Source: Sulfurospirillum arcachonense DSM 9755
GTDB taxonomy: Bacteria > Campylobacterota > Campylobacteria > Campylobacterales > Sulfurospirillaceae
NCBI RefSeq assembly: GCF_000597725.1
Contig: NZ_JFBL01000013.1
Location: 1-64,000, forward strand
Reading direction: 5' to 3'
Length of the DNA: 64,000 nt
The notes under the pieces: model-generated
The model's database searches: none
What the model was told of the DNA's origin: nothing
What the model saw: the letters and a program-made list of their open reading frames with translations, nothing else
Translations under genes and position numbers: made by a program
In this document: positions 1 through 64,000 of the stretch, piece by piece
How the letters are laid out: every line of letters starts with the position of its first letter
Numbering within the stretch: position 1 is the stretch's first letter

Positions 1-364
1 AGTATGTAAATTTCATCTTTTTAAGAAGACCTTTTTTATCTAGAGGATCTTTTATTCCATTAGCTAAATCTCTTGCTTGTGCTACTGCCATTAGGTTTGA
101 ACCTTGTTGACCATATGTACCTTTTGTATATAGATGCCATACTTCAAAGTTTACACCAGGAATAGAGTGAATTACTTTCTCTGTTACTGCTTTATCATAT
201 TTATAACAAAATGGACATGTATAGCTCCATACTTTAACTATAGTCCCTTTTTCTACACCTACAAGTGGTGTCTCAAGAGTCTTATAATTAACTCCCTCCT
301 TATAATCCGCTCCAAATAGTGCTACTGCACTAACTACTAATGCTAAAATTACTTTTCGCAACAT
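1..364 (-). CDS. DsbA-like thiol:disulfide oxidoreductase (C-terminus beyond window)
   Basis: The reverse strand reads from an ATG at 364 to the left edge, so about 121 N-terminal residues are visible. A hydrophobic signal peptide of about 20 residues is followed by a thioredoxin-fold start containing WSYTCPFCYKY; the CPFC pair is the redox motif of DsbA/DsbL-type periplasmic enzymes. By family it would introduce disulfides into exported proteins. The ribosome site AAGGAAAG lies just before the ATG. The cis-proline loop and C-terminus are outside the window, so DsbA versus DsbL cannot be separated. Confidence 0.85.
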   Translation of the reverse strand, partial: MLRKVILALVVSAVALFGADYKEGVNYKTLETPLVGVEKGTIVKVWSYTCPFCYKYDKAVTEKVIHSIPGVNFEVWHLYTKGTYGQQGSNLMAVAQARDLANGIKDPLDKKGLLKKMKFTY

Positions 365-419
365 TTTTCTTTCCTTTTATATATCTTTACTTAAAGATGT
401 ATTTTAATTTTATAAATTA

Positions 420-463
420 ATTATAATCTAAAGAGTTAGGAAAAAAATAAGGAAAAAATAGGG
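420..463 (-). promoter_or_regulatory. Promoter of the DsbA-like gene with phased T-tracts
   Basis: On the reverse strand a TATAAT -10 box (425 to 420), preceded by TTAGAT, lies about 55 bases before the start codon. No -35 box is evident. Instead three T-tracts, each bounded by C residues (G pairs near 439, 451 and 461 on the + strand), repeat every 11-12 bases. Periodic A/T tracts in place of a -35 box are a known feature of Campylobacter-type sigma70 promoters. Confidence 0.55.
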
Positions 464-497
464 AAAAAATTTTTGTAAATTTATTTGTATAGTTTTA

Positions 498-1178
498 TTA
501 GTTATTCTCATCAATAAAAAGTCTATACCCAATTTGTGGAATATTTTTAATTATAATACCAATTGGAAGTTTTTTACGCAAACTACTAACTACCGAACGC
601 AAAGATCCAATTTCTGGTTCTTCTTCCCAAATTTTTGTTATGATTTCACGATAAGAGAGTGTTCGCTGATTATTTTTTACAAGAATATTTAAAAGTTCAC
701 GTTCATAATGTTCCATATGTATCTCTTCATTATTGACTATTAATTGTTGCAATTTAAAATCATAAAAATCTTTTTCATTAAAATAAAATAGGTGACTTTT
801 TTGTGAAACCATACTTTGTGCACAAAGATTTAAAGATTCTTCTAATTCTTGAACTTTCACTGGTTTTATAAGATATTTAACCAAATTAAGCTCTATAGCT
901 TTCATAAAATATTCTGTATTTGTATATGCACTAATAATTATAATAGGTATTGTAGAATTCAGTTCACGGATTTTAGTTGCTAATTCTAAACCGTTTAAAT
1001 CAGACATTTCAATATCTAAAATAACTATATCATAACTGTTTTGTTGAAAATTTTGCCATGCTAACTCACCATTTTCTACGGCATCCACTTTATAAGAGAG
1101 AAATTCTAACGTTTGCACCATCTGTTTTCTAATCAACTCTTCATCTTCTGCATATAACACTTTTAAATCATAATCCAT
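498..1178 (-). CDS. Response regulator with winged-helix output (OmpR-like), copy 2 of a pair
   Basis: A receiver domain fills residues 1-120: acidic pocket E11-D12-E13, phospho-acceptor D55 in VILDIEM, Ser83 and the K105-P106 pair. The C-terminal part (about 135-226) ends in a winged-helix pattern with SLRKKLP and IGYRLF, as in OmpR/PhoB output domains. It overlaps the upstream histidine kinase gene by 11 bases, so the two should be translationally coupled. It is a clear paralogue of the regulator at 3017-3688, sharing YAEDEELIR and the block TNTEYF.KAIELNLVKYL. The target genes cannot be told from sequence. Confidence 0.9.
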   Translation of the reverse strand: MDYDLKVLYAEDEELIRKQMVQTLEFLSYKVDAVENGELAWQNFQQNSYDIVILDIEMSDLNGLELATKIRELNSTIPIIIISAYTNTEYFMKAIELNLVKYLIKPVKVQELEESLNLCAQSMVSQKSHLFYFNEKDFYDFKLQQLIVNNEEIHMEHYERELLNILVKNNQRTLSYREIITKIWEEEPEIGSLRSVVSSLRKKLPIGIIIKNIPQIGYRLFIDENN

Positions 1179-3015
1179 TTTTATTTTCCTTCTCTACCTG
1201 AGGCAATAAAATAACAAACTTTGCTCCAATATCACTATTGTTTACTTCAATACGTCCATGTATAAGAGTATCAACTATAATTTTTGCTGTATATAATCCC
1301 AGTCCTGTTCCAAATTTTTTATCCTTTGTACTAAAATACGGATCAAAAATTTTAGGTAGAACCATGTCTGGAATCCCACCAGCATTATCTTCTATAGTTA
1401 TAGAATCACTGGTGATTGTCATATTGATTTGTCTATTTTCAATATTATTCATTGTCAATGCATCAATTGCATTATTTAAAACTACAGTTAAAACTTGTAT
1501 GAGTTCATTTTTATAATTAGTATGATAATAATTGCTACTACTCTCAATTGAAAATACAATTTGATGCTTATTAAGTCTGCTTTCTACTAACTCAATAGCA
1601 TACTCACATACTTCTTTTAATTGAAATTTTTCTTGTTGCCCTTTTTTAGAAAAAAAGTTACTAAAATCTTCAACAGTCATTGACATGTAATCAAGCTGCT
1701 GATATCCTTCATTAAGAACTTGATTGAGATACTTATTGTCTAATTTATTCAAGCGATTTGCTAAATAAATATTATTTAAAATTAAACTAAGATGATTAAG
1801 TGGCTGCCTCCATTGATGCGCGATACTTGCTAACATTTCACCCATAGTAGCAAATCTAGACTGTTCTAAAATTATTTTTTCTTGTTTAATATTTTCTGCT
1901 TGTGCATATTCTTTCTCTTGAATTATAGATTTAATCTTTAGATACATTGCCATACTAAGAGCAAAAGCTTCTATACATGCCAAAACCTGTATAACACTTT
2001 GATACTCAAAATATAAATTCAACTCAAAAATTTTAATAACATTTAATCCTATAGTAAAAAACACTATTCCACTAAATCCAAAAGTAAAAAATAATGCGAA
2101 AAAATTCCCTTTATAAAAGGCATATAAACCAGCAACCATATAAAGTAAATACAAAAATGCTGCATAATTAGAAATTTGTGCATTGAGTTGGAAAAAAGCT
2201 AATACTACAAAAGAAATATTCAGTGCATTGTTTAAAAAAGGCATATTTTTTTTCATATTTAGAAATTCTTTGGTAAAAAGCATTGAAAGAAAACTTATTA
2301 AAACACTTGAGCCTACTTTCAAAAACCAATAGGAAAACTCTGGAAATGGTTCAAGTAAATTCATCACAAATAACCGAAGATCAGAAATATAAAAAACTAT
2401 AGAAAACTGATACAAGGCAAGTAAAAAATAACTTTTTTCTTTAACAGAAAAATACATAAAAAAATTATAAAACATCATTGTCAAAAGAACACCTAAAAAG
2501 AATCCATTATGATAGTATTTTTCTTTTTTAATTATAAAATCTTGTGTTTGTGTTGGTTCAGTTATATAAAGATAATAGAAATCATCAATATCTTTTGGGA
2601 CATTTACATGTAAATAGAGTGTAACACTCTTGCTAGGAGGAATTACCATAGGAGAAGAGACACAATGATATTTTTTCTTATTGAATCTTTCTTGAAAAAT
2701 AACCTCTTCTTTATCAACTAAATAAACATCAACATTAACTCGTTCCCAACGCATAACCAACTCTCTTTGCAAAGGAATATCTGTTGGATTATGGAGTGAA
2801 AGTTTCAACCAAAGATTATTATTATCTCTTTTCTTTCGAAGATATCTACGGAAATATTTAACTGTTTCAAACTTTTTTGAAGAACTAATAGCCTCTTTAA
2901 TGTTTCCAATATTTTGCGCCATCTCTATTTTAGCATGAACAGGAACAATCTGCGGGGAAATATCAAGTGCTAATAGTTGGCATACTAGAAAAAACAGTAA
3001 AAATATATGTTTCAT
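1168..3015 (-). CDS. 7TMR-DISM sensor histidine kinase
   Basis: A 615-residue membrane kinase. A signal peptide leads to a periplasmic region of about 150 residues with LWLKLSLHNPTD, typical of the 7TMR-DISM extracellular domain 2. About seven transmembrane helices follow (roughly residues 170-360), then a short coiled coil. H400 in IAHQWRQPL is the phosphorylated His of a subgroup common in Campylobacterota. The ATPase domain shows the N-box (LNNAIDAL), DNAGGIP and GTGLGLY. Such sensors bind unknown, often carbohydrate-like ligands. It lies 1 base after one response regulator gene and overlaps a second, so it may phosphorylate both. Confidence 0.92.
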   Translation of the reverse strand: MKHIFLLFFLVCQLLALDISPQIVPVHAKIEMAQNIGNIKEAISSSKKFETVKYFRRYLRKKRDNNNLWLKLSLHNPTDIPLQRELVMRWERVNVDVYLVDKEEVIFQERFNKKKYHCVSSPMVIPPSKSVTLYLHVNVPKDIDDFYYLYITEPTQTQDFIIKKEKYYHNGFFLGVLLTMMFYNFFMYFSVKEKSYFLLALYQFSIVFYISDLRLFVMNLLEPFPEFSYWFLKVGSSVLISFLSMLFTKEFLNMKKNMPFLNNALNISFVVLAFFQLNAQISNYAAFLYLLYMVAGLYAFYKGNFFALFFTFGFSGIVFFTIGLNVIKIFELNLYFEYQSVIQVLACIEAFALSMAMYLKIKSIIQEKEYAQAENIKQEKIILEQSRFATMGEMLASIAHQWRQPLNHLSLILNNIYLANRLNKLDNKYLNQVLNEGYQQLDYMSMTVEDFSNFFSKKGQQEKFQLKEVCEYAIELVESRLNKHQIVFSIESSSNYYHTNYKNELIQVLTVVLNNAIDALTMNNIENRQINMTITSDSITIEDNAGGIPDMVLPKIFDPYFSTKDKKFGTGLGLYTAKIIVDTLIHGRIEVNNSDIGAKFVILLPQVEKENKNGL

Positions 3016-3016
3016 T

Positions 3017-3688
3017 TTATTCTTTTATAACTATTTTGTAACCTGTTTTAGAAATGTTTTTTATAACTTTATCAGGTAATTTTTTTCGTAGATTAAAAAC
3101 CAATGTTCGTAACGCAGCATCAGTCATGCCATTTGGCCAAATTTTTTCTTCTATTGTTTTATACACAACTATCTCTTTAGGCGCTGTTAATAATAATTCA
3201 AGAAAAGCTTTCTCTTGAAACTCAAGAGGAATTTCTTCCCCATTAACAACCAATGTACCTAAACGCATACTATAATAATCCTTATCATTAAAATATCTTT
3301 CATAAGTATTAAGTGCACAAAGATTTTCACAGCAAATATTCAGTGCCTCTTCAAGATCAAGTAATTTTATAGGTTTTAATAAATACTTCACCAAGTTTAA
3401 CTCAATAGCTTTTAAAAAGTATTCTGTATTTGTATAAGCAGTAGTAATGATAATTTGACTATTTTTATCATTTTGTCTAATCTTTTCAGCCAATTCAAGG
3501 CCACTCATCCCTGGCATTTCAATATCAGCAATGATAATATTAGGATTTTCTTTATTATAAGCTTCATATGCAGCATTTCCATCAGATACACTAATCACTC
3601 TAGCAGAAAGGAACTCTAAAGTTTTAACCATTTGTTGGCGAATAAGTTCTTCATCTTCTGCATAGAGTATTTTTACATTAGTCAACAT
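3017..3688 (-). CDS. Response regulator with winged-helix output, copy 1 of a pair
   Basis: First gene of a three-gene operon (regulator, kinase, regulator). The receiver domain has E13-D14-E15, a DIEMPG phospho-acceptor block and a KYLLKP motif; the C-terminal winged helix ends with LRKKLP and TGYKI. It aligns along its whole length with the product of 498-1178, so one arose by duplication around the kinase gene. Its operon position suggests co-expression with the kinase. Either regulator could be the main partner, and the other a competitor or branch. Confidence 0.9.
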   Translation of the reverse strand: MLTNVKILYAEDEELIRQQMVKTLEFLSARVISVSDGNAAYEAYNKENPNIIIADIEMPGMSGLELAEKIRQNDKNSQIIITTAYTNTEYFLKAIELNLVKYLLKPIKLLDLEEALNICCENLCALNTYERYFNDKDYYSMRLGTLVVNGEEIPLEFQEKAFLELLLTAPKEIVVYKTIEEKIWPNGMTDAALRTLVFNLRKKLPDKVIKNISKTGYKIVIKE

Positions 3689-4031
3689 ATAAATCCTTTA
3701 TCTGCATGTAAGTATATAGAAAAAATATTTAAAAAAAAAATTAAATTTATTTTTATACACTAAGAAGCATGGCACATCTTATAAAATTTTCTTTTTAAAC
3801 CATTACTATACCGAAGATTACTCGAGTTTTTAACCTAAATATTTTGTATTAAGTCAAGATTTTTGTTGTTTTTAAGCCTATTAAATAGGTACTAATTATG
3901 GTTAATTTTATAAGAAGCTATACTTTTGCAAGATGTTGTTTAAAAATAATATTGTAGGTAGTAAAGAAATAGTATTTCGTTAAATAACTCAACACTATTT
4001 CTTCTGTTTTAAAATTTTAATGATTTGAGAA
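3689..4031. other. Intergenic region, 343 bases, no gene
   Basis: No open frame or RNA gene is recognisable. The left part should hold the promoter of the reverse-strand response regulator operon (A/T-rich tracts near 3715-3760). The right part holds a perfect 10-base inverted repeat, AAGAAATAGT at 3964-3973 and ACTATTTCTT at 3994-4003, with a 20-base loop, downstream of the aspartase stop. It lacks a clear U-tract on the reverse strand, so it is at best a weak terminator or an mRNA 3' stem. Confidence 0.5.
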
Positions 4032-5432
4032 TTATTTGCTTATACAAGGTTTAATCATATTTTCTGGTTTAATGATTTCATCAAGTTCCGTTTTACTCAG
4101 TAACTCTTTTTCTAAGACTATGTCATATACTGAACGTCCACTTTCTAATGCTTCTTTTGCAACATTAGTTGAGTTTTCATAACCAATATATGGGTTAAGT
4201 GCTGTAACTAATCCAATACTATGAAGTACTAAATCTTTACATCTATCTTCATTTGCTGTAATACCTATTACACATTTTTCTGCTAAAGTTTCAAAGGCAT
4301 TTTTCATCATATTGATTGAATTAAAAAGGTTGTATGCGATTACTGGTTCAAACACATTTAATTGCAGTTGTCCACCTTCACTTGCCATTGTTATAGTTAC
4401 ATCTGTTCCTATTACTTGAAAAGCTACTTGATTTACTACTTCTGGTATAACTGGATTTACTTTACCTGGCATAATTGAAGATCCAGGTTGCATTGCTGGA
4501 AGATTAATTTCATTAAATCCTGTTCTTGGACCTGAGCTTAGAAGTCTTAAGTCATTACATATTTTAGAAATCTTTGTTACTACTCTTTTTAATACACCTG
4601 ATATTTGTACATATGCACCTGTATCTTGTGTTGCTTCAACTAAATCACCTGCTGTTACGAAAGGACGTCCTGTTACATCTTGAAGTTTTTTTTCTACAAC
4701 TACTGCGTATTGTGGATGTGAATTAATCCCTGTTCCAATTGCAGTTGCACCAAGATTCATCTCACGTACCAATTGTTGTGCTTCACCTAAACGAGCAATA
4801 TCTTCATCTATCATAGTTACATAAGTATGAAATTCTTGTCCTAATGTCATTGGAACTGCATCTTGAAGTTGCGTTCTTCCCATCTTAATAACATCTTTAA
4901 ATTCATCTGATTTTTTCATAAAAGCTTTACGTAATATTTTCATTGAATCTGTTAATTCATAAATTTTTTCATATAGTGCTATACGAAGAGCTGTTGGGTA
5001 TGCATCATTTGTTGATTGTGAAAGATTTACATCATTATTTGGGTGTAAATATTTATATTCACCTTTGTCATGACCTAATATTTCTAAAGCACGATTTGCA
5101 ATAACTTCATTTGCATTCATATTGGTTGAAGTTCCTGCTCCTCCTTGAATCATATCTACTACAAATTGATCATGAAGTTCCCCTGCAATGATTTCATCAC
5201 AAGCTTCACAAATCGCATTCTTTTTATGTTCTTCTAACATGTCAAGTTCAAAGTTTGCTAATGCTGCTGCTTTTTTTACTTTTGCTAAAGAAATTATAAA
5301 AGTAGGAAATCCTGCTAATATAACTCCTGTAATAGAAAAATTTTCTTGTGCTCTTGCTGTTTGAACTCCATAATACACATTTATAGGGATTTGTTTGTCT
5401 CCTATTAAATCATGTTCTAGCCTTGTTGACAT
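4032..5432 (-). CDS. aspA: Aspartate ammonia-lyase (aspartase)
   Basis: Converts L-aspartate to fumarate and ammonia in the cytoplasm, feeding fumarate to the TCA branch or to fumarate respiration. The 466-residue length is standard. The fumarase/aspartase signature GSSIMPGKVNPV is at about residue 318, with TSTNMNANEVIANRA and NLSQSTNDAYPTALR upstream. TSTNMN.NEVIANRA fits aspartase better than class II fumarase, though the two families are close. The ribosome site AAGGAT precedes the ATG. The gene stands alone, divergent from selB. Confidence 0.9.
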   Translation of the reverse strand: MSTRLEHDLIGDKQIPINVYYGVQTARAQENFSITGVILAGFPTFIISLAKVKKAAALANFELDMLEEHKKNAICEACDEIIAGELHDQFVVDMIQGGAGTSTNMNANEVIANRALEILGHDKGEYKYLHPNNDVNLSQSTNDAYPTALRIALYEKIYELTDSMKILRKAFMKKSDEFKDVIKMGRTQLQDAVPMTLGQEFHTYVTMIDEDIARLGEAQQLVREMNLGATAIGTGINSHPQYAVVVEKKLQDVTGRPFVTAGDLVEATQDTGAYVQISGVLKRVVTKISKICNDLRLLSSGPRTGFNEINLPAMQPGSSIMPGKVNPVIPEVVNQVAFQVIGTDVTITMASEGGQLQLNVFEPVIAYNLFNSINMMKNAFETLAEKCVIGITANEDRCKDLVLHSIGLVTALNPYIGYENSTNVAKEALESGRSVYDIVLEKELLSKTELDEIIKPENMIKPCISK

Positions 5433-5510
5433 CGTCTATCCTTATTTCTCTTTTTACATATAAACTATTCTAATTTTACTAATGAAAATCTACTCTTCTA
5501 AAAACTTGGT

Positions 5511-5516
5511 ATTATA
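5511..5516 (-). promoter_or_regulatory. Putative -10 box of aspA
   Basis: TATAAT on the reverse strand, in the context AAGATATAATACC, about 80 bases before the aspA start. This gives a leader of roughly 70 bases. No good -35 box is visible, which is normal for this phylum. Confidence 0.45.
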
Positions 5517-5567
5517 TCTTTTTTCAAAGACATTTAAGGTGACTTTTACAAAGAAATTTGCCTATTT

Positions 5568-5602
5568 TTTCATCATTGTAATATTAGAAATATTTCATCA
5601 TT
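5568..5602. repeat. Direct repeat TTTCATCATT in the aspA-selB divergent region
   Basis: TTTCATCATT occurs at 5568-5577 and again at 5593-5602, 25 bases apart, each followed within two bases by TAATA-like sequence. It lies between the aspA and selB promoters and could be a regulator site, but the region is A/T-rich and chance is possible. Confidence 0.35.
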
Positions 5603-5668
5603 ATTAATATACTTTTCATGGCAGTTTCTATATACTAATACAAACTGAATTGACTAGGAATTAATTAA

Positions 5669-7501
5669 ATGAAGCACATTATAGTTGGAACGGCTGGTCA
5701 TGTTGACCATGGTAAAACAGCACTTATTGAAGCCCTTAGTGGCTATGCTGGCGATACTTTAGAAGAAGAGAAAAAAAGAGGCATTACTATCAACCTTAGT
5801 TTTTCAAACCTCCAAAACGACAATACAAATGTAGCTTTTATAGATGTCCCTGGACACGAAAAACTTTTAAAAAATATGATAGCAGGTGCTTTTGGATTTG
5901 ATGCATGTATGGTCATAATCGATGCAAATGAAGGAATCATGCCTCAAACTACTGAGCATTTAGAGATATTAAACCTTTTACATGTAAAGAGTATAATTAT
6001 AGCTTTAACTAAAAGTGATTTAGTCACACCATCAGAAGTAGAAGAAAGAAAAAAAGAAATTCAAGAATACTTTAAAACCTTTTCATATCTGAGTCTCAAA
6101 TCTATTATTCCAGTTAGTATCTATGACAAAGATTCTATTAAAAACTTAAAACAAGAACTTTTTAGCATTCCTATTATCGAAAAACCAAGCAATGGCCTTT
6201 TTAGATACTATATTGACCGTTCATTTTCACTTGCTGGTGTTGGAACTGTTGTTACTGGAACCGTGCTTGATGGTACAATAAAAATAGGGGAAAAAGTATT
6301 TGCTCCAGAACTTGAAAAAGAAATTGTGGTAAAAAACTTACAAGTTCATGACAAAGATGAAAAAGAAGCCCTGAGTTCTCAAAGAACTGCAATCAATTTA
6401 CAAAATACAAAAGTAAATTTAAAAAAAGGAACTCTTTTATGTAAAAAAGGCTTTATTCGTGGCTTTACAAGTGTAGACGTTTGGGTAGAAGGAATTTCTA
6501 ATCAAACAATAAAACATAATACTCAAGTCATTCTTTTTATAGGTACAAAACAAATAGAGACAAAAATATTACTTTATAGCGATGAAAATGAAATCTCAAG
6601 TGGTTTAGCAAAACTACAATTTCACTCCAAAATCTTTTTAGTTCATAATGAACCTTTTATTATCTGTAGAAGTGGTAAAACTATTGGTGGTGGACGAGTC
6701 CTTAATCCTATTAATGATCCAATCAAAAAGAAAATAAAAATGCCTCTTTTAGAAGCCTTAAAAAATGATGATTTTAAAACTGCCTTTGAAATACTTGTCA
6801 ACACTCATAAAAGAGGTTTTGGTATTATATCTTCTAACCAAAGATTTGGACTCAATCATGATGAAGCTTTAAAAATTGCTCATAAAATGGAAAATGTTTT
6901 TGTTGATGAAAAAGGTTTAGTAATATATCCTCTATCTATAAAAAAAGAGCTAAAAAATAAAATAAATGCCATTTATGAAAAAAATGAATATGCCCTTCTT
7001 TCGGCAAACTCACTCTCTTTAAAAATTAAATGGGCAAGTGAATCTCTTTTAAATGATGTTTTACAAGACATTGTAAAAAGTGGTCAACTAGACTTAAAAG
7101 ATGGTATATATAAAAATCCCAATATAAACGTAAACAATATAGATAAAATTATAGAAGAGAAAATGCACAATATCCTTCAAGAGGAGGGATTTATGCCAAC
7201 TGCCCCATATAATATCTATGATGAATTAGATATCGATAGAAAAATGGGAGATGATGCTTTAAAAAGACTTACTAAATCACAAAAAGTTGTACGCCTTGCA
7301 CATAATCTTTTTGTAACAACGGAGAATCTAAGTATAATAATAACAAGACTGAGAGAAATCATGAAAAACGAAGGAAGTGTTGATATCAACTCTTTTAGAA
7401 AATTTTATGACATGAGTAGAAAATATCTTGTTGCTTATTTGGATTATCTTGATCTTTATGATGATGTAAAAAAAGATGGCATGAAAAGAGTTTTAGTTTA
7501 A
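5669..7501 (+). CDS. selB: Selenocysteine-specific translation elongation factor SelB
   Basis: SelB carries Sec-tRNA to the ribosome at UGA codons marked by a SECIS hairpin. The 610-residue protein begins with an EF-Tu-like GTPase: AGHVDHGKT (G10 to T17), DVPGHE and TKSD in place of NKxD. Beta-barrel domains II-III follow, then a C-terminal half (about 400-610) matching the winged-helix repeats that bind SECIS. No selA, selD or tRNA-Sec is visible nearby, so the rest of the machinery must be elsewhere. No in-frame UGA selenoprotein is evident in this window. Confidence 0.93.
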   Translation: MKHIIVGTAGHVDHGKTALIEALSGYAGDTLEEEKKRGITINLSFSNLQNDNTNVAFIDVPGHEKLLKNMIAGAFGFDACMVIIDANEGIMPQTTEHLEILNLLHVKSIIIALTKSDLVTPSEVEERKKEIQEYFKTFSYLSLKSIIPVSIYDKDSIKNLKQELFSIPIIEKPSNGLFRYYIDRSFSLAGVGTVVTGTVLDGTIKIGEKVFAPELEKEIVVKNLQVHDKDEKEALSSQRTAINLQNTKVNLKKGTLLCKKGFIRGFTSVDVWVEGISNQTIKHNTQVILFIGTKQIETKILLYSDENEISSGLAKLQFHSKIFLVHNEPFIICRSGKTIGGGRVLNPINDPIKKKIKMPLLEALKNDDFKTAFEILVNTHKRGFGIISSNQRFGLNHDEALKIAHKMENVFVDEKGLVIYPLSIKKELKNKINAIYEKNEYALLSANSLSLKIKWASESLLNDVLQDIVKSGQLDLKDGIYKNPNINVNNIDKIIEEKMHNILQEEGFMPTAPYNIYDELDIDRKMGDDALKRLTKSQKVVRLAHNLFVTTENLSIIITRLREIMKNEGSVDINSFRKFYDMSRKYLVAYLDYLDLYDDVKKDGMKRVLV

Positions 7502-7524
7502 GAGTTATGAATGAACATAACTCT
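7501..7524. terminator. Hairpin between convergent selB and EAL-HDOD genes
   Basis: AGAGTTATG (7501-7509) and CATAACTCT (7516-7524) form a perfect 9-base stem with a 6-base loop, overlapping the selB stop codon and the end of the opposing gene. The U-tract is poor on both sides, so termination is probable from position only. Confidence 0.45.
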
Positions 7525-8740
7525 CTTGTAATATCTTATTTAATTGCAAATTTGTGATATGTATATCATCTAATATCTTGTCTACTTTTTGCATATCCAA
7601 CTTTTCTATGGCTATGACTAATTTCAAAAGCTTACCTAACTCTCCTTTTCTATACAAAAGAGCTTCTTTCACATGATTCCCTAAGCTAATTTCTTCTAGT
7701 ATTGTATCAAGGGGAATTTTTAAAATTACATCTATTAGAGATAATATACCAACAAAAGATGCTTCATGTATATCACAAGAAGTATTCTTCATCAACTTGA
7801 CAATACTAGCCATAATTTTTGATCTATTTAATGCAAGATTAAATAGAGGGTTTTTCTCTACCTTAATTTCACTGTCCATTGACTTTGCAAACGCTATTAA
7901 AAGCAACCACTGTTTTAATGGTTTTTTTCCCAATAAAGATAAAACATGATTTACAGATGTAACCTCTTTTTTTAAGCCAATAAAACCTGAGTTAATAAAT
8001 CTTAAAAGTTGGATAGTTAACTCAATTTCATTTTCTAATTCTTTTACAATTTGCTTTGTAGCAATATTTTCATCATCTAATAAATTAATGAGCTGAAATA
8101 TTTTTTTAAATTCTGGATCTATTGATTTTTTTTGCAAAACGTCTGGTTTTGCAAAAAAATACCCTTGAAAAAGTATACAACCATATGCTTTAAAAAGTTC
8201 ATAATCTTCTTGTGTTTCAACTTTTTCTGCTAAAAGTTCAAAATTATATTTTTTAAAACTCTTTAAATATTTTTCTATAGCATTTTCTTTTATTAATGAT
8301 ACATCTAATTTTAAAATATCTATATAAGGAAAAATTGGAATAAATCTTTCTATAAATCCATCATTAGAATGAACATCATCAAGAGCAAATTTATACCCTT
8401 GCTCTTTTAACATTTTTATACGTTCTATAGTTTTTTTATCTAAAATTGTATCTTCAAGTATTTCTAAAATAAAACGATCTTTTGGTATATTAAATAAAAT
8501 TGGATCAAAAAGGAATTCTTGATCAATATTAATAAAAGCCAAGCTATCATTCACTAATGAACTTATACCAAAATGATTAAGTGCATTTACTAAGACCTTA
8601 GCCGTTGCTAAAAGTTCATCTTCAAATAAAGCATGCATACTACCATTATTATCAATTGTTCTAAATAAAAGTTCATACCCATAAATTTCATTATTTACAT
8701 CAATTATCGGTTGTTTTGCTATATAAATATCTCTTATCAT
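7505..8740 (-). CDS. EAL-HDOD signalling protein (YuxH-like)
   Basis: A 411-residue cytoplasmic protein. Residues 1-200 are an EAL-type cyclic-di-GMP phosphodiesterase domain: YELLFR in place of the EAL motif, then LEILEDT, ALDDVHS, LKLDVSLI, AEKVET and QGYFFAKP. Most metal/substrate residues survive, but DDFG has become DDVH, so activity is uncertain. Residues about 205-400 form an HDOD domain, seen in regulators of motility and other signalling pathways. It probably links c-di-GMP to a partner protein and may be co-transcribed with the small gene upstream (8808-9005). Confidence 0.88.
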   Translation of the reverse strand: MIRDIYIAKQPIIDVNNEIYGYELLFRTIDNNGSMHALFEDELLATAKVLVNALNHFGISSLVNDSLAFINIDQEFLFDPILFNIPKDRFILEILEDTILDKKTIERIKMLKEQGYKFALDDVHSNDGFIERFIPIFPYIDILKLDVSLIKENAIEKYLKSFKKYNFELLAEKVETQEDYELFKAYGCILFQGYFFAKPDVLQKKSIDPEFKKIFQLINLLDDENIATKQIVKELENEIELTIQLLRFINSGFIGLKKEVTSVNHVLSLLGKKPLKQWLLLIAFAKSMDSEIKVEKNPLFNLALNRSKIMASIVKLMKNTSCDIHEASFVGILSLIDVILKIPLDTILEEISLGNHVKEALLYRKGELGKLLKLVIAIEKLDMQKVDKILDDIHITNLQLNKILQESYVHS

Positions 8741-8807
8741 AACAATTCCTTATACAAAATACGATTTATATTATCTCATAGTTAAAATAAAATATTATTA
8801 AAAATTC

Positions 8808-9005
8808 TTATTTTGTGCAAAGTTCTTGAAACCACTCTTCGTTTTGTTCGCTTCTTGTCTCTTTTGATTTGTATAAATTCTTCAAAACAGAAATCAAATC
8901 ATCTTCACTTAAAAATTCCAACATATTAAGCTCCATTGGAGTTGCATTGGGATCTGATTCTATGAGTTTAGCAATCTCTTTTATTAATTCTTCTTTATTG
9001 TCCAT
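8808..9005 (-). CDS. Small acidic helical protein, unknown function
   Basis: 65 residues, rich in Glu/Leu/Lys, starting MDNKEELIKEIAKLIESDP and predicted mostly helical; no membrane segment and one Cys near the end. It lies 67 bases upstream of the EAL-HDOD gene on the same strand. I do not recognise a family. The regular coding pattern and operon-like position make it a probable gene. Confidence 0.65.
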   Translation of the reverse strand: MDNKEELIKEIAKLIESDPNATPMELNMLEFLSEDDLISVLKNLYKSKETRSEQNEEWFQELCTK

Positions 9006-9075
9006 CTAATTCTCGTTTAAAAAATATTTGTAATAGCTATTGTATAATAATTTCAGTAAATTCTAAAGGTTTAAT

Positions 9076-9786
9076 ATGACAAAACAGCTTATTATGATAA
9101 CTTCAGTCCTTAGCACATCTTTATTTGGAGCAACAGATGCTCAAATAATAACCTACTTTGAATCTAAAATTCCTGTCCCTACAGTCAAAGTCGATATCTC
9201 CTCAAGAGTTTCTATTGCTAATATAAAAGATATGGATTATGTTTCGCTTAATATAAGTGATGGCACAAGAGTTCAAAAACTCTCTGTATTTACTCAAGGA
9301 GATCTAATTTTTCCTGATGTCATTAGTGTAAAAGAGGGAAGTATAAAAGATAAACTAGATAAACAAAAACTAATACGAGAATTATCTATACTCTATAAAC
9401 AAGAAGATAAAAACAATATTATAACCTTAGGAGATGATCCTCAAAAAGAAACATTAGTAAAATTTACAGATCCTGAATGCCCATTTTGTTATAAAGAAAT
9501 ACAAAAAATAGAAACGAAACTTCAAACATATAATTTAAAACTTATATTTACACCTGTACATGATAGAAGTTCATTGGAAAAATCAGTTCTTATTTATAGA
9601 CAAACTAGTAAAGCAAAAGATTTAGGCAAAAAATTACAAATTATTAAAAAATATTTTAATAGCGATGTAGATGAAAAAGTAAGTGATGAAGAAGTACAAA
9701 ATATAGAAAATTTAATAAAAAAATACTTTGCAGCTGGTCTTGAAGGTGTTCCTTTTTATGTAAACGAGAAAGAATTATTACAATAA
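9076..9786 (+). CDS. Periplasmic thioredoxin-fold protein, DsbC/DsbG-like
   Basis: A 236-residue exported protein with a signal peptide of about 18 residues. An N-terminal region (20-110) resembles the dimerisation part of DsbC-like isomerases. A thioredoxin fold follows, with the CPFC redox pair in DPECPFCYKE and GVPF supplying the cis-proline. By family it shuffles or reduces disulfides of periplasmic proteins. The ribosome site AAAGGT precedes the ATG. It is the second CPFC protein in the window, after the DsbA-like one at the left edge. Confidence 0.8.
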   Translation: MTKQLIMITSVLSTSLFGATDAQIITYFESKIPVPTVKVDISSRVSIANIKDMDYVSLNISDGTRVQKLSVFTQGDLIFPDVISVKEGSIKDKLDKQKLIRELSILYKQEDKNNIITLGDDPQKETLVKFTDPECPFCYKEIQKIETKLQTYNLKLIFTPVHDRSSLEKSVLIYRQTSKAKDLGKKLQIIKKYFNSDVDEKVSDEEVQNIENLIKKYFAAGLEGVPFYVNEKELLQ

Positions 9787-9828
9787 ATAAAAAAAAGGTA
9801 TAATACTTGATTAAAATAAGGAGTATTA

Positions 9829-11844
9829 ATGTTCAATATACCCGATGTTTTTTTATTTATTATTATATTTATTTTAATTGTCTTACTTGTTCTAAAATCA
9901 AAACAGCTTAAAAAAATAAGTTCAAAATCAGAAGATTTAGATACTGTTTTAAATGCTATAAATTTACCTATTTTCTATAAAGATAAAGAAGGTAACTTTA
10001 AAGGCTGTAATAAATCTTTTAATACAAGTTTTGGTAACTTCAAAAAACAAGCGATAAAAGAACTCAATCAATTTAAAACTTCTCAAACAAAAGAAATAGA
10101 CTTAATTTATGATAATGATATTACAAAAGCTACTATAGTCAACTTTACAAACTACCTAAATGGTTCGATTGGTGTTTTATTTGATACAAGTGAAATGAAA
10201 AGTAATAAAGCAAAAATAATCAAACAAAAAGAAAATTTAGAACTTATTTTAAAAGGTTCACGTGAAGGTTATTGGGAATGGGAAGTAAAAAATGACAAAC
10301 TTATCCTCTCAAAAAAAGCAAAAGAAATTTTAGGTTACTTAGAACATGAAAAAGCCCCTGATAATATAAAAAATTGGCTCAATTTAATAGAATCATATGA
10401 TATAGCTTCAACTAACGAAGCAATTGCTGCACATCTGGCAGGTAAATCTCCTTATATAGATGTAGAGCATAGACTTAAAACATCACTTCAAGAAGTATGG
10501 GTTAATTTTAGAGGTAAAGGTATATATGGACCAAACAATGAAATAACTAAAATCTATGGAACTATAAGAGACATAAGTTTACAAAAAACAGAATTAACAA
10601 AAATAAAACGTCAAAGAGATTTGTTTATGACATTTATGGATAATTTACCTGCTCTTGCTTTTATGAAAAATCAAGAAGGAACATATTTATATATAAATAG
10701 CTTTTTCCAAAAGTTATTGGGTTTTAAACCGTGGGAAAATAAAAAAATCAAAGATCTATTTAATGAAACCGTAAGTAAAAATATAGAAAAAAGTGATCGA
10801 GAAGCTTTTTATGAAGGTATATTTAAACACGAAGAATTAATCCCTAATGAAGAAGGAGTTAATAAACTCTTTGAGACTTATAAATTCCCAATAGAAAATG
10901 ATAGTGAAAAAGTTTTATGTGGTTTTGGGCTAGATATAACCAAAGAAAAAGTTTATCAAGATAAAATTAATCTTTACGCAAAAGTATTCAATACCACTAC
11001 AGAGGGAATGATTATAACAGATGATAAAGCAAATATTGTATCTGTTAATAGTGCCTTTACAAAACTAACAGGATATAGCGAAAAAGATGTTTTAGGTAAA
11101 AAACCTAGTATACGAAAATCTTTTAAACATTCTTCTGCTTTTTATCAACATATGTGGAAAGACTTACTCACTCATGGAAGCTGGACAGGAGAAATGTTTA
11201 ACAAAAACAAAGATGGGACAATTATCCCTGAGAGAATGAGTATCAATGTAGTTTTAAACGATAAAAAACAAATAATAAATTATGTTGGAATATTTCAAAA
11301 TATACAAGAACAAAAAAATATAGAGGGCAAACTTAAAAAAATGGCTCATTATGACTTGCTTACAAACCTTCCAAATAGAACTCTTTTTTATGACAGATTA
11401 GATAAAGCAATACAAAGATCTGATAGAGAAGATAGTATGTTAAGTATAATTTTTATAGATTTAGATGATTTTAAGCAAATCAATGACACTCAAGGGCATA
11501 GTAATGGCGATATTGTTTTAGCTACGATATCAAAACGATTAAGTCATGTAGTTAGAGAAACTGATACTATTGCAAGACTTGGTGGTGATGAGTTTGTTGT
11601 TATATTAGAAAAAGTGAATCAACTCACAGATGTTTCAACTATCGCTCAAAAAATCATTGAAGAAATTGGAAAACCTATAAAACTCTCTACAAATGAAAGT
11701 TGTACCATCAGTGGAAGTTTAGGAATAAGTACCTATCCAAACCAAACCAAAAATAAAAAAGAGTTACTAGAGTTTGCTGATAATGCTATGTACGAAGCAA
11801 AAAATACTGGTAAATGTTGTTACATATTTTACACTCCAAGTTAA
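9829..11844 (+). CDS. Membrane PAS-PAS-PAS-GGDEF diguanylate cyclase
   Basis: 671 residues. One N-terminal transmembrane helix (about 5-24) is followed by a degenerate PAS-like segment and about three clearer PAS domains (roughly 140-250, 270-380 and 385-500, the last with TDDKANIVSVNSAFTKLTGY). A GGDEF domain with an intact LGGDEF active site forms the C-terminus. RETD lies five residues before GGDEF, matching the RxxD inhibitory site for product feedback. It should make c-di-GMP in response to a cytoplasmic signal. No EAL domain follows; an EAL-HDOD protein is encoded about 1 kb away. Confidence 0.92.
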   Translation: MFNIPDVFLFIIIFILIVLLVLKSKQLKKISSKSEDLDTVLNAINLPIFYKDKEGNFKGCNKSFNTSFGNFKKQAIKELNQFKTSQTKEIDLIYDNDITKATIVNFTNYLNGSIGVLFDTSEMKSNKAKIIKQKENLELILKGSREGYWEWEVKNDKLILSKKAKEILGYLEHEKAPDNIKNWLNLIESYDIASTNEAIAAHLAGKSPYIDVEHRLKTSLQEVWVNFRGKGIYGPNNEITKIYGTIRDISLQKTELTKIKRQRDLFMTFMDNLPALAFMKNQEGTYLYINSFFQKLLGFKPWENKKIKDLFNETVSKNIEKSDREAFYEGIFKHEELIPNEEGVNKLFETYKFPIENDSEKVLCGFGLDITKEKVYQDKINLYAKVFNTTTEGMIITDDKANIVSVNSAFTKLTGYSEKDVLGKKPSIRKSFKHSSAFYQHMWKDLLTHGSWTGEMFNKNKDGTIIPERMSINVVLNDKKQIINYVGIFQNIQEQKNIEGKLKKMAHYDLLTNLPNRTLFYDRLDKAIQRSDREDSMLSIIFIDLDDFKQINDTQGHSNGDIVLATISKRLSHVVRETDTIARLGGDEFVVILEKVNQLTDVSTIAQKIIEEIGKPIKLSTNESCTISGSLGISTYPNQTKNKKELLEFADNAMYEAKNTGKCCYIFYTPS

Positions 11845-11890
11845 CAAACCATTCACAATAGATTGATAAAATACTTTTTAGGAGTACAGT

Positions 11891-12571
11891 ATGAATCCAA
11901 ATATATTAATGATAGAAGATGATATAGAATTAGCTGAAATTTTAACTGCTTTTTTAAAAAAATATAACGTACATGTAGAGAATTATGATGATCCCTATTT
12001 AGGCATAAGTGCATTAAATTTAAAAAAATACGATTTACTTATATTAGATCTCTCTTTACCTGGTATGGATGGCCTTGAGATATGTAAAGAAGTGAGATCA
12101 AAAGATGATATACCTATTATTATTTCAAGTGCCAGAAGTGATGTAGAGGACAAGATTATAGGACTTGAGCTTGGTGCTGATGATTATCTTCCAAAACCTT
12201 ATGAGCCCAAAGAGTTATATGCAAGAATTATGAGTGTTTTAAGACGATATAAAAGAAATACAAACACACTTGAAGATGAAAAACATAGTGATATAAAACT
12301 TGGTAAAAATGAAGATAGTATCTTTTTTATGAATAAAGAGTTAACTCTCACAAGGGCGGAGTTTGAAGTTCTCTCTTATATGCTTAAAAAAAATGGTTGT
12401 ATCGTTTCAAGAAGTGAATTGATAGGAAATGCCCCTTCTTTAAATAATGAAAACGATAGTAGAAGTTTAGACGTTCTTATAAGTAGAATTAGAACCAAAC
12501 TAGGAGAAAACTCTAAAAATCAAAAACATGTTAAATCAATACGAGGTATTGGTTATAGGTTACAAGCTTGA
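11891..12571 (+). CDS. OmpR-family response regulator, ArsR (HP0166)-like
   Basis: 226 residues. The receiver has E9-D10-D11, phospho-acceptor D53 in LILDLSLPGMDG, S79 and K102-P103 in LPKPYEP. The winged-helix output has RAEFEVLSYML and IRGIGYRL at the end. It resembles the acid-responsive ArsR regulators of Helicobacter and relatives (two-component ArsR, not the metal-sensor family). Its stop overlaps the start of the sensor kinase gene, so the two form one system. Its target genes are unknown. Confidence 0.9.
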   Translation: MNPNILMIEDDIELAEILTAFLKKYNVHVENYDDPYLGISALNLKKYDLLILDLSLPGMDGLEICKEVRSKDDIPIIISSARSDVEDKIIGLELGADDYLPKPYEPKELYARIMSVLRRYKRNTNTLEDEKHSDIKLGKNEDSIFFMNKELTLTRAEFEVLSYMLKKNGCIVSRSELIGNAPSLNNENDSRSLDVLISRIRTKLGENSKNQKHVKSIRGIGYRLQA

Positions 12572-13800
12572 AATGGTATAACTCAGTAATAACAAAAATA
12601 TCTATAATTTTTGCAATAGCTATGATGGGTTTCTTTGCCATTTTATTCATTTTTCATATCCAAATACTAAAAGCACAAACTGAACAAATGCAAAGATTTG
12701 CTCAAGTTGTATTTAATTCTGCCTACAACCAACAAAGTGGTGATTTTAACATGCAACTTCTCAAAAAAGAAGGTTTTGAATTAGTTACAGATACAAACTT
12801 AAAACAACAAATTAGAACAGCACTCCAACTTCCACCAGAACGAAGACATATGCGAAGACACAATAACAACTTAAGACTTCGAGCAATAGAGTATAAAAGA
12901 GATTTTTATATAGCACTGCGAGGTGGGATGTTTTTTAAAGCTCCTCATGAAAAAAACATGCTCCCTCTAGTATTGCTTCCTACCATTGCTGTATTATTAC
13001 TTCTGTTTTTATATATAGCGATTATTAGAAGTATCCTGCCTATTTATGGACTTAGACAAAAAGTAAAAGAGTTTGCTGATGGCAATTACGATATAGATTG
13101 TAAAAGCAATAAAAAAGATGAAATTGCAATTTTATCAAATGAGTTTGACAAAAGTGTCAATAAAATTAAAAAATTGAGAGATTCAAGACAACTTTTTTTG
13201 AGAAATATTATGCATGAACTTAAAACTCCTATTACTAAAGGAAAACTTTCATGTGAAATGATAGAAGAATCAAACTATCAAACAACTCTAAAAAATGTTT
13301 TTAGAAGACAAGAAGCTCTTCTTGAAGAATTTTCAAGAATAGAAAAACTAAGTGCAAATGAGCTTAATATTAATACTCAAGAATACGCTTTAGAAGATGT
13401 TGTAGATTTTTCTCTTGACATATTAACTCATGACAAATCAAATGTTATATGTAAACTAATCCCAATGACCATCAATGTTGATTTTGAGCTCTTTGGTACT
13501 GCTATAAAAAATCTCTTAGATAATGGTATAAATTATTCCGATGATTTACAAGTAACTATAGAATCTACACCAAATCAAATCATCATTTCAAATCACGGAG
13601 ATGAGTTAGAATTTCCCCTTCAAAAGTATGCAGAACCTTATTTTTTAGATGGAAAAAAACAAAGAAGCTCTCGTGGACTTGGTTTTGGCCTTTTTATAAC
13701 TTTACATGTAATAAGACTACATAATATGAAAATAGAGTATAATAGGGAAAACCAGAGGAATATATTTACAATACATGTTAAGAAAATCAGAAAAAAATGA
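12568..13800 (+). CDS. Sensor histidine kinase, ArsS-like
   Basis: The start is a TTG inside TTGA, overlapping the regulator stop. The 410-residue protein has two transmembrane helices (about 10-30 and 132-155) around a periplasmic sensor of about 100 residues, which contains the basic stretch PPERRHMRRH. HAMP, a dimerisation helix with H216 in IMHELKTPITKGK, and an ATPase domain with NLLDNGINY and GLGFGLF follow. IMHELKTPITKGKL is typical of the ArsS kinases of Campylobacterota. A His/Arg-rich sensor would fit pH or metal sensing, but that is inference. Confidence 0.9.
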   Translation: MKWYNSVITKISIIFAIAMMGFFAILFIFHIQILKAQTEQMQRFAQVVFNSAYNQQSGDFNMQLLKKEGFELVTDTNLKQQIRTALQLPPERRHMRRHNNNLRLRAIEYKRDFYIALRGGMFFKAPHEKNMLPLVLLPTIAVLLLLFLYIAIIRSILPIYGLRQKVKEFADGNYDIDCKSNKKDEIAILSNEFDKSVNKIKKLRDSRQLFLRNIMHELKTPITKGKLSCEMIEESNYQTTLKNVFRRQEALLEEFSRIEKLSANELNINTQEYALEDVVDFSLDILTHDKSNVICKLIPMTINVDFELFGTAIKNLLDNGINYSDDLQVTIESTPNQIIISNHGDELEFPLQKYAEPYFLDGKKQRSSRGLGFGLFITLHVIRLHNMKIEYNRENQRNIFTIHVKKIRKK

Positions 13801-14380
13801 AAAGAAAAGAGCTATAGCGCTTGCAGCCATTCCACTACTAGCGCAATCAGGATTAGCTAAAACTTCTGTAGAATCAATTGCTTTAGCTGCAAATGTTGCA
13901 AAAGGAACAGTTTATCTCTACTTTAAAACAAAAGAAGAAATTATTTTAGAAATTTGGAACTATGTCATGGAATTATTAGATGAAAATAGATCTAAAAGAT
14001 TTAAAACATGTTCTTCAGCTGCACAAAAACTTGTAGTATATTTTGATTTTTCTATCCTTGAAAAGTATCATTCAATGGATATACTTTTAAAATTATTCGC
14101 TATGAATATGTCTATTATTTTAAATTTTTCTCATCATGGGCTTATTCAAAATTTTAAAGATGAGAGAAAAAATGAATTATATGAAATAGAAAAAATTTTA
14201 AGAGAAGGGGTTTACTCAAAAGAGTTTAAAGATATAAATGTTGAACTTATTGCTGAACTCTTTGCAGATAGTTTTAAAGGAACTATTATAAATGCCATAG
14301 CTATTGGTAAAAACATCGATGAAATAAGAGCTGAACTGCACCCTCAAAGGGATTATCTTATAAGCTCAATCAAATCTTAA
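13775..14380 (+). CDS. TetR/AcrR-family transcriptional regulator
   Basis: 201 residues starting 26 bases inside the kinase gene in another frame. An N-terminal helix-turn-helix (about 14-60) ends with NVAKGTVYLYFKTKEEI, the hallmark of TetR repressors; the C-terminal ligand region is not diagnostic. A later Met would delete the DNA-binding domain, so the overlapping ATG is the right start. No efflux gene, the usual TetR target, follows; the next gene is an RNA helicase with its own leader. Co-expression with the two-component pair is likely. Confidence 0.88.
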   Translation: MLRKSEKNEKKRAIALAAIPLLAQSGLAKTSVESIALAANVAKGTVYLYFKTKEEIILEIWNYVMELLDENRSKRFKTCSSAAQKLVVYFDFSILEKYHSMDILLKLFAMNMSIILNFSHHGLIQNFKDERKNELYEIEKILREGVYSKEFKDINVELIAELFADSFKGTIINAIAIGKNIDEIRAELHPQRDYLISSIKS

Positions 14381-14392
14381 GAAAACTTTAGA

Positions 14393-14600
14393 TATAATCA
14401 GCCAAATTCAAGACTTCTTTAAAGAAGTACAAAACCTATTCAAGACTGACAAAAAGACTCAGCAAGCTAGTAGGTTTTTACATACTAGTTATACCGAGTT
14501 ACTCACCCGTATTTGATTACTCAAAAAATTTTTATGTAGTAGAATATTTCTACACACTCTTCATGCCCGAAGTTTTGGACAAACAAAAACAGGAAACACA
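14393..14600 (+). promoter_or_regulatory. Promoter and structured 5' leader of the DEAD-box helicase gene
   Basis: A TATAAT at 14393-14398 would start a leader of about 195 bases with no open frame. It holds several hairpins: ACTTCTTT/AAAGAAGT (14413-14428, a perfect palindrome), CTAGTA/TACTAG (14467-14488) and GTAGAA/TTCTAC (14539-14553). ATTCAAGACT repeats at 14406 and 14438. AAAACCTA (14431) could pair with TAGGTTTT (14471), competing with the second hairpin. This suggests leader control, as known for other cold-shock RNA helicase genes, or a separate small RNA. Confidence 0.5.
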
Positions 14601-16211
14601 ATGGAAAAAACAGCAACAAAAACAGTAGAAGAAACAAAAACAGTTTCATTTGAATCATTTGGATTATCTCCAGAAATTATGCAATCAATCAAAGAAGCTG
14701 GTTTTAGAGAACCAAGTCCAGTACAAGAACAATCTATACCTTTAGTATTAAAAGGTCATGATATCGTAGCACAAGCACAAACAGGAACAGGTAAAACTGC
14801 TGCTTTTGGTTTACCAAGTATGAGCATGATTGACTCAGCATCAAATAAAGTACAAATTTTAGTAATTACTCCAACAAGAGAATTAGCAACACAAGTAAGT
14901 GATGAACTTTATACACTAGGAAGAAACTCTGGTGTTAGAACAGTAACTATTTATGGAGGAAGTTCATACTCTCGCCAACTTGGTCTTATCCAAAAAGGAG
15001 CAAGTGTAGTTGTAGCAACTCCAGGACGTATGCTTGACCTTCTAAAAAATGACAGATTACCAGGATTTGCTCCAAGTATAGTTATCCTTGATGAAGCAGA
15101 TGAAATGCTTGATATGGGATTTTTAGAAGATATCGAGAGTATATTCTCTTTCCTTCCAGAACAAAGACAAACTCTTCTTTTCTCAGCAACTATGCCAGAG
15201 CCTATTAAAAGACTTGCTAAAAGAATTTTAAAAGACCCTCAATATGTAAGTGTAACTCCAAAAGATCACACAACAAATGATGACATTGAACAACAATATT
15301 ACGTAATTAACGAGTATGAGCGTGATAGTGCAATGGTAAGACTTCTTGATGCAACAGATCCTGTAAAATCAATTGTATTTTGTAGAACAAAAAAAGAAGT
15401 AGATCGTCTTTCAAATCACCTTATGGCTGTAGGTTACTCAGCAAAAGGTCTTCATGGTGATATGGAACAAAATCAAAGAGAAAGCGTTATCAAAGCATTT
15501 AGAAGTTCTCAACTAGAAATTCTTGTTGCGACTGACGTTGCTGCACGTGGACTAAATGTAACTGATATTTCTCATGTATTCAATTTCCATATGCCTTTTG
15601 ATCCAGAAAGTTATGTTCACCGTATTGGTAGAACTGGACGTGCTGGTAAAAAAGGAACAGCTATTACACTAGTAACTCCAAACGAATACCACTCAATGCA
15701 AAGAATTGGAAAAAAAGTTGGTACTGACTTAAACCATAAACTTGTTCCTACTTTAGTTGATGTAAATAAAAATAGATTGAAAAAAATGGCACATGATATA
15801 ACTCATGCTCCACTTAATGACAACGCTCAAGAGTTATTAAATCTTTTAGAAGAAGATATGGATATGGCTCAAATAGCTTTAAAACTTATTTCAACAATGA
15901 TGGATAAAAACTCTCCACAAGGCCCAGATAAAATTGGATTTGATAAACAATCTCTTCTTAGCATGATCAAAAGAATCGGTGAAAAAGATAGAAGTAAAGG
16001 TAATAGACGTTACGGAAGAAGCTCAAGAGGTGGCCGTGATGGTGGTGGCTATCGTGGAAACCGTGGTGGTTCTAGCAGAGATGGTGGCGGAAGTCGTGGT
16101 GGAAGAAGTTCAGGAAGTCGTGATGGCGGTGGATCTAAAGACGGTGGTGGAAGAAGTTCTAACAGCCGTAACGCATCAAGTGATAGAAACTCAAGAAGAA
16201 GACGCGACTAA
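14601..16211 (+). CDS. DEAD-box ATP-dependent RNA helicase with RGG tail
   Basis: 536 residues. RecA-like domain 1 has the Q motif (FREPSPVQEQ), AQTGTGKT, PTRELA, DEAD and SAT; domain 2 has VATDVAARGLNV and HRIGRTGRAG. The last 70 residues (about 467-536) are a Gly/Arg/Ser-rich RGG-like tail for RNA binding. By family it unwinds RNA during ribosome assembly, mRNA decay or cold adaptation (RhlE/DeaD/CsdA group). AGGAAACACA precedes the ATG. It is expressed alone, from a structured leader to a hairpin terminator. Confidence 0.95.
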   Translation: MEKTATKTVEETKTVSFESFGLSPEIMQSIKEAGFREPSPVQEQSIPLVLKGHDIVAQAQTGTGKTAAFGLPSMSMIDSASNKVQILVITPTRELATQVSDELYTLGRNSGVRTVTIYGGSSYSRQLGLIQKGASVVVATPGRMLDLLKNDRLPGFAPSIVILDEADEMLDMGFLEDIESIFSFLPEQRQTLLFSATMPEPIKRLAKRILKDPQYVSVTPKDHTTNDDIEQQYYVINEYERDSAMVRLLDATDPVKSIVFCRTKKEVDRLSNHLMAVGYSAKGLHGDMEQNQRESVIKAFRSSQLEILVATDVAARGLNVTDISHVFNFHMPFDPESYVHRIGRTGRAGKKGTAITLVTPNEYHSMQRIGKKVGTDLNHKLVPTLVDVNKNRLKKMAHDITHAPLNDNAQELLNLLEEDMDMAQIALKLISTMMDKNSPQGPDKIGFDKQSLLSMIKRIGEKDRSKGNRRYGRSSRGGRDGGGYRGNRGGSSRDGGGSRGGRSSGSRDGGGSKDGGGRSSNSRNASSDRNSRRRRD

Positions 16212-16229
16212 ATATAACTATTATTCATT

Positions 16230-16258
16230 TACATGTAAAGGTTTTTCCTTTACATGTA
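16230..16258. terminator. Terminator hairpin made from an inverted TACATGTA pair
   Basis: TACATGTAAAGG (16230-16241) and CCTTTACATGTA (16247-16258) form a perfect 12-base stem with a TTTTT loop, 18 bases after the helicase stop. T-rich sequence follows after ACCCCA. It contains two copies of the window-wide palindrome. Confidence 0.75.
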
Positions 16259-16351
16259 CCCCATTTTAATTTTTCCTCTCCCTCCTTTTTTATATCTCAA
16301 AAACTCATTTTAAATATTACTTATAATATATATTATATTTATAAATAATTC

Positions 16352-16396
16352 TTGACATACTTAGTAATGTTCGTTATAATTATGAACATATGTTCA
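16352..16396 (+). promoter_or_regulatory. Consensus sigma70 promoter with GAACAT/ATGTTC operator
   Basis: TTGACA (16352-16357), a 17-base spacer and TATAAT (16375-16380) form a perfect promoter. A 14-base palindrome, TGAACATATGTTCA (16383-16396), covers the expected transcription start. An extra half-site, ATGTTC, sits in the spacer at 16367-16372. The shape resembles operators of ArsR/SmtB metal-sensing repressors, so expression is probably repressed until a metal or thiol signal appears. No such repressor gene is present in the window. Confidence 0.65.
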
Positions 16397-16435
16397 AATT
16401 ATTATTAAACATAAAAATTAACTAAAGAAGAAACT

Positions 16436-16588
16436 ATGCAAGAAAAAATTATGGCATGTAACAATAGTACATGTATAAAAAGTACTGAGTGTGAAAGATA
16501 TGATTTATTTAAAAATGAAGTAAAAGAGTTTACAACTAATGGAGGAACAAAAGAAAAAGGTTGTAAAAAATTTATACAAAAAAAATAA
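16436..16588 (+). CDS. Tiny Cys-rich protein, possible metal or Fe-S ligand
   Basis: 50 residues, starting MQEKIMACNNSTCIKSTECE and ending near KGCKKFIQKK. Three Cys occur as C-x4-C-x5-C, with a fourth near residue 43. AAAGAAGAAAC lies just before the ATG. It is the first gene behind a perfect promoter with a palindromic operator, which supports it being real despite its size. The Cys pattern suggests metal or cluster binding. I do not recognise the family. Confidence 0.6.
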   Translation: MQEKIMACNNSTCIKSTECERYDLFKNEVKEFTTNGGTKEKGCKKFIQKK

Positions 16589-16603
16589 CCCTAAATTTAT
16601 ATT

Positions 16604-16717
16604 ATGAAATAATTTTTACTGCAAAAGACGATAACTATAAGACATGGTGCTGATGATATGACTCTATAAGAAGTATATCAGGCTTATTAAAACAACAAAT
16701 TGAATTACAATATTTAA
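16604..16717 (+). pseudogene. Decayed small reading frame interrupted by three TAA codons
   Basis: From the ATG at 16604, one frame reads MK-stop-FLLQKTITIRHGADDMTL-stop-EVYQAY-stop-NNKLNYNI-stop. All internal stops are TAA, one base from AAA, GAA or CAA. The remaining sequence looks protein-like, so this may be a remnant of a gene that lay between the Cys-rich and NifX-like genes. It is short, and chance cannot be excluded. Confidence 0.3.
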
Positions 16718-16726
16718 GGATAAAAT

Positions 16727-17092
16727 ATGAAACTAGTATTCCCAACAGATGCAAATGATGGCTATTTAAGTAAACGTGGTGCTCACTTTGGAAAAGCAAA
16801 ATTTTACACTATCGTAACTTTAGAAGATGACAAAATAATTAATGTTGAAGGTATCCAAAATCCTGGTCATAAAACAGGTGCTTGTACTAATGCCATTGAC
16901 AATATTATGAGTTTTAACCCTGATGCGCTTATCGTTGGTGGGATTGGGGGACGCCCTGCTGAAGGTTTTGCTAAAGCTGGATTATCTGTATACTTTGATC
17001 AAACTAGCCCAACAGTTCAAGATAGTTTAAAACAATTTTTAAATAATAAATTAGAAAAAAGCACTGGTCAGGGTACTTGTAGCCATAATTAA
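16727..17092 (+). CDS. NifX/NifB C-terminal-like protein (Nitro_FeMo-Co family)
   Basis: 121 residues, single domain, resembling the dinitrogenase iron-molybdenum cofactor family (MTH1175-like). Visible features are a start MKLVFPTD, the family-typical HFG (AHFGKAKFYTIV), a GHKTGACTNAI segment and VGGIGGRPA, ending with CSHN. Members bind or carry metal clusters; free-standing ones occur in organisms without nitrogenase. No nif genes are seen here. AAGGAT precedes the ATG. With the Cys-rich gene and metal-sensor-like operator upstream, a role in metal or cluster handling is plausible. Confidence 0.8.
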   Translation: MKLVFPTDANDGYLSKRGAHFGKAKFYTIVTLEDDKIINVEGIQNPGHKTGACTNAIDNIMSFNPDALIVGGIGGRPAEGFAKAGLSVYFDQTSPTVQDSLKQFLNNKLEKSTGQGTCSHN

Positions 17093-17153
17093 TATTAATA
17101 TTTAATTAAAATAAATTTTTATATTTAATTAATCTTTTTAAAGATAGAATTAA

Positions 17154-17191
17154 CGGTATAATATATACTCAATTATAGCTATGTTATACCG
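17154..17191. promoter_or_regulatory. Inverted repeat at the chemoreceptor promoter
   Basis: CGGTATAA (17154-17161) and TTATACCG (17184-17191) are perfect inverted arms 22 bases apart. The left arm includes the likely -10 box GTATAATA; the right arm lies just before the AAAGGAT ribosome site. A dimeric regulator could cover the start site. Confidence 0.4.
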
Positions 17192-17212
17192 AATTATAAA
17201 AAAGGATTTTAT

Positions 17213-18904
17213 ATGAAAATTTCTACTCGTATACTTGTTATTATAACATTATCCCTCATTCTCTTAGGAACTCTATTAACATATTTTTTTAACAAAACTA
17301 TTAATAGAGAAACAGACATATTTTATACAAAATATGAAAAGACTTTATATGCACAAAAAAAAGCTCAAATAAAAAATGCTACAAAAATCGCATTTGCTGT
17401 TATAGAAAGAATCTATCAAGATAAAACAGCAGAAGGTGCGACTGAAAAAGAAATTACAAAAGATGTTATAGCTAAGCTTAGTAAAGCTTTCTATTTTGAT
17501 GATAACAATGGATTTGTCTTTATTACAACAGATACGGGAACAATGGTATCTTATCCTAAACACCCACCATTACAAGGTAAAAACTTTTGGAATTCGAAAA
17601 CTAAAGACGGTGTCCTTTTTACACAAGAAATGATAAAAAAAGCTAAAAATGGTGGTGGTTACACTAGATTTATCTTTCCAAAAAAACCAGGAACACCCCC
17701 TAAACTAAAGATTGCTTATACCCAAGAATTTAAACCTTACAAATGGACTGTAGGTTCAGCTGTATTTGTAGATGATATTGAAGGTGAAATTAATGTTTTA
17801 AAAGAAGCAACAGATAATGATGTGCGTAAAGAGTTAATTTTTGTTCTGAGCGCATCAGCTATAAGTATCATTCTTATTATATTAATCAGTACCTTTTTAA
17901 TCAAAAAATATATGGTAAATCCACTGAATGAAATGATTGATAGAACAAAAGATTTATCAAGTGGAAATGGCGATTTAACTAAAAAACTCGATATTGTAGG
18001 AAAAGATGAAATAGCCCAAGCTAGTACACAGATAAATAACTTTATTGAAAAGGTAAGAATTCTTATATCTGAAGCAAAACATATTTCAACTGAAAACTCT
18101 TCTATAGCACATGAATTGTCTACTACCTCATTAGAAGTAGGAAAAAGAGTTGAAGAATCTACCAATATAATAAACAATACCACTAAGCAATCAGCCATTG
18201 TAAAGGATGAGATGAATGCTAGTGTCGAAGAAGCTAAAACATCACAATCTGACTTGGAAAATGCCAATAAATTCTTAGAAGAAGCAAACAAGGCCATTCT
18301 TAATCTAACAGATGAAATAAAAGTAAGTGCTTCCACTGAAATAGAATTAGCTCATAAAATACAACAGCTTAGTCAAGATACAGAACAAGTGAAAGATGTT
18401 CTTCAAGTAATAGGTGACATTGCAGATCAAACAAATCTTCTTGCACTAAATGCTGCAATTGAAGCAGCAAGGGCAGGTGAACATGGACGAGGATTTGCAG
18501 TCGTTGCAGATGAAGTTAGGCAATTGGCTGAAAGAACTCAAAAATCATTAGTAGAAATAAACTCAACAATAAGTGTTATTGTTCAATCGATTATGGATTC
18601 AAGTGAACAAATGACAACTAATTCAAAAAAAGTGGAAGCTCTAAGTGACACAGCAACAGATGTAGAAACGAAAATTGCTGACTTATCTAAAATCATGACT
18701 GAAACAACAAATATTTCTCATAAAACAGTTGATGGTTATCTTAGAACTGGTGCAGATATTGAAAACATTATTTCTGGCGTTACTGAAATAAATGATATTT
18801 CAACACATCATGCTAGAAATGTAGAAGAAATTGCAAGTGCTGCTGAACATCTTAATAAAATGACGGAATCTCTTAACGATAAGTTATCAGAATTTAGAAC
18901 ATAA
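17213..18904 (+). CDS. Methyl-accepting chemotaxis protein with single Cache sensor
   Basis: 563 residues. Transmembrane helices at about 7-26 and 208-230 flank a periplasmic region resembling a single Cache domain (sCache_2), with [20 protein letters not shown] and [20 protein letters not shown] follows, then the signalling hairpin with [20 protein letters not shown]. Such receptors sense small organic acids and steer flagellar rotation through CheW/CheA. The cytoplasmic half is close to that of the receptor at 21571-23196, so they share the signalling module but not the sensor. Confidence 0.93.
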
Positions 18905-18954
18905 TAAGATAAAAAAAAGCATATGTAACGTATAAATTTATCAATATAACTCAC

Positions 18955-18988
18955 TTACATGTAAAGGTTTTTAAACCTTTACATGTAA
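18955..18988. terminator. Bidirectional terminator, perfect 16-base stem with two palindrome copies
   Basis: TTACATGTAAAGGTTT (18955-18970) and AAACCTTTACATGTAA (18973-18988) are exact inverted arms separated only by TT. It sits between the convergent chemoreceptor and nspC genes and can serve both. Each arm holds one TACATGTA. Confidence 0.75.
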
Positions 18989-18991
18989 TAT

Positions 18992-20104
18992 CTAATTTCT
19001 TCTTTTATACTCTTCATATCCAAATTCTCTTACTATCTCCATATCTCCATTTTCACGAAGTATTGTTAAATTTGGAAGTTTTATGCCATTGAAAGTTGTG
19101 TTTTTTACTATGGTATAGTGAATTTGATCTTCAAAGATTATTTTATCTCCTACATGTAAAGGTTTATCAAAAGAGTAATCACCCATAATGTCACCTGCTA
19201 AACAAGTATTACCACCTAATCTATAAGTATATTTCTTCTCATTCGCTTCTCCTGCTCCTCTTACTTCTGCTCTATAAGGCATTGCTAAGGTATCAGGCAT
19301 ATGTGCTTCAGCTGAGCTATCAAGGATGGCGATTTTCATACCATTGTCTACTATATCTAATACTGTTGTTACTAAAGTACCACTTTGCCACCCAACAGCT
19401 TCCCCAGGTTCAATAAACACTTCTACACTATATTTTTCTTTAAAATCATATATGAGTTTTATAAGTTTTTCTACATCATAATCTTTTCTCGTTATATGAT
19501 GCCCTCCACCAAAATTTATCCATTTCATTTTTGAGATAAACTTACCAAATTTCTCTTCAAAGCTTTTCAAAACTTCTTCTAATGCATCAGCATCTTGTTC
19601 ACAAAGAGCATGAAAATGTAAACCTTCCACCCCATCAAGTTTGCCTTCTTCAAAATTCTTTTTTGTAATTCCCAAACGACTGTGCAATCCACATGGATTA
19701 TACAAATCAACTGGACTTGAAGAAACTTCAGGATTAAGTCTAAGCCCAATAGAAACTTTTTTTTGTGCTTTGTCTTTATATTTTTCTAATTGAGCAAAGG
19801 AGTTAAATATAAGATGATGACTTAAACTGAGTATCTCTTCTATCTCTTCTTCTTTAAAAGCAGGAGAATACGTATGAATCTGCCCTCTAAAATACTCTTT
19901 AGCAAATTTTGCTTCATGTAGTCCGCTACATGTACAACCACTAAGGTAGTCACTCACTAAATCAGCAAATCCACTAAAAGCAAATCCTTTGAGCGCAAGC
20001 AAAACTTTTGCTCCACTTTTTTCACTAACATATTTTAAAATTTCTAAATTTTTACGAAGAAGTTTTTCTTCACAGAGATAATATGGTGTTTTAAGATTGC
20101 TCAT
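18992..20104 (-). CDS. nspC: Carboxynorspermidine/carboxyspermidine decarboxylase NspC
   Basis: A PLP enzyme of the alanine racemase fold that decarboxylates carboxyspermidine to spermidine, the last step of the alternative polyamine pathway. K39 in LLALKGF is the likely PLP lysine. EGLHFHALCEQ, INFGGGHH, EPGEAVGW and GNTCLAGD are family blocks. I place the start at the ATG at 20104 (370 residues): the longer frame to 20158 would run into nhaA, and the MSNLKTPYY start matches the family. The partner dehydrogenase is at 24422-25636, so the pathway is split in this genome. Confidence 0.92.
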   Translation of the reverse strand: MSNLKTPYYLCEEKLLRKNLEILKYVSEKSGAKVLLALKGFAFSGFADLVSDYLSGCTCSGLHEAKFAKEYFRGQIHTYSPAFKEEEIEEILSLSHHLIFNSFAQLEKYKDKAQKKVSIGLRLNPEVSSSPVDLYNPCGLHSRLGITKKNFEEGKLDGVEGLHFHALCEQDADALEEVLKSFEEKFGKFISKMKWINFGGGHHITRKDYDVEKLIKLIYDFKEKYSVEVFIEPGEAVGWQSGTLVTTVLDIVDNGMKIAILDSSAEAHMPDTLAMPYRAEVRGAGEANEKKYTYRLGGNTCLAGDIMGDYSFDKPLHVGDKIIFEDQIHYTIVKNTTFNGIKLPNLTILRENGDMEIVREFGYEEYKRRN

Positions 20105-20111
20105 ACGACTT

Positions 20112-21401
20112 CTATACTCTTTTCGCTTTAGCAGCACTGTTAATAAGGAGTACTCCAAAGACTGCTGCTAAAAATGAAGCTGCAAAAATACCAAGTTTAA
20201 CGGCAGCTATCAAACTCTCATCACTAAATGCAAGACTTGTTATAAAAATAGACATTGTAAAACCAATTCCTCCTAAAAACCCTACCGCAACAACTTCTGC
20301 CCAAGATAAATTATCTGGTTTACTTATAAGTTGTAATTTTGAAGCTACATATGTAAAAAATATAATCCCTATTGGCTTACCAATAAGTAAACCTGATATA
20401 ACTCCAAAAACTACCATAGCATGTTGACTAGCAGCACTAAAATCTATTAAAACACCTGCATTCGCAAAAGCAAAGAGAGGCATAATAAAAAAAGCACTAA
20501 ACCCATGAAGAAGATGTTCTAGCTTTACCAAAGGATTTTGTACTTTATCATATCCATATGCTACATTTTCAAGAGCATCTATTTGATGATGATTTAGCAA
20601 TGGTATTTCATCTATATTTTTTTCAAATTCATCTATTGCTTTTCTAGAATTTTTTATAAAATCTCTCTCACGAATTTTTGAGCTTATTGGTATAGCAAAA
20701 GCAAGAAGTACCCCAGCAATAGTAGCATGAACTCCAATAGCATGAATATACACCCACAGAAAAATGCCTAAAATAAGATAAGGAACAAGAGATTTAATTC
20801 CTTTGAAATTAAGAAGCCAAAGAAGAGCATATATGATTCCTGCATGTAAAAAATATGCACTATGGATTTCATTTGTATAAACAGTAGCAACAACTACAAC
20901 TGCACCCAAATCATCAACAACTGCAAGAGCTACTAAAAAAAGCTTTAACTGAGGACTAACTTTATTGCCTAAAAGAAGAAGTATACCCAATGCAAAAGCT
21001 ATATCAGTTGCCATTGGTATACCAAAACCAATAGGATTGTCTTGATTAAATCCAACATATACAAGAGCAGGAACTATCATCCCACCAACAGCAGCTACGA
21101 CTGGGAAAGATGCTTTTTTAACAGAAGAAAGTTCTCCTAAAAGAAGTTCTCTTTTTATCTCAAGACCAACCATAAGAAAAAATAGGGCCATTAAACCATC
21201 GTTTATCCAATATGTTAAGTTCATAGAGACGACAGTATCTCCTAAATGTATTCCTAAAGGCATATGCCAAAGATCATAATACATTTGCGAAAGAGAAGAG
21301 TTTGCAACTATAACGGCTAAAAGAGTTGCACCAAAAAGTAAAAATCCACTCAGTGCTTCTTTTGATATAAAATCTTGAAATGTATCAATATATTTTGTCA
21401 C
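20112..21401 (-). CDS. nhaA: Na+/H+ antiporter NhaA
   Basis: 429 residues with about 12 transmembrane helices. The ion-binding Asp pair falls at about 163-164 in ALAVVDDLGAVVV, as in the E. coli protein; MVGLEIKRELLLGEL and GFGIPMATDIAFALG are also family blocks. It exports Na+ in exchange for H+ across the inner membrane, giving pH and salt homeostasis. A hydrophilic insertion of about 40 residues (roughly 240-285) sits between the two halves. nspC follows 7 bases after the stop, so they are likely co-transcribed. Confidence 0.95.
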   Translation of the reverse strand: MTKYIDTFQDFISKEALSGFLLFGATLLAVIVANSSLSQMYYDLWHMPLGIHLGDTVVSMNLTYWINDGLMALFFLMVGLEIKRELLLGELSSVKKASFPVVAAVGGMIVPALVYVGFNQDNPIGFGIPMATDIAFALGILLLLGNKVSPQLKLFLVALAVVDDLGAVVVVATVYTNEIHSAYFLHAGIIYALLWLLNFKGIKSLVPYLILGIFLWVYIHAIGVHATIAGVLLAFAIPISSKIRERDFIKNSRKAIDEFEKNIDEIPLLNHHQIDALENVAYGYDKVQNPLVKLEHLLHGFSAFFIMPLFAFANAGVLIDFSAASQHAMVVFGVISGLLIGKPIGIIFFTYVASKLQLISKPDNLSWAEVVAVGFLGGIGFTMSIFITSLAFSDESLIAAVKLGIFAASFLAAVFGVLLINSAAKAKRV

Positions 21402-21570
21402 TATTTTCTCCTCTTCATTTATTTTTTATAATTATATACAATAATACACAAAATTATATAATTTCTTTGTAAATGTATATTTTTTAAGCACAATTTTATA
21501 TTACAATATTATATTATGTACCATAAATAGTATTAAATTTATTTAATACCTTGCAAAAATGGGAGAGAAA

Positions 21571-23196
21571 ATGCTTAAAAATATAAAAATAAACAATCTG
21601 TTATGGATAACAATTGTTATTGTTTCATTTACGTTAGTTACAAATTCATATTTGATGTATTCAAATATATCACAAATAGAAAATATGATAAATGAAAAGG
21701 AGAAAGAGATTAGTCCTCATATAGAATCCTTTACAAACTTAAAAATCAATGTTATTCAAATACAACAATGGCTTACAGACATATCTGCTACTAGAGGAGT
21801 TGAAGGATTTGATGACGGTTTTAGTGAGGCAGAAAAATACTATAAAAATGCCAACAAAGTTTTAGACCATCTTATAAAAGAGCATATAAAATACCAAGAA
21901 GACGAAATGGTAAATACATTAAAAAATTATAAATTAAGTTTGGCTGATTATTATAAAGTAGGTGTAGATATGGCTCATACATATATTAATAATGGCCATA
22001 TTGCAGGAAATCAAAAAATGCTCGTACTTGACCCCTATGCTGAAAAATTATCTAAACAATTAGAAAAATGGATAGTTGAACATAGAACTGAAAATGCTCA
22101 TGCAGGAGAAGAAATACTTCTAAACATAGATGCTTTGAGTAAAAAAAATATAATTTCTAGCATAATTATTATTCTTATAGTTTTAATCTCTATACTTAGT
22201 ATCGGTAGTATCTTAAAAAATGTTGCAAAAATTCACAACTATATTGATAAACTATCTCATCTAGATTTTACTCAATCACTCTCAATAAAAGGTAAAAATG
22301 AGATAGCTCAAATTGCCTCCAATTTAAATGAATTAAAAAATTCTATAACTTATATGATAAAAGATATTCTAGATAATTCTAATGAAAACTTTGCTATATC
22401 TCAGCAACTTTCCACAACAACATTAGAAGTAGGGAAAAGAGTCGAAAACTCAACAAACATAGTAAATACAACAACAAAAATGTCTAAAAAAATCAATGAC
22501 ACCATAACAAAATCAGTAGATGGGGCAAAAAAATCTCAAGAAGAAGCAAATAAAGCAAATACTGAACTCCAATCATCATTAGACAAAATACAAAATCTAT
22601 CAAATAAAGTTCAATATAGTGCATCCATAGAGGTTGAATTAGCAAATAAAATTCAACAACTTAGTAGTGATGCTGAACAAGTAAAAGATGTATTAACTGT
22701 TATTTCTGACATTGCAGATCAAACAAATCTTCTTGCACTCAATGCTGCCATTGAAGCTGCTCGTGCAGGAGAACATGGTCGTGGATTTGCAGTTGTTGCG
22801 GATGAAGTGAGAAAACTAGCAGAACGTACTCAAAAATCTCTTGTTGAAATAAACGCAACTATCAATGTTATTGTCCAAGCTATTACAGATTCAAGTGAAC
22901 AAATGAATTCTAACTCCCAAGAGATACAACAACTAACAACAATTTCACAAGATGTTGAAAATACTATTTTATCAACAGTTGAAGTTATGAATAAATCATC
23001 AGAATTAAATGATTTAAATGTTAAAGATTATATACATACAAGTAACCAAGTAGAAGAAATTGTAAGTGAAATCGAACAAATAAATCAATTATCAACAGAA
23101 AATACACGAAGTGTTGAAGAGGTTTCTGGTGCAAGTGAACACCTAAACAATCTTACTGAAAAACTAAATACAACGCTTTCTAAGTTTAAAATTTAA
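21571..23196 (+). CDS. Methyl-accepting chemotaxis protein with helical-bundle sensor
   Basis: About 541 residues from the ATG at 21571; an ATG four codons upstream is less likely because GGGAGAG lies directly before 21571. Transmembrane helices at about 9-29 and 190-212 enclose a helical periplasmic region of about 160 residues with no recognised name. HAMP and a long coiled coil follow, with [20 protein letters not shown] at the hairpin tip. Signalling is through CheA/CheW. The last 4 bases overlap the convergent SDR gene. Confidence 0.92.
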
Positions 23197-24014
23197 TCTA
23201 TCATACTAAGGATTTTATCAAGTGCTCTATTTGGTAAAATCCTTTTCAAGACTCCAAAAAGTTTTGTAGGAAAAGTCACATAATATCTCGCTTGTGGTTT
23301 TTCACTCTCAATCGCTTTTATTAAAACCTCATATACAGCTTCGCTTCCTAAAGTAAAAGGAGCATCTCCCTCTCCTTGCAATCTAGAAAGTGTTTTTTCA
23401 TATATCTCTTTATGTGCACTCTTTTGTACATCTATATTTTCTTTAAACTTTATAAGAGCATTTTTTCTAAAATCACTTCTAATAGGACCCGGCTCAATAA
23501 GTACAACATCAATGCCACTTCCTCTAAGCTCAAGTCGCATAGTATCACACAGTCCTTCAATCGCATATTTACTAGCATTATAAGCTCCACGATAACTCAT
23601 AGCAGCAAATCCTAAAATAGAACTATTATAAACAACTCTTCCAAAACTATTTTTTCGCATATAGGGTAAAACCATATTGGTTAACTCTTGCGTTCCAAAC
23701 ACATTGGTTTCAAACTGTTCTTTTAAAACTTCTTTTCTTAAATCTTCTACAGCTCCAGGTTGTCCATAAGCTCCATTGTTAAAAAGTATATCTATTTTGC
23801 CATCACACTCTTTACTCATCCAATCAAGTGCTTGTTCCATACTTTTTGTGTCAACTAAATCTAACTTATATGCCTTTAAACCTTCATTTTGAAGTTTTTC
23901 TACATCTTTTTCATCTCGGCAAGTTGCAAAAACATTGTATCCATCTTTTTTTAAGGCATGAGCACAAAAGTACCCTATTCCTGTTGAACAACCTGTTATT
24001 AAAATATTGTACAT
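23193..24014 (-). CDS. Short-chain dehydrogenase/reductase
   Basis: 273 residues, classical SDR. The cofactor motif is TGCSTGIG near the N-terminus, NNGAYG is the structural motif, and the catalytic Ser and YNASK (Tyr-x3-Lys) follow. A basic CRDE segment after the second strand favours NADP(H). The substrate is unknown. The start overlaps the stop of the DsrE-like gene by one base, so it ends the rdgB/dehydrogenase/DsrE/SDR run. Confidence 0.9.
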
Positions 24015-24352
24015 TACACTGTTATCATAGGTTTACCAGATTTTGCCCAGTCACTCAAAAGCTCTCCAGTATAAAAAACATCTACACCACAAGATTGTAA
24101 ATGAGATTCTATGTACATATTTTCTGCACATTTTTTGCATGCGACAACTTTTATGCCATCATTGACCATCTCTTGAACCTTATCTCTTATCTCTTTATCT
24201 TCACTAAGAACTTGTTGAGAAGCTCCCCAAACTAAAAGAGTGACTTCATCAAACCAACCTTTTAATTTTGCATTATGTGTGTATAAACAGATCATATTCA
24301 TGATGGTATTTTTATTGTTAGTTGTCCAAACGACTAAAAGTTCATTTTTCAT
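24014..24352 (-). CDS. DsrE/DsrF-like family protein
   Basis: 112 residues of the DsrE fold: an initial beta strand (LLVVWTTN), VTLLVWGASQQVL and a conserved ACKKCAEN segment. Related proteins carry sulfur on a Cys or act as small thiol-dependent partners. Cys residues in VVACKKCA could serve this role. It is coupled to the SDR gene downstream. Confidence 0.75.
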   Translation of the reverse strand: MKNELLVVWTTNNKNTIMNMICLYTHNAKLKGWFDEVTLLVWGASQQVLSEDKEIRDKVQEMVNDGIKVVACKKCAENMYIESHLQSCGVDVFYTGELLSDWAKSGKPMITV

Positions 24353-24392
24353 ATAGATATCTCCTTATTAAAAAAAAGTTTTAAAACTCCTT

Positions 24393-24416
24393 TTTTTGAA
24401 AAATAATTTTCAAAAA
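24393..24416 (-). terminator. A/T-only hairpin after the carboxyspermidine dehydrogenase gene
   Basis: TTTTTGAAAA (24393-24402) and TTTTCAAAAA (24407-24416) form a perfect 10-base stem with a 4-base loop, 5 bases after the gene. The stem has one G-C pair, so it may only attenuate or protect the 3' end. Confidence 0.35.
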
Positions 24417-24421
24417 GAAAA

Positions 24422-25636
24422 TTACTTCACCTCATAAGTCTCATCTGGATTCATTTCAATAATCTTCCAAGGAAGACCTTGAACATTGAGTTCATCCATA
24501 AATGGTTTTGCATCAAAGTTCTCCATATTAAAAACTCCTTTGCCACTCCATTTTTTCTCTAGTATCATCTTAGCTCCAATCATAGCTGGAACTCCTGTTG
24601 TATAGCTCACTGCTTGTGCACCTGTTTCTTTATAACACTCTTGATGATCACATGTATTGTAAATATATACTTTTTTTGCTTTACCATCTTTTATGCCGGT
24701 TATTACACAACCTATATTAGTCTGACCTACTGTTCTTGGTCCTAGACTTGCTGGGTCCGGTAAAAGTTTTGCTAGAAGCTCCATTGGTACTACTTTTACC
24801 CCATTGACTTCTACCTCATCGATTCTTAGCATCCCTACATTTTCTAAACACTTCATATGCGTTAGATAACTCTGTCCAAAAGTCATAAAAAATCTTATGC
24901 GTTTTAGTCCTTTGATATTTTGAACAAGACTTTCCATCTCTTCATGGTACAACAAATAACTATCTTTCACACCAATCTCAGGATAATCCCACTTCATCAT
25001 ATACTCCATTGGCTGTGTCTCATACCACAAGCCTTCTTGCCAATAACGACCGTTTGAGCTTACTTCTCTTAGGTTTATTTCTGGGTTAAAGTTCGTAGCA
25101 AAAGGATAACCATGATCCCCTGCATTACAATCAAGTATATCTATGTAATTGATTTCATCAAAAAGGTATTGATCTGCATAGGCACAAAAAACATTAGTAA
25201 CACCCGGATCAAAACCACTTCCTAAAAGAGCCATAATACCTGCTTTTTTAAAGTCTTCATTTTTTGCCCACTGCTCTTTATACTCAAATTTTGCAGTATC
25301 AGGATGTTCATAGTTTGCAGTATCTAGGTAAGGAACTTTTGTTTGCACACAAGCATCCATGATAGTCAAGTCTTGATAAGGAAGAGCAATGTTTAAAACT
25401 AAATCTGGTTTTACCTTTTCTATAAGTTTTACAAGTTCTGGTACATTATCAGCATCAACTTGCGCTGTTTTTATATCTACATGTAATGACTTTTTTATCT
25501 CACTTGCAATCAAATCACACTTAGATTTTGTTCTGCTTGCTAATACAATTTCACTAAACACTTCTTTATTCATAGCACACTTATTAGTTACTACTCTACT
25601 TACTCCACCTGCACCAACTATAAGTACTTTTCCCAT
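24422..25636 (-). CDS. Carboxy(nor)spermidine dehydrogenase (saccharopine dehydrogenase family)
   Basis: 404 residues with an N-terminal Rossmann motif (VLIVGAGGVSRV) and the saccharopine dehydrogenase layout, including LLGSGFDPGVTNVF. In Vibrio and Campylobacter this family condenses aspartate semialdehyde with a diamine, giving carboxyspermidine (from putrescine) or carboxynorspermidine; NspC then decarboxylates it. nspC at 18992 supports this assignment over lysine metabolism. It follows rdgB by 11 bases. Confidence 0.85.
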   Translation of the reverse strand: MGKVLIVGAGGVSRVVTNKCAMNKEVFSEIVLASRTKSKCDLIASEIKKSLHVDIKTAQVDADNVPELVKLIEKVKPDLVLNIALPYQDLTIMDACVQTKVPYLDTANYEHPDTAKFEYKEQWAKNEDFKKAGIMALLGSGFDPGVTNVFCAYADQYLFDEINYIDILDCNAGDHGYPFATNFNPEINLREVSSNGRYWQEGLWYETQPMEYMMKWDYPEIGVKDSYLLYHEEMESLVQNIKGLKRIRFFMTFGQSYLTHMKCLENVGMLRIDEVEVNGVKVVPMELLAKLLPDPASLGPRTVGQTNIGCVITGIKDGKAKKVYIYNTCDHQECYKETGAQAVSYTTGVPAMIGAKMILEKKWSGKGVFNMENFDAKPFMDELNVQGLPWKIIEMNPDETYEVK

Positions 25637-25647
25637 ATCTTTAACCT

Positions 25648-26241
25648 CTATTTTGTTAATGTTTTTATTAATATTTGTGCCAATTCTAAGGCACGTGAGC
25701 GATGACTTAACTCTTTTTTTACACTCTCGTCTAATTCACCTAAACTCAAATCAAATCCATCAGGAATAAACATAGGGTCATATCCAAACCCATTATTTCC
25801 TCTTTTTTCATCTATAGCATCGCCATGCATCCAGCCATGCACACAAAATTCTCCAGCTTCACACACAATAGCAATAGCTGCTGTGTAATAAGCAGGTGTC
25901 TTTTTAAGCCCTTTTTCTTTTAACGTTTGTATTAATTTATCTAAATTTTGCGTTGCAGTTGCGTCAACCCCAGCATATCTTGCACTATAAATTCCAGGCT
26001 CATGATTGAGTGCATTTACGCTAATCCCACTATCATCTGAAATTACTATTGCTGATTTGTCTTCTAGTTTTTCATAGACTGCTCTTGCTTTTATGAGTGC
26101 GTTTTCTTTGAAACTATTCCCATCTTCTATTATCTCAAAAGGTTCCATAACTTCACTAAAAGCCAATACCTCAAAACCATCCATCCAAGATTTAAACTCT
26201 TTAACTTTTCCCTTGTTTCCTGATGCCAAAATAATCTTCAA
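25648..26241 (-). CDS. rdgB: Non-canonical purine NTP pyrophosphatase (RdgB/HAM1)
   Basis: 197 residues; hydrolyses ITP, dITP and XTP to monophosphates, keeping deaminated purines out of DNA and RNA. The family start appears as [12 protein letters not shown], followed by [36 protein letters not shown] and SHRSRAL near the end. Length and motifs are standard. It is the first gene of the run continuing into the carboxyspermidine dehydrogenase. Confidence 0.95.
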
Positions 26242-26319
26242 ATCTATTCCTTACATGTAAAGAAATATTTTAGCGATTTTTTGTTTAAAACATTAAATAC
26301 TCAGATGCTTATTGTAAAG

Positions 26320-27519
26320 TTATTTTTTATCCCGTTTACTTCTTTTTTCTAAATACTCTAACAAATCAAATAACTCTTTATTTTCTTTTGTGAGTTTTGA
26401 TTTGTTAAGAGTTTTGAGATAATAACGTAAAAATGTCAAACTACTATACGGATAGTCTATTCCAGCATCTTTAAAATGCTTTGTAATAATATTTGACGAA
26501 CTTGCTTTTTCCCACATTAACCTATCAAATAAAAATGCCATAGAATCCAAAATACCTATTAAACTTTTGATATTTTTTTCATACGATGATTCAAATTTTT
26601 TTGTAAACTCTTCAAAAAACAATTCAAAATACTCATCTGTAATAGGAACCAAAGCTTCATTTTCTTCTCGTAAAGTTCCTACTCTATCAATAGCATCTAC
26701 ATAGATTCTTTTTATATGCCTTATACTCTTTGTTAAAGGCATAAACCTTTCATCATCTTTATCTAGCTGTCCTAATTTTTCAAGTTTATACTTAATATCA
26801 CTTTCCATTACAGACAAGTTTGATTTTATACTTGCCATCTCAGAAATATTTTTTTCTAAACGTCTTTTTGCTTCTTTATATCTTGTGTGTTTTAAAAAAA
26901 TAGTAGAAAATGCAATTTTTGGATATATGAAACTTTTTTTATATATATCATGAATACTATTGATATCTTGTATATTTCTATATGTCTGCGTTAAACTTCC
27001 ATCGGCTAAAGAAATATCAATTTCAAGTAAATTATTATACGCTGTAAATAAAAATCTTTTCATCTTAAAATAGTCTAGTTCTTCTTCATCAGATTGGAGT
27101 TGGTAATCTTTGTATTTATCTACGGTTTCATGCAAAGAAGCAAAAAACTTATTCATAGTAGCTTCAATAAAGCCATTAGGAACGCTCTTTGCAGAGTACG
27201 AATCAACATCTAACTTATCTAAAGTATCTTCATCAGATAAAGCAAAAATACCTGTTTGTAAAATCATACGGGCTGCATCTTCAACCGAAGTTGGTGCTGA
27301 ACTCTGTTTAGGCTCTTCAAGAACAATGATGTCATCTTGATATTTGTTTATATTTGTTACCGTTTCATCATTGATTTTAAAAGAAACTTTCAATCCAATA
27401 GCAGGCATATAATCAAAATCATCCCACATTTGAATATCAAATTTATACTTTTTTTTATCTTCAGAAAGTATCAATCCTGAACCATTGTCCAAATTATAAA
27501 AGATTATAGTTCCGTTCAT
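26320..27519 (-). CDS. Unknown protein with cold-shock-like N-terminal domain
   Basis: About 399 residues from the ATG at 27519, which has AAAGGAA at the right distance; a longer frame to 27570 lacks a ribosome site. Residues 1-65 (GTIIFYNLDNGSGLILSEDK, then PAIGLKVSF) resemble a small OB/cold-shock fold. The rest is helical, with a probable coiled coil around 205-260, and no enzyme motif that I recognise. No membrane segment is seen. A nucleic-acid-binding or scaffold role is only inference. It is transcribed alone. Confidence 0.75.
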   Translation of the reverse strand: MNGTIIFYNLDNGSGLILSEDKKKYKFDIQMWDDFDYMPAIGLKVSFKINDETVTNINKYQDDIIVLEEPKQSSAPTSVEDAARMILQTGIFALSDEDTLDKLDVDSYSAKSVPNGFIEATMNKFFASLHETVDKYKDYQLQSDEEELDYFKMKRFLFTAYNNLLEIDISLADGSLTQTYRNIQDINSIHDIYKKSFIYPKIAFSTIFLKHTRYKEAKRRLEKNISEMASIKSNLSVMESDIKYKLEKLGQLDKDDERFMPLTKSIRHIKRIYVDAIDRVGTLREENEALVPITDEYFELFFEEFTKKFESSYEKNIKSLIGILDSMAFLFDRLMWEKASSSNIITKHFKDAGIDYPYSSLTFLRYYLKTLNKSKLTKENKELFDLLEYLEKRSKRDKK

Positions 27520-27681
27520 AAAAAATTCCTTTAAAATATGATAGCACAATGTTTTTAAAGTTACAAACATATCATTGAATGATAGTAACTAGTAATAATT
27601 ATCATTAAAAAATTTAAATACTTTTTAAAGTTTAATTAGGGTAAAATCTCTCCTAATTAAAATTTTTTAGGAATTTGTTCC

Positions 27682-28998
27682 ATGCTAAAAACAATCATGC
27701 CATTAAATCTCATTATTTCTCTTCGCTTTTTTGGACTTTTTATCGTTCTACCTGTTTTATCTGTTTATGCTTTAAGCCTTAAAGGGGCAAATGAACTCTT
27801 GATAGGAATTGCAATAGGTGGTTATGCCTTAACTCAAATGCTACTCCAAGTTCCATTTGGAATGCTCTCAGATAAAATCGGACGTAAGATTACTATTACT
27901 ATTGGTCTTGTTATCTTTATCATTGGTTCTCTGATTTGTGCATTTTCTACTGATATATATATGCTTATTTTAGGAAGACTTCTTCAAGGAGCAGGTGCTA
28001 TAGGAGCTGTAGCAGTTGCTATGATAAGTGATATGATAAAAGAAGAGATACGCGCAAAAGCTATGGCTATCATGGGTGGAAGTATTGCTTTGACATTTGC
28101 TTTATCTATGGTTTTAGGACCACTAATTAGTGGCTATTGGGGTATCGATAAACTCTTTTTCATAACAGCAGCCTGTGCTTTTTTAGCTATCTTTGTACTC
28201 TATATAAAAGTGCCAAATCCTCCAAAAATAACTCATGATTATGAGAATAATACAAAAGATATTATAAAAATTTTAAAAGATAAAAACCTTATAAAAATGA
28301 ACATAACAAATATGCTTCAAAAAGGCATGATGACTTTAGCATTTTTAACAATCCCTATTATGATGGTAAGAGAGTTTGGTTACTTAAAAACTGAACTTTG
28401 GCAAGTCTATATGCCTGCTATGGTTTTTGGTATCTTTGCTATGGGTTTCTCGGCTGTCATGGGAGAAAAAAAGAAAAAACCAAAAGAAGTACTTATCATA
28501 GGAATTATCTTTTTTGGTCTAGCTTTTTCTATCATGGGTTATACTCACTCTGCTGCTGTATTTATAACAGGTGTGGTTGTCTTTTTTATAGGTTTTAATG
28601 TGCACGAACCACTCCTTCAATCACTAGCGAGTAAATACGCAAAAGTACATCAAAAGGGTGCTGCTTTAGGTGTTTTTAACTCTTTTGGGCATTTTGGTAC
28701 ATTTACTGGAGCTTTATGGGGTGGACACTATCTTAAGTGGTATGGCATTGAGTCTATTGCTCTTGTTGTTATTATTACATGTATACTTTGGGTATTTCTT
28801 ATTATCTCTTTAGAAAATCCCGTTTTTACAAAAAATATATATATCCCATTTAACGAATTTATAGAGGAAAAACTTCAAGTTTTAAATAATACCAATGGAG
28901 TTATAGAGTGGTACAAAAATGAAAATGAAAAAGTACTCATCATAAAATATAACTCAAAAAATATTCAAGAAGAATCCATACTTCCTCTTATAAAATAG
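27682..28998 (+). CDS. MFS transporter, YajR-like, with C-terminal soluble domain
   Basis: 438 residues with 12 predicted transmembrane helices. Motif A appears as GMLSDKIGRK between helices 2 and 3, and GRLLQGAGAIGAVAVAM is typical of drug/H+ antiporters. After helix 12, about 60 residues contain NGVIEWYKNENEKVLIIKY, resembling the ferredoxin-like YAM domain of E. coli YajR. The substrate is unknown. The stop is immediately followed by the ATG of the next gene, so they form an operon. Confidence 0.87.
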   Translation: MLKTIMPLNLIISLRFFGLFIVLPVLSVYALSLKGANELLIGIAIGGYALTQMLLQVPFGMLSDKIGRKITITIGLVIFIIGSLICAFSTDIYMLILGRLLQGAGAIGAVAVAMISDMIKEEIRAKAMAIMGGSIALTFALSMVLGPLISGYWGIDKLFFITAACAFLAIFVLYIKVPNPPKITHDYENNTKDIIKILKDKNLIKMNITNMLQKGMMTLAFLTIPIMMVREFGYLKTELWQVYMPAMVFGIFAMGFSAVMGEKKKKPKEVLIIGIIFFGLAFSIMGYTHSAAVFITGVVVFFIGFNVHEPLLQSLASKYAKVHQKGAALGVFNSFGHFGTFTGALWGGHYLKWYGIESIALVVIITCILWVFLIISLENPVFTKNIYIPFNEFIEEKLQVLNNTNGVIEWYKNENEKVLIIKYNSKNIQEESILPLIK

Positions 28999-29418
28999 AT
29001 GGTTTATCTTACACTTTTTTTCACTTCACTAGGGGCTGCTACGCTTCTTCCTGGTGGAAGTGAAGCCCTTTTGCTTTATTATAAATCACAAGGGCTCAAT
29101 ACCTTCTTACTGCTTAGCTTTGCAACGACTGGAAATACTCTTGGCTCTGTTATAAACTATTTTTTAGGGAAATACTTCAACACTTGGGCAGTGAATAAAA
29201 AATATATCTCTGATAAAAACATAAAAAAAGCAGAAAAGTATTTTGAAAAGTATGGAGCTTTTGCTCTTTTACTTGCATGGGTTCCAATCATAGGAGATCC
29301 TATAACTTTTGTAGCTGGTATATTGCGTTATGCTTTTTGGAAATTCTTCGTTTTAGTACTTCTCTCAAAACTACTGCGTTATGCTTTTTTGCTTTACATG
29401 TATGAGGTTGTTACTTAA
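28999..29418 (+). CDS. YqaA/DedA-family membrane protein
   Basis: 139 residues with about four hydrophobic segments. GGSEALLLYY, ATTGNTLGSVINYFLG and WVPIIGDPITFVAGILR match the SNARE-associated (VTT) domain of YqaA/DedA proteins, some of which are lipid scramblases or transporters. The ATG directly abuts the stop of the MFS gene, so expression is coupled. Confidence 0.85.
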   Translation: MVYLTLFFTSLGAATLLPGGSEALLLYYKSQGLNTFLLLSFATTGNTLGSVINYFLGKYFNTWAVNKKYISDKNIKKAEKYFEKYGAFALLLAWVPIIGDPITFVAGILRYAFWKFFVLVLLSKLLRYAFLLYMYEVVT

Positions 29419-29462
29419 ACTCATTTAATATGGCATTAAACGCCTAACTATTTTTTAAGAAT

Positions 29463-29873
29463 TCATTGTGAACTTAAAGTATATATCAACCCTTTTTTTG
29501 CATCATGACTTTTTGTAGCAAATTGTTTTAAAATATCTATACTTACATAGTCAAGTAGCATTTCATGAGTTGATTCTAAAACTATTTTTGGTGCTGCTCC
29601 AGCACGAAAAGCTTCAATCCAACGAAGTGCACACAAACACCATGGCTGTCCAGGTTGTACACCCTCAAATCCAAATTGATGTTTAGGAGTACTCAAATCA
29701 TTCCCTTGCTCTTTAGAATATTTTAAAAACTCTTCACTCGCTATAATACACACCGTATGCTCTCCACTATCTTCTTTAACATAGCTACAAAACCCATCTC
29801 TATAAAAGCCTGTTTTTGGTCTATGGCAACAAGGTCTTAGTACGGTTCCTAAAACATTTTTCTCTTCCATCAT
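29463..29873 (-). CDS. DUF2237 family protein (intact copy)
   Basis: 136 residues with the Cys/Trp-rich blocks of DUF2237: VLRPCCHRPKTGFYRDGFC, HTVCIIASEEFL and GVQPGQPWCLCALRW. The function is unknown; conserved Cys suggests a metal or redox role. AGGGATT precedes a double ATG. A partly deleted copy of this gene with its upstream flank lies about 0.8 kb away at 30483-30713. Confidence 0.85.
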   Translation of the reverse strand: MMEEKNVLGTVLRPCCHRPKTGFYRDGFCSYVKEDSGEHTVCIIASEEFLKYSKEQGNDLSTPKHQFGFEGVQPGQPWCLCALRWIEAFRAGAAPKIVLESTHEMLLDYVSIDILKQFATKSHDAKKGLIYTLSSQ

Positions 29874-30243
29874 AATCCCTTTTTGCTTTAGTTTATTGCT
29901 TTTTATCTTAATTCTTTTTATCTATTAAAAAATAATTTTAAATTTTTAGGCGAGGTTATTGTTTGATTTTATAATAGTTCCAATCTAACTTTTTTAACTT
30001 CATATAAAAATGTTGTAAAACATATTTAGATTATTTAACATTCTATTCCAAGATTTTTCTACCATTCTTTTTTATTTTACTTATATAAGTTTTCTAGATT
30101 ATAGGACTATGGCACTTTTTGAAACCTAAAAAGATTTTTCTTGTTATATTATAGATAATATTGCTTCAATTTATCATTATATTTACCTAATATGTTACGA
30201 TAGTGTACAGTTATATTGATACTTTTAAATATAAGGAGTACAA
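29874..30243. other. Intergenic region, 370 bases, with one arm of a 25-base direct repeat
   Basis: No gene seen. Bases 29927-29951, upstream of the DUF2237 start, recur exactly at 30689-30713, marking a segmental duplication. The right end should hold the promoter of the gene at 30244, which has the ribosome site AAGGAG; no clear -35/-10 pair is seen. Confidence 0.6.
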
Positions 30244-30441
30244 ATGGGAAAGTTATTTGGAGAAACTGTCTTAATTTCAAAAGATATAAAAAAATGGGGT
30301 TATATTATATATGATGAGAATGAAAAGACTATAGTAGAACCAAAATATGAATTTAATACGCAACATGAAGCAGAAGAAGTACTAATTAATGCTCTTCAAG
30401 AATGCAAAAAAAATTTTGAAGCAGAAAAAGTCACACAGTAA
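30244..30441 (+). CDS. Small hypothetical protein
   Basis: 65 residues beginning MGKLFGETVLISKDIKKWGY, mixed strand/helix, strongly charged, without Cys-pair or membrane motifs. A strong AAGGAG site lies 5 bases before the ATG, and a hairpin overlaps the stop, so it looks like a self-contained transcript. Family not recognised. It lies between the intact and the decayed DUF2237 copies. Confidence 0.65.
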   Translation: MGKLFGETVLISKDIKKWGYIIYDENEKTIVEPKYEFNTQHEAEEVLINALQECKKNFEAEKVTQ

Positions 30442-30458
30442 GTTTTAACTACTTTGTG
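30432..30458 (+). terminator. Hairpin at the end of the small gene
   Basis: CACACAGTA (30432-30440) and TACTTTGTG (30450-30458) pair with one mismatch around a 9-base loop, overlapping the stop codon, and are followed by CTTT. Confidence 0.4.
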
Positions 30459-30482
30459 CTTTATAAAGCTTCATTAATTTAT

Positions 30483-30713
30483 TGCAAATTTAGAGTATAA
30501 ACTAACCCTTTTTTTGATCATGATTTTCTACAACAAATTGCTTAAGTACATCTAAACTTACGTAATCTAATATCATCTCATGAGTTACTTCTAAAACTAT
30601 TTTTGGTGCTTGTAAGACTTAAATCCAACGAAGAGCACACATGCTCTACACTATCTTCTTTAGCATAATCGCAAAATCTATCTCTATAAAAAAATAATTT
30701 TAAATTTTTAGGC
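30483..30713 (-). pseudogene. Decayed duplicate of the DUF2237 gene
   Basis: On the reverse strand this stretch aligns with the gene at 29463-29873 and its upstream flank. Shared blocks include the segments containing CTAAAACTATTTTTGGTGCT, AATCCAACGAAG and ACTATCTTCTTTA (+ strand). Two internal deletions are visible: one after GCACAC removes the Trp/Cys-rich centre, and one after TCTATAAAA removes the start codon and N-terminus. The 25-base upstream repeat at 30689-30713 is still identical. It cannot encode the protein. Confidence 0.8.
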
Positions 30714-30839
30714 TTTATATGTATTCAATATAAAAACACATCTTATTAGGTTTTGTTATATGTTTTAGAATTTTATTTATCTATATGAACTATTTTTGAT
30801 AAAGATATCGCAATTTAACCTCGATACTATCACCAGATT

Positions 30840-31574
30840 TTATCCAAACTGTTGAAATACTTTACCAGTTATTTTGCTTGACGCAATAGATTTTCTAAAT
30901 TTTTCATACATTAAATCTTGAACTGTTTTTAGTTCATCTACGTCTTTATCTTCACCTTTATCTAGTTCGGCTGTAAGCGTATCAACTAAATCGTTCTTCA
31001 TTTCATTTTTAACTGTTGATTCTACTGGATTTTCTTCACCTGCATACATTTCCAAGCTGTCGTACGCTTGATTGATATAATCTTTAAATTTTGAAAAAGT
31101 AGCAGATACTTTTTCATCTGCCATATAAATTTCTTCAAACATATCTAATACATTGTTTAAAGCTTCCATATCACACTCTACTTTAAAAGAAGCATTTTTA
31201 GCTGTGATCATACCCATACTTTGTGTTTCATCAGCACTATAAGAATAATTATATTTTACTATTCCTAAAACAGCTTTAAGAAGATTTTCATCTGTTCCTT
31301 CATCAAGCATCTTTTTTGTTGTAGCATCAACAGCATCTGTCACTTCTTTAGAAGTTCCTTCAGGTAAAATATATACACCTATTCCTTCACCAGATTCTTT
31401 AGATGCTTTTAACTCTGGAATACTATCTATAATTTCATTTAAATAATCATCTAAACCTTTATACTCTTCTTGGGTTAATGAACCGTTTTGCTCACGCTCT
31501 TTTGCACACAAATCTGCATATTTATTATTTTGAATAAACAATGTATAACCTGTTCCTGTTTTATCTACATGCAT
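30840..31574 (-). CDS. Hypothetical soluble acidic protein
   Basis: 244 residues, strongly acidic, mostly helical, starting MHVDKTGTGYTLFIQNNKYA. No signal peptide, membrane segment or familiar catalytic motif is visible. Recurrent Asp/Glu/Lys-rich helices such as VDTLTAELDKGEDKDVDELK suggest an elongated or surface-interacting protein. AGGAGAAA sits just before the ATG. It has no operon partner: MscS lies 200 bases downstream. Family not recognised. Confidence 0.7.
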   Translation of the reverse strand: MHVDKTGTGYTLFIQNNKYADLCAKEREQNGSLTQEEYKGLDDYLNEIIDSIPELKASKESGEGIGVYILPEGTSKEVTDAVDATTKKMLDEGTDENLLKAVLGIVKYNYSYSADETQSMGMITAKNASFKVECDMEALNNVLDMFEEIYMADEKVSATFSKFKDYINQAYDSLEMYAGEENPVESTVKNEMKNDLVDTLTAELDKGEDKDVDELKTVQDLMYEKFRKSIASSKITGKVFQQFG

Positions 31575-31793
31575 ACTTTTCTCCTATGTGAGGGCTATAA
31601 TAATATAACAATTTAGTATTAACATATAATAAGCAAAATATATTCCGTATTAAAATACACCCTTCATAACTTGCGAGAACATAAAAATAGCGTCAGGCGC
31701 CTTTTAAATTATATTTTTTTATTTATGAAAAATGAAATAGAAATGTAGTTAAATAATGAAGAATTATGCTTTTTACATAATCCTTTCACTGTT

Positions 31794-32615
31794 TTATACC
31801 ATTCGTACTTCTCTTTGAGGGAATGGGATGGTGATTTTTTCATTGTTTAAAGCATCTAGTATTTTTAAATTTACATCGTATTGAGTTTTAAAATAGTTTT
31901 TTGTTGGAGCCCAGTATCTGTAGCCTATATCTATGGAGCTATCTCCAAAGTTTTCTATGCCTACGATAGGCTCTTGCTCACTAGAAACTTCTTTACATGT
32001 AGATATTACTTTTTTTATAACTTCTATGCACTTTTTAGCATCACTGTCATATGCGATTCCAACACTACCTTCAACAATACGATAAGAAAAAGAGTTTACT
32101 AAAACATCTCCTATCATGTATTTGTTTGGTATGGTTATTTGTTCTTTATCTTCATTGATTAAAACTGTATACGCTAGTTTTATCTCTTCTACTTCTCCAT
32201 ATACGTTGTGTGTAGTTATAGTATCACCAATCTTAAAAGGTTTAGTTACAATAAGAACAACACCTGCAGCAAAGTTTGATACACTTCCTTGCAAAGCCAA
32301 ACCAGCCGTTAAAGATAAAGCACCAAGAGCAGCAACAAATGGCCCTATAGAAATACCAAGTTTTCCAAGAGCTAAAATCCCCATCATACCAATAATAAGA
32401 AAGCGAATTAAATTAGCCACAAACGAACTAAGCGTTTCATCTATCTTTGTTTTGAGCAGATTTAAAACTATTTTGTGAACATATTTTGAGACAGAGATAC
32501 CAATACCAAAAATAATAACAGCACCAAGGATTTGTAAACTATAGTTGGCAAAAAATGCTATCATCACATCATAAAACTTTGTTACATTTACTAACTCTTG
32601 TTCTACTTTTTCCAT
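31794..32615 (-). CDS. Small-conductance mechanosensitive channel (MscS family)
   Basis: 273 residues with three transmembrane helices. The pore-lining helix 3 has the Gly/Ala pattern GALSLTAGLALQGSVSNFAAG, then the beta domain with FKIGDTI. The C-terminal alpha-beta domain ends FPQREVRMV, as in MscS. It releases solutes on hypo-osmotic shock. Length is close to the 286 residues of E. coli MscS. It is a single gene. Confidence 0.93.
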   Translation of the reverse strand: MEKVEQELVNVTKFYDVMIAFFANYSLQILGAVIIFGIGISVSKYVHKIVLNLLKTKIDETLSSFVANLIRFLIIGMMGILALGKLGISIGPFVAALGALSLTAGLALQGSVSNFAAGVVLIVTKPFKIGDTITTHNVYGEVEEIKLAYTVLINEDKEQITIPNKYMIGDVLVNSFSYRIVEGSVGIAYDSDAKKCIEVIKKVISTCKEVSSEQEPIVGIENFGDSSIDIGYRYWAPTKNYFKTQYDVNLKILDALNNEKITIPFPQREVRMV

Positions 32616-32670
32616 TTGATTAGCTCCTTATTGCCAAGTAAAATAAATCTATTATACTATTATTGGCTAG

Positions 32671-33795
32671 CTAGCGTCTACTCACTTTTATCAATCTAAA
32701 AAGCTGCTCTACTTTTTTCTCTACTAAACCCAATACTTTTTGTTTATCCATAGCTGTTTTTAAACTCATAGGAGAATCTATAACAGAAAAGACTGAAGTG
32801 ACTCCGCACTCATGGATTTCATCTGTAACTTCACTGCATCCTCCAGCTAATGCTACACAAGGAACACCCTCTTCTTTACACAGTTTTCCTATACCATCGA
32901 TTACTTTTCCCATGGTTGATTGTCTATCTATCTTGCCCTCACCTGTTATAACAAAATCTGCATTTTTGATTTTACTTTGAAACTCGACTTGTTCTAAAAC
33001 TATCTCTATACCTGATTGTAATTTGGCATTTAAAAAAGCCAAAAAGCCAAATCCTAAACCTCCAGCAGCACCACTTCCTGCTACATATGCCAAATCTTCA
33101 TTTACAATTTTTGCAAAAGCTTTAAGCTCTTTATCTAAAAACTCTATCATTTTCTCATCTGCACCTTTTTGCTTAGCATAAACATATGCCGCACCATTTG
33201 GTCCATAAAGAGGATTATTCACATCACAAGCGATTTTAAAACTACACTCTTCAAGTTCTTTTAAAACATCTTGTTTATCTATGAAAACGATTTTTGATAA
33301 ATCTTTTGCAAAAACTATCTCTTTTTTATACTCATCTAAAAACTTCCATCCCAAAGCTCGTAACATTCCCAGACCTGCGTCATTTGTAGCACTTCCGCCA
33401 ATACCTACAATAAACTCTCTTGCTCCTCTTTTTATAGCATCAACAATAAGCTCTCCCGTACCAAATGTACTTGTTATACTAGGATCTCTTTTTTCTTCAA
33501 TCACAAGAGGCAGTCCACTCGCACTCGCCATCTCTATAACAGCAGTATTGTCTTGTAAAATAGTATATGTTGCTTCTACATCTTCTCCCAAAGGATCTTT
33601 ACATGTAAGAGTTATAAGCTTTGCTCCAAGACTTGAACTAAGAGCCTCCACAGTACCTTCTCCCCCATCAGCTACAGGACAAACTACTATTTCACTTTTC
33701 TCATATACTTTTTTTATACCTTTTGTAACGTGAAGTGCTAGTTCACTTGAACTAGCGCTCCCTTTAAACGAATCAATTGCTATTACAACTCTCAT
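32671..33795 (-). CDS. Glycerate kinase (GarK/GlxK family)
   Basis: 374 residues; phosphorylates D-glycerate to 2-phosphoglycerate with ATP. Family blocks are AIDSFKGSASSSELA at the start, VCPVADGGEGTVEAL, GIGGSATNDAGLGML, GSGAAGGLGFG and ITGEGKIDRQS. The ATG immediately follows the stop of the GntP-type permease gene, so uptake and phosphorylation are co-expressed. Confidence 0.93.
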   Translation of the reverse strand: MRVVIAIDSFKGSASSSELALHVTKGIKKVYEKSEIVVCPVADGGEGTVEALSSSLGAKLITLTCKDPLGEDVEATYTILQDNTAVIEMASASGLPLVIEEKRDPSITSTFGTGELIVDAIKRGAREFIVGIGGSATNDAGLGMLRALGWKFLDEYKKEIVFAKDLSKIVFIDKQDVLKELEECSFKIACDVNNPLYGPNGAAYVYAKQKGADEKMIEFLDKELKAFAKIVNEDLAYVAGSGAAGGLGFGFLAFLNAKLQSGIEIVLEQVEFQSKIKNADFVITGEGKIDRQSTMGKVIDGIGKLCKEEGVPCVALAGGCSEVTDEIHECGVTSVFSVIDSPMSLKTAMDKQKVLGLVEKKVEQLFRLIKVSRR

Positions 33796-35136
33796 TTAGA
33801 GTAAAATTCCTGCTAAAACTACAACTATACCAATAGTCACTAAACCTTGTACTAAAGTTGCCATTGTATACGCTTTATAAGCTGTTGCAACGTCCATTTT
33901 AGAAAATCTTGATACAACCCAAAAGAAACTATCGTTTGCATGACTTACTGTCATCGCACCCGCACCTATAGCCATAACTGTCAATACTTTTCCAATTTCA
34001 CTATCTAATCCTAAACTAGCAAGAAGAGGAAAGATAATCGTTGAAGTAACAACTAAAGCTGTTGTGGATGAGCCTTGTGCAGATTTTAAAGCAGCTGCTA
34101 TGATAAATGGCACAAGAATACCCATGCTTAGAGTTTGTAGCACATCACCAAGATAAGCCCCAATACCACTCGCTTTGAGTACAGCACCCAACGCTCCACC
34201 AGCACCTGTAATAATCAAAATCTCACCTGCATTTTTTATACCTTGTCCAACCCAGCCAGAAAGTCTCTCTTCATCAAACTTTGGCATAAGTCTTGCAGCA
34301 AAAAGTACCCCTACAAAAAGAGCATTAGTTGGCGTTCCTAAAAATATAAATAAACCATATAAACTGCTCTCTTTCATTTCTGGAAAAGCCAATTTCACAA
34401 TACTAGCTAATGCCATAAGTAAAATAGGAATAAAAATAGGAGCAAAAGATTTAAATGTGCTTGGTAATTCTCCATATTTTTCTTTCACTTCTTCATCTTG
34501 TTCCAAATCAACAAGTGTATCTTCACCACTTTTATAGATTTTACCAGCTCTCATAGCCCAAAAATAACCAGCTAACATAGTTATTATAGAAATAACTAAA
34601 CCAAAGATAATCACAAGTCCAAGATTATCTACCATTAAGTTACCAGCTGCGGCAATTGGTCCAGGCGTTGGAGGAACTAGTGTATGAGTAGCAAAAAGAC
34701 CCGTTGCAAGAGCAACACTCATAGCTACACCAGAAACTTGTAACTGCTTTACCATAGAACGTTTTAATGCATTTAAGATTACAAAACCACTATCGCAAAA
34801 AACAGGGATAGAAACTATATAACCAATCACAGACATTGCTAAAACAGGGCGTTTTTTACCTACTATTTTTAAAACAACATTTGCCATTTTTATAGCTGCT
34901 CCACTTTTTTCAAGTATAACACCAATAATGGTTCCTAAAACAATCACAATCCCGATATACGCTAAGATTCCACCAAAACCTTTGGTGATTGTTTTTGCAA
35001 TATCTGCTTGCCCCATGCCCACACTAATTGCAATACCATAAGCTGCAATAAGTAAAGCAAGAAATGGATGTAATTTCCATTTACTTGTAGCAATAACAAT
35101 AAATCCAATAGCTACCAATAAAATCAGTACCAACAT
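33796..35136 (-). CDS. GntP-family permease, probably glycerate or gluconate
   Basis: 446 residues with about 12-14 transmembrane helices. GntP blocks include FCDSGFVILNALKRS, THTLVPPTPGPIAAAG and AQGSSTTALVVTS. Family members import gluconate or related sugar acids with H+. The directly abutting glycerate kinase gene makes glycerate the more likely substrate (inference). Confidence 0.9.
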   Translation of the reverse strand: MLVLILLVAIGFIVIATSKWKLHPFLALLIAAYGIAISVGMGQADIAKTITKGFGGILAYIGIVIVLGTIIGVILEKSGAAIKMANVVLKIVGKKRPVLAMSVIGYIVSIPVFCDSGFVILNALKRSMVKQLQVSGVAMSVALATGLFATHTLVPPTPGPIAAAGNLMVDNLGLVIIFGLVISIITMLAGYFWAMRAGKIYKSGEDTLVDLEQDEEVKEKYGELPSTFKSFAPIFIPILLMALASIVKLAFPEMKESSLYGLFIFLGTPTNALFVGVLFAARLMPKFDEERLSGWVGQGIKNAGEILIITGAGGALGAVLKASGIGAYLGDVLQTLSMGILVPFIIAAALKSAQGSSTTALVVTSTIIFPLLASLGLDSEIGKVLTVMAIGAGAMTVSHANDSFFWVVSRFSKMDVATAYKAYTMATLVQGLVTIGIVVVLAGILL

Positions 35137-35226
35137 AAAGTATCCTTTAAAAGAAAATTTTTTAAATTAATTATAACTTTTGCAAAAAAAGTATAACACA
35201 ATCAAAAGGTAAGGTAAAGCATTTTT

Positions 35227-36381
35227 CTAATTTTTTTTCACCCTATATATTAGAAAATAAGAGAAGGTTGTTGTGGTAAATATCCCTACTGCTACAGATA
35301 TTAAACTTTCATCATGAAACATACTTACTATAGTAGCTACAATTGCTCCTATAGTAAAGTTTAAAACGCCTACTACAGCTGTCGCCGTTGCTGCATTTTT
35401 GGAAAAATTTTCTAACACTAAAGCGGTAAGATTACCAAATATAATTCCTAACATACTCACATATGCTGTTAGAAGAATAAACATGACTAAAAGTGTAGGA
35501 TGGATTAAGTCTATAACCAGAGCAATAGCAATGAGAAGTTGCATAAAAATACCAAATTTAACAATAGAAAGAGTCTCATACTTTTTTATAAGTTTTAAAT
35601 TTAACCTTGCCATTATCATGACAAAAATTACATCTGAGCCAAAGAAGAACGGAAACCAATCAGTACTCACTCCAAAATATTCTATATAAACAAAAGCTGA
35701 CTTAGATATAAAAATAAACATTCCAGAAAATACAATAGGAAAAACGATTATAAGTGATCTTGCTTTTTTATTTGTTAATACATTTTTATATGCTTCAAAA
35801 AAACTCTGTTTTGCATATGTAAAAGTCTCTTTTATATTGATAAATACCATTACAAAAATAAAAACCCCATACGTTCCTAAAAAAACAAATATAGCTTTCC
35901 ATGTAAAAAAGTGTATTAAAAGAGATCCAACTGCAGGAGCTACCAATGGTGCTACCATGCTCAGTGTTCCAATGAGAGTAAATACTCTAGAAGCTTCTTT
36001 GCCTTCAAACAAATCCCTCACAGTTGCATTTGCATTCACCACAACCATACCACCAAAAAAAGCTTCCATAAGTCTTAGTATCCACAGCTCATAAATAGAA
36101 GAGCTAAAAACTATAAGATAAGAAAAAAGTGAAAATCCAATCAACCCAATGAGCGAAGTTTTTTTCCTACCGATACTATCAGAGATAGGACCTCCAAAAA
36201 ACTGTCCTGATGCAAAACCAAGTAAAAAGATGGTTAAAGAGAGTTCCACTAGATTTATTTCAACATCAAAATATGAAGCAATCATAGACATAGATGGGAT
36301 ATATGTATCTGTTGCAATCGGAGCTACGGAAGATAATGCTGCTAATATAACTATTAGCAGCTTATGATTTATCGTTTTTAT
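35227..36381 (-). CDS. Bcr/CflA-family MFS efflux transporter, apparent ATA start
   Basis: A drug/H+ antiporter-like MFS protein with FGGPISDSIGRK as motif A. The first ATG, at 36291, would give 354 residues and remove helix 1. The frame stays open upstream and encodes a normal helix 1 with SSVAPIATDTYIPSMS, typical of Bcr proteins. No ATG, GTG or TTG exists there. An ATA at 36381 (reading x-KTINHKLL), a few bases after GTAGG, stands where an ATG would be expected and overlaps the moeA stop. I take this as the start, giving about 384 residues; a disabling mutation is the alternative. Confidence 0.75.
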   Translation of the reverse strand: MKTINHKLLIVILAALSSVAPIATDTYIPSMSMIASYFDVEINLVELSLTIFLLGFASGQFFGGPISDSIGRKKTSLIGLIGFSLFSYLIVFSSSIYELWILRLMEAFFGGMVVVNANATVRDLFEGKEASRVFTLIGTLSMVAPLVAPAVGSLLIHFFTWKAIFVFLGTYGVFIFVMVFINIKETFTYAKQSFFEAYKNVLTNKKARSLIIVFPIVFSGMFIFISKSAFVYIEYFGVSTDWFPFFFGSDVIFVMIMARLNLKLIKKYETLSIVKFGIFMQLLIAIALVIDLIHPTLLVMFILLTAYVSMLGIIFGNLTALVLENFSKNAATATAVVGVLNFTIGAIVATIVSMFHDESLISVAVGIFTTTTFSYFLIYRVKKN

Positions 36382-37598
36382 AACAACCTACCCATTGGTA
36401 AAACTCTCACTTTTTCACCTTTTTTTATGACTTTTGTATCTCTCTCAACACGTAGTAAAGCACTTCCATCTAACATATTATTTAAGATTGCACTACTTCC
36501 TCTTTTTTTACCTTCTAAATTTACATAAAACTTTCCATCTTTTATAAGTAAATTACAAGCGGTAAACTCTGTATAAGGTGAGCGTTTTTTGTACTCTTCT
36601 TCTATAATCGCATCTATATATCTAGCTTCAGGGTTTTGCCCTTGCATAGCTTTTATTAAAGGTAAAATATACACAAAACACATAACTGCTGCACTATATG
36701 GAAATCCAGGAAGTGCTACTATATATTTTGAATCTATTTTTACAACTCTTATATGACGTCCTGGTTTAACATAAGCTCTGTTTACAACATACTCAGGATC
36801 CATACCTTGAATAATATCTTTTACAAAATCATAATCCCCAACACTTACACCACCAGTTGTAACAACGATGTCATTGTGTTTTAAAGACTCGACTATTTTT
36901 GTTTTTATGAGTTCTTTATCGTCATGGACTACGCCTATTCTATTTACTTTTGCACCATAAGATTTTGCTATGGCTTCAAGTGTAACATGGTTTGAGCTTC
37001 TTATCTGAGCAGGACTAGTTTTTGGCTCACCCAAATCAAGAATTTCACTTCCTGTTGCAATAACAGCAACTTTAGGAGCACAATAAACAGGAACTTGTAC
37101 GAAACTAAGTTCTCCCATAACACCAATCTCTGCAAAACCTATCTTAGAACCTTTTTTGATAAGAACTTCACCCTCTTTATAACTCTCTCCAATAGGCCTT
37201 ATGAAAGAACCAAATGCTACAGGAGTTATTATTTTAACCTCATCACCATTTACTTCTACATTCTCAATAGGGATTAAAGTATCACTTCCTTCACTCATCA
37301 ATGAGCCAGTAAAAGTCTTTACACAAGTCCCTTTTCTTACAACTGTACTAATATCCGTTCCAGCAGGAACCCTATCTTCTAGCTTTAAAACACCCTTTTC
37401 TTGATCTTCAAACCTAATAGCATAACCATCCATTGAAGATGTTACATGTAAAGGAGAACTCTCTTTAGCAACGATATCTTCTGCTAAAACTCTCTCTAAT
37501 GTGTCTGCTAAAAAAACATTTTCTACTAAAGTTTCAACGCCTTTTACTGAGGCGATTAAATCTTCTATTGTTTCATCGTAATCTTTAAATTTATTCAT
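36378..37598 (-). CDS. moeA: Molybdopterin molybdenumtransferase MoeA
   Basis: 406 residues; inserts molybdate into adenylylated molybdopterin. Family blocks are SSMDGYAIR, RPIGESYKEGE, GSEILDLG, TTGGVSVGDYDFV and LPGFPYSAAVM. Its start overlaps the moaE stop by 4 bases, forming a moaD-moaE-moeA operon. The cofactor serves enzymes such as formate dehydrogenase or nitrate reductase, not encoded here. Confidence 0.95.
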   Translation of the reverse strand: MNKFKDYDETIEDLIASVKGVETLVENVFLADTLERVLAEDIVAKESSPLHVTSSMDGYAIRFEDQEKGVLKLEDRVPAGTDISTVVRKGTCVKTFTGSLMSEGSDTLIPIENVEVNGDEVKIITPVAFGSFIRPIGESYKEGEVLIKKGSKIGFAEIGVMGELSFVQVPVYCAPKVAVIATGSEILDLGEPKTSPAQIRSSNHVTLEAIAKSYGAKVNRIGVVHDDKELIKTKIVESLKHNDIVVTTGGVSVGDYDFVKDIIQGMDPEYVVNRAYVKPGRHIRVVKIDSKYIVALPGFPYSAAVMCFVYILPLIKAMQGQNPEARYIDAIIEEEYKKRSPYTEFTACNLLIKDGKFYVNLEGKKRGSSAILNNMLDGSALLRVERDTKVIKKGEKVRVLPMGRLL

Positions 37599-38032
37599 TT
37601 TAATAATCCTGCACCTTTTAGTGCTGTGCTTCTCTCTTTAGCATAAACTCTTTTACCATCAATCAAATCATACTTCCAAATTGGAGCAGAAGCTTTAAAA
37701 TCTTCTACAAAATCATTGATGAATTTAAGTGCAACTTTTCTTTGTGGACTTACCACCGCTGATATATAAGAGCTTGTATGATTTGGAACATCTCCACGAG
37801 AATGAGCCATAAGAAGATAGGCACCCTCTTTTTTTGCTTTTTCTTGCCATGTTTCAAACCAGCTATTAAGTATAGGCTCATATATGTCAAAACTCAGCCC
37901 ACTTATGCCTTGCTCATCTCTTACAATACCAATAAAAGGGATATATGCACCATAGTTTTTATCTCTCATCTCGTTAAACCAACGATTTGTTATCTCTTCT
38001 ACATGTAAAGGTCCATCATGTAATTCTAACAT
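37595..38032 (-). CDS. moaE: Molybdopterin synthase catalytic subunit MoaE
   Basis: 145 residues; with thiocarboxylated MoaD it converts precursor Z (cPMP) to molybdopterin. Motifs AHSRGDVP and SPQRKVALKFINDFVEDFKASAPIWK fit the family; K in IWKYD is the conserved active-site lysine. It starts 4 bases after the moaD stop. Confidence 0.95.
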   Translation of the reverse strand: MLELHDGPLHVEEITNRWFNEMRDKNYGAYIPFIGIVRDEQGISGLSFDIYEPILNSWFETWQEKAKKEGAYLLMAHSRGDVPNHTSSYISAVVSPQRKVALKFINDFVEDFKASAPIWKYDLIDGKRVYAKERSTALKGAGLLK

Positions 38033-38036
38033 AGAC

Positions 38037-38258
38037 TTAACCTCCGCAAACAGGTGGTAAAAGTGATATCTTATCGTTTGATTCTATTTTAGTATCGAGT
38101 GAGCAAACTAGTGCATCATTTACTGCAACAGCACAAATTTCTAACCACTCTACTAACTCAGTATCATCTTTAAACATCTCTTTTAAATCATTTAAAGAAC
38201 TAATGTCAACCTCTATTGACTCTCTATTTAAAGGTCCTAAAAATTCTATTTTTGCCAT
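38037..38258 (-). CDS. moaD: Molybdopterin synthase sulfur carrier subunit MoaD
   Basis: 73 residues with a ubiquitin-like pattern, ending in LLPPVCGG; the terminal Gly-Gly is the site of thiocarboxylation. LVCSLDTKIESNDKISLLPP is a typical C-terminal half. It precedes moaE directly and follows the threonine aldolase gene by 4 bases. Confidence 0.93.
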   Translation of the reverse strand: MAKIEFLGPLNRESIEVDISSLNDLKEMFKDDTELVEWLEICAVAVNDALVCSLDTKIESNDKISLLPPVCGG

Positions 38259-38262
38259 ATCG

Positions 38263-39303
38263 TTATCCTTGAATTATCTCTTTAATATCTTTTACTAATT
38301 CATCTATGCGTTCTTTACTTGAATTCCAAGAAAAAACAAATCTATTTGCTCTTCCTATAAAAGCATAAGACATCCAGCCACGTTTTTTAAGTTCTACTTC
38401 TACTTCTGATTTTAGTTTTAAAAATACTTCATTTGCATGTACAGGAAATACTAAACTAACCCCTTTTACATCTTCTAATTGTGATGCAAAATATAAAGCC
38501 ATATCATTTGCATATTTTGCATTTTTAAGCCATACATCATTTTCTAAAAGTCCTAACCATTGTGATGAAATAAATCTCATTTTAGAAGCTAATTGTCCTG
38601 CTTGTTTTACTCTATATTCAAAATCCTCAGCCAAGTTTTTATCAAAAATAACTACAGCTTCTCCAAAAGCCATACCATTTTTGGTGCCACCAAAACTAAG
38701 AACATCAATACCAGCTTTCCATGTCATCTCTGCAGGTGTACAACCTAAAGTCACAAGTGCATTTGCAATCCTTGCTCCATCCATATGAATTTTTAAGTTA
38801 TGTTTATTTGCTATCTTTTTGATAGCTTTTATCTCTTGTATTGAATACACAACACCCACTTCGTTTGATTGAGTAAGGCTTATAACTTTTGGTTTTGGGT
38901 AATGAATATCAACTCTTTTTGTTGCCAACTCTTCAATACTTGTTGGATTGAGTTTTCCATTGCCCCCATCTGCTAAAAGTAATTTTGAGCCATTTGAAGC
39001 AAACTCTGGTGCTCCACACTCATCAGTCTCTATATGGGCTAATTCATGACAAATCACACTATGGTATGATTGACACATTGAAGCCAAAGAGAGTGCATTT
39101 GCTGCTGTTCCATTAAATACAAAAAATACTTCACAATCACATTCAAAAATTTCTCTTATTTTTTCAGATGCTTTGGCTGTATAAATATCATCACCATAAC
39201 CAGGAGCAGTTCCTGAATTTGCTTGTATCATAGCTTCTAAAACCTCCGGACAAATTCCCGAGTAATTATCGCTTGCAAATTGTTCTAAATTAGTGTCTTC
39301 CAA
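38263..39303 (-). CDS. Low-specificity threonine aldolase-like PLP enzyme
   Basis: About 346 residues from a TTG at 39303. GGAGGAGAG lies just before this TTG, while an ATG at 39375 has no ribosome site and adds unrelated residues. The family start FASDNYSGICPEVLEAM follows. HMDGARIANAL and the PLP-lysine block SFGGTKNGMAFGE are clear. It cleaves L-threonine or allo-threonine to glycine and acetaldehyde. It lies directly upstream of moaD, but a functional link is not evident. Confidence 0.87.
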   Translation of the reverse strand: MEDTNLEQFASDNYSGICPEVLEAMIQANSGTAPGYGDDIYTAKASEKIREIFECDCEVFFVFNGTAANALSLASMCQSYHSVICHELAHIETDECGAPEFASNGSKLLLADGGNGKLNPTSIEELATKRVDIHYPKPKVISLTQSNEVGVVYSIQEIKAIKKIANKHNLKIHMDGARIANALVTLGCTPAEMTWKAGIDVLSFGGTKNGMAFGEAVVIFDKNLAEDFEYRVKQAGQLASKMRFISSQWLGLLENDVWLKNAKYANDMALYFASQLEDVKGVSLVFPVHANEVFLKLKSEVEVELKKRGWMSYAFIGRANRFVFSWNSSKERIDELVKDIKEIIQG

Positions 39304-39406
39304 ATTCTCTCCTCCTCTACATAAATTGAGAAGATTATAGCAAAATAAGTTTAAGTTGCTTAGTGATATAATCATTTAATTTTTAAAAAAAGAGTAAAAA
39401 AACATA

Positions 39407-40078
39407 ATGATATTTGGTAAAATCGACTATATAAACTTGCTGCCTTTCCATATTTATTTAAAACAATCCTCTCTTACAAATGCACTTAAAAAATCTTGTG
39501 AATATAAAAAGTCTTATCCTTCTCATATAAACAAACAATTTCGAAGTCGTAGAGTAGATGGAGCTTTTATCTCTAGTATAGAATCAAATAGAAAATCTAT
39601 TAAAACCTTACCTTTAGGCATAGTTGCTAAAAAACAAGTTACGAGTGTACTGGTAAAAAAAGGAACATTAAGTTCAAACGACCCACACTCTGCAAGCTCA
39701 AATGCTTTAGCTAAAGTCTTAAAAATAAATGGTGAAGTCTATATAGGAGATAAAGCACTAAAATTATATCTAGAATCACCCCAAGATTATATAGACTTAG
39801 CACACGAGTGGCATAATAGATATTCGTTACCTTTTGTATTCGCTAGGCTTAGTATTAATAAACATTTTAGTATTTATAAAAAAATATCAGATAACTTTAA
39901 AAACAAACGTATTAGAATACCTCAGTACATATTAAAAAAATATGCACATGAGCGTCAGATACCTCCACAAGAAATCTTGAAGTATCTTAAGCTTATTAGT
40001 TACAAAATAGGGGAGAAAGAGAGGCGAGGATTGAATCTTTTTTTTAAAAAAGAAAAACTTTCTCGAGAAAATATTTAA
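39407..40078 (+). CDS. mqnA: Menaquinone biosynthesis protein MqnA (chorismate dehydratase)
   Basis: 223 residues, first enzyme of the futalosine route to menaquinone: chorismate to 3-enolpyruvylbenzoate. The substrate-binding-protein fold starts GKIDYINLLPF; GAFISSIES, YIGDKALKLYL and LPFVFARLSI fit MqnA. Campylobacterota use this route, and the short length is usual there. Divergent from the threonine aldolase gene; gdhA follows 38 bases later. Confidence 0.85.
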   Translation: MIFGKIDYINLLPFHIYLKQSSLTNALKKSCEYKKSYPSHINKQFRSRRVDGAFISSIESNRKSIKTLPLGIVAKKQVTSVLVKKGTLSSNDPHSASSNALAKVLKINGEVYIGDKALKLYLESPQDYIDLAHEWHNRYSLPFVFARLSINKHFSIYKKISDNFKNKRIRIPQYILKKYAHERQIPPQEILKYLKLISYKIGEKERRGLNLFFKKEKLSRENI

Positions 40079-40116
40079 ATTACACATAAAGTGTAAATAA
40101 TAGAAGGAAATACACA

Positions 40117-41478
40117 ATGTCAGTTCAAAGTTATATTGACAAAGTAATGAAGTCGACCATGCAAAGTACTCCAGGTCAAACAGAATTTTATCAAGCAGTA
40201 GAAGAAGTTCTTGGGACATTAGAACCTATTTTATTAGCTGAACCTAAATATGATAATTATAATATTTTAGAAAGAATTGTAATCCCTGAAAGGCAAATTT
40301 TATTTCGAGTAGTCTGGATGGATGATGCCGGAAAAATCCAAACAAATATTGGATACCGGGTACAATTTAACTCAGCAATCGGACCATATAAAGGTGGTCT
40401 TCGTTTTCACCCTAGTGTAAATTTAGGAATTATAAAATTTTTAGGTTTTGAGCAAATTTTTAAAAACTCACTAACAGGTCTTTCTATTGGTGGTGGTAAA
40501 GGTGGTAGCAACTTTGACCCTAAGGGGAAAAGTGATGGAGAAATTATGAGATTTTGTCAATCATTTATGATTGAACTCTCAAAACATATTGGTGAGACAA
40601 GAGACGTACCAGCTGGAGACATTGGTGTTGGTGGCCGTGAAATTGGTTATATGTTTGGGGAATACAAAAGACTTACTGGTAATTTTGAAGGTATTCTAAC
40701 TGGTAAAGGCGTTAACTGGGGTGGATCTTTGACAAGAACAGAAGCTACTGGTTTTGGCTCAGTCTATTTTGCTGAAAATGTTTTAAATAAACAAGATGAC
40801 TCTCTTAAAGGAAAAATTGCTACTGTATCTGGCTCTGGTAATGTTGCAATTTACACTATACAAAAACTTTATGATATGGGAGCTACTCCTGTAACATGTA
40901 GTGATTCACGTGGTATGATTTATGATAAAAATGGCATTGATTTGGACTCATTAAAACTTATAAAAGAGATAAATAGACAATCAATAGATGAGTATTGTCT
41001 TATTCATAAACATGCAACATATCTTCCAGTTCATAGTTATCCTGAAGGAACAAATGCTGTATGGGCTGTTCCTTGTGATGTAGCATTCCCAAGTGCAACT
41101 CAAAATGAATTAAATCTAGAAGATATTAAAAATCTTCATAAAAATGGTTGTAAGTTAGTATGTGAAGGGGCAAATATGCCTTCAACTCCTGAAGCAATTG
41201 ATTACATGCAAGCAAATGGTATTATGTATGCTCCTGGAAAAGCAGCTAATGCTGGTGGTGTTGCAACAAGTCAATTAGAGATGAGCCAAAATGCAAGTAT
41301 GCAAAAATGGACATTTGCAGAAGTTGATGATAAACTAAGATCTATTATGAAATCTATTTTTGATCTTTCTTATGATACCTCAAAAGAATTCGAAGATGAA
41401 GGTAACTTAATGAAAGGAGCCAATATTGCTGGCTTTAGAAAAGTTGCAGATTCTATGATAGACCAAGGAGCTGTGTAA
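40117..41478 (+). CDS. gdhA: NADP-specific glutamate dehydrogenase
   Basis: 453 residues, hexameric GdhA type; reductively aminates 2-oxoglutarate, assimilating ammonia. GGGKGGSNFDPKGKSD holds the substrate-binding lysines, and PAGDIGVGGREIGYM and VSGSGNVAIYT (cofactor domain) fit family length and order. AGAAGGAAA precedes the ATG. A strong hairpin separates it from a second, unrelated glutamate dehydrogenase gene. Confidence 0.95.
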   Translation: MSVQSYIDKVMKSTMQSTPGQTEFYQAVEEVLGTLEPILLAEPKYDNYNILERIVIPERQILFRVVWMDDAGKIQTNIGYRVQFNSAIGPYKGGLRFHPSVNLGIIKFLGFEQIFKNSLTGLSIGGGKGGSNFDPKGKSDGEIMRFCQSFMIELSKHIGETRDVPAGDIGVGGREIGYMFGEYKRLTGNFEGILTGKGVNWGGSLTRTEATGFGSVYFAENVLNKQDDSLKGKIATVSGSGNVAIYTIQKLYDMGATPVTCSDSRGMIYDKNGIDLDSLKLIKEINRQSIDEYCLIHKHATYLPVHSYPEGTNAVWAVPCDVAFPSATQNELNLEDIKNLHKNGCKLVCEGANMPSTPEAIDYMQANGIMYAPGKAANAGGVATSQLEMSQNASMQKWTFAEVDDKLRSIMKSIFDLSYDTSKEFEDEGNLMKGANIAGFRKVADSMIDQGAV

Positions 41479-41493
41479 AAACAACTTCTTAAT

Positions 41494-41520
41494 AAATTTC
41501 CCCTTAAAAAGGGGAAATTT
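41494..41520 (+). terminator. Strong hairpin between the two glutamate dehydrogenase genes
   Basis: AAATTTCCCCTT (41494-41505) and AAGGGGAAATTT (41509-41520) form a perfect 12-base stem with a 3-base loop, 15 bases before the next ATG. The descending arm ends in T residues. It can terminate gdhA or tune read-through into the next gene. Confidence 0.8.
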
Positions 41521-41535
41521 TATAAAGGAGAAATT

Positions 41536-44500
41536 ATGGTTTCCCAAGACTTGAGCACTGCTTGCTCACAAATTTTAACCCAAGATGATTTAATTATAAA
41601 TGATGATATTGTAAAAAGGTTATCTCTTCAAGATAGTGTAATTGATCTATTTACTAGTCCAAATCCTATTATTAAAATATACTCAAAAAACAAACTCACT
41701 CTTACACAAATTATTCCTATTTTTCATAATTTTAAATTTGATGTCATCGATGAATTATCTTATACAACCATGCATAATAATGAACAAATCTACATTAATA
41801 AATTTAACATAAGAGTAGATGATAACAAAATGTTTTTAGATAGTAAAAACAATATTTTAGAAATTATAAGTTCATCAATAGATGGTAAACTAAATTTTGG
41901 GAGTAGACTTTTTGAACTTGTATATAAAGAAGATTTTTGTTTAAGAGGTATTTTACTCTTTAAAGCACTTATTAACTATGAGGACCAATTAGTAATCGCT
42001 TTTAACAACTCAAAAATAACAAAAACTATAGTGAAATTTTCCAATATATCTGGACTGTTTTTAGAATATTTTAATCTAAAATTTGAAAAATCTGTCACTA
42101 GTAGAACACATAAACTCAACAATTGCAAAGAGAGAATATTAGAAGAAATAAAAAAAGTAGATAACATTACAGAAGATAAAATACTTAAACTCTTTTTTGA
42201 AATACTAAAAAATATAACAAGAACTACATTTTTTTTAGACAAAGAAACAATAGCTTTTAAAGTAGATACTAAATCTATAAAACAATACTTAAAAGGAATG
42301 CAACCCAATATAGAAATGTTTGTGTTTCACCAAGAGTTCAATGGGATTCATTTACGCATGGGCAAAGTCAGTCGAGGTGGTATCAGATGGAGTGACAGGT
42401 ATGAAGATTTTAGATCTGAGATTAAATCACTCATGGCAGCACAAGAGAGTAAAAATGCTGTAATAATCCCTGAAGGTGCAAAAGGTGGTTTTATAATATA
42501 CAAACACAAAGAAGAATTATCCCCTGAACAATTTGAACACTATTATAAAGAATTTATCAATGGTCTATTGGATTTAGTTGATAATTATAAAAATGGTGAG
42601 ATAGTTAAAAATAGTGACATTATATGCTACGATGATGATGATCCTTATTTTGTAGTCGCTGCTGATAAAGGGACTTCTAGTATGAGTGATATTGCAAATA
42701 GCATCTCAATTCAAAGAGATTTTTGGTTAAAAGATGCTTTTGCTAGTGGAGGGAGCAATGGATACCACCACAAAAAACTAGGCATTACTGCTCGCGGATC
42801 TTTGCGTTCAAGTGAACGTTTTTTTATAGAAAAAGGTATAAATTTTTATGAAACACCCATTACTATAGTAGGCATTGGTTCTATGAATGGTGATGTTTTT
42901 GGCAATGGAATGATAGAAAGTAAACAATTTAAACTCATTGCTGCAATCAGTCACAATGAAATCTTTATTGATCCAAATCCTGATCCATTAGTTTCTTATG
43001 AAGAGAGACTCAAACTCTTTAGTTCTAAAAATGGAAAATGGTCTAACTACGATAAAAAGAAAATTTCAAAGGGTGGTGGTGTATTTAAAAGAAGTGAAAA
43101 AGAGATTGTATTAAGCCCTGAAATTAAAAAATTGCTCAAAACTACAAAAAAAATCCTTAATGCTGAAGAACTAGCTAAATCTTTACTCACTTTACATGTA
43201 GATATGATTTACAATGGTGGAGTTGGTACATATTTTAAAGCAAGTAGTGAAAGCAATATTGAAGTTGGTGATAAAGAAAATGAGGCTCTAAGACTAGATG
43301 CCAATGAGATAAATGCCTTTTGTATTTGTGAAGGTGGAAATCTAGGACTTACTCAAAAAGCAAGAATAGAATATGCACAAAATGGTGGTAAACTTAATTT
43401 AGATAGTATAGATAATGCAGCAGGAGTGAACACAAGTGACCATGAAGTAAATTTAAAAGTTCTTCTAAATAAAATTGTTGAAAAAGGGATTTTAAGTGAA
43501 GATACTAAAAATGAAAGCTTGAAATCTTTAAGCTCTTATGTTGTTGATAATGTTTTATGGAGTAACTATCTACAAGCCATCTCTATTTCATTAGATGAAC
43601 TTCGTTCACGTGAAGATTTACTTCCTTTTAAAAAAGTTATTGAAACATTAGAGGGTCATTTAGAGTATTTTAATAGATTTGATTTTGAAATACCCAAAAA
43701 TGTTGATTTACATAAAGTTACAAGAGACAATGGAGCAATCATAAGGCCTATTTTATCAATACTTACTCTATACTCAAAAATTTTACTTCAAAAACTTCTA
43801 AAAAAAAGTTCTATGATAACAGATGATATGAGTTTTGAAAAATTTGCTTACAAATACTTTCCAAAACCATTTGTTTCTGCTTATGAAGATCAGATAAAAG
43901 ACCATCCATTGAAAAAAGAAATTGTTTCTGTTATCTTGGCCAATAAAATTATTAACTTTTATGGTTCTACTTTTATAGCAGATTTAAATAAATTGGGAGA
44001 AGAAAAGTTTTTACTAAAAATAAAAGCTTACCTTATAAGTAATGAACTTTTTTGTGCAAATGATGTAAGGTTTGAAATCTATAGAGATGATTTTAAAACT
44101 CCTATAAAAGAACAATACAAAATGCTCATGGATATTGAAAATGCCATAGATTATAATACTCAATGGATTTTACAAAGTTTACGAGAAAATGAAATTAGCT
44201 TTTCTACTATACTTGGATATAAGAGTACTATCGAAAAAGTAATCACTGATATGCAATTTCATAAATCTTGTCCTATAGATACTTCTTCATCAATCTGCAA
44301 ATTCTTTTCTACATTAGATTATCTAAAGCTTGCAACAGCGATTATTCATATTAAAAAAAGTACTGATATAAATTTCATCGAAATTGCAGAAATATTTTAT
44401 TTTATCATGGATAAACTCTACATTGCAACTCTTTTAGAAAAAATTGAAAAAGTAGAAATTTCAAATGAAACAGATCAATTACTCAAAACTCAATTACAAA

Positions 44501-44712
44501 AAATTGTAGAGATGATGATGATTTTAGTAACCAAAAAAATGATCCATTTTAAAAGAAAAAACGAAACAACTGAAAATATAGTAAACAATTATCTTAGTGA
44601 AAAAGGTCTTGATTTTGAATACTATAATGAAATGATAGAAAAAATTAATAAAAGTGAAGAAACACCAATCTCTTCACTTGCTGTTGTAGTAAATTATCTA
44701 CTGCTAATTTAA
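41536..44712 (+). CDS. Large NAD-type glutamate dehydrogenase
   Basis: 1058 residues, far larger than GdhA. The catalytic region (about 270-560) has SRGGIRWSDRYEDFRSEIKS, PEGAKGGFII and AADKGTSSMSDIAN, as in the roughly 115-180 kDa NAD-dependent enzymes. N- and C-terminal extensions are family-specific. These enzymes normally work catabolically, deaminating glutamate. AAAGGAG precedes the ATG, just after the hairpin downstream of gdhA. With gdhA it forms a biosynthetic/catabolic pair side by side. Confidence 0.88.
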   Translation: MVSQDLSTACSQILTQDDLIINDDIVKRLSLQDSVIDLFTSPNPIIKIYSKNKLTLTQIIPIFHNFKFDVIDELSYTTMHNNEQIYINKFNIRVDDNKMFLDSKNNILEIISSSIDGKLNFGSRLFELVYKEDFCLRGILLFKALINYEDQLVIAFNNSKITKTIVKFSNISGLFLEYFNLKFEKSVTSRTHKLNNCKERILEEIKKVDNITEDKILKLFFEILKNITRTTFFLDKETIAFKVDTKSIKQYLKGMQPNIEMFVFHQEFNGIHLRMGKVSRGGIRWSDRYEDFRSEIKSLMAAQESKNAVIIPEGAKGGFIIYKHKEELSPEQFEHYYKEFINGLLDLVDNYKNGEIVKNSDIICYDDDDPYFVVAADKGTSSMSDIANSISIQRDFWLKDAFASGGSNGYHHKKLGITARGSLRSSERFFIEKGINFYETPITIVGIGSMNGDVFGNGMIESKQFKLIAAISHNEIFIDPNPDPLVSYEERLKLFSSKNGKWSNYDKKKISKGGGVFKRSEKEIVLSPEIKKLLKTTKKILNAEELAKSLLTLHVDMIYNGGVGTYFKASSESNIEVGDKENEALRLDANEINAFCICEGGNLGLTQKARIEYAQNGGKLNLDSIDNAAGVNTSDHEVNLKVLLNKIVEKGILSEDTKNESLKSLSSYVVDNVLWSNYLQAISISLDELRSREDLLPFKKVIETLEGHLEYFNRFDFEIPKNVDLHKVTRDNGAIIRPILSILTLYSKILLQKLLKKSSMITDDMSFEKFAYKYFPKPFVSAYEDQIKDHPLKKEIVSVILANKIINFYGSTFIADLNKLGEEKFLLKIKAYLISNELFCANDVRFEIYRDDFKTPIKEQYKMLMDIENAIDYNTQWILQSLRENEISFSTILGYKSTIEKVITDMQFHKSCPIDTSSSICKFFSTLDYLKLATAIIHIKKSTDINFIEIAEIFYFIMDKLYIATLLEKIEKVEISNETDQLLKTQLQKIVEMMMILVTKKMIHFKRKNETTENIVNNYLSEKGLDFEYYNEMIEKINKSEETPISSLAVVVNYLLLI

Positions 44713-44727
44713 ATTAAAAGGATACTA

Positions 44728-45330
44728 ATGACAAAAGATTATTTTAATGAAAAATCAGAAATTTATGAAAAAGAGTTTGAACGAGTTGATAATGTAAACA
44801 ATATTGCTAATGCAATACTACAAGATATCGCTTATACAAAAAATAGCTCTATTGTAGATTTTGGCTCTGGTACTGGCCTTCTTACATCTCAAATTGCTCC
44901 GTATGTCAAAAAGATTACTACTATTGACATTTCTGAAACAATGAATAAAAAGATGAAAGATAAAATACCTCAATTAGACTGTGAAATAGAAATGTTAAAC
45001 ATAAATTTAAGCCATCAAAAAATCAATAAAAAGTTTGATGGAATCATTTCCTCTATGACAATACACCATATTGAAGATGTTCAGGCTCTATTTTCTAAGT
45101 TTTATTCAATGTTAAATGATGAAGCAAGTATTGCAATTGCTGATTTAGAACCAGAAGACGGTTCTTTTCATACAGAAGATACTGGTGTGTACCATTTTGG
45201 TTTTGAAAAAGAAAAATTTCTTCAGTATGCACACAATGCTGGATTTAAAAATTTGAAAATAAAAACAGTAAGTATTGCAGTAAAACCTTATGGGAAATAC
45301 CCTATATTTTTATTAACAGGAACAAAATAA
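44728..45330 (+). CDS. Class I SAM-dependent methyltransferase
   Basis: 200 residues. Motif I is VDFGSGTGLLTSQI; TTIDIS and the MTIHHIED block follow, as in small-molecule methyltransferases of the UbiE/SmtA style. The C-terminal VYHFGFEKEKFLQYAHNAGF resembles family members of unknown substrate. It lies 15 bases after the large glutamate dehydrogenase gene, probably in the same transcript. Confidence 0.85.
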   Translation: MTKDYFNEKSEIYEKEFERVDNVNNIANAILQDIAYTKNSSIVDFGSGTGLLTSQIAPYVKKITTIDISETMNKKMKDKIPQLDCEIEMLNINLSHQKINKKFDGIISSMTIHHIEDVQALFSKFYSMLNDEASIAIADLEPEDGSFHTEDTGVYHFGFEKEKFLQYAHNAGFKNLKIKTVSIAVKPYGKYPIFLLTGTK

Positions 45331-45335
45331 AAGCT

Positions 45336-45356
45336 AAAGAGGGAAAATCCCTCTTT
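45336..45356. terminator. Bidirectional terminator between methyltransferase and upp
   Basis: AAAGAGGGA (45336-45344) and TCCCTCTTT (45348-45356) form a perfect 9-base stem with an AAA loop between convergent genes. ACTTTTTAT follows on the + strand. Confidence 0.8.
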
Positions 45357-45361
45357 ACTTT

Positions 45362-45985
45362 TTATGTATTAAAAACTCTGTCCCCTGCATCTCCAAGACC
45401 AGGTACTATATAACCATTTTCATTTAATTTTTCATCAACTGCTGCAATATAAACTTGTACATCAGGATGAGCTTTTGAAAACTTTTCTATTCCTTCTGGT
45501 GCAGCAACTATTGCTAAAAATCTAATATCTGTTACACCTTTTGCTTTCAAAAAATCTACAGCATCTATCGCTGTTCCACCTGTTGCAAACATAGGATCAA
45601 TAATGATTGCTGTTCTCTCTTTATGATCTTCAGGAAGTTTTGCATAATAAAATTCTGGCTCTAGCGTCTCTTCATTTCTTTGAAATCCCAAAAATCCAAC
45701 ACTTGCATCAGGAATAAGTTTAAAAATCCCATCTAACATTCCAAGAGCTGCTCTTAGTATTGGGCAAATCATCAATTTTGTATCTAACTTTTTTGCATTT
45801 GCAACTGCTACTGGAGTTTTAACACTCACATCTTTAAGAGGTAAATCTCTTGTTGCTTCAAAAAGCATAAGATACGAAATCTCATCTACTAAAAGTCTAA
45901 AATGAAAAGGATCTGTTTTTTCATCTCTTAATATTGAAAGTTTATGCTCTATCAAAGGGTGATTAATTACGCTTACATTTTTCAT
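45362..45985 (-). CDS. upp: Uracil phosphoribosyltransferase
   Basis: Makes UMP from uracil and PRPP in pyrimidine salvage. I start it at the ATG at 45985 (207 residues, the usual length), preceded by a TAGGAT site; an ATG nine codons upstream has no site. The PRPP loop is IIDPMFATGGTAIDAV, and the C-terminal GLGDAGDRVFNT is diagnostic. Confidence 0.93.
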   Translation of the reverse strand: MKNVSVINHPLIEHKLSILRDEKTDPFHFRLLVDEISYLMLFEATRDLPLKDVSVKTPVAVANAKKLDTKLMICPILRAALGMLDGIFKLIPDASVGFLGFQRNEETLEPEFYYAKLPEDHKERTAIIIDPMFATGGTAIDAVDFLKAKGVTDIRFLAIVAAPEGIEKFSKAHPDVQVYIAAVDEKLNENGYIVPGLGDAGDRVFNT

Positions 45986-46071
45986 TACTATCCTATCTTT
46001 TTTATTGTCCATTTTTTAAGAAACAAATCTTAAAAATTCCCCGTAAATATCTACGAAGCTAGTCTTATATA

Positions 46072-46713
46072 TTAACTTAGAGAGTTAAACATATCTTTTG
46101 TTACTTCTGAAACATCTTTAGTTCCATCTAATTCTACCATTACACCCATATTTGTATAAAATTCTATGAGAGGTGCTGTTTGTGCATGATAAGCTCCTAG
46201 TCTACTTTTGACAGTTTCTGCATTATCATCTTTTCTAATAACAAGTTTATCTCCACAGTAATCACAAACATCTTTAATTTTTGAAGGATTAAACTCTACA
46301 TGAAAAGATGCTCCACAACCAGGACACACACGACGGCCAGTTATTCTTCCAACAATTAACTCATCAGGAACATTTAACGAAATTACCTTATCTAAAGAAA
46401 TTTTCATATCATCCATTAATGTTTTTAAAGCTTCTGCTTGTGGTAGAGTTCTTGGAAAACCATCAAGAATAAAGCCAGATTTACAATCATCTTGAGCTAA
46501 TCTATCTTTGATAATTCCTATGATTGTAGAATCAGGTACTAATTTTCCCTCATCCATAAATTTTTTAGCTTCCATTCCCATATCAGTTTGTTCGCTAATT
46601 GCTGCTCTTAATATATCACCTGTAGAAATTTGTGGAATATTATATTTTTCTATTAAAAATTTAGCCTGTGTGCCTTTTCCAGCGCCAGGTGCTCCAAATA
46701 CCATAAGATTCAT
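46072..46713 (-). CDS. adk: Adenylate kinase with zinc-type lid
   Basis: 213 residues; interconverts ATP+AMP and 2 ADP. The P-loop is GAPGAGKGTQ, with GFILDGFPRT and GRRVCPGCG. The lid carries two CxxC pairs (CPGC and CDYC), a structural zinc site common in Gram-positive enzymes but absent from the E. coli type. Otherwise standard. Confidence 0.96.
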   Translation of the reverse strand: MNLMVFGAPGAGKGTQAKFLIEKYNIPQISTGDILRAAISEQTDMGMEAKKFMDEGKLVPDSTIIGIIKDRLAQDDCKSGFILDGFPRTLPQAEALKTLMDDMKISLDKVISLNVPDELIVGRITGRRVCPGCGASFHVEFNPSKIKDVCDYCGDKLVIRKDDNAETVKSRLGAYHAQTAPLIEFYTNMGVMVELDGTKDVSEVTKDMFNSLS

Positions 46714-46800
46714 GAGAGTTATCTCCTTAGTTTTTAAAACGTAATATACAAGAATTGTTGTTAATAATAGTTGAGAGAGGGAAGTTAAAAAAAGAAAGTT

Positions 46801-46827
46801 TGCAAGATGGACCTAATCCATCTTGCA
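46801..46827. terminator. Strong hairpin after the malic enzyme gene
   Basis: TGCAAGATGGA (46801-46811) and TCCATCTTGCA (46817-46827) form a perfect 11-base stem with a CCTAA loop. The reverse strand continues into ACTTTCTTTTTTT, and the + strand into TTTTTATTT, so it can act both ways. Confidence 0.8.
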
Positions 46828-46834
46828 TTTTTAT

Positions 46835-48115
46835 TTATCTATTTTCTAGAGCGATTTGCGCTTCAAGTTTTGAACGATATGCATCTATATTAAAACTATC
46901 ACTCACTCTAGCAACACCATCTTCAATAGCAGCTTTTGCCACAGCTGTACTTACTTCTGGTAAAACTCTTCTATCAAATGGTTTTGGAATAATATATTCA
47001 TGACCAAATGTTAAATCTTCTCCACCATAAGCATCTTTAACATAATTAGGTACATCTTTTTTTGCAAGTTCAGCAAGTGCACGAGCCGCAGCCATTTTCA
47101 TACCTTCCGTTACTTTAGTTGCTCTAACATCTAAGGCTCCTCTAAAAATAAAAGGAAAACCTAAAACATTATTTACTTGGTTTGGATAATCACTTCTTCC
47201 TGTTCCCATCATAACATCATCTCTTACTTCTTTAACAAGTTCTGGAAGAACTTCTGGAATTGGATTTGAAAGAGCAAATATAATCGGATCTGGATTCATT
47301 GCAGCTACCATCTCTTTTGAAACAATACCAGGAGCAGAAAGACCTAGAAACATATCTGCACCTTTCATTGCATCATCTAAAGTTCTATCATTAGTATCAA
47401 TTGCAAATTGTTGTTTGTATTTATTTAAATCATCTCTTCCACTATGAATTATCCCTCTTGAGTCAAGCATAACGATATTTTTAATACCTAAAAGTCTATA
47501 CATTTTAGCACATGCAATTCCTGCAGCCCCAGCTCCAGATACAACGATCTTCATGCTTTCAACATCTTTACCACTAAGCTCTAAAGCATTAATAATCGCT
47601 GCTGTTGTTATCATAGCTGTTCCATGTTGATCATCATGCATAACAGGAATGTCTACTAACTCTTGTAATTTTTCTTCAATTTCAAAACATTTTGGAGCTT
47701 TAATATCTTCTAGATTAATTCCACCAAAAGTTGGAGCCATAGCTCTACAAATTTCTATAATCTTTTCCGGATCTTTTTCATCAAGTTCTATATCAAATGC
47801 ATCGACATTAGCAAATGCTTTAAAAAGTACAGATTTTCCTTCCATAACAGGTTTTCCAGCAACTGCTCCAATATCTCCAAGACCAAGAACTGCTGTTGAA
47901 TCAGTGATAACAGCTACTAAGTTACCTTTATTTGTATATTTATACGCCAATTCAGGATCTGCTGAAATATCTCTACATGGATAAGCAACACCTGGCGTAT
48001 ATGCCATAGATAAGTCTCTTGCTGTTACACAAGGCTTTGTAACTTCAATACCAATTTTACCATTGATATGGTACTCTAATGACTCTTCTTTTGTAACTTT
48101 AATACTATTACTCAC
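46835..48115 (-). CDS. NAD(P)-dependent malic enzyme
   Basis: 426 residues, short bacterial form without the phosphotransacetylase-like extension; decarboxylates malate to pyruvate. Motifs: YTPGVAYPC, VITDSTAVLGLGDIG, DDQHGTA (metal ligand region) and the nucleotide fold VVSGAGAAGIAC. It overlaps the end of gltX by 8 bases, so it is downstream in the same operon. Confidence 0.94.
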   Translation of the reverse strand: MSNSIKVTKEESLEYHINGKIGIEVTKPCVTARDLSMAYTPGVAYPCRDISADPELAYKYTNKGNLVAVITDSTAVLGLGDIGAVAGKPVMEGKSVLFKAFANVDAFDIELDEKDPEKIIEICRAMAPTFGGINLEDIKAPKCFEIEEKLQELVDIPVMHDDQHGTAMITTAAIINALELSGKDVESMKIVVSGAGAAGIACAKMYRLLGIKNIVMLDSRGIIHSGRDDLNKYKQQFAIDTNDRTLDDAMKGADMFLGLSAPGIVSKEMVAAMNPDPIIFALSNPIPEVLPELVKEVRDDVMMGTGRSDYPNQVNNVLGFPFIFRGALDVRATKVTEGMKMAAARALAELAKKDVPNYVKDAYGGEDLTFGHEYIIPKPFDRRVLPEVSTAVAKAAIEDGVARVSDSFNIDAYRSKLEAQIALENR

Positions 48116-49511
48116 GCTCTAATCCTTTTTGATTTTTTATTAGATTGTCAATTCTTTGAACAACTTCATTGTAACCCACTATGCTTAAAACATCAAACAC
48201 AGATGGACTAACCGCACTTCCCACTATTGCAATTCTTATGGGCTGTGCTAAATGTTTTAACTTTAGCCCTTTACTCTCTAAAAAGTTATTAGCTACTTCT
48301 TTGAACTCATCTGTTAAAGTAACTTCACCTTTAGATTTTAACTCTTTATTAAATGCTTCTAAAATATCTAGTGCATCACCTTTTAAAAACTTATCAACTG
48401 CCTTTTGTTCATACTGTGTTGGTTTATTTATGATTGAGCTTATCATCTGTTTTAATTCATTCATATCTTTTGCTCTATCTCTTAATAAACCTAAAAGTTC
48501 TTCCGTTTTTTCAAACCCACTTAAGTCTAAATCATAATCTTTTAAAACTTCTACTAGCCTTTGTGTACTTGCTGTTTTAATATACTGCGAATTTATCCAT
48601 AAAAGTTTTTCTGCATTATACGCTGAAGCTGATTTATTAATATCATTTGGATCAAATAGCTCACTCATCTCTTCAAAAGAAAAAAGTTCTTGATCTCCAT
48701 GACTCCAACCTAAACGAATAAGAAAATTTAAAAGTGCTTCTGGTAAAAAACCATCTTTTTTGTATTCCATAACATCCATAGCACCATCTCTTTTAGAAAG
48801 TTTTTTGCCACTAGGATTAAGTATCATTGGAACATGATAAAATTTTGGGATGTCAAAACCAAGTGCTTTATAAACTACTATCTGTTTTGGTGTATTTGAG
48901 ATATGATCATCTCCACGTATAACTTCAGTAACACCCATTAAAGCATCATCTATAGCAACAACAAAATTATATAGTGGCGTCCCATCGCCTCTAGCAATTA
49001 CAAAGTCATCTAAGATATCTTCAACATTAAATTTTATCTCACCTTTAATACCATCAATAAAACTTATCTCTCCACTTAATGGTGATTTAATACGAACAAC
49101 TGGTTCTACACCTTCAGGAGGAGTACCTTCAAAATCTCTGTATCTACCATCATATTTTGTTCTTTGTTTATTTGCTTTTTGCTTTTCATACAATTCATTT
49201 TTTTCTTCTGAACTCATATAACAATAGTATGCTTTTCCTTCATCTAAAAGTTGTTGTACATACTTTTTGTATATATCAAATCTTTTTGATTGGTAAAATA
49301 CTTCACCATCATGACTCAATCCAACCCATTTAAAAGCTTCAACAATTGCCTCTGTTGCTTCTTGGGAGTTTCTTTTTAAATCTGTATCTTCTATTCTTAA
49401 AAGGAATTTTCCACCTTTTCTTTTTGCCCATAAATAACTATACAGTGCTGTTCTAAGACCTCCAATGTGTAAATATCCTGTTGGAGAAGGTGCAAAACGT
49501 GTTACTACCAT
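48108..49511 (-). CDS. gltX: Glutamyl-tRNA synthetase
   Basis: 467 residues, class I synthetase: the HIGH motif is YLHIGG near the N-terminus, and KLSKRDG is the KMSKS equivalent. Related bacteria often carry two GltX paralogues, one charging tRNA-Gln; which one this is cannot be decided here. It overlaps the malic enzyme gene downstream. Confidence 0.95.
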   Translation of the reverse strand: MVVTRFAPSPTGYLHIGGLRTALYSYLWAKRKGGKFLLRIEDTDLKRNSQEATEAIVEAFKWVGLSHDGEVFYQSKRFDIYKKYVQQLLDEGKAYYCYMSSEEKNELYEKQKANKQRTKYDGRYRDFEGTPPEGVEPVVRIKSPLSGEISFIDGIKGEIKFNVEDILDDFVIARGDGTPLYNFVVAIDDALMGVTEVIRGDDHISNTPKQIVVYKALGFDIPKFYHVPMILNPSGKKLSKRDGAMDVMEYKKDGFLPEALLNFLIRLGWSHGDQELFSFEEMSELFDPNDINKSASAYNAEKLLWINSQYIKTASTQRLVEVLKDYDLDLSGFEKTEELLGLLRDRAKDMNELKQMISSIINKPTQYEQKAVDKFLKGDALDILEAFNKELKSKGEVTLTDEFKEVANNFLESKGLKLKHLAQPIRIAIVGSAVSPSVFDVLSIVGYNEVVQRIDNLIKNQKGLERE

Positions 49512-49609
49512 AATTTAATTTTCCTTGAGTAATTTGTACTACTTATGTCAAAGTTATGTATCAATTAGTTACTATGAAATAACTTAAACATTATTTTTTT
49601 TGAACTATA

Positions 49610-49630
49610 TTTAAATTTAAATTTAAATTT
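49610..49630. repeat. TTTAAA tandem repeat upstream of the SurA-like gene
   Basis: Three and a half copies of TTTAAA, 20-40 bases before the -35 box of the next gene. Being pure A/T it may act as an UP-like element; it is short and could be chance. Confidence 0.4.
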
Positions 49631-49648
49631 CTAAAAATAATGTTATGA

Positions 49649-49676
49649 TTGACAGTTAGGTTATATCTATTATATA
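49649..49676 (+). promoter_or_regulatory. Promoter of the SurA-like chaperone gene
   Basis: TTGACA (49649-49654), a 16-base spacer and TATATA (49671-49676), about 28 bases before the GTG start. The -35 box is perfect and the -10 is near consensus. Confidence 0.6.
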
Positions 49677-49703
49677 AATTTTTTACTTAACAAAGGATTA
49701 TTA

Positions 49704-50546
49704 GTGAACATTATCTCTCGTCTTTTTTTAAGCGCATCTGTTTGTGTAACATTGGGCTTTTCTGGAATCATAACTGGTGTTTCTGTTATTATTAACAACG
49801 AACCAATTACGCTCTATGAAGTGTATAAATACTCAGAACAATACAAAATCTCAAAAAAAGAAGCTTTGAATGTTTTAGTAAGACAAAAACTAGAAAATTC
49901 TCAAATTAAAAAATTAAATATTGATGCAGATATATTTGAAATAGACCAGTTTATAGAAAACTTGGCTAACAAAAATGGGCTTAGTCAATATGAATTTTTA
50001 AATATGCTAAAATCAAAAAACATCAATATAGATGATTATAAACAAGATGTAAAAACTAAAATTAAACAAGAAAAGTTATATGGTCGTATATTCAAAGAGA
50101 AACTAAAAGCTATAGAAGAGAATGAACTGAACGATTTTTATAAAAAAAATCCAAGCAAATTTAAAGTCGCAAATAGTTTTAGTGTTAACATTTATACTTC
50201 ACAAAATGCAAATGATTTAAAAGCAATTCAAAAAAATCCAATGCTACAACCTGAAAGTGTAAAAATTGAAAATAAAATACTAACTTCAAATATTTTAAAC
50301 AATAAGCTAAATGCTGTACTAAACGATACAAGAGAAGGGTTATTTACTCATATATTAACTGTAGAAAATATCCCTACAATGTTTTATATTAAAGAAAAAA
50401 AGGATTTAACTGTACTTCCTTTTGAGCAAGTGAAAAATTCAATATATAATATGCTTTCTAAACAACAAGAAAAGCAAGTCATCGATGAATACTTTGAAAA
50501 AATGAAGTCTTCTGCAAGTATTAAAGTTGTAAGATCTCCAGCTTAA
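49704..50546 (+). CDS. Periplasmic SurA/Peb4-like peptidyl-prolyl isomerase/chaperone
   Basis: 280 residues with a GTG start behind AAAGGATT. A signal peptide of about 20 residues is followed by a SurA-type N-terminal helical region (about 25-140), with VSVIINNEPITLYEVYKY and a C-terminal helix typical of this group. The parvulin (PPIase) part around 145-245 is diverged, so chaperone activity is more certain than isomerase activity. Such proteins escort outer-membrane proteins across the periplasm. The stop overlaps the convergent flagellin-like gene. Confidence 0.8.
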   Translation: MNIISRLFLSASVCVTLGFSGIITGVSVIINNEPITLYEVYKYSEQYKISKKEALNVLVRQKLENSQIKKLNIDADIFEIDQFIENLANKNGLSQYEFLNMLKSKNINIDDYKQDVKTKIKQEKLYGRIFKEKLKAIEENELNDFYKKNPSKFKVANSFSVNIYTSQNANDLKAIQKNPMLQPESVKIENKILTSNILNNKLNAVLNDTREGLFTHILTVENIPTMFYIKEKKDLTVLPFEQVKNSIYNMLSKQQEKQVIDEYFEKMKSSASIKVVRSPA

Positions 50547-51214
50547 TCGTCTAACAAAAAAGAGAGTTTATCTTTCAGGGAGCTTACATCATGAGCCCCC
50601 TGAATATCATCTTTATTTAATATTGTATTTTCTATTTGACTCAAAAGTGGACTATGTTCATTTAAAGCTGCTACCTGATTGAAATGTGCAACTTCTATAT
50701 TCTGTTTTATGCTAGATATTTTTGTAGTAAGTTCTTCTAGTTTATTGCTAAAAGTGTTTAATTCATCTCTATTATCTATGCTAAAGTCTTCAATCCCATA
50801 CTCATTTGGTAAAGCTAAACTAAATTCTGAATTTCCAGAATTAAAAGTATGTGTTGTATAAAAAAGCTGTGTATCTTTAAATGTTGTATTATCTACAATA
50901 TCTAACATATTTATCGTTATTTCTTCAAATTTTTCATTTAATTCTGATTTTTGAGATTTAAAGTATTCATATTTTTCTGTAAGCTTTTGTAACTCTTCAT
51001 TGTTATTTTTAAGTTTTTTTATAGAATACTCAGCCGTTTGTAGTATGCCTACTGACTCATTTGATTCTAATAAATTTGTTGCAAATACTGTTTTGGCTTC
51101 AAACGTATCAATTGGTTCTTTTAGCGTATTGTTTGCTGTCTTTAAATAAGAGGTATTTGATTTTTTTTGTTCTATAAAATTTATACTGTTTGCAGAACTT
51201 CCATTAATTTTCAT
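50543..51214 (-). CDS. Divergent flagellin-like protein
   Basis: 223 residues. The middle aligns with the flagellin at 54994-55749: SNESVGILQTAEYSIKKL against SNEAVGVLQIADAALSNI, and DIVDNTTFKDTQLF against DIVDNTSYNGKSLF. The N-terminal D0 segment is less flagellin-like and the C-terminus lacks the usual ending. It may be a minor filament component, an anchor or a regulator, rather than the major flagellin. AAGGGAGG precedes the ATG, and the transcript should begin with a hairpin (51239-51262). Confidence 0.72.
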   Translation of the reverse strand: MKINGSSANSINFIEQKKSNTSYLKTANNTLKEPIDTFEAKTVFATNLLESNESVGILQTAEYSIKKLKNNNEELQKLTEKYEYFKSQKSELNEKFEEITINMLDIVDNTTFKDTQLFYTTHTFNSGNSEFSLALPNEYGIEDFSIDNRDELNTFSNKLEELTTKISSIKQNIEVAHFNQVAALNEHSPLLSQIENTILNKDDIQGAHDVSSLKDKLSFLLDD

Positions 51215-51238
51215 TTTTACCTCCCTTTTGAATGTTTG

Positions 51239-51272
51239 TGAGCTTGAAAAAATCCAAGCTCAACTTATTATA
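51239..51272 (-). promoter_or_regulatory. -10 box and 5'-end hairpin of the flagellin-like gene
   Basis: On the reverse strand TATAAT (51272 to 51267) is followed after a few bases by an 8-base inverted repeat, TGAGCTTG/CAAGCTCA (51262 to 51239). The mRNA would start with this stem, which typically protects transcripts or controls translation. Confidence 0.55.
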
Positions 51273-51307
51273 TCAAAGTTTCATAAACTATGAAGATCTA
51301 AAACTAA

Positions 51308-52639
51308 TTAATATTTTGATAGGTAATTCGTATCGAAATTATTTTCTATAAAATCTACATTATCCATCATTTTAAGATGAAAGTCTGTTACTGTTTTAAT
51401 TCCCTCTATTTGTAATTCACTTAGAGAATTTTTCATCTTAGCAATTGCCTTAGTTCTATCTTCTCCCCAAACAATAAGTTTTCCTATCATCGAGTCATAA
51501 GTAGATGGAACAATATAGCCTTGATATAAATGTGAATCCATACGAACATTGCGTCCACCAGGAGCGATATACTTAGTAACTTTACCAGGACTAGGAATAA
51601 ACTTCACAGGATCTTCTGCAGTAATTCTACACTCTATAGAATGCCCATTAAATTGAATCTCACTTTGCTCTGGAAGTTTTTCACCTTCAGCTACTCTTAT
51701 CATAAGTTCAATTATATCTATGCCACTTACCATCTCACTTACACAATGTTCCACTTGAAGTCTAGTATTCATTTCCATAAAATAAAAATTTTTATCAGCA
51801 TCAAGTAAAAATTCAAATGTACCCGCATTCTCATACCCTAAGTATTTTGTAGCTTTGACTGCAACTGCATGTAAATTTGCTCTTGTTTTTTCATCAAGTG
51901 CCACAGCAGGTGACTCTTCGATAAGCTTTTGATGACGACGTTGTAATGAACAATCACGCTCTCCAATATGGATAGCATTACCATGAGCATCACCTATAAC
52001 TTGAACTTCAATATGACGAGGATCTTTTATAAATTTTTCAAGGTATAAAGTACCATCACCAAATGCCGTTGCAGATTCACTTTCTGCTGCTAAAAAAGAA
52101 ACTTCCATATCTTCTTCTCTCTCAACAACACGCATACCACGACCACCGCCACCAGCACTTGCTTTAACAATAACTGGATAACCGATTTTTTTTGCAAGTA
52201 CTTTAGCTTCAGCTACATTTTCAAGTGCACCTTCACTTCCTTCAATAACAGGAACTCCGGCTTTTTTCATTACTTCTTTTGCTTTTGATTTATCACTCAT
52301 TAAAACCATAGCATCAACTGATGGGCCAATAAATTTTATATTGTGATGACCACAAATTTCTACAAAACTTTGGTTTTCACTCAAAAAACCATATCCTGGA
52401 AAAATAGCATCGCAACCACTTATTTCAGCCGCACTAATAATAGCTGGAATACTTAAATAACTATCAGCTGATTTTGCTTCACCTATACAAATACTAGCAT
52501 CTGCATATTGAAGGTACAAAGCATCTTTATCCGCTTTTGAATAAACTGCTACAGCAATTTTACCCATCTCTTTTATTGTTCTTATTGCACGAAGGGCTAT
52601 CTCTCCTCTATTGGCAACAAGTATTTTTTCAATAGACAT
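51308..52639 (-). CDS. accC: Acetyl-CoA carboxylase, biotin carboxylase subunit
   Basis: 443 residues; carboxylates biotin on AccB with ATP and bicarbonate, the first step of fatty-acid synthesis. ILVANRGEIALRAIRT at the start, the ATP-grasp loop GGGGRGM, and FMEMNTRLQVEHCVSE with the catalytic residues are present. It lies 2 bases after accB. Confidence 0.96.
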   Translation of the reverse strand: MSIEKILVANRGEIALRAIRTIKEMGKIAVAVYSKADKDALYLQYADASICIGEAKSADSYLSIPAIISAAEISGCDAIFPGYGFLSENQSFVEICGHHNIKFIGPSVDAMVLMSDKSKAKEVMKKAGVPVIEGSEGALENVAEAKVLAKKIGYPVIVKASAGGGGRGMRVVEREEDMEVSFLAAESESATAFGDGTLYLEKFIKDPRHIEVQVIGDAHGNAIHIGERDCSLQRRHQKLIEESPAVALDEKTRANLHAVAVKATKYLGYENAGTFEFLLDADKNFYFMEMNTRLQVEHCVSEMVSGIDIIELMIRVAEGEKLPEQSEIQFNGHSIECRITAEDPVKFIPSPGKVTKYIAPGGRNVRMDSHLYQGYIVPSTYDSMIGKLIVWGEDRTKAIAKMKNSLSELQIEGIKTVTDFHLKMMDNVDFIENNFDTNYLSKY

Positions 52640-52641
52640 TT

Positions 52642-53091
52642 TTAAACTTTCTCTACGGCAAATAGTGGCATATCATATTCAACAGGTTGTCCATCATCTA
52701 AAAGAACTTCTATAATTCTACAGTCAAATTCTGCTTCTATTTCATTCATAATTTTCATAGCTTCTATAATACCAACCGTTTGACCTTTTTTCACAACAGT
52801 TCCTACTTTTACAAATGCATCTGCTCCAGGAGCTGGTGCTTTATAAAATGTTCCAACCATTGGTGATTTAATAGCATCTCCACTAACAGCTTCAGCTGAT
52901 GATGTTTCTACTGTTTGTGCTACTGGCGCAGCAGGAGCAGCTATTGTTTGTACTACTGGTGCAGCTACAGATGAACATGATTCAAAACCCTTTTGTAATT
53001 CTATTGAAAATTCACCATCTTTGATTTTTACTTTTGAAATTTCACTGTTGTCAAAAAAACGCATTAAATCTTTTATTTCTCTATTTGTCAT
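52642..53091 (-). CDS. accB: Acetyl-CoA carboxylase, biotin carboxyl carrier protein
   Basis: 149 residues. A short N-terminal region and an Ala/Pro/Val linker (about 45-70) precede the biotinyl domain, with the biotinylated lysine in EAMKIMNE. Cotranscribed with accC. Confidence 0.96.
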   Translation of the reverse strand: MTNREIKDLMRFFDNSEISKVKIKDGEFSIELQKGFESCSSVAAPVVQTIAAPAAPVAQTVETSSAEAVSGDAIKSPMVGTFYKAPAPGADAFVKVGTVVKKGQTVGIIEAMKIMNEIEAEFDCRIIEVLLDDGQPVEYDMPLFAVEKV

Positions 53092-53186
53092 ATATGTTTC
53101 CTCATTATTTTTTATACAAAAATTCTTTATATTTTACTATTTTACCCATATAAAACTACTTAAAACGAACTGACTCTTAGTCTAAC

Positions 53187-53621
53187 TCACTTAATTTGCT
53201 CTATCACAACACCATTGTCCTTGATAAATCTTGTAATAACATCAGAATTTGTATGTTCGTATGATTTATCATAAACTATTCTTTTTATACCACTTGCAAT
53301 AATATTTTTACTACAATCACTACATGGCTCAAGTGTCACATATATCGTCGCATCTTTTATACTTATTCCCTCTCTGGCTGCCCATATGAGTGCATTCATC
53401 TCTGCATGGATTTCGTAAGTTTTACTCCACTCATGATGCTCACTTGTGTACTCATTATCCCAATGCTCACAGCAGTTTGTATACCCAGCTGGTGTGCCAT
53501 TATAACCTGTACTTAAAATTCTTCCATTCTTAACTATTACTGCTCCTACTTGCTTAGATATGCATTTGCTAGCAGTCGCTATCTCATGAGCAATATTTAT
53601 AAAATTTCTATCACTTAACAT
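53187..53621 (-). CDS. dCMP deaminase family protein
   Basis: 144 residues; deaminates dCMP to dUMP for thymidylate synthesis. The zinc site is HAEMNALI with LEPCSDC (His, catalytic Glu, two Cys), preceded by SKQVGAVIVKNGRILSTGYN. The length fits deoxycytidylate deaminase, related to ComEB. It lies between the hydrolase gene and accB on the same strand. Confidence 0.92.
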   Translation of the reverse strand: MLSDRNFINIAHEIATASKCISKQVGAVIVKNGRILSTGYNGTPAGYTNCCEHWDNEYTSEHHEWSKTYEIHAEMNALIWAAREGISIKDATIYVTLEPCSDCSKNIIASGIKRIVYDKSYEHTNSDVITRFIKDNGVVIEQIK

Positions 53622-53640
53622 ACTCTCTTTACCCTTTAAA

Positions 53641-54411
53641 TTACGGAATTATCTGTTTTAAAACATTTTCAAACTCAGGATGTGTTAAAACTCTTCCATG
53701 AGTTGTATCTTCTAACTCTACATGTAAACCTAAATTTGGAATTTTCTCTTTTAACCTATCAAAATGATATTTAGATATTATTTTATCATCTTTTACTTCA
53801 ATCAAACAAACAGGTTCTTTGACATACAAAATATGCTTATCTGCTTCAAATTTATGTTTTAATAATCTATGAATAGGAAATATCGGATATTTTCTTTTTG
53901 CAATTGATGCAATAGAGTTATATGGAGTGATTAAAACAGTCCCTTTTACTTCTCTTTTAGAAGCAAGATAAACAGCTACACCCGTACCTAAACTCCTTCC
54001 AACAGCTATGACTTTTTTTTCTTTTGCATATTTATCATAAATTTTTAAAGCATCATTATAAAGAGCTTTTTGACTAGGTTTCCCTCCGCTTTTTACAAAA
54101 CCTCTATAGTTAAAACTTACTATTTCATAATCATCTAAATTCTTCACATGTAACAAAAACCTTGTTGCATCATCTGCATTTCCTCCAAAATATATAAGAA
54201 GTGGTGCATCTTTTTTTTGTGAAGTTTTATAAACGCCATCTAAAACAATTCCATTTTCTACTTCAAAAGTTATTTTTTTTACATTTTCTAGCTCAAAAGA
54301 TTTCTCCTCTTCTATAGCCTTCGTATTAAAAACTTTTGAATCTTGTGTTATGTACAAATAGCCAATACTTGCTAAATAGACAATTATTAAAACTGATATA
54401 AGTGTTATCAT
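53641..54411 (-). CDS. Membrane-anchored alpha/beta hydrolase
   Basis: 256 residues. One N-terminal transmembrane helix (about 3-22) anchors a hydrolase domain with the nucleophile elbow GRSLGTG (Ser) and a C-terminal TTHGRVL supplying the likely His. LLIYFGGNADDAT resembles the BEM46/ABHD13-like group. The substrate is unknown. The ATG overlaps the methyltransferase stop (ATGA). Confidence 0.85.
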   Translation of the reverse strand: MITLISVLIIVYLASIGYLYITQDSKVFNTKAIEEEKSFELENVKKITFEVENGIVLDGVYKTSQKKDAPLLIYFGGNADDATRFLLHVKNLDDYEIVSFNYRGFVKSGGKPSQKALYNDALKIYDKYAKEKKVIAVGRSLGTGVAVYLASKREVKGTVLITPYNSIASIAKRKYPIFPIHRLLKHKFEADKHILYVKEPVCLIEVKDDKIISKYHFDRLKEKIPNLGLHVELEDTTHGRVLTHPEFENVLKQIIP

Positions 54412-54989
54412 TTTCTTATCTCTATACTCATATCATTTTTTAGATAATCTTCTATAACTCTTATTTTTAAATCTTTCTCTTTAGCAAATTGAATTATATT
54501 TTCTCTATTTTGGTAATTAAAAGTTTCACTTTTCTTTTCTCCTTTAAGGATATTAAAAATAATTCCTTTTTTAGAGTAAGAAAGTATCTTCTCTAAAAAA
54601 AGCCACGTATCAAAATCACTTAAGACATTTAAACTTCCACTTGCTATGTACCAATCAGCAAGATATAATTCATCTTTTAAAATATCTCTACATGTAAAGC
54701 TACAACTTGGAAATTTTTTCAATCTTTTTTTAGAAATATTAATAGAATTTTGTACTGAGTCAATACCTATATAACTTTTGGGCCTTAATCCTTTTTCTTC
54801 CCAAAAAAGATACAAATCTGCAAAACCACATCCTGCATCTACTACACTACAACTTGATAGTTCATTTTGTATAAAGTAAGTAATAACTTCAAAACGAATT
54901 TTTTGAGAAGCATCAGAATTCCAATTTAATCCACGAGCAGATATGCCATACTTTTCATATGCATTTAAATAAAACTCTGAATTTTTCAA
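54408..54989 (-). CDS. SAM-dependent methyltransferase next to flagellin
   Basis: 193 residues. The start is a TTG at 54989 with AAAG just upstream. Motif I is VVDAGCGFADLY; IGIDS and DWYIASGSLN follow. The substrate is unknown. It starts 4 bases after the flagellin stop, so both are on one transcript; a role in modifying the filament or its sugars is possible but unproven. Confidence 0.82.
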   Translation of the reverse strand: MKNSEFYLNAYEKYGISARGLNWNSDASQKIRFEVITYFIQNELSSCSVVDAGCGFADLYLFWEEKGLRPKSYIGIDSVQNSINISKKRLKKFPSCSFTCRDILKDELYLADWYIASGSLNVLSDFDTWLFLEKILSYSKKGIIFNILKGEKKSETFNYQNRENIIQFAKEKDLKIRVIEDYLKNDMSIEIRK

Positions 54990-54993
54990 AACT

Positions 54994-55749
54994 TTAAACT
55001 AATAGTGCTGAAACTCTTTGTTGTAAAGTTTGTGTTTCATGATTTTGAGCTATGATAGAGCTTTCTAATTTTATTTGGTTTTTTTCTAAATCATTTATTT
55101 TGGTGTCTATTGGCTCTTCTGAAATATTTTCATAAGAATTTGTCAAATTAGAAACAGCTGATAACGAATTTGCAATACTTACCCCAAATTCTTGTGAAGA
55201 AGACCCAACATCTGATTGTAAAGAGCTAATTGCATTGGCAAAATCTTCTATACTTTCTTGCTCACTCATAGACACACTATCCAATCCATCTACACTTAAA
55301 GAAGGTATAGTAATTGTACCTGAACCTGTTTCAAAGCTCAAAGATTCATTAAATAAAGATTTACCATTATACGAAGTATTATCTACTATATCTTGTATCG
55401 CATCTTTAGTTGCGTTAAATTCTTCTTGTATCATCTCTTTTTGTGAACTATTTAATGCTGCATTATTACTTTTAACAGAAAGTTCATTAAGTTTACTTGT
55501 GTTTTGTGAAATATTTGAAAGAGCTGCGTCTGCTATTTGCAAAACACCTACAGCTTCATTGGAGTTTTGAATACCCTGAGTAAGTGTCGAAATCTGTAAA
55601 GATAAAGCATCGGCACTAATTAAATTTGCACTATCTTTACCACTAAGTTCTCGTACTGCTCCTATTTTAGAAAGAGTCTCCTCAGTATTCGTTTTATTTT
55701 GATTTATATAATTTGTTGATGCTGAATTAAAACTATTACCTATATTCAT
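54994..55749 (-). CDS. Short flagellin
   Basis: About 251 residues from the ATG at 55749, which has AAGGAG at ideal distance; an ATG 14 codons upstream is disfavoured. D0/D1 blocks are recognisable: SADALSLQISTLTQGIQNSNEAVGVLQIADAALSNI at the N-side and NHETQTLQQRVSALLV at the end. The variable D2/D3 domains are missing, as in other short flagellins of this group. Ser/Thr-rich parts are possible sites for pseudaminic acid, whose operon is divergent from this gene. Confidence 0.88.
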   Translation of the reverse strand: MNIGNSFNSASTNYINQNKTNTEETLSKIGAVRELSGKDSANLISADALSLQISTLTQGIQNSNEAVGVLQIADAALSNISQNTSKLNELSVKSNNAALNSSQKEMIQEEFNATKDAIQDIVDNTSYNGKSLFNESLSFETGSGTITIPSLSVDGLDSVSMSEQESIEDFANAISSLQSDVGSSSQEFGVSIANSLSAVSNLTNSYENISEEPIDTKINDLEKNQIKLESSIIAQNHETQTLQQRVSALLV

Positions 55750-55765
55750 CTCATACTCCTTATGA

Positions 55766-57971
<2,206 letters not shown>

Positions 57972-57975
<4 letters not shown>

Positions 57976-58667
57976 GAATAGCAATTATCCCAGCACGTGG
58001 GGGAAGCAAAAGGATACCTAGAAAAAATGTAAAAGATTTTTTTGGTAAACCTTTGATTGCTTATAGCATTGAAGCCGCACTTAAATCAAAACTTTTTGAC
58101 AGAGTTATCGTCTCAACCGATGATGAAGAGATAGCTACTATTGCAAAAGATTATGGAGCAGAAGTTCCCTTTATGAGACCCATTGAGCTTAGTGATGATT
58201 TTACTCCTACTATTCCTGTAATTGCTCATGCAATCAACGCTACATGTAAAGAGTTGAATGAAGTTGAAGCAGTATGCTGTATCTATGCAACCGCACCTTT
58301 TGTACAAGCAAAATTTATCACAGAAGCTTATAAAAAACTAACAAAAACTCAAAGTGATTACTGCTTTAGTGCTACTTCGTTTGCTTTTCCAATCCAAAGA
58401 GCTATCAAGCTACAAAATGAAAAAGTAGAGATGTTTTCTCCTGAACATTTTAATACAAGAAGTCAAGATTTAGAAGAAGCATATCACGATGCCGGACAGT
58501 TTTATTGGGGAACACCAAAAGCTTGGTGTGAAGGAAATCCTATATTTGCAGATAAATCTACACTTACTCTTTTACCAAGGTATCTTGTTCAAGATATTGA
58601 TACTTTAGAAGATTGGAAACGAGCTGAACTTATGTATAAGGTGCTCCAAGATGAGAGTATTATTTAG
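57972..58667 (+). CDS. pseF: CMP-pseudaminic acid synthetase PseF
   Basis: 231 residues; activates pseudaminic acid with CTP. The nucleotidyltransferase motif IPARGGSKRIPRKN begins the protein, and DAGQFYWG and VQDIDTLEDW fit the family. It overlaps pseC by 4 bases and pseG by 17. Confidence 0.94.
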
Positions 58668-59496
58668 ATCTGATAGTTCAAGTTCTATTGGACTTGGACA
58701 TGTCATGAGAGATTTGGTTTTAGCTGAAAATTATCAAAATGATGAAGTATTTTTTGCATGCCAAAACTTAGAAGGCAATATAAATGAGAGTATTCCATAT
58801 CCTGTACATATACTCAACTCAAATGCACCTGAAGAACTTATAACACTCATAAAATCCTTACATGTAGACTTACTTATAATAGACCACTACGATATTGATT
58901 ATAAAACTGAAAAAATTATAAAAGAGAAAACAGCTGTTAAATTATGCTGTTTTGATGATCAATATAAAGAGCATTTTTGTGATGAAATTATAAACCACAA
59001 CATAAGTGCAGATAAAAACAAATACAAAAATCCTCAAATTGTCAAAATCATCCCTCCTCTCATTCGAGAAGAATTTAAAAAAGAAAAAAATATACAAAGA
59101 GAAAAGATTTATGATGTTCTTGTAGCAATGGGGGGAGCCGATACTACAAATATAAATATATCTATCTTAAAATGCTTACCTGATTCTTTACATGTAAGCG
59201 TTCTTACAACAAGTGCAAATTCCAACTTAGATGCATTAAAAAAATATGTTACATGTAGAGATAATATATCCTTACATGTAAACTCAAACGAAGTTGCAAA
59301 ACTAATAAACCAAAGCAAACAAGCTATTGTAACGCCAAGTGTAATGGTTCATGAAATTCTTTTTATGGATATCCCTTTTGTAGCGATTAAAACAGCTTCT
59401 AATCAGGACGATATATATACATATCTAAAACAAAACAACTATAGCACTATGCCCAAATGGGATGAACAAGAGTTTAAAAAATGCCTAAAAATATAA
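58651..59496 (+). CDS. pseG: UDP-sugar hydrolase PseG
   Basis: 281 residues, GT-B-like fold; removes UDP from the 2,4-diacetamido-altropyranose intermediate. FRSDSSSSIGLGHVMRDL carries the conserved His, and AMGGADTTNINI and VTPSVMVHEILFMDIPFVAI are family blocks. It contains four copies of TACATGTA, more than any other gene here, read as LHV three times and TCR once. Confidence 0.92.
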   Translation: MRVLFRSDSSSSIGLGHVMRDLVLAENYQNDEVFFACQNLEGNINESIPYPVHILNSNAPEELITLIKSLHVDLLIIDHYDIDYKTEKIIKEKTAVKLCCFDDQYKEHFCDEIINHNISADKNKYKNPQIVKIIPPLIREEFKKEKNIQREKIYDVLVAMGGADTTNINISILKCLPDSLHVSVLTTSANSNLDALKKYVTCRDNISLHVNSNEVAKLINQSKQAIVTPSVMVHEILFMDIPFVAIKTASNQDDIYTYLKQNNYSTMPKWDEQEFKKCLKI

Positions 59497-59927
59497 ATTT
59501 TATAGATTTAAATGAAAAAGAGATACACTTAGTACTATCTTGGAGAAATACTCCTCATATAAAAAAGTGGATGCATACCCAAGAAGATATCACTTTAACA
59601 GACCATCTTAACTTTATAGAAACTCTAAAACACAATAAAAGCAAAGACTATTTTTTAGTAAAACAAGATAATATATATCTTGGTGTAATAGATTTAAATG
59701 GAAATTTTTTAGGTATTTATGCAAATCCTGATTTAAAAAAAGTGGGAGATATACTGTTAAAACAGATAATAAATTTTGCTTTTTCTACAAAAAAATTACC
59801 TGTTTTAAAAGCAGAAGTTTATAAAACCAATACACCTGCTATCAAACTTTATACAAGATTTGAATTTAAAACTATTAAAGAAAATGAGAAAATGCTAACA
59901 ATGGAGTTGAGTTATGAAAATAGGTAA
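59481..59927 (+). CDS. pseH: N-acetyltransferase PseH
   Basis: 148 residues, GNAT family; acetylates the C4 amino group from acetyl-CoA. LVLSWRNTPHIKKWM at the start and LKAEVYKTNTPAIKLYTRFEF near the end are typical of PseH-like enzymes. It overlaps pseG by 16 bases and pseI by 14. Confidence 0.88.
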   Translation: MPKNINFIDLNEKEIHLVLSWRNTPHIKKWMHTQEDITLTDHLNFIETLKHNKSKDYFLVKQDNIYLGVIDLNGNFLGIYANPDLKKVGDILLKQIINFAFSTKKLPVLKAEVYKTNTPAIKLYTRFEFKTIKENEKMLTMELSYENR

Positions 59928-60951
59928 TTTTGATTTAACAAAAGATGGAACTTTTATCATTGCTGAACTAAGTGCAAATCACAATGGCAGTCTACAAAAT
60001 GCACTTGACACTATCAAAGCTGCCAAAGAGACAGGAGCAAATGCAATTAAGCTTCAAACATATAGGGCAGACACTCTTACACTTGATTGTGATAAAGATG
60101 ATTTTATTATCAAAGGGGGAACTCTTTGGGACGGTAAAAAACTTTATGATTTATACAAAGAAGCTTATACTCCTTGGGAATGGCACAAAGAGTTGTTTGA
60201 GTATGCTAGAAGTTTAAATTTAGATATATTTTCTTCTCCATTTGATAAATCAGCAGTTGATTTTTTAGAACAATTTAACCCAAGTTGCTACAAGGTTGCC
60301 TCTTTTGAAGTCACAGATTATGAACTAGTGAGATATATAGCAAGTAAAAAAAGACCTATCATCATATCCACAGGAATTGCCACATTTGAGGAGATAGAAG
60401 ATGTTGTTGAAATATGTAAAGATGAAGGCAATGAAAATATCATCTTATTAAAATGTACCTCAGCATATCCAGCACCTCTAGAAGAAGCCAATCTCAATAT
60501 GATACCTAATTTAGCTAAGACTTTTGGTGTAATATCAGGATTTTCAGACCACACCTTAGGAACTACTGCACCAATAGCAGCAGTAAGCCTTGGAGCAAAA
60601 GTGATAGAAAAACATTTTATCTTAGACCGTTCAATCGGTGGAGCTGATGCAGATTTTTCTTTAGATAAAAAAGAGTTCACACAGATGGTAAAAACTATCC
60701 GTGACACTGAAAAACTTCTAGGATCTGTTGATTATAGTTTAAGTGAAAAAAAACAAAAAAGTAGAGCCTTTTCACGCAGTCTTTATGTATCTAAAGATAT
60801 AAAAAAAGGTGAAATTTTTAGTGAAGAAAATGTAAAAAGTGTAAGACCTGGATATGGTATGCACCCAAAATATTTAAAAGATATATTGGGTAAAAAAGCA
60901 AATAAAAATTTAGAGTTTGGAACTGCACTTAGTTTAAAAGATGTTTTATGA
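59914..60951 (+). CDS. pseI: Pseudaminic acid synthase PseI
   Basis: 345 residues, NeuB family; condenses the altropyranose with phosphoenolpyruvate. The TIM-barrel blocks IIAELSANHNGSL, GANAIKLQTY and GFSDHTLG are clear. A C-terminal SAF domain (RSLYVSKDIKKGE) completes it. PseI closes the six-step pathway: PseB, C, H, G, I, F are all present. Confidence 0.95.
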   Translation: MKIGNFDLTKDGTFIIAELSANHNGSLQNALDTIKAAKETGANAIKLQTYRADTLTLDCDKDDFIIKGGTLWDGKKLYDLYKEAYTPWEWHKELFEYARSLNLDIFSSPFDKSAVDFLEQFNPSCYKVASFEVTDYELVRYIASKKRPIIISTGIATFEEIEDVVEICKDEGNENIILLKCTSAYPAPLEEANLNMIPNLAKTFGVISGFSDHTLGTTAPIAAVSLGAKVIEKHFILDRSIGGADADFSLDKKEFTQMVKTIRDTEKLLGSVDYSLSEKKQKSRAFSRSLYVSKDIKKGEIFSEENVKSVRPGYGMHPKYLKDILGKKANKNLEFGTALSLKDVL

Positions 60952-61934
60952 AAAAAATAGCAATTTTTGGGCACGATGCAGGAGGAAGTGAACTTCTTAT
61001 TGAGCTTTTAAAAGCTTCTTTACATGTAGGGGAATTTAAAGTTTTTTGTGAAAAAAATTCGCCTTGTTACAATATCCTAAAACAAAAGAATTTAACAAAA
61101 TATCTCAATCTAGTTGAACCCTCAAAAAAATTTGTATTTCAAAAGTTAGACAAACTAAATCCAGATATGGTTCTTTATTCTACAGGTTGGCAAAATCATA
61201 CTGAATATCACTTTTTATCTTATGCAAAAAAACATAAAATACCAAGTATTGCCTTTTTAGACAATTGGACAAATTATCGCGAACGTTTTGGATACCCTGC
61301 TTCTAACTGGAAAAAAAAATTTCCTGATTATATTGCAACACATGATGAAACAAGTGAAAAACTGGCAAGTTCATTTGGTTTACCAAATCTAATTTCTATA
61401 AAAAATTACGCACTTATAAATCAATTAGAAAATTTTAAAAAAACTCTTATTAAACAAGAAGATACTTTACTTTTTTTAAGTGAACCTACGGCTAAAGTTG
61501 CAAAAAAAACTTTTAATGACCCATACTATTGGGGTTTTGATGAAAGTAATGTATTTCAAAGTATTTTAAAACATAAAAAAGAATTCAACTGTGATAAAAT
61601 TGTTGTACGATTGCATCCATCTGACATTGCTGATACTTATACCAATATAGAACCAAATATTAGTATTTCAACAGCTTCTCTCGAAGAAGATATAGCTCGT
61701 GCAAAAGTTATCATTGGGATAGACTCTTCAGTGCTATATTTAGCTTTTTTATTAGGCAAAAAGACCATTGCTTTTGTACCTTCTACTAATCGTGATTTTC
61801 ATGTACCCTTACCCAAAGCAAACCAAATATGTACTCTTGAAAATCTAAATATGAACTCCATAATTATAAACAAAAAAAATACAAATAACTACGGTATGGA
61901 ATTTGCTTCATTTATTAAAAGAATTCTAGGATAA
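60948..61934 (+). CDS. Unknown GT-B-like protein of the pse operon
   Basis: 328 residues, starting inside the pseI stop (4-base overlap). The start IAIFGHDAGGSELLIELLK looks like a Rossmann half. VRLHPSD and GIDSSVLYLAFLLGKKTIAF resemble the C-terminal sugar-nucleotide site of capsule glycosyl- or glycerophosphotransferases (HP motif and SS-x3-LA). I cannot name the family. The position suggests a role in using or modifying CMP-pseudaminic acid or a related sugar. Confidence 0.75.
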   Translation: MKKIAIFGHDAGGSELLIELLKASLHVGEFKVFCEKNSPCYNILKQKNLTKYLNLVEPSKKFVFQKLDKLNPDMVLYSTGWQNHTEYHFLSYAKKHKIPSIAFLDNWTNYRERFGYPASNWKKKFPDYIATHDETSEKLASSFGLPNLISIKNYALINQLENFKKTLIKQEDTLLFLSEPTAKVAKKTFNDPYYWGFDESNVFQSILKHKKEFNCDKIVVRLHPSDIADTYTNIEPNISISTASLEEDIARAKVIIGIDSSVLYLAFLLGKKTIAFVPSTNRDFHVPLPKANQICTLENLNMNSIIINKKNTNNYGMEFASFIKRILG

Positions 61935-61936
61935 AT

Positions 61937-62863
61937 ATGCAAAAATCTCTTAGTGCTGCAATCATTGGAGCAGGAAGTATTGGTGGACTTATAGACACTC
62001 CAAAAAGTTCAAATACTGCAAGTCATGCCCATGCTTATACTAAAGAGTCATCTTGTTCTCTTGTAGCAATCTGCGAACCAGATAAAAACAATCAAAATGA
62101 ATTTAAAAAACGTTGGGGAGAATTGAATACTTACGAAAATAGTAGTGAGCTTTTTGAAAAAGAAAATATAGATATATTGTCTATCTCATCACCTACAAAA
62201 TTTCATGCTAAAAATCTAAAAGAGGCTTTACATGTAAATACAATTAGTCATATTTTATGTGAAAAACCTTTAGTTGAAAACCAAAAAGAATTAGACGAAC
62301 TAAAAACAGAATTAGAACTAAATGATAAAAAAATCCTTATAAATCTAATTCGCCGATATGACCCTTCTTTTATACAGTTACAAACACTTATCAATGAAAA
62401 AAAATGGGGAAAAATTTTAGATTTTCATGGCACATTTACAAAAGGTTTGTTACACAACGGTATCCATATGCTTGCTGTCTTGTCACATCTTCTTGGTTGT
62501 GTAAACAATGTAAAACCTTTACATGTAAACAAAGATTTTTTAGTTGAGTGTGATAATGTAAAAGGGACTCTTACATGTATAGAAAATATAGATTATTCTA
62601 TATTTGAATTAGATATTATTTTTGAACATGCAAAAGTAGAAATTAAAAAAGGTGGTACAAAAATATCTATCTATGAAAAAACTCCTTCTCCTTTGTACGA
62701 AAATTACTTTACTCTCACTCATAAAGAGACTCTTAAAAATACTTTACAACACTATGCAAGCAACTCTTTATCTTTTTTACTTAAAGAAAACTCTTCTACA
62801 TGTAAAGCTATTTTAAAAGAACATATAAAACTACATGAGATTATTTACGAGGTTATAAAATGA
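61937..62863 (+). CDS. Gfo/Idh/MocA-family oxidoreductase
   Basis: 308 residues. An NAD(P)-binding start AAIIGAGSIGGLIDTP and the family motif ILCEKPLVENQ (EKP lysine) are present. GIHMLAVLSHLLG contains the usual His. Such enzymes oxidise or reduce sugar nucleotides at C3 or C2. It starts 2 bases after the preceding gene. With the aminotransferase that follows, it could make another amino sugar for glycosylation. It holds four TACATGTA copies. Confidence 0.87.
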   Translation: MQKSLSAAIIGAGSIGGLIDTPKSSNTASHAHAYTKESSCSLVAICEPDKNNQNEFKKRWGELNTYENSSELFEKENIDILSISSPTKFHAKNLKEALHVNTISHILCEKPLVENQKELDELKTELELNDKKILINLIRRYDPSFIQLQTLINEKKWGKILDFHGTFTKGLLHNGIHMLAVLSHLLGCVNNVKPLHVNKDFLVECDNVKGTLTCIENIDYSIFELDIIFEHAKVEIKKGGTKISIYEKTPSPLYENYFTLTHKETLKNTLQHYASNSLSFLLKENSSTCKAILKEHIKLHEIIYEVIK

Positions 62864-64000
62864 AATTAGCAATTAATGGTGGAGAAAAGTTAAGAGAAAA
62901 TCCTTTTCCCGCTTACAATACAATTGACAAACAAGAAGAAAAAGCCGTTTTAAAAGTTTTAAGAAGTGGCAAACTCTCGACGTACCTAGGAACTTGGCAT
63001 GAAGATTTTTATGGAGGAAGTGAAGTTCAAGCACTCGAATATGAGTGGGCAAATTTTTTTAATGTAAAACATGCAATTAGCGTAAACTCTGCAACTTCAG
63101 GTCTTTATGCTGCTATTGGTGCCATTGGCATAAAAGCAGGTGATGAAGTTATAGTAAGTCCATATACTATGAGTGCTAGTGCAACAGCAATACTTCTTTA
63201 TGGTGGAATTCCTGTTTTTGCTGATGTAGAAGATAAGTACTTCTGTATAGACCCACAATCTGTTGAAAAGCTTATCACTCCAAAAACAAAAGCTATTATG
63301 GCAGTAGATATATTTGGACAAACTGCTGATTTTAAAGCTCTTAAAAAAATTGCACAAAAACATAATTTAAAAATCATAGAAGATTCAGCTCAAGCACCAG
63401 CTGCAAAACTTGGAGATAAATTTACTGGAACACTTGGTGACATAGGAGTATTTTCACTAAACTATCATAAACATATACATAGTGGTGAGGGCGGAATTAT
63501 AGTTACAAATGATGATGATTTAGCATTTAAAATGCAACTTATTAGAAACCACGGTGAAACCGTTCTTGCTGCTAAAGGTTATGAGGATAAAAAAGAGTTA
63601 CACAATATGCTTGGCTTTAACTTTCGCATGACTGAGATAGAAGCAGCCATAGCAAGAGTGCAGCTCTCAAAACTAGATGAATTAATAGAACAACGCATAG
63701 ACAATGTAAAATATTTAGAAGAAAAATTACAAAATATACCTTGTTTAGAAATTCCACCTCTTAGAGATGAAGCTAAACATGTTTATTACATACATCCTTT
63801 GCTTTTTAAAGAAAAGAGTATTGCTTGTCATAGGAACAAGTTTATAGATGCAGTAAAAGCTGAATTACCTCCGACTCTTATGAGAGATGATAGTCCTGTA
63901 CTTTTAAGTTATGGTTATGTGAAACCACTTTACCTCCAACCTCTATATCAAGAGAAAATTTGTTTTGGGGAGTATCCATTTTCATTGAGCGAGAGAGTTT
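62860..64000 (+). CDS. DegT/DnrJ/EryC1/StrS aminotransferase (C-terminus beyond window)
   Basis: The ATG at 62860 overlaps the previous stop by 4 bases, and the frame stays open to the right edge (380 residues visible). INGGEKLRENPFPAY starts the protein. VNSATSGLYAAI, VIVSPYTMSASATA, IIEDSAQAPAAK and the PLP-lysine block SLNYHKHIHSGEGG follow. It transfers an amino group to a keto sugar, likely the product of the neighbouring oxidoreductase. Related to, but distinct from, PseC. Confidence 0.88.
   Translation, partial: MKLAINGGEKLRENPFPAYNTIDKQEEKAVLKVLRSGKLSTYLGTWHEDFYGGSEVQALEYEWANFFNVKHAISVNSATSGLYAAIGAIGIKAGDEVIVSPYTMSASATAILLYGGIPVFADVEDKYFCIDPQSVEKLITPKTKAIMAVDIFGQTADFKALKKIAQKHNLKIIEDSAQAPAAKLGDKFTGTLGDIGVFSLNYHKHIHSGEGGIIVTNDDDLAFKMQLIRNHGETVLAAKGYEDKKELHNMLGFNFRMTEIEAAIARVQLSKLDELIEQRIDNVKYLEEKLQNIPCLEIPPLRDEAKHVYYIHPLLFKEKSIACHRNKFIDAVKAELPPTLMRDDSPVLLSYGYVKPLYLQPLYQEKICFGEYPFSLSERV

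Follow-up and report, generated by a model that had tools for sequence, protein, structure and literature searches.

A palindromic promoter element that accompanies DUF134/UPF0251 genes is a candidate operator for a small four-cysteine protein and a NifX-family protein in Sulfurospirillum arcachonense

Among the described systems closest to the locus considered here, MrpORP is an iron-sulfur carrier with a NifX/ORP-like C-terminal domain, and, according to a title cited in the same report, the orp operons of Desulfovibrio are sigma54-controlled (PMC6345978). IssA, which belongs to the NifX/NifB domain family without being a nif protein, stores iron and sulfur as thioferrate and is listed, under its earlier name SipA, as sulfide-regulated (PMC5524996). 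The DUF134/UPF0251 (COG1342) proteins, a poorly studied family, are found in bacteria and archaea; we found no operator, regulon or target described for them in the open-access literature (subscription papers lie mostly outside this coverage), where no paper naming DUF134 is about a regulator by its title and the mentions of UPF0251 and COG1342 are incidental. Here we analyse a promoter in a stretch of 64,000 nucleotides of S. arcachonense DSM 9755 (hereafter the window). The occurrence of its palindrome suggests a recognition site accompanying DUF134/UPF0251 in many sulfur-metabolising bacteria, and hints at what this family binds and controls.

The first-pass annotation of the window had reported a perfect TTGACA-N17-TATAAT promoter, a palindrome over its start region, an ATGTTC half-site in the spacer and two genes downstream, and all of these were located where it had placed them. 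The sigma-70-type promoter occupies 16352-16380 of the forward strand (TTGACA at 16352-16357, a 17-bp spacer, TATAAT at 16375-16380). Directly 3′ of the -10 box lies the main operator, TGAACATATGTTCA (16383-16396, strand not assigned), a candidate DUF134 site. The promoter match alone is unremarkable for the window, where a second perfect match is found elsewhere and shuffled sequences yield 1.77 matches with at most one mismatch, but the palindrome is unusual, with an expected count of 0.06 over the whole window at the same tolerance. Indeed, TGAACATATGTTCA is the sole exact copy in the 2.66-Mb genome, and with a matrix built from DUF134 promoters it scores 23.8 bits, against 10.2 for the runner-up in the 64-kb window. 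The ATGTTC half-site (16367-16372, forward strand) obtained no score as a full site with this matrix; it reads as the remnant of a decayed upstream operator copy, since exactly 23 bp separate it from its counterpart in the main operator (16390-16395).

The first gene downstream (16436-16588, forward strand) encodes a protein of 50 residues, which we call CysSmall. Its size had been given correctly in the first-pass annotation, and its cysteines had been read as C-x4-C-x5-C, that is three; the conserved cysteines are four (8, 13, 19 and 43). They are part of a set of residues that is invariant in 11 homologues (C8, N10, C13, C19, R21, G36, G37, C43 and F46). Searches of CysSmall against Pfam, NCBIfam and PDB sequences returned zero matches, and the structure predicted for it (mean pLDDT 53.3) is of insufficient quality for use. 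However, homologues across several families of the order keep the four cysteines, and we therefore regard CysSmall as a real gene. A distant four-cysteine homologue is also found among phage-like genes, including a phage-type integrase, on contig 7 of another genome (G004, L090:7850-8065). In one alignment (A6), the member from G004 came from a wrong stretch and was left out.

The second gene (16727-17092, forward strand) encodes NifXb, a protein of 121 residues. The Nitro_FeMo-Co membership proposed for it holds: it passes the PF02579 profile with 49.2 bits, above the gathering cut-off of 26.3. Residues H20, H48, C53 and C118 are unchanged across 43 homologues and would suit a metal or cluster site, and the protein ends in LEKSTGQGTCSHN, with a cysteine-bearing GTCSHN tail. 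The intergenic gap between the two genes measures 138 bases; nevertheless, as no terminator-like site was found between them, CysSmall and NifXb may share one transcript. The description of this region as a stretch without nif genes is correct for the window, where the NifX-family copy stands alone, without the nifEN or nifB neighbours that go with NifX proper. It does not extend to the genome: contig 1 carries four further PF02579 genes in what appears by sequence to be a nif cluster with NifB, so the organism probably has nif genes outside the window.

How widely is the palindrome distributed? We collected 80 DUF134 loci from a species-level genome collection, 76 of them with sufficient upstream sequence. 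The exact core ACATATGT, the most enriched 8-mer upstream of DUF134 genes, occurs within 130 bp upstream in 47 of these 76, whereas random stretches of the same loci would give 0.43, although this is not a count of independent events because many loci are related MAGs. A scan with the matrix, which was derived from those very sites, gives 29 loci with two sites and 22 with a single one, each class representing 0.4% of the controls. The other 25 genes have no site; many of them have coding sequence directly upstream, and not every one was traced to its operon promoter. Paired operators are spaced by 22-23 bp (17 loci) or 32-34 bp (10 loci), two classes whose difference, roughly one helical turn, fits dimers on one face of the DNA.

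In the DUF134-led clusters the upstream order is TTGAC, spacer palindrome, TATAAT and second palindrome, and the layout of the window promoter recurs 5′ of DUF134, CysSmall and NifXb genes in relatives, where type-B DUF134 genes, too, have a site in the neighbouring promoter region. Both the palindrome and the small gene, whose lack of conservation would have counted against the first-pass annotation, are thus conserved in relatives. Beyond the phylum, GGACATATGTGC is found upstream of DUF134 in a Thiodictyon, and GGGCATATGCTC and GAGCATATGCCC in two Spirochaetes. Two Sulfurimonas-labelled MAGs (L171 and L179) have three operator copies before DUF134 and a SLAC1-family gene upstream.

The genome of the window itself encodes a DUF134/UPF0251 (PF02001) protein of 196 residues, our regulator candidate, on a contig other than that of the window (contig 4, about 141.6-142.2 kb). 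It scores 67.1 bits against DUF134 (cut-off 27) and weakly against sigma-70 region 4. Its N-terminal part is the DUF134 helix-turn-helix of the sigma-70 region 4 type, with a structural likeness to that region, and its C-terminal part is predicted to adopt a NifX/ORP fold. The sequence likeness of this C-terminal half to NifX proteins is weak (hhalign probability 74). In the predicted model (mean pLDDT 78.8, pTM 0.52), the domain aligns with TM1816 (1o13) with a VIA-align Z of 13.4 over 101 residues, and with NifX with a Z of 10.8. A common fold does not imply a common ligand. Remote matches of the model to integrases and RuvC were dismissed as reflecting a common fold arrangement.

This DUF134 gene stands alone, with a SLAC1-family gene and a DUF6858 gene in divergent orientation to it. 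The arrangement of a SLAC1-family transporter followed by DUF6858 and divergent from DUF134 (L092:10354-11736) is also seen in G003 (L120). The intergenic region contains a site of its own, TTGACATATGTTCA, which overlaps the SLAC1 -35 box; with 13.4 bits it is weaker than the window operator, and its position suits the divergent SLAC1 promoter better. Near-matches to ACATATGTKC fall inside ORFs in eight cases in this genome, and between genes they were found only at the window operator and in the DUF134/SLAC1 region.

In several relatives, a single cluster contains DUF134, CysSmall, a pair of MinD/CbiA-type P-loop ATPases that bear ferredoxin inserts, a second NifX-like protein (NifXa) and NifXb, and DUF134 clusters often add a SLAC1-family transporter, a split ArsP-type permease, TrmO or a cytochrome c. 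The pair of the window, which had been taken for a stand-alone small module and whose conservation was to be checked in relatives, indeed has homologues of both members there, joined in these DUF134-led clusters. This is the ancestral operon context, and the pair reads best as a piece detached from the DUF134/MinD-ATPase/NifX cluster. Detached genes sit at the same helicase-adjacent place elsewhere: directly behind a DEAD-box helicase gene lie CysSmall in G006 and G010 and NifXb in G003. A search of the genome of the window yielded no close ATPase homologue; the best matches are short and weak (35-46% over 39-61 residues).

Some further arrangements were seen. At a contig end of G048 (L072:about 9690-10110), NifXb is directly preceded by a DUF134 fragment that contains a stop; a full DUF134 cluster is present on another contig, and the fragment would be a partial duplication or a product of decay. 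In Sulfurovum and related MAGs (L219, L226, L227, L228 and L229), DUF134 operons with a single or double operator include NifX, DUF4492 and cytochrome bd genes, and in G003, G007, G009 and G010 cydAB adjoins genes of the module.

It is likely, in our judgement, that a DUF134/UPF0251 repressor, equipped with a NifX-like sensor domain, has the palindrome as its operator and controls a module for the handling of clusters or metals. Dimers of the 196-residue DUF134-NifX protein would bind TGAACATATGTTCA directly after the -10 box; in most relatives they would find a further copy within the -35/-10 spacer. The bound protein would block RNA polymerase, resulting in repression. The likeliest ligand of the NifX-like domain is an iron-sulfur or metal-sulfide species, or else the domain would sense a redox, sulfide or respiratory change that alters or acts through such a species; repression would then be lifted, and CysSmall and NifXb would be made and would bind or pass on the metal or cluster. 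What the sequences show is the operator, its conservation and its link to DUF134 genes, the NifX fold predicted for the C-terminal domain of the regulator, and the ancestral operon; we infer the binding by DUF134, the repression, the ligand and the functions of CysSmall and NifXb, the repression from the position of the operator copies in the spacer and directly after the -10 box, and the ligand from the fold and the context. The metal- or cluster-handling role proposed in the first-pass annotation is plausible on these grounds of family and fold. Its general interpretation, an operator-controlled promoter with a conserved palindrome serving a small cysteine protein and a NifX-family protein, is retained, whereas the class of the operator and the isolation of the module are not.

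That class had been given as a metal-sensor-like operator, on which an ArsR-family repressor would bind the 6-2-6 inverted repeat and be released by metal. SmtB/CzrA-type ArsR operators have short TGAACA inverted repeats, and TGAACA-N2-TGTTCA does resemble their half-sites; moreover, an ArsR gene beside a heavy-metal ATPase (contig 4, 114.7-114.9 kb) has three CATATG motifs upstream. We nevertheless regard this reading as very improbable. The site tracks DUF134 (PF02001) genes across genera, and the motifs near ArsR genes are devoid of GAAC/GTTC arms and score less than 2 bits with the matrix. The genome-wide search for the operator near an ArsR/SmtB gene gave no such pairing: the two ArsR-type genes that were found are located elsewhere, with no matching site, neither intergenic site has an ArsR gene nearby, and the one other than the window operator is that of DUF134/SLAC1. 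The CATATG motifs on contig 4 near 115 kb (L250:1989-2040) include an inverted repeat, CATATGTAA-N4-TTACATATG, unlike the DUF134 operator. Control of the window promoter by the TetR-family gene two genes upstream (13775-14380) seems hardly credible: it has in its favour the proximity of a helix-turn-helix protein, but the DEAD-box helicase gene intervenes between this gene and the promoter, and the operator recurs before DUF134 clusters elsewhere.

Two other readings keep the link to DUF134 in part. An unlinked regulator common in the Campylobacterota could bind the site and control both the DUF134 clusters and the detached genes, DUF134 then being a target; adjacency cannot separate autoregulation from co-regulation. 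This we consider improbable, for DUF134 is itself a helix-turn-helix protein, the same or a related site precedes DUF134 outside the phylum, in Gammaproteobacteria and in Spirochaetes, and detached genes in genomes where DUF134 is undetected have a decayed operator or none. Indeed, detached genes keep the operator in the DUF134-bearing genomes (that of the window, G003 and G010), while in G006, where DUF134 was not detected, the copy has decayed (scores of 7.5 and -8.4, against 24), and no operator was found at the detached genes of G024, G039, G041 and G042, in which no DUF134 was found. There are exceptions, as G052 and G033 have DUF134 and yet a CysSmall or NifXb without operator. Alternatively, DUF134 would bind the site, but the signal would be oxygen, sulfide, NO or another respiratory cue, and CysSmall and NifXb would protect or repair clusters. 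These signals are serious alternatives because the DUF134 operons of some Sulfurovum MAGs continue into DUF4492 and cydAB, and the cydAB neighbours in four other genomes point the same way. We think this rather unlikely, though less so than an unlinked regulator: the NifX fold of the regulator's domain hints that a metal or cluster species is bound there, and no CydA match was found in the genome of the window, which, as a search with a single query, is weak evidence; from the same result, cytochrome bd would be at most a lineage-specific member of the module. The metal or cluster reading and the respiratory one overlap, because clusters often report such signals.

With the DUF134 repressor as the preferred reading, a broader view can be put forward tentatively, and we would not rely on it yet: DUF134/UPF0251 proteins may be widespread autoregulated repressors, in which a NifX-fold domain, fused or encoded as a separate neighbour, would report the iron-sulfur or thiometallate pool, and which would control cluster-handling proteins and, in some lineages, a cytochrome bd switch. 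Several genera conserve the 14-bp site, and two other phyla offer hints of it; with such a site the DUF134 family becomes directly testable. It also gives a handle on the role of many NifX-like proteins outside nitrogenase, and the module is linked to the cytochrome bd oxidase in some sulfur-metabolising Campylobacterota.

How does the system compare with those already described? With IssA, NifXb shares the NifX/NifB domain family; IssA has a Gly-rich C-terminal region (PMC5524996), whereas NifXb has the cysteine-bearing C-terminus given above. NifXb aligns with the C-terminal part of MrpORP at 37.1 bits, against an equivalog cut-off of 450, and is a single-domain protein, without the fused P-loop ATPase. 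The SmtB/CzrA-type operators differ in that the regulator neighbouring the site is DUF134, not ArsR. The likeness to the ORP complex of Desulfovibrio lies in the relatives, where a NifX-fold protein goes together with MinD/Mrp-type ATPases that contain ferredoxin inserts, and in the C-terminal domain of the regulator, which aligns with ORP 2wfb at a Z of 12.1. The two ferredoxin-containing MinD-type ATPases encoded with ORP have counterparts in the relatives, and no close ones were found in the genome of the window; furthermore, sigma54 control, as given for orp in the cited title, contrasts with the sigma-70-type promoter and DUF134-type operators found here. The regulator of this genome is itself a member of the DUF134/UPF0251/COG1342 family, whose members head operons in the relatives.
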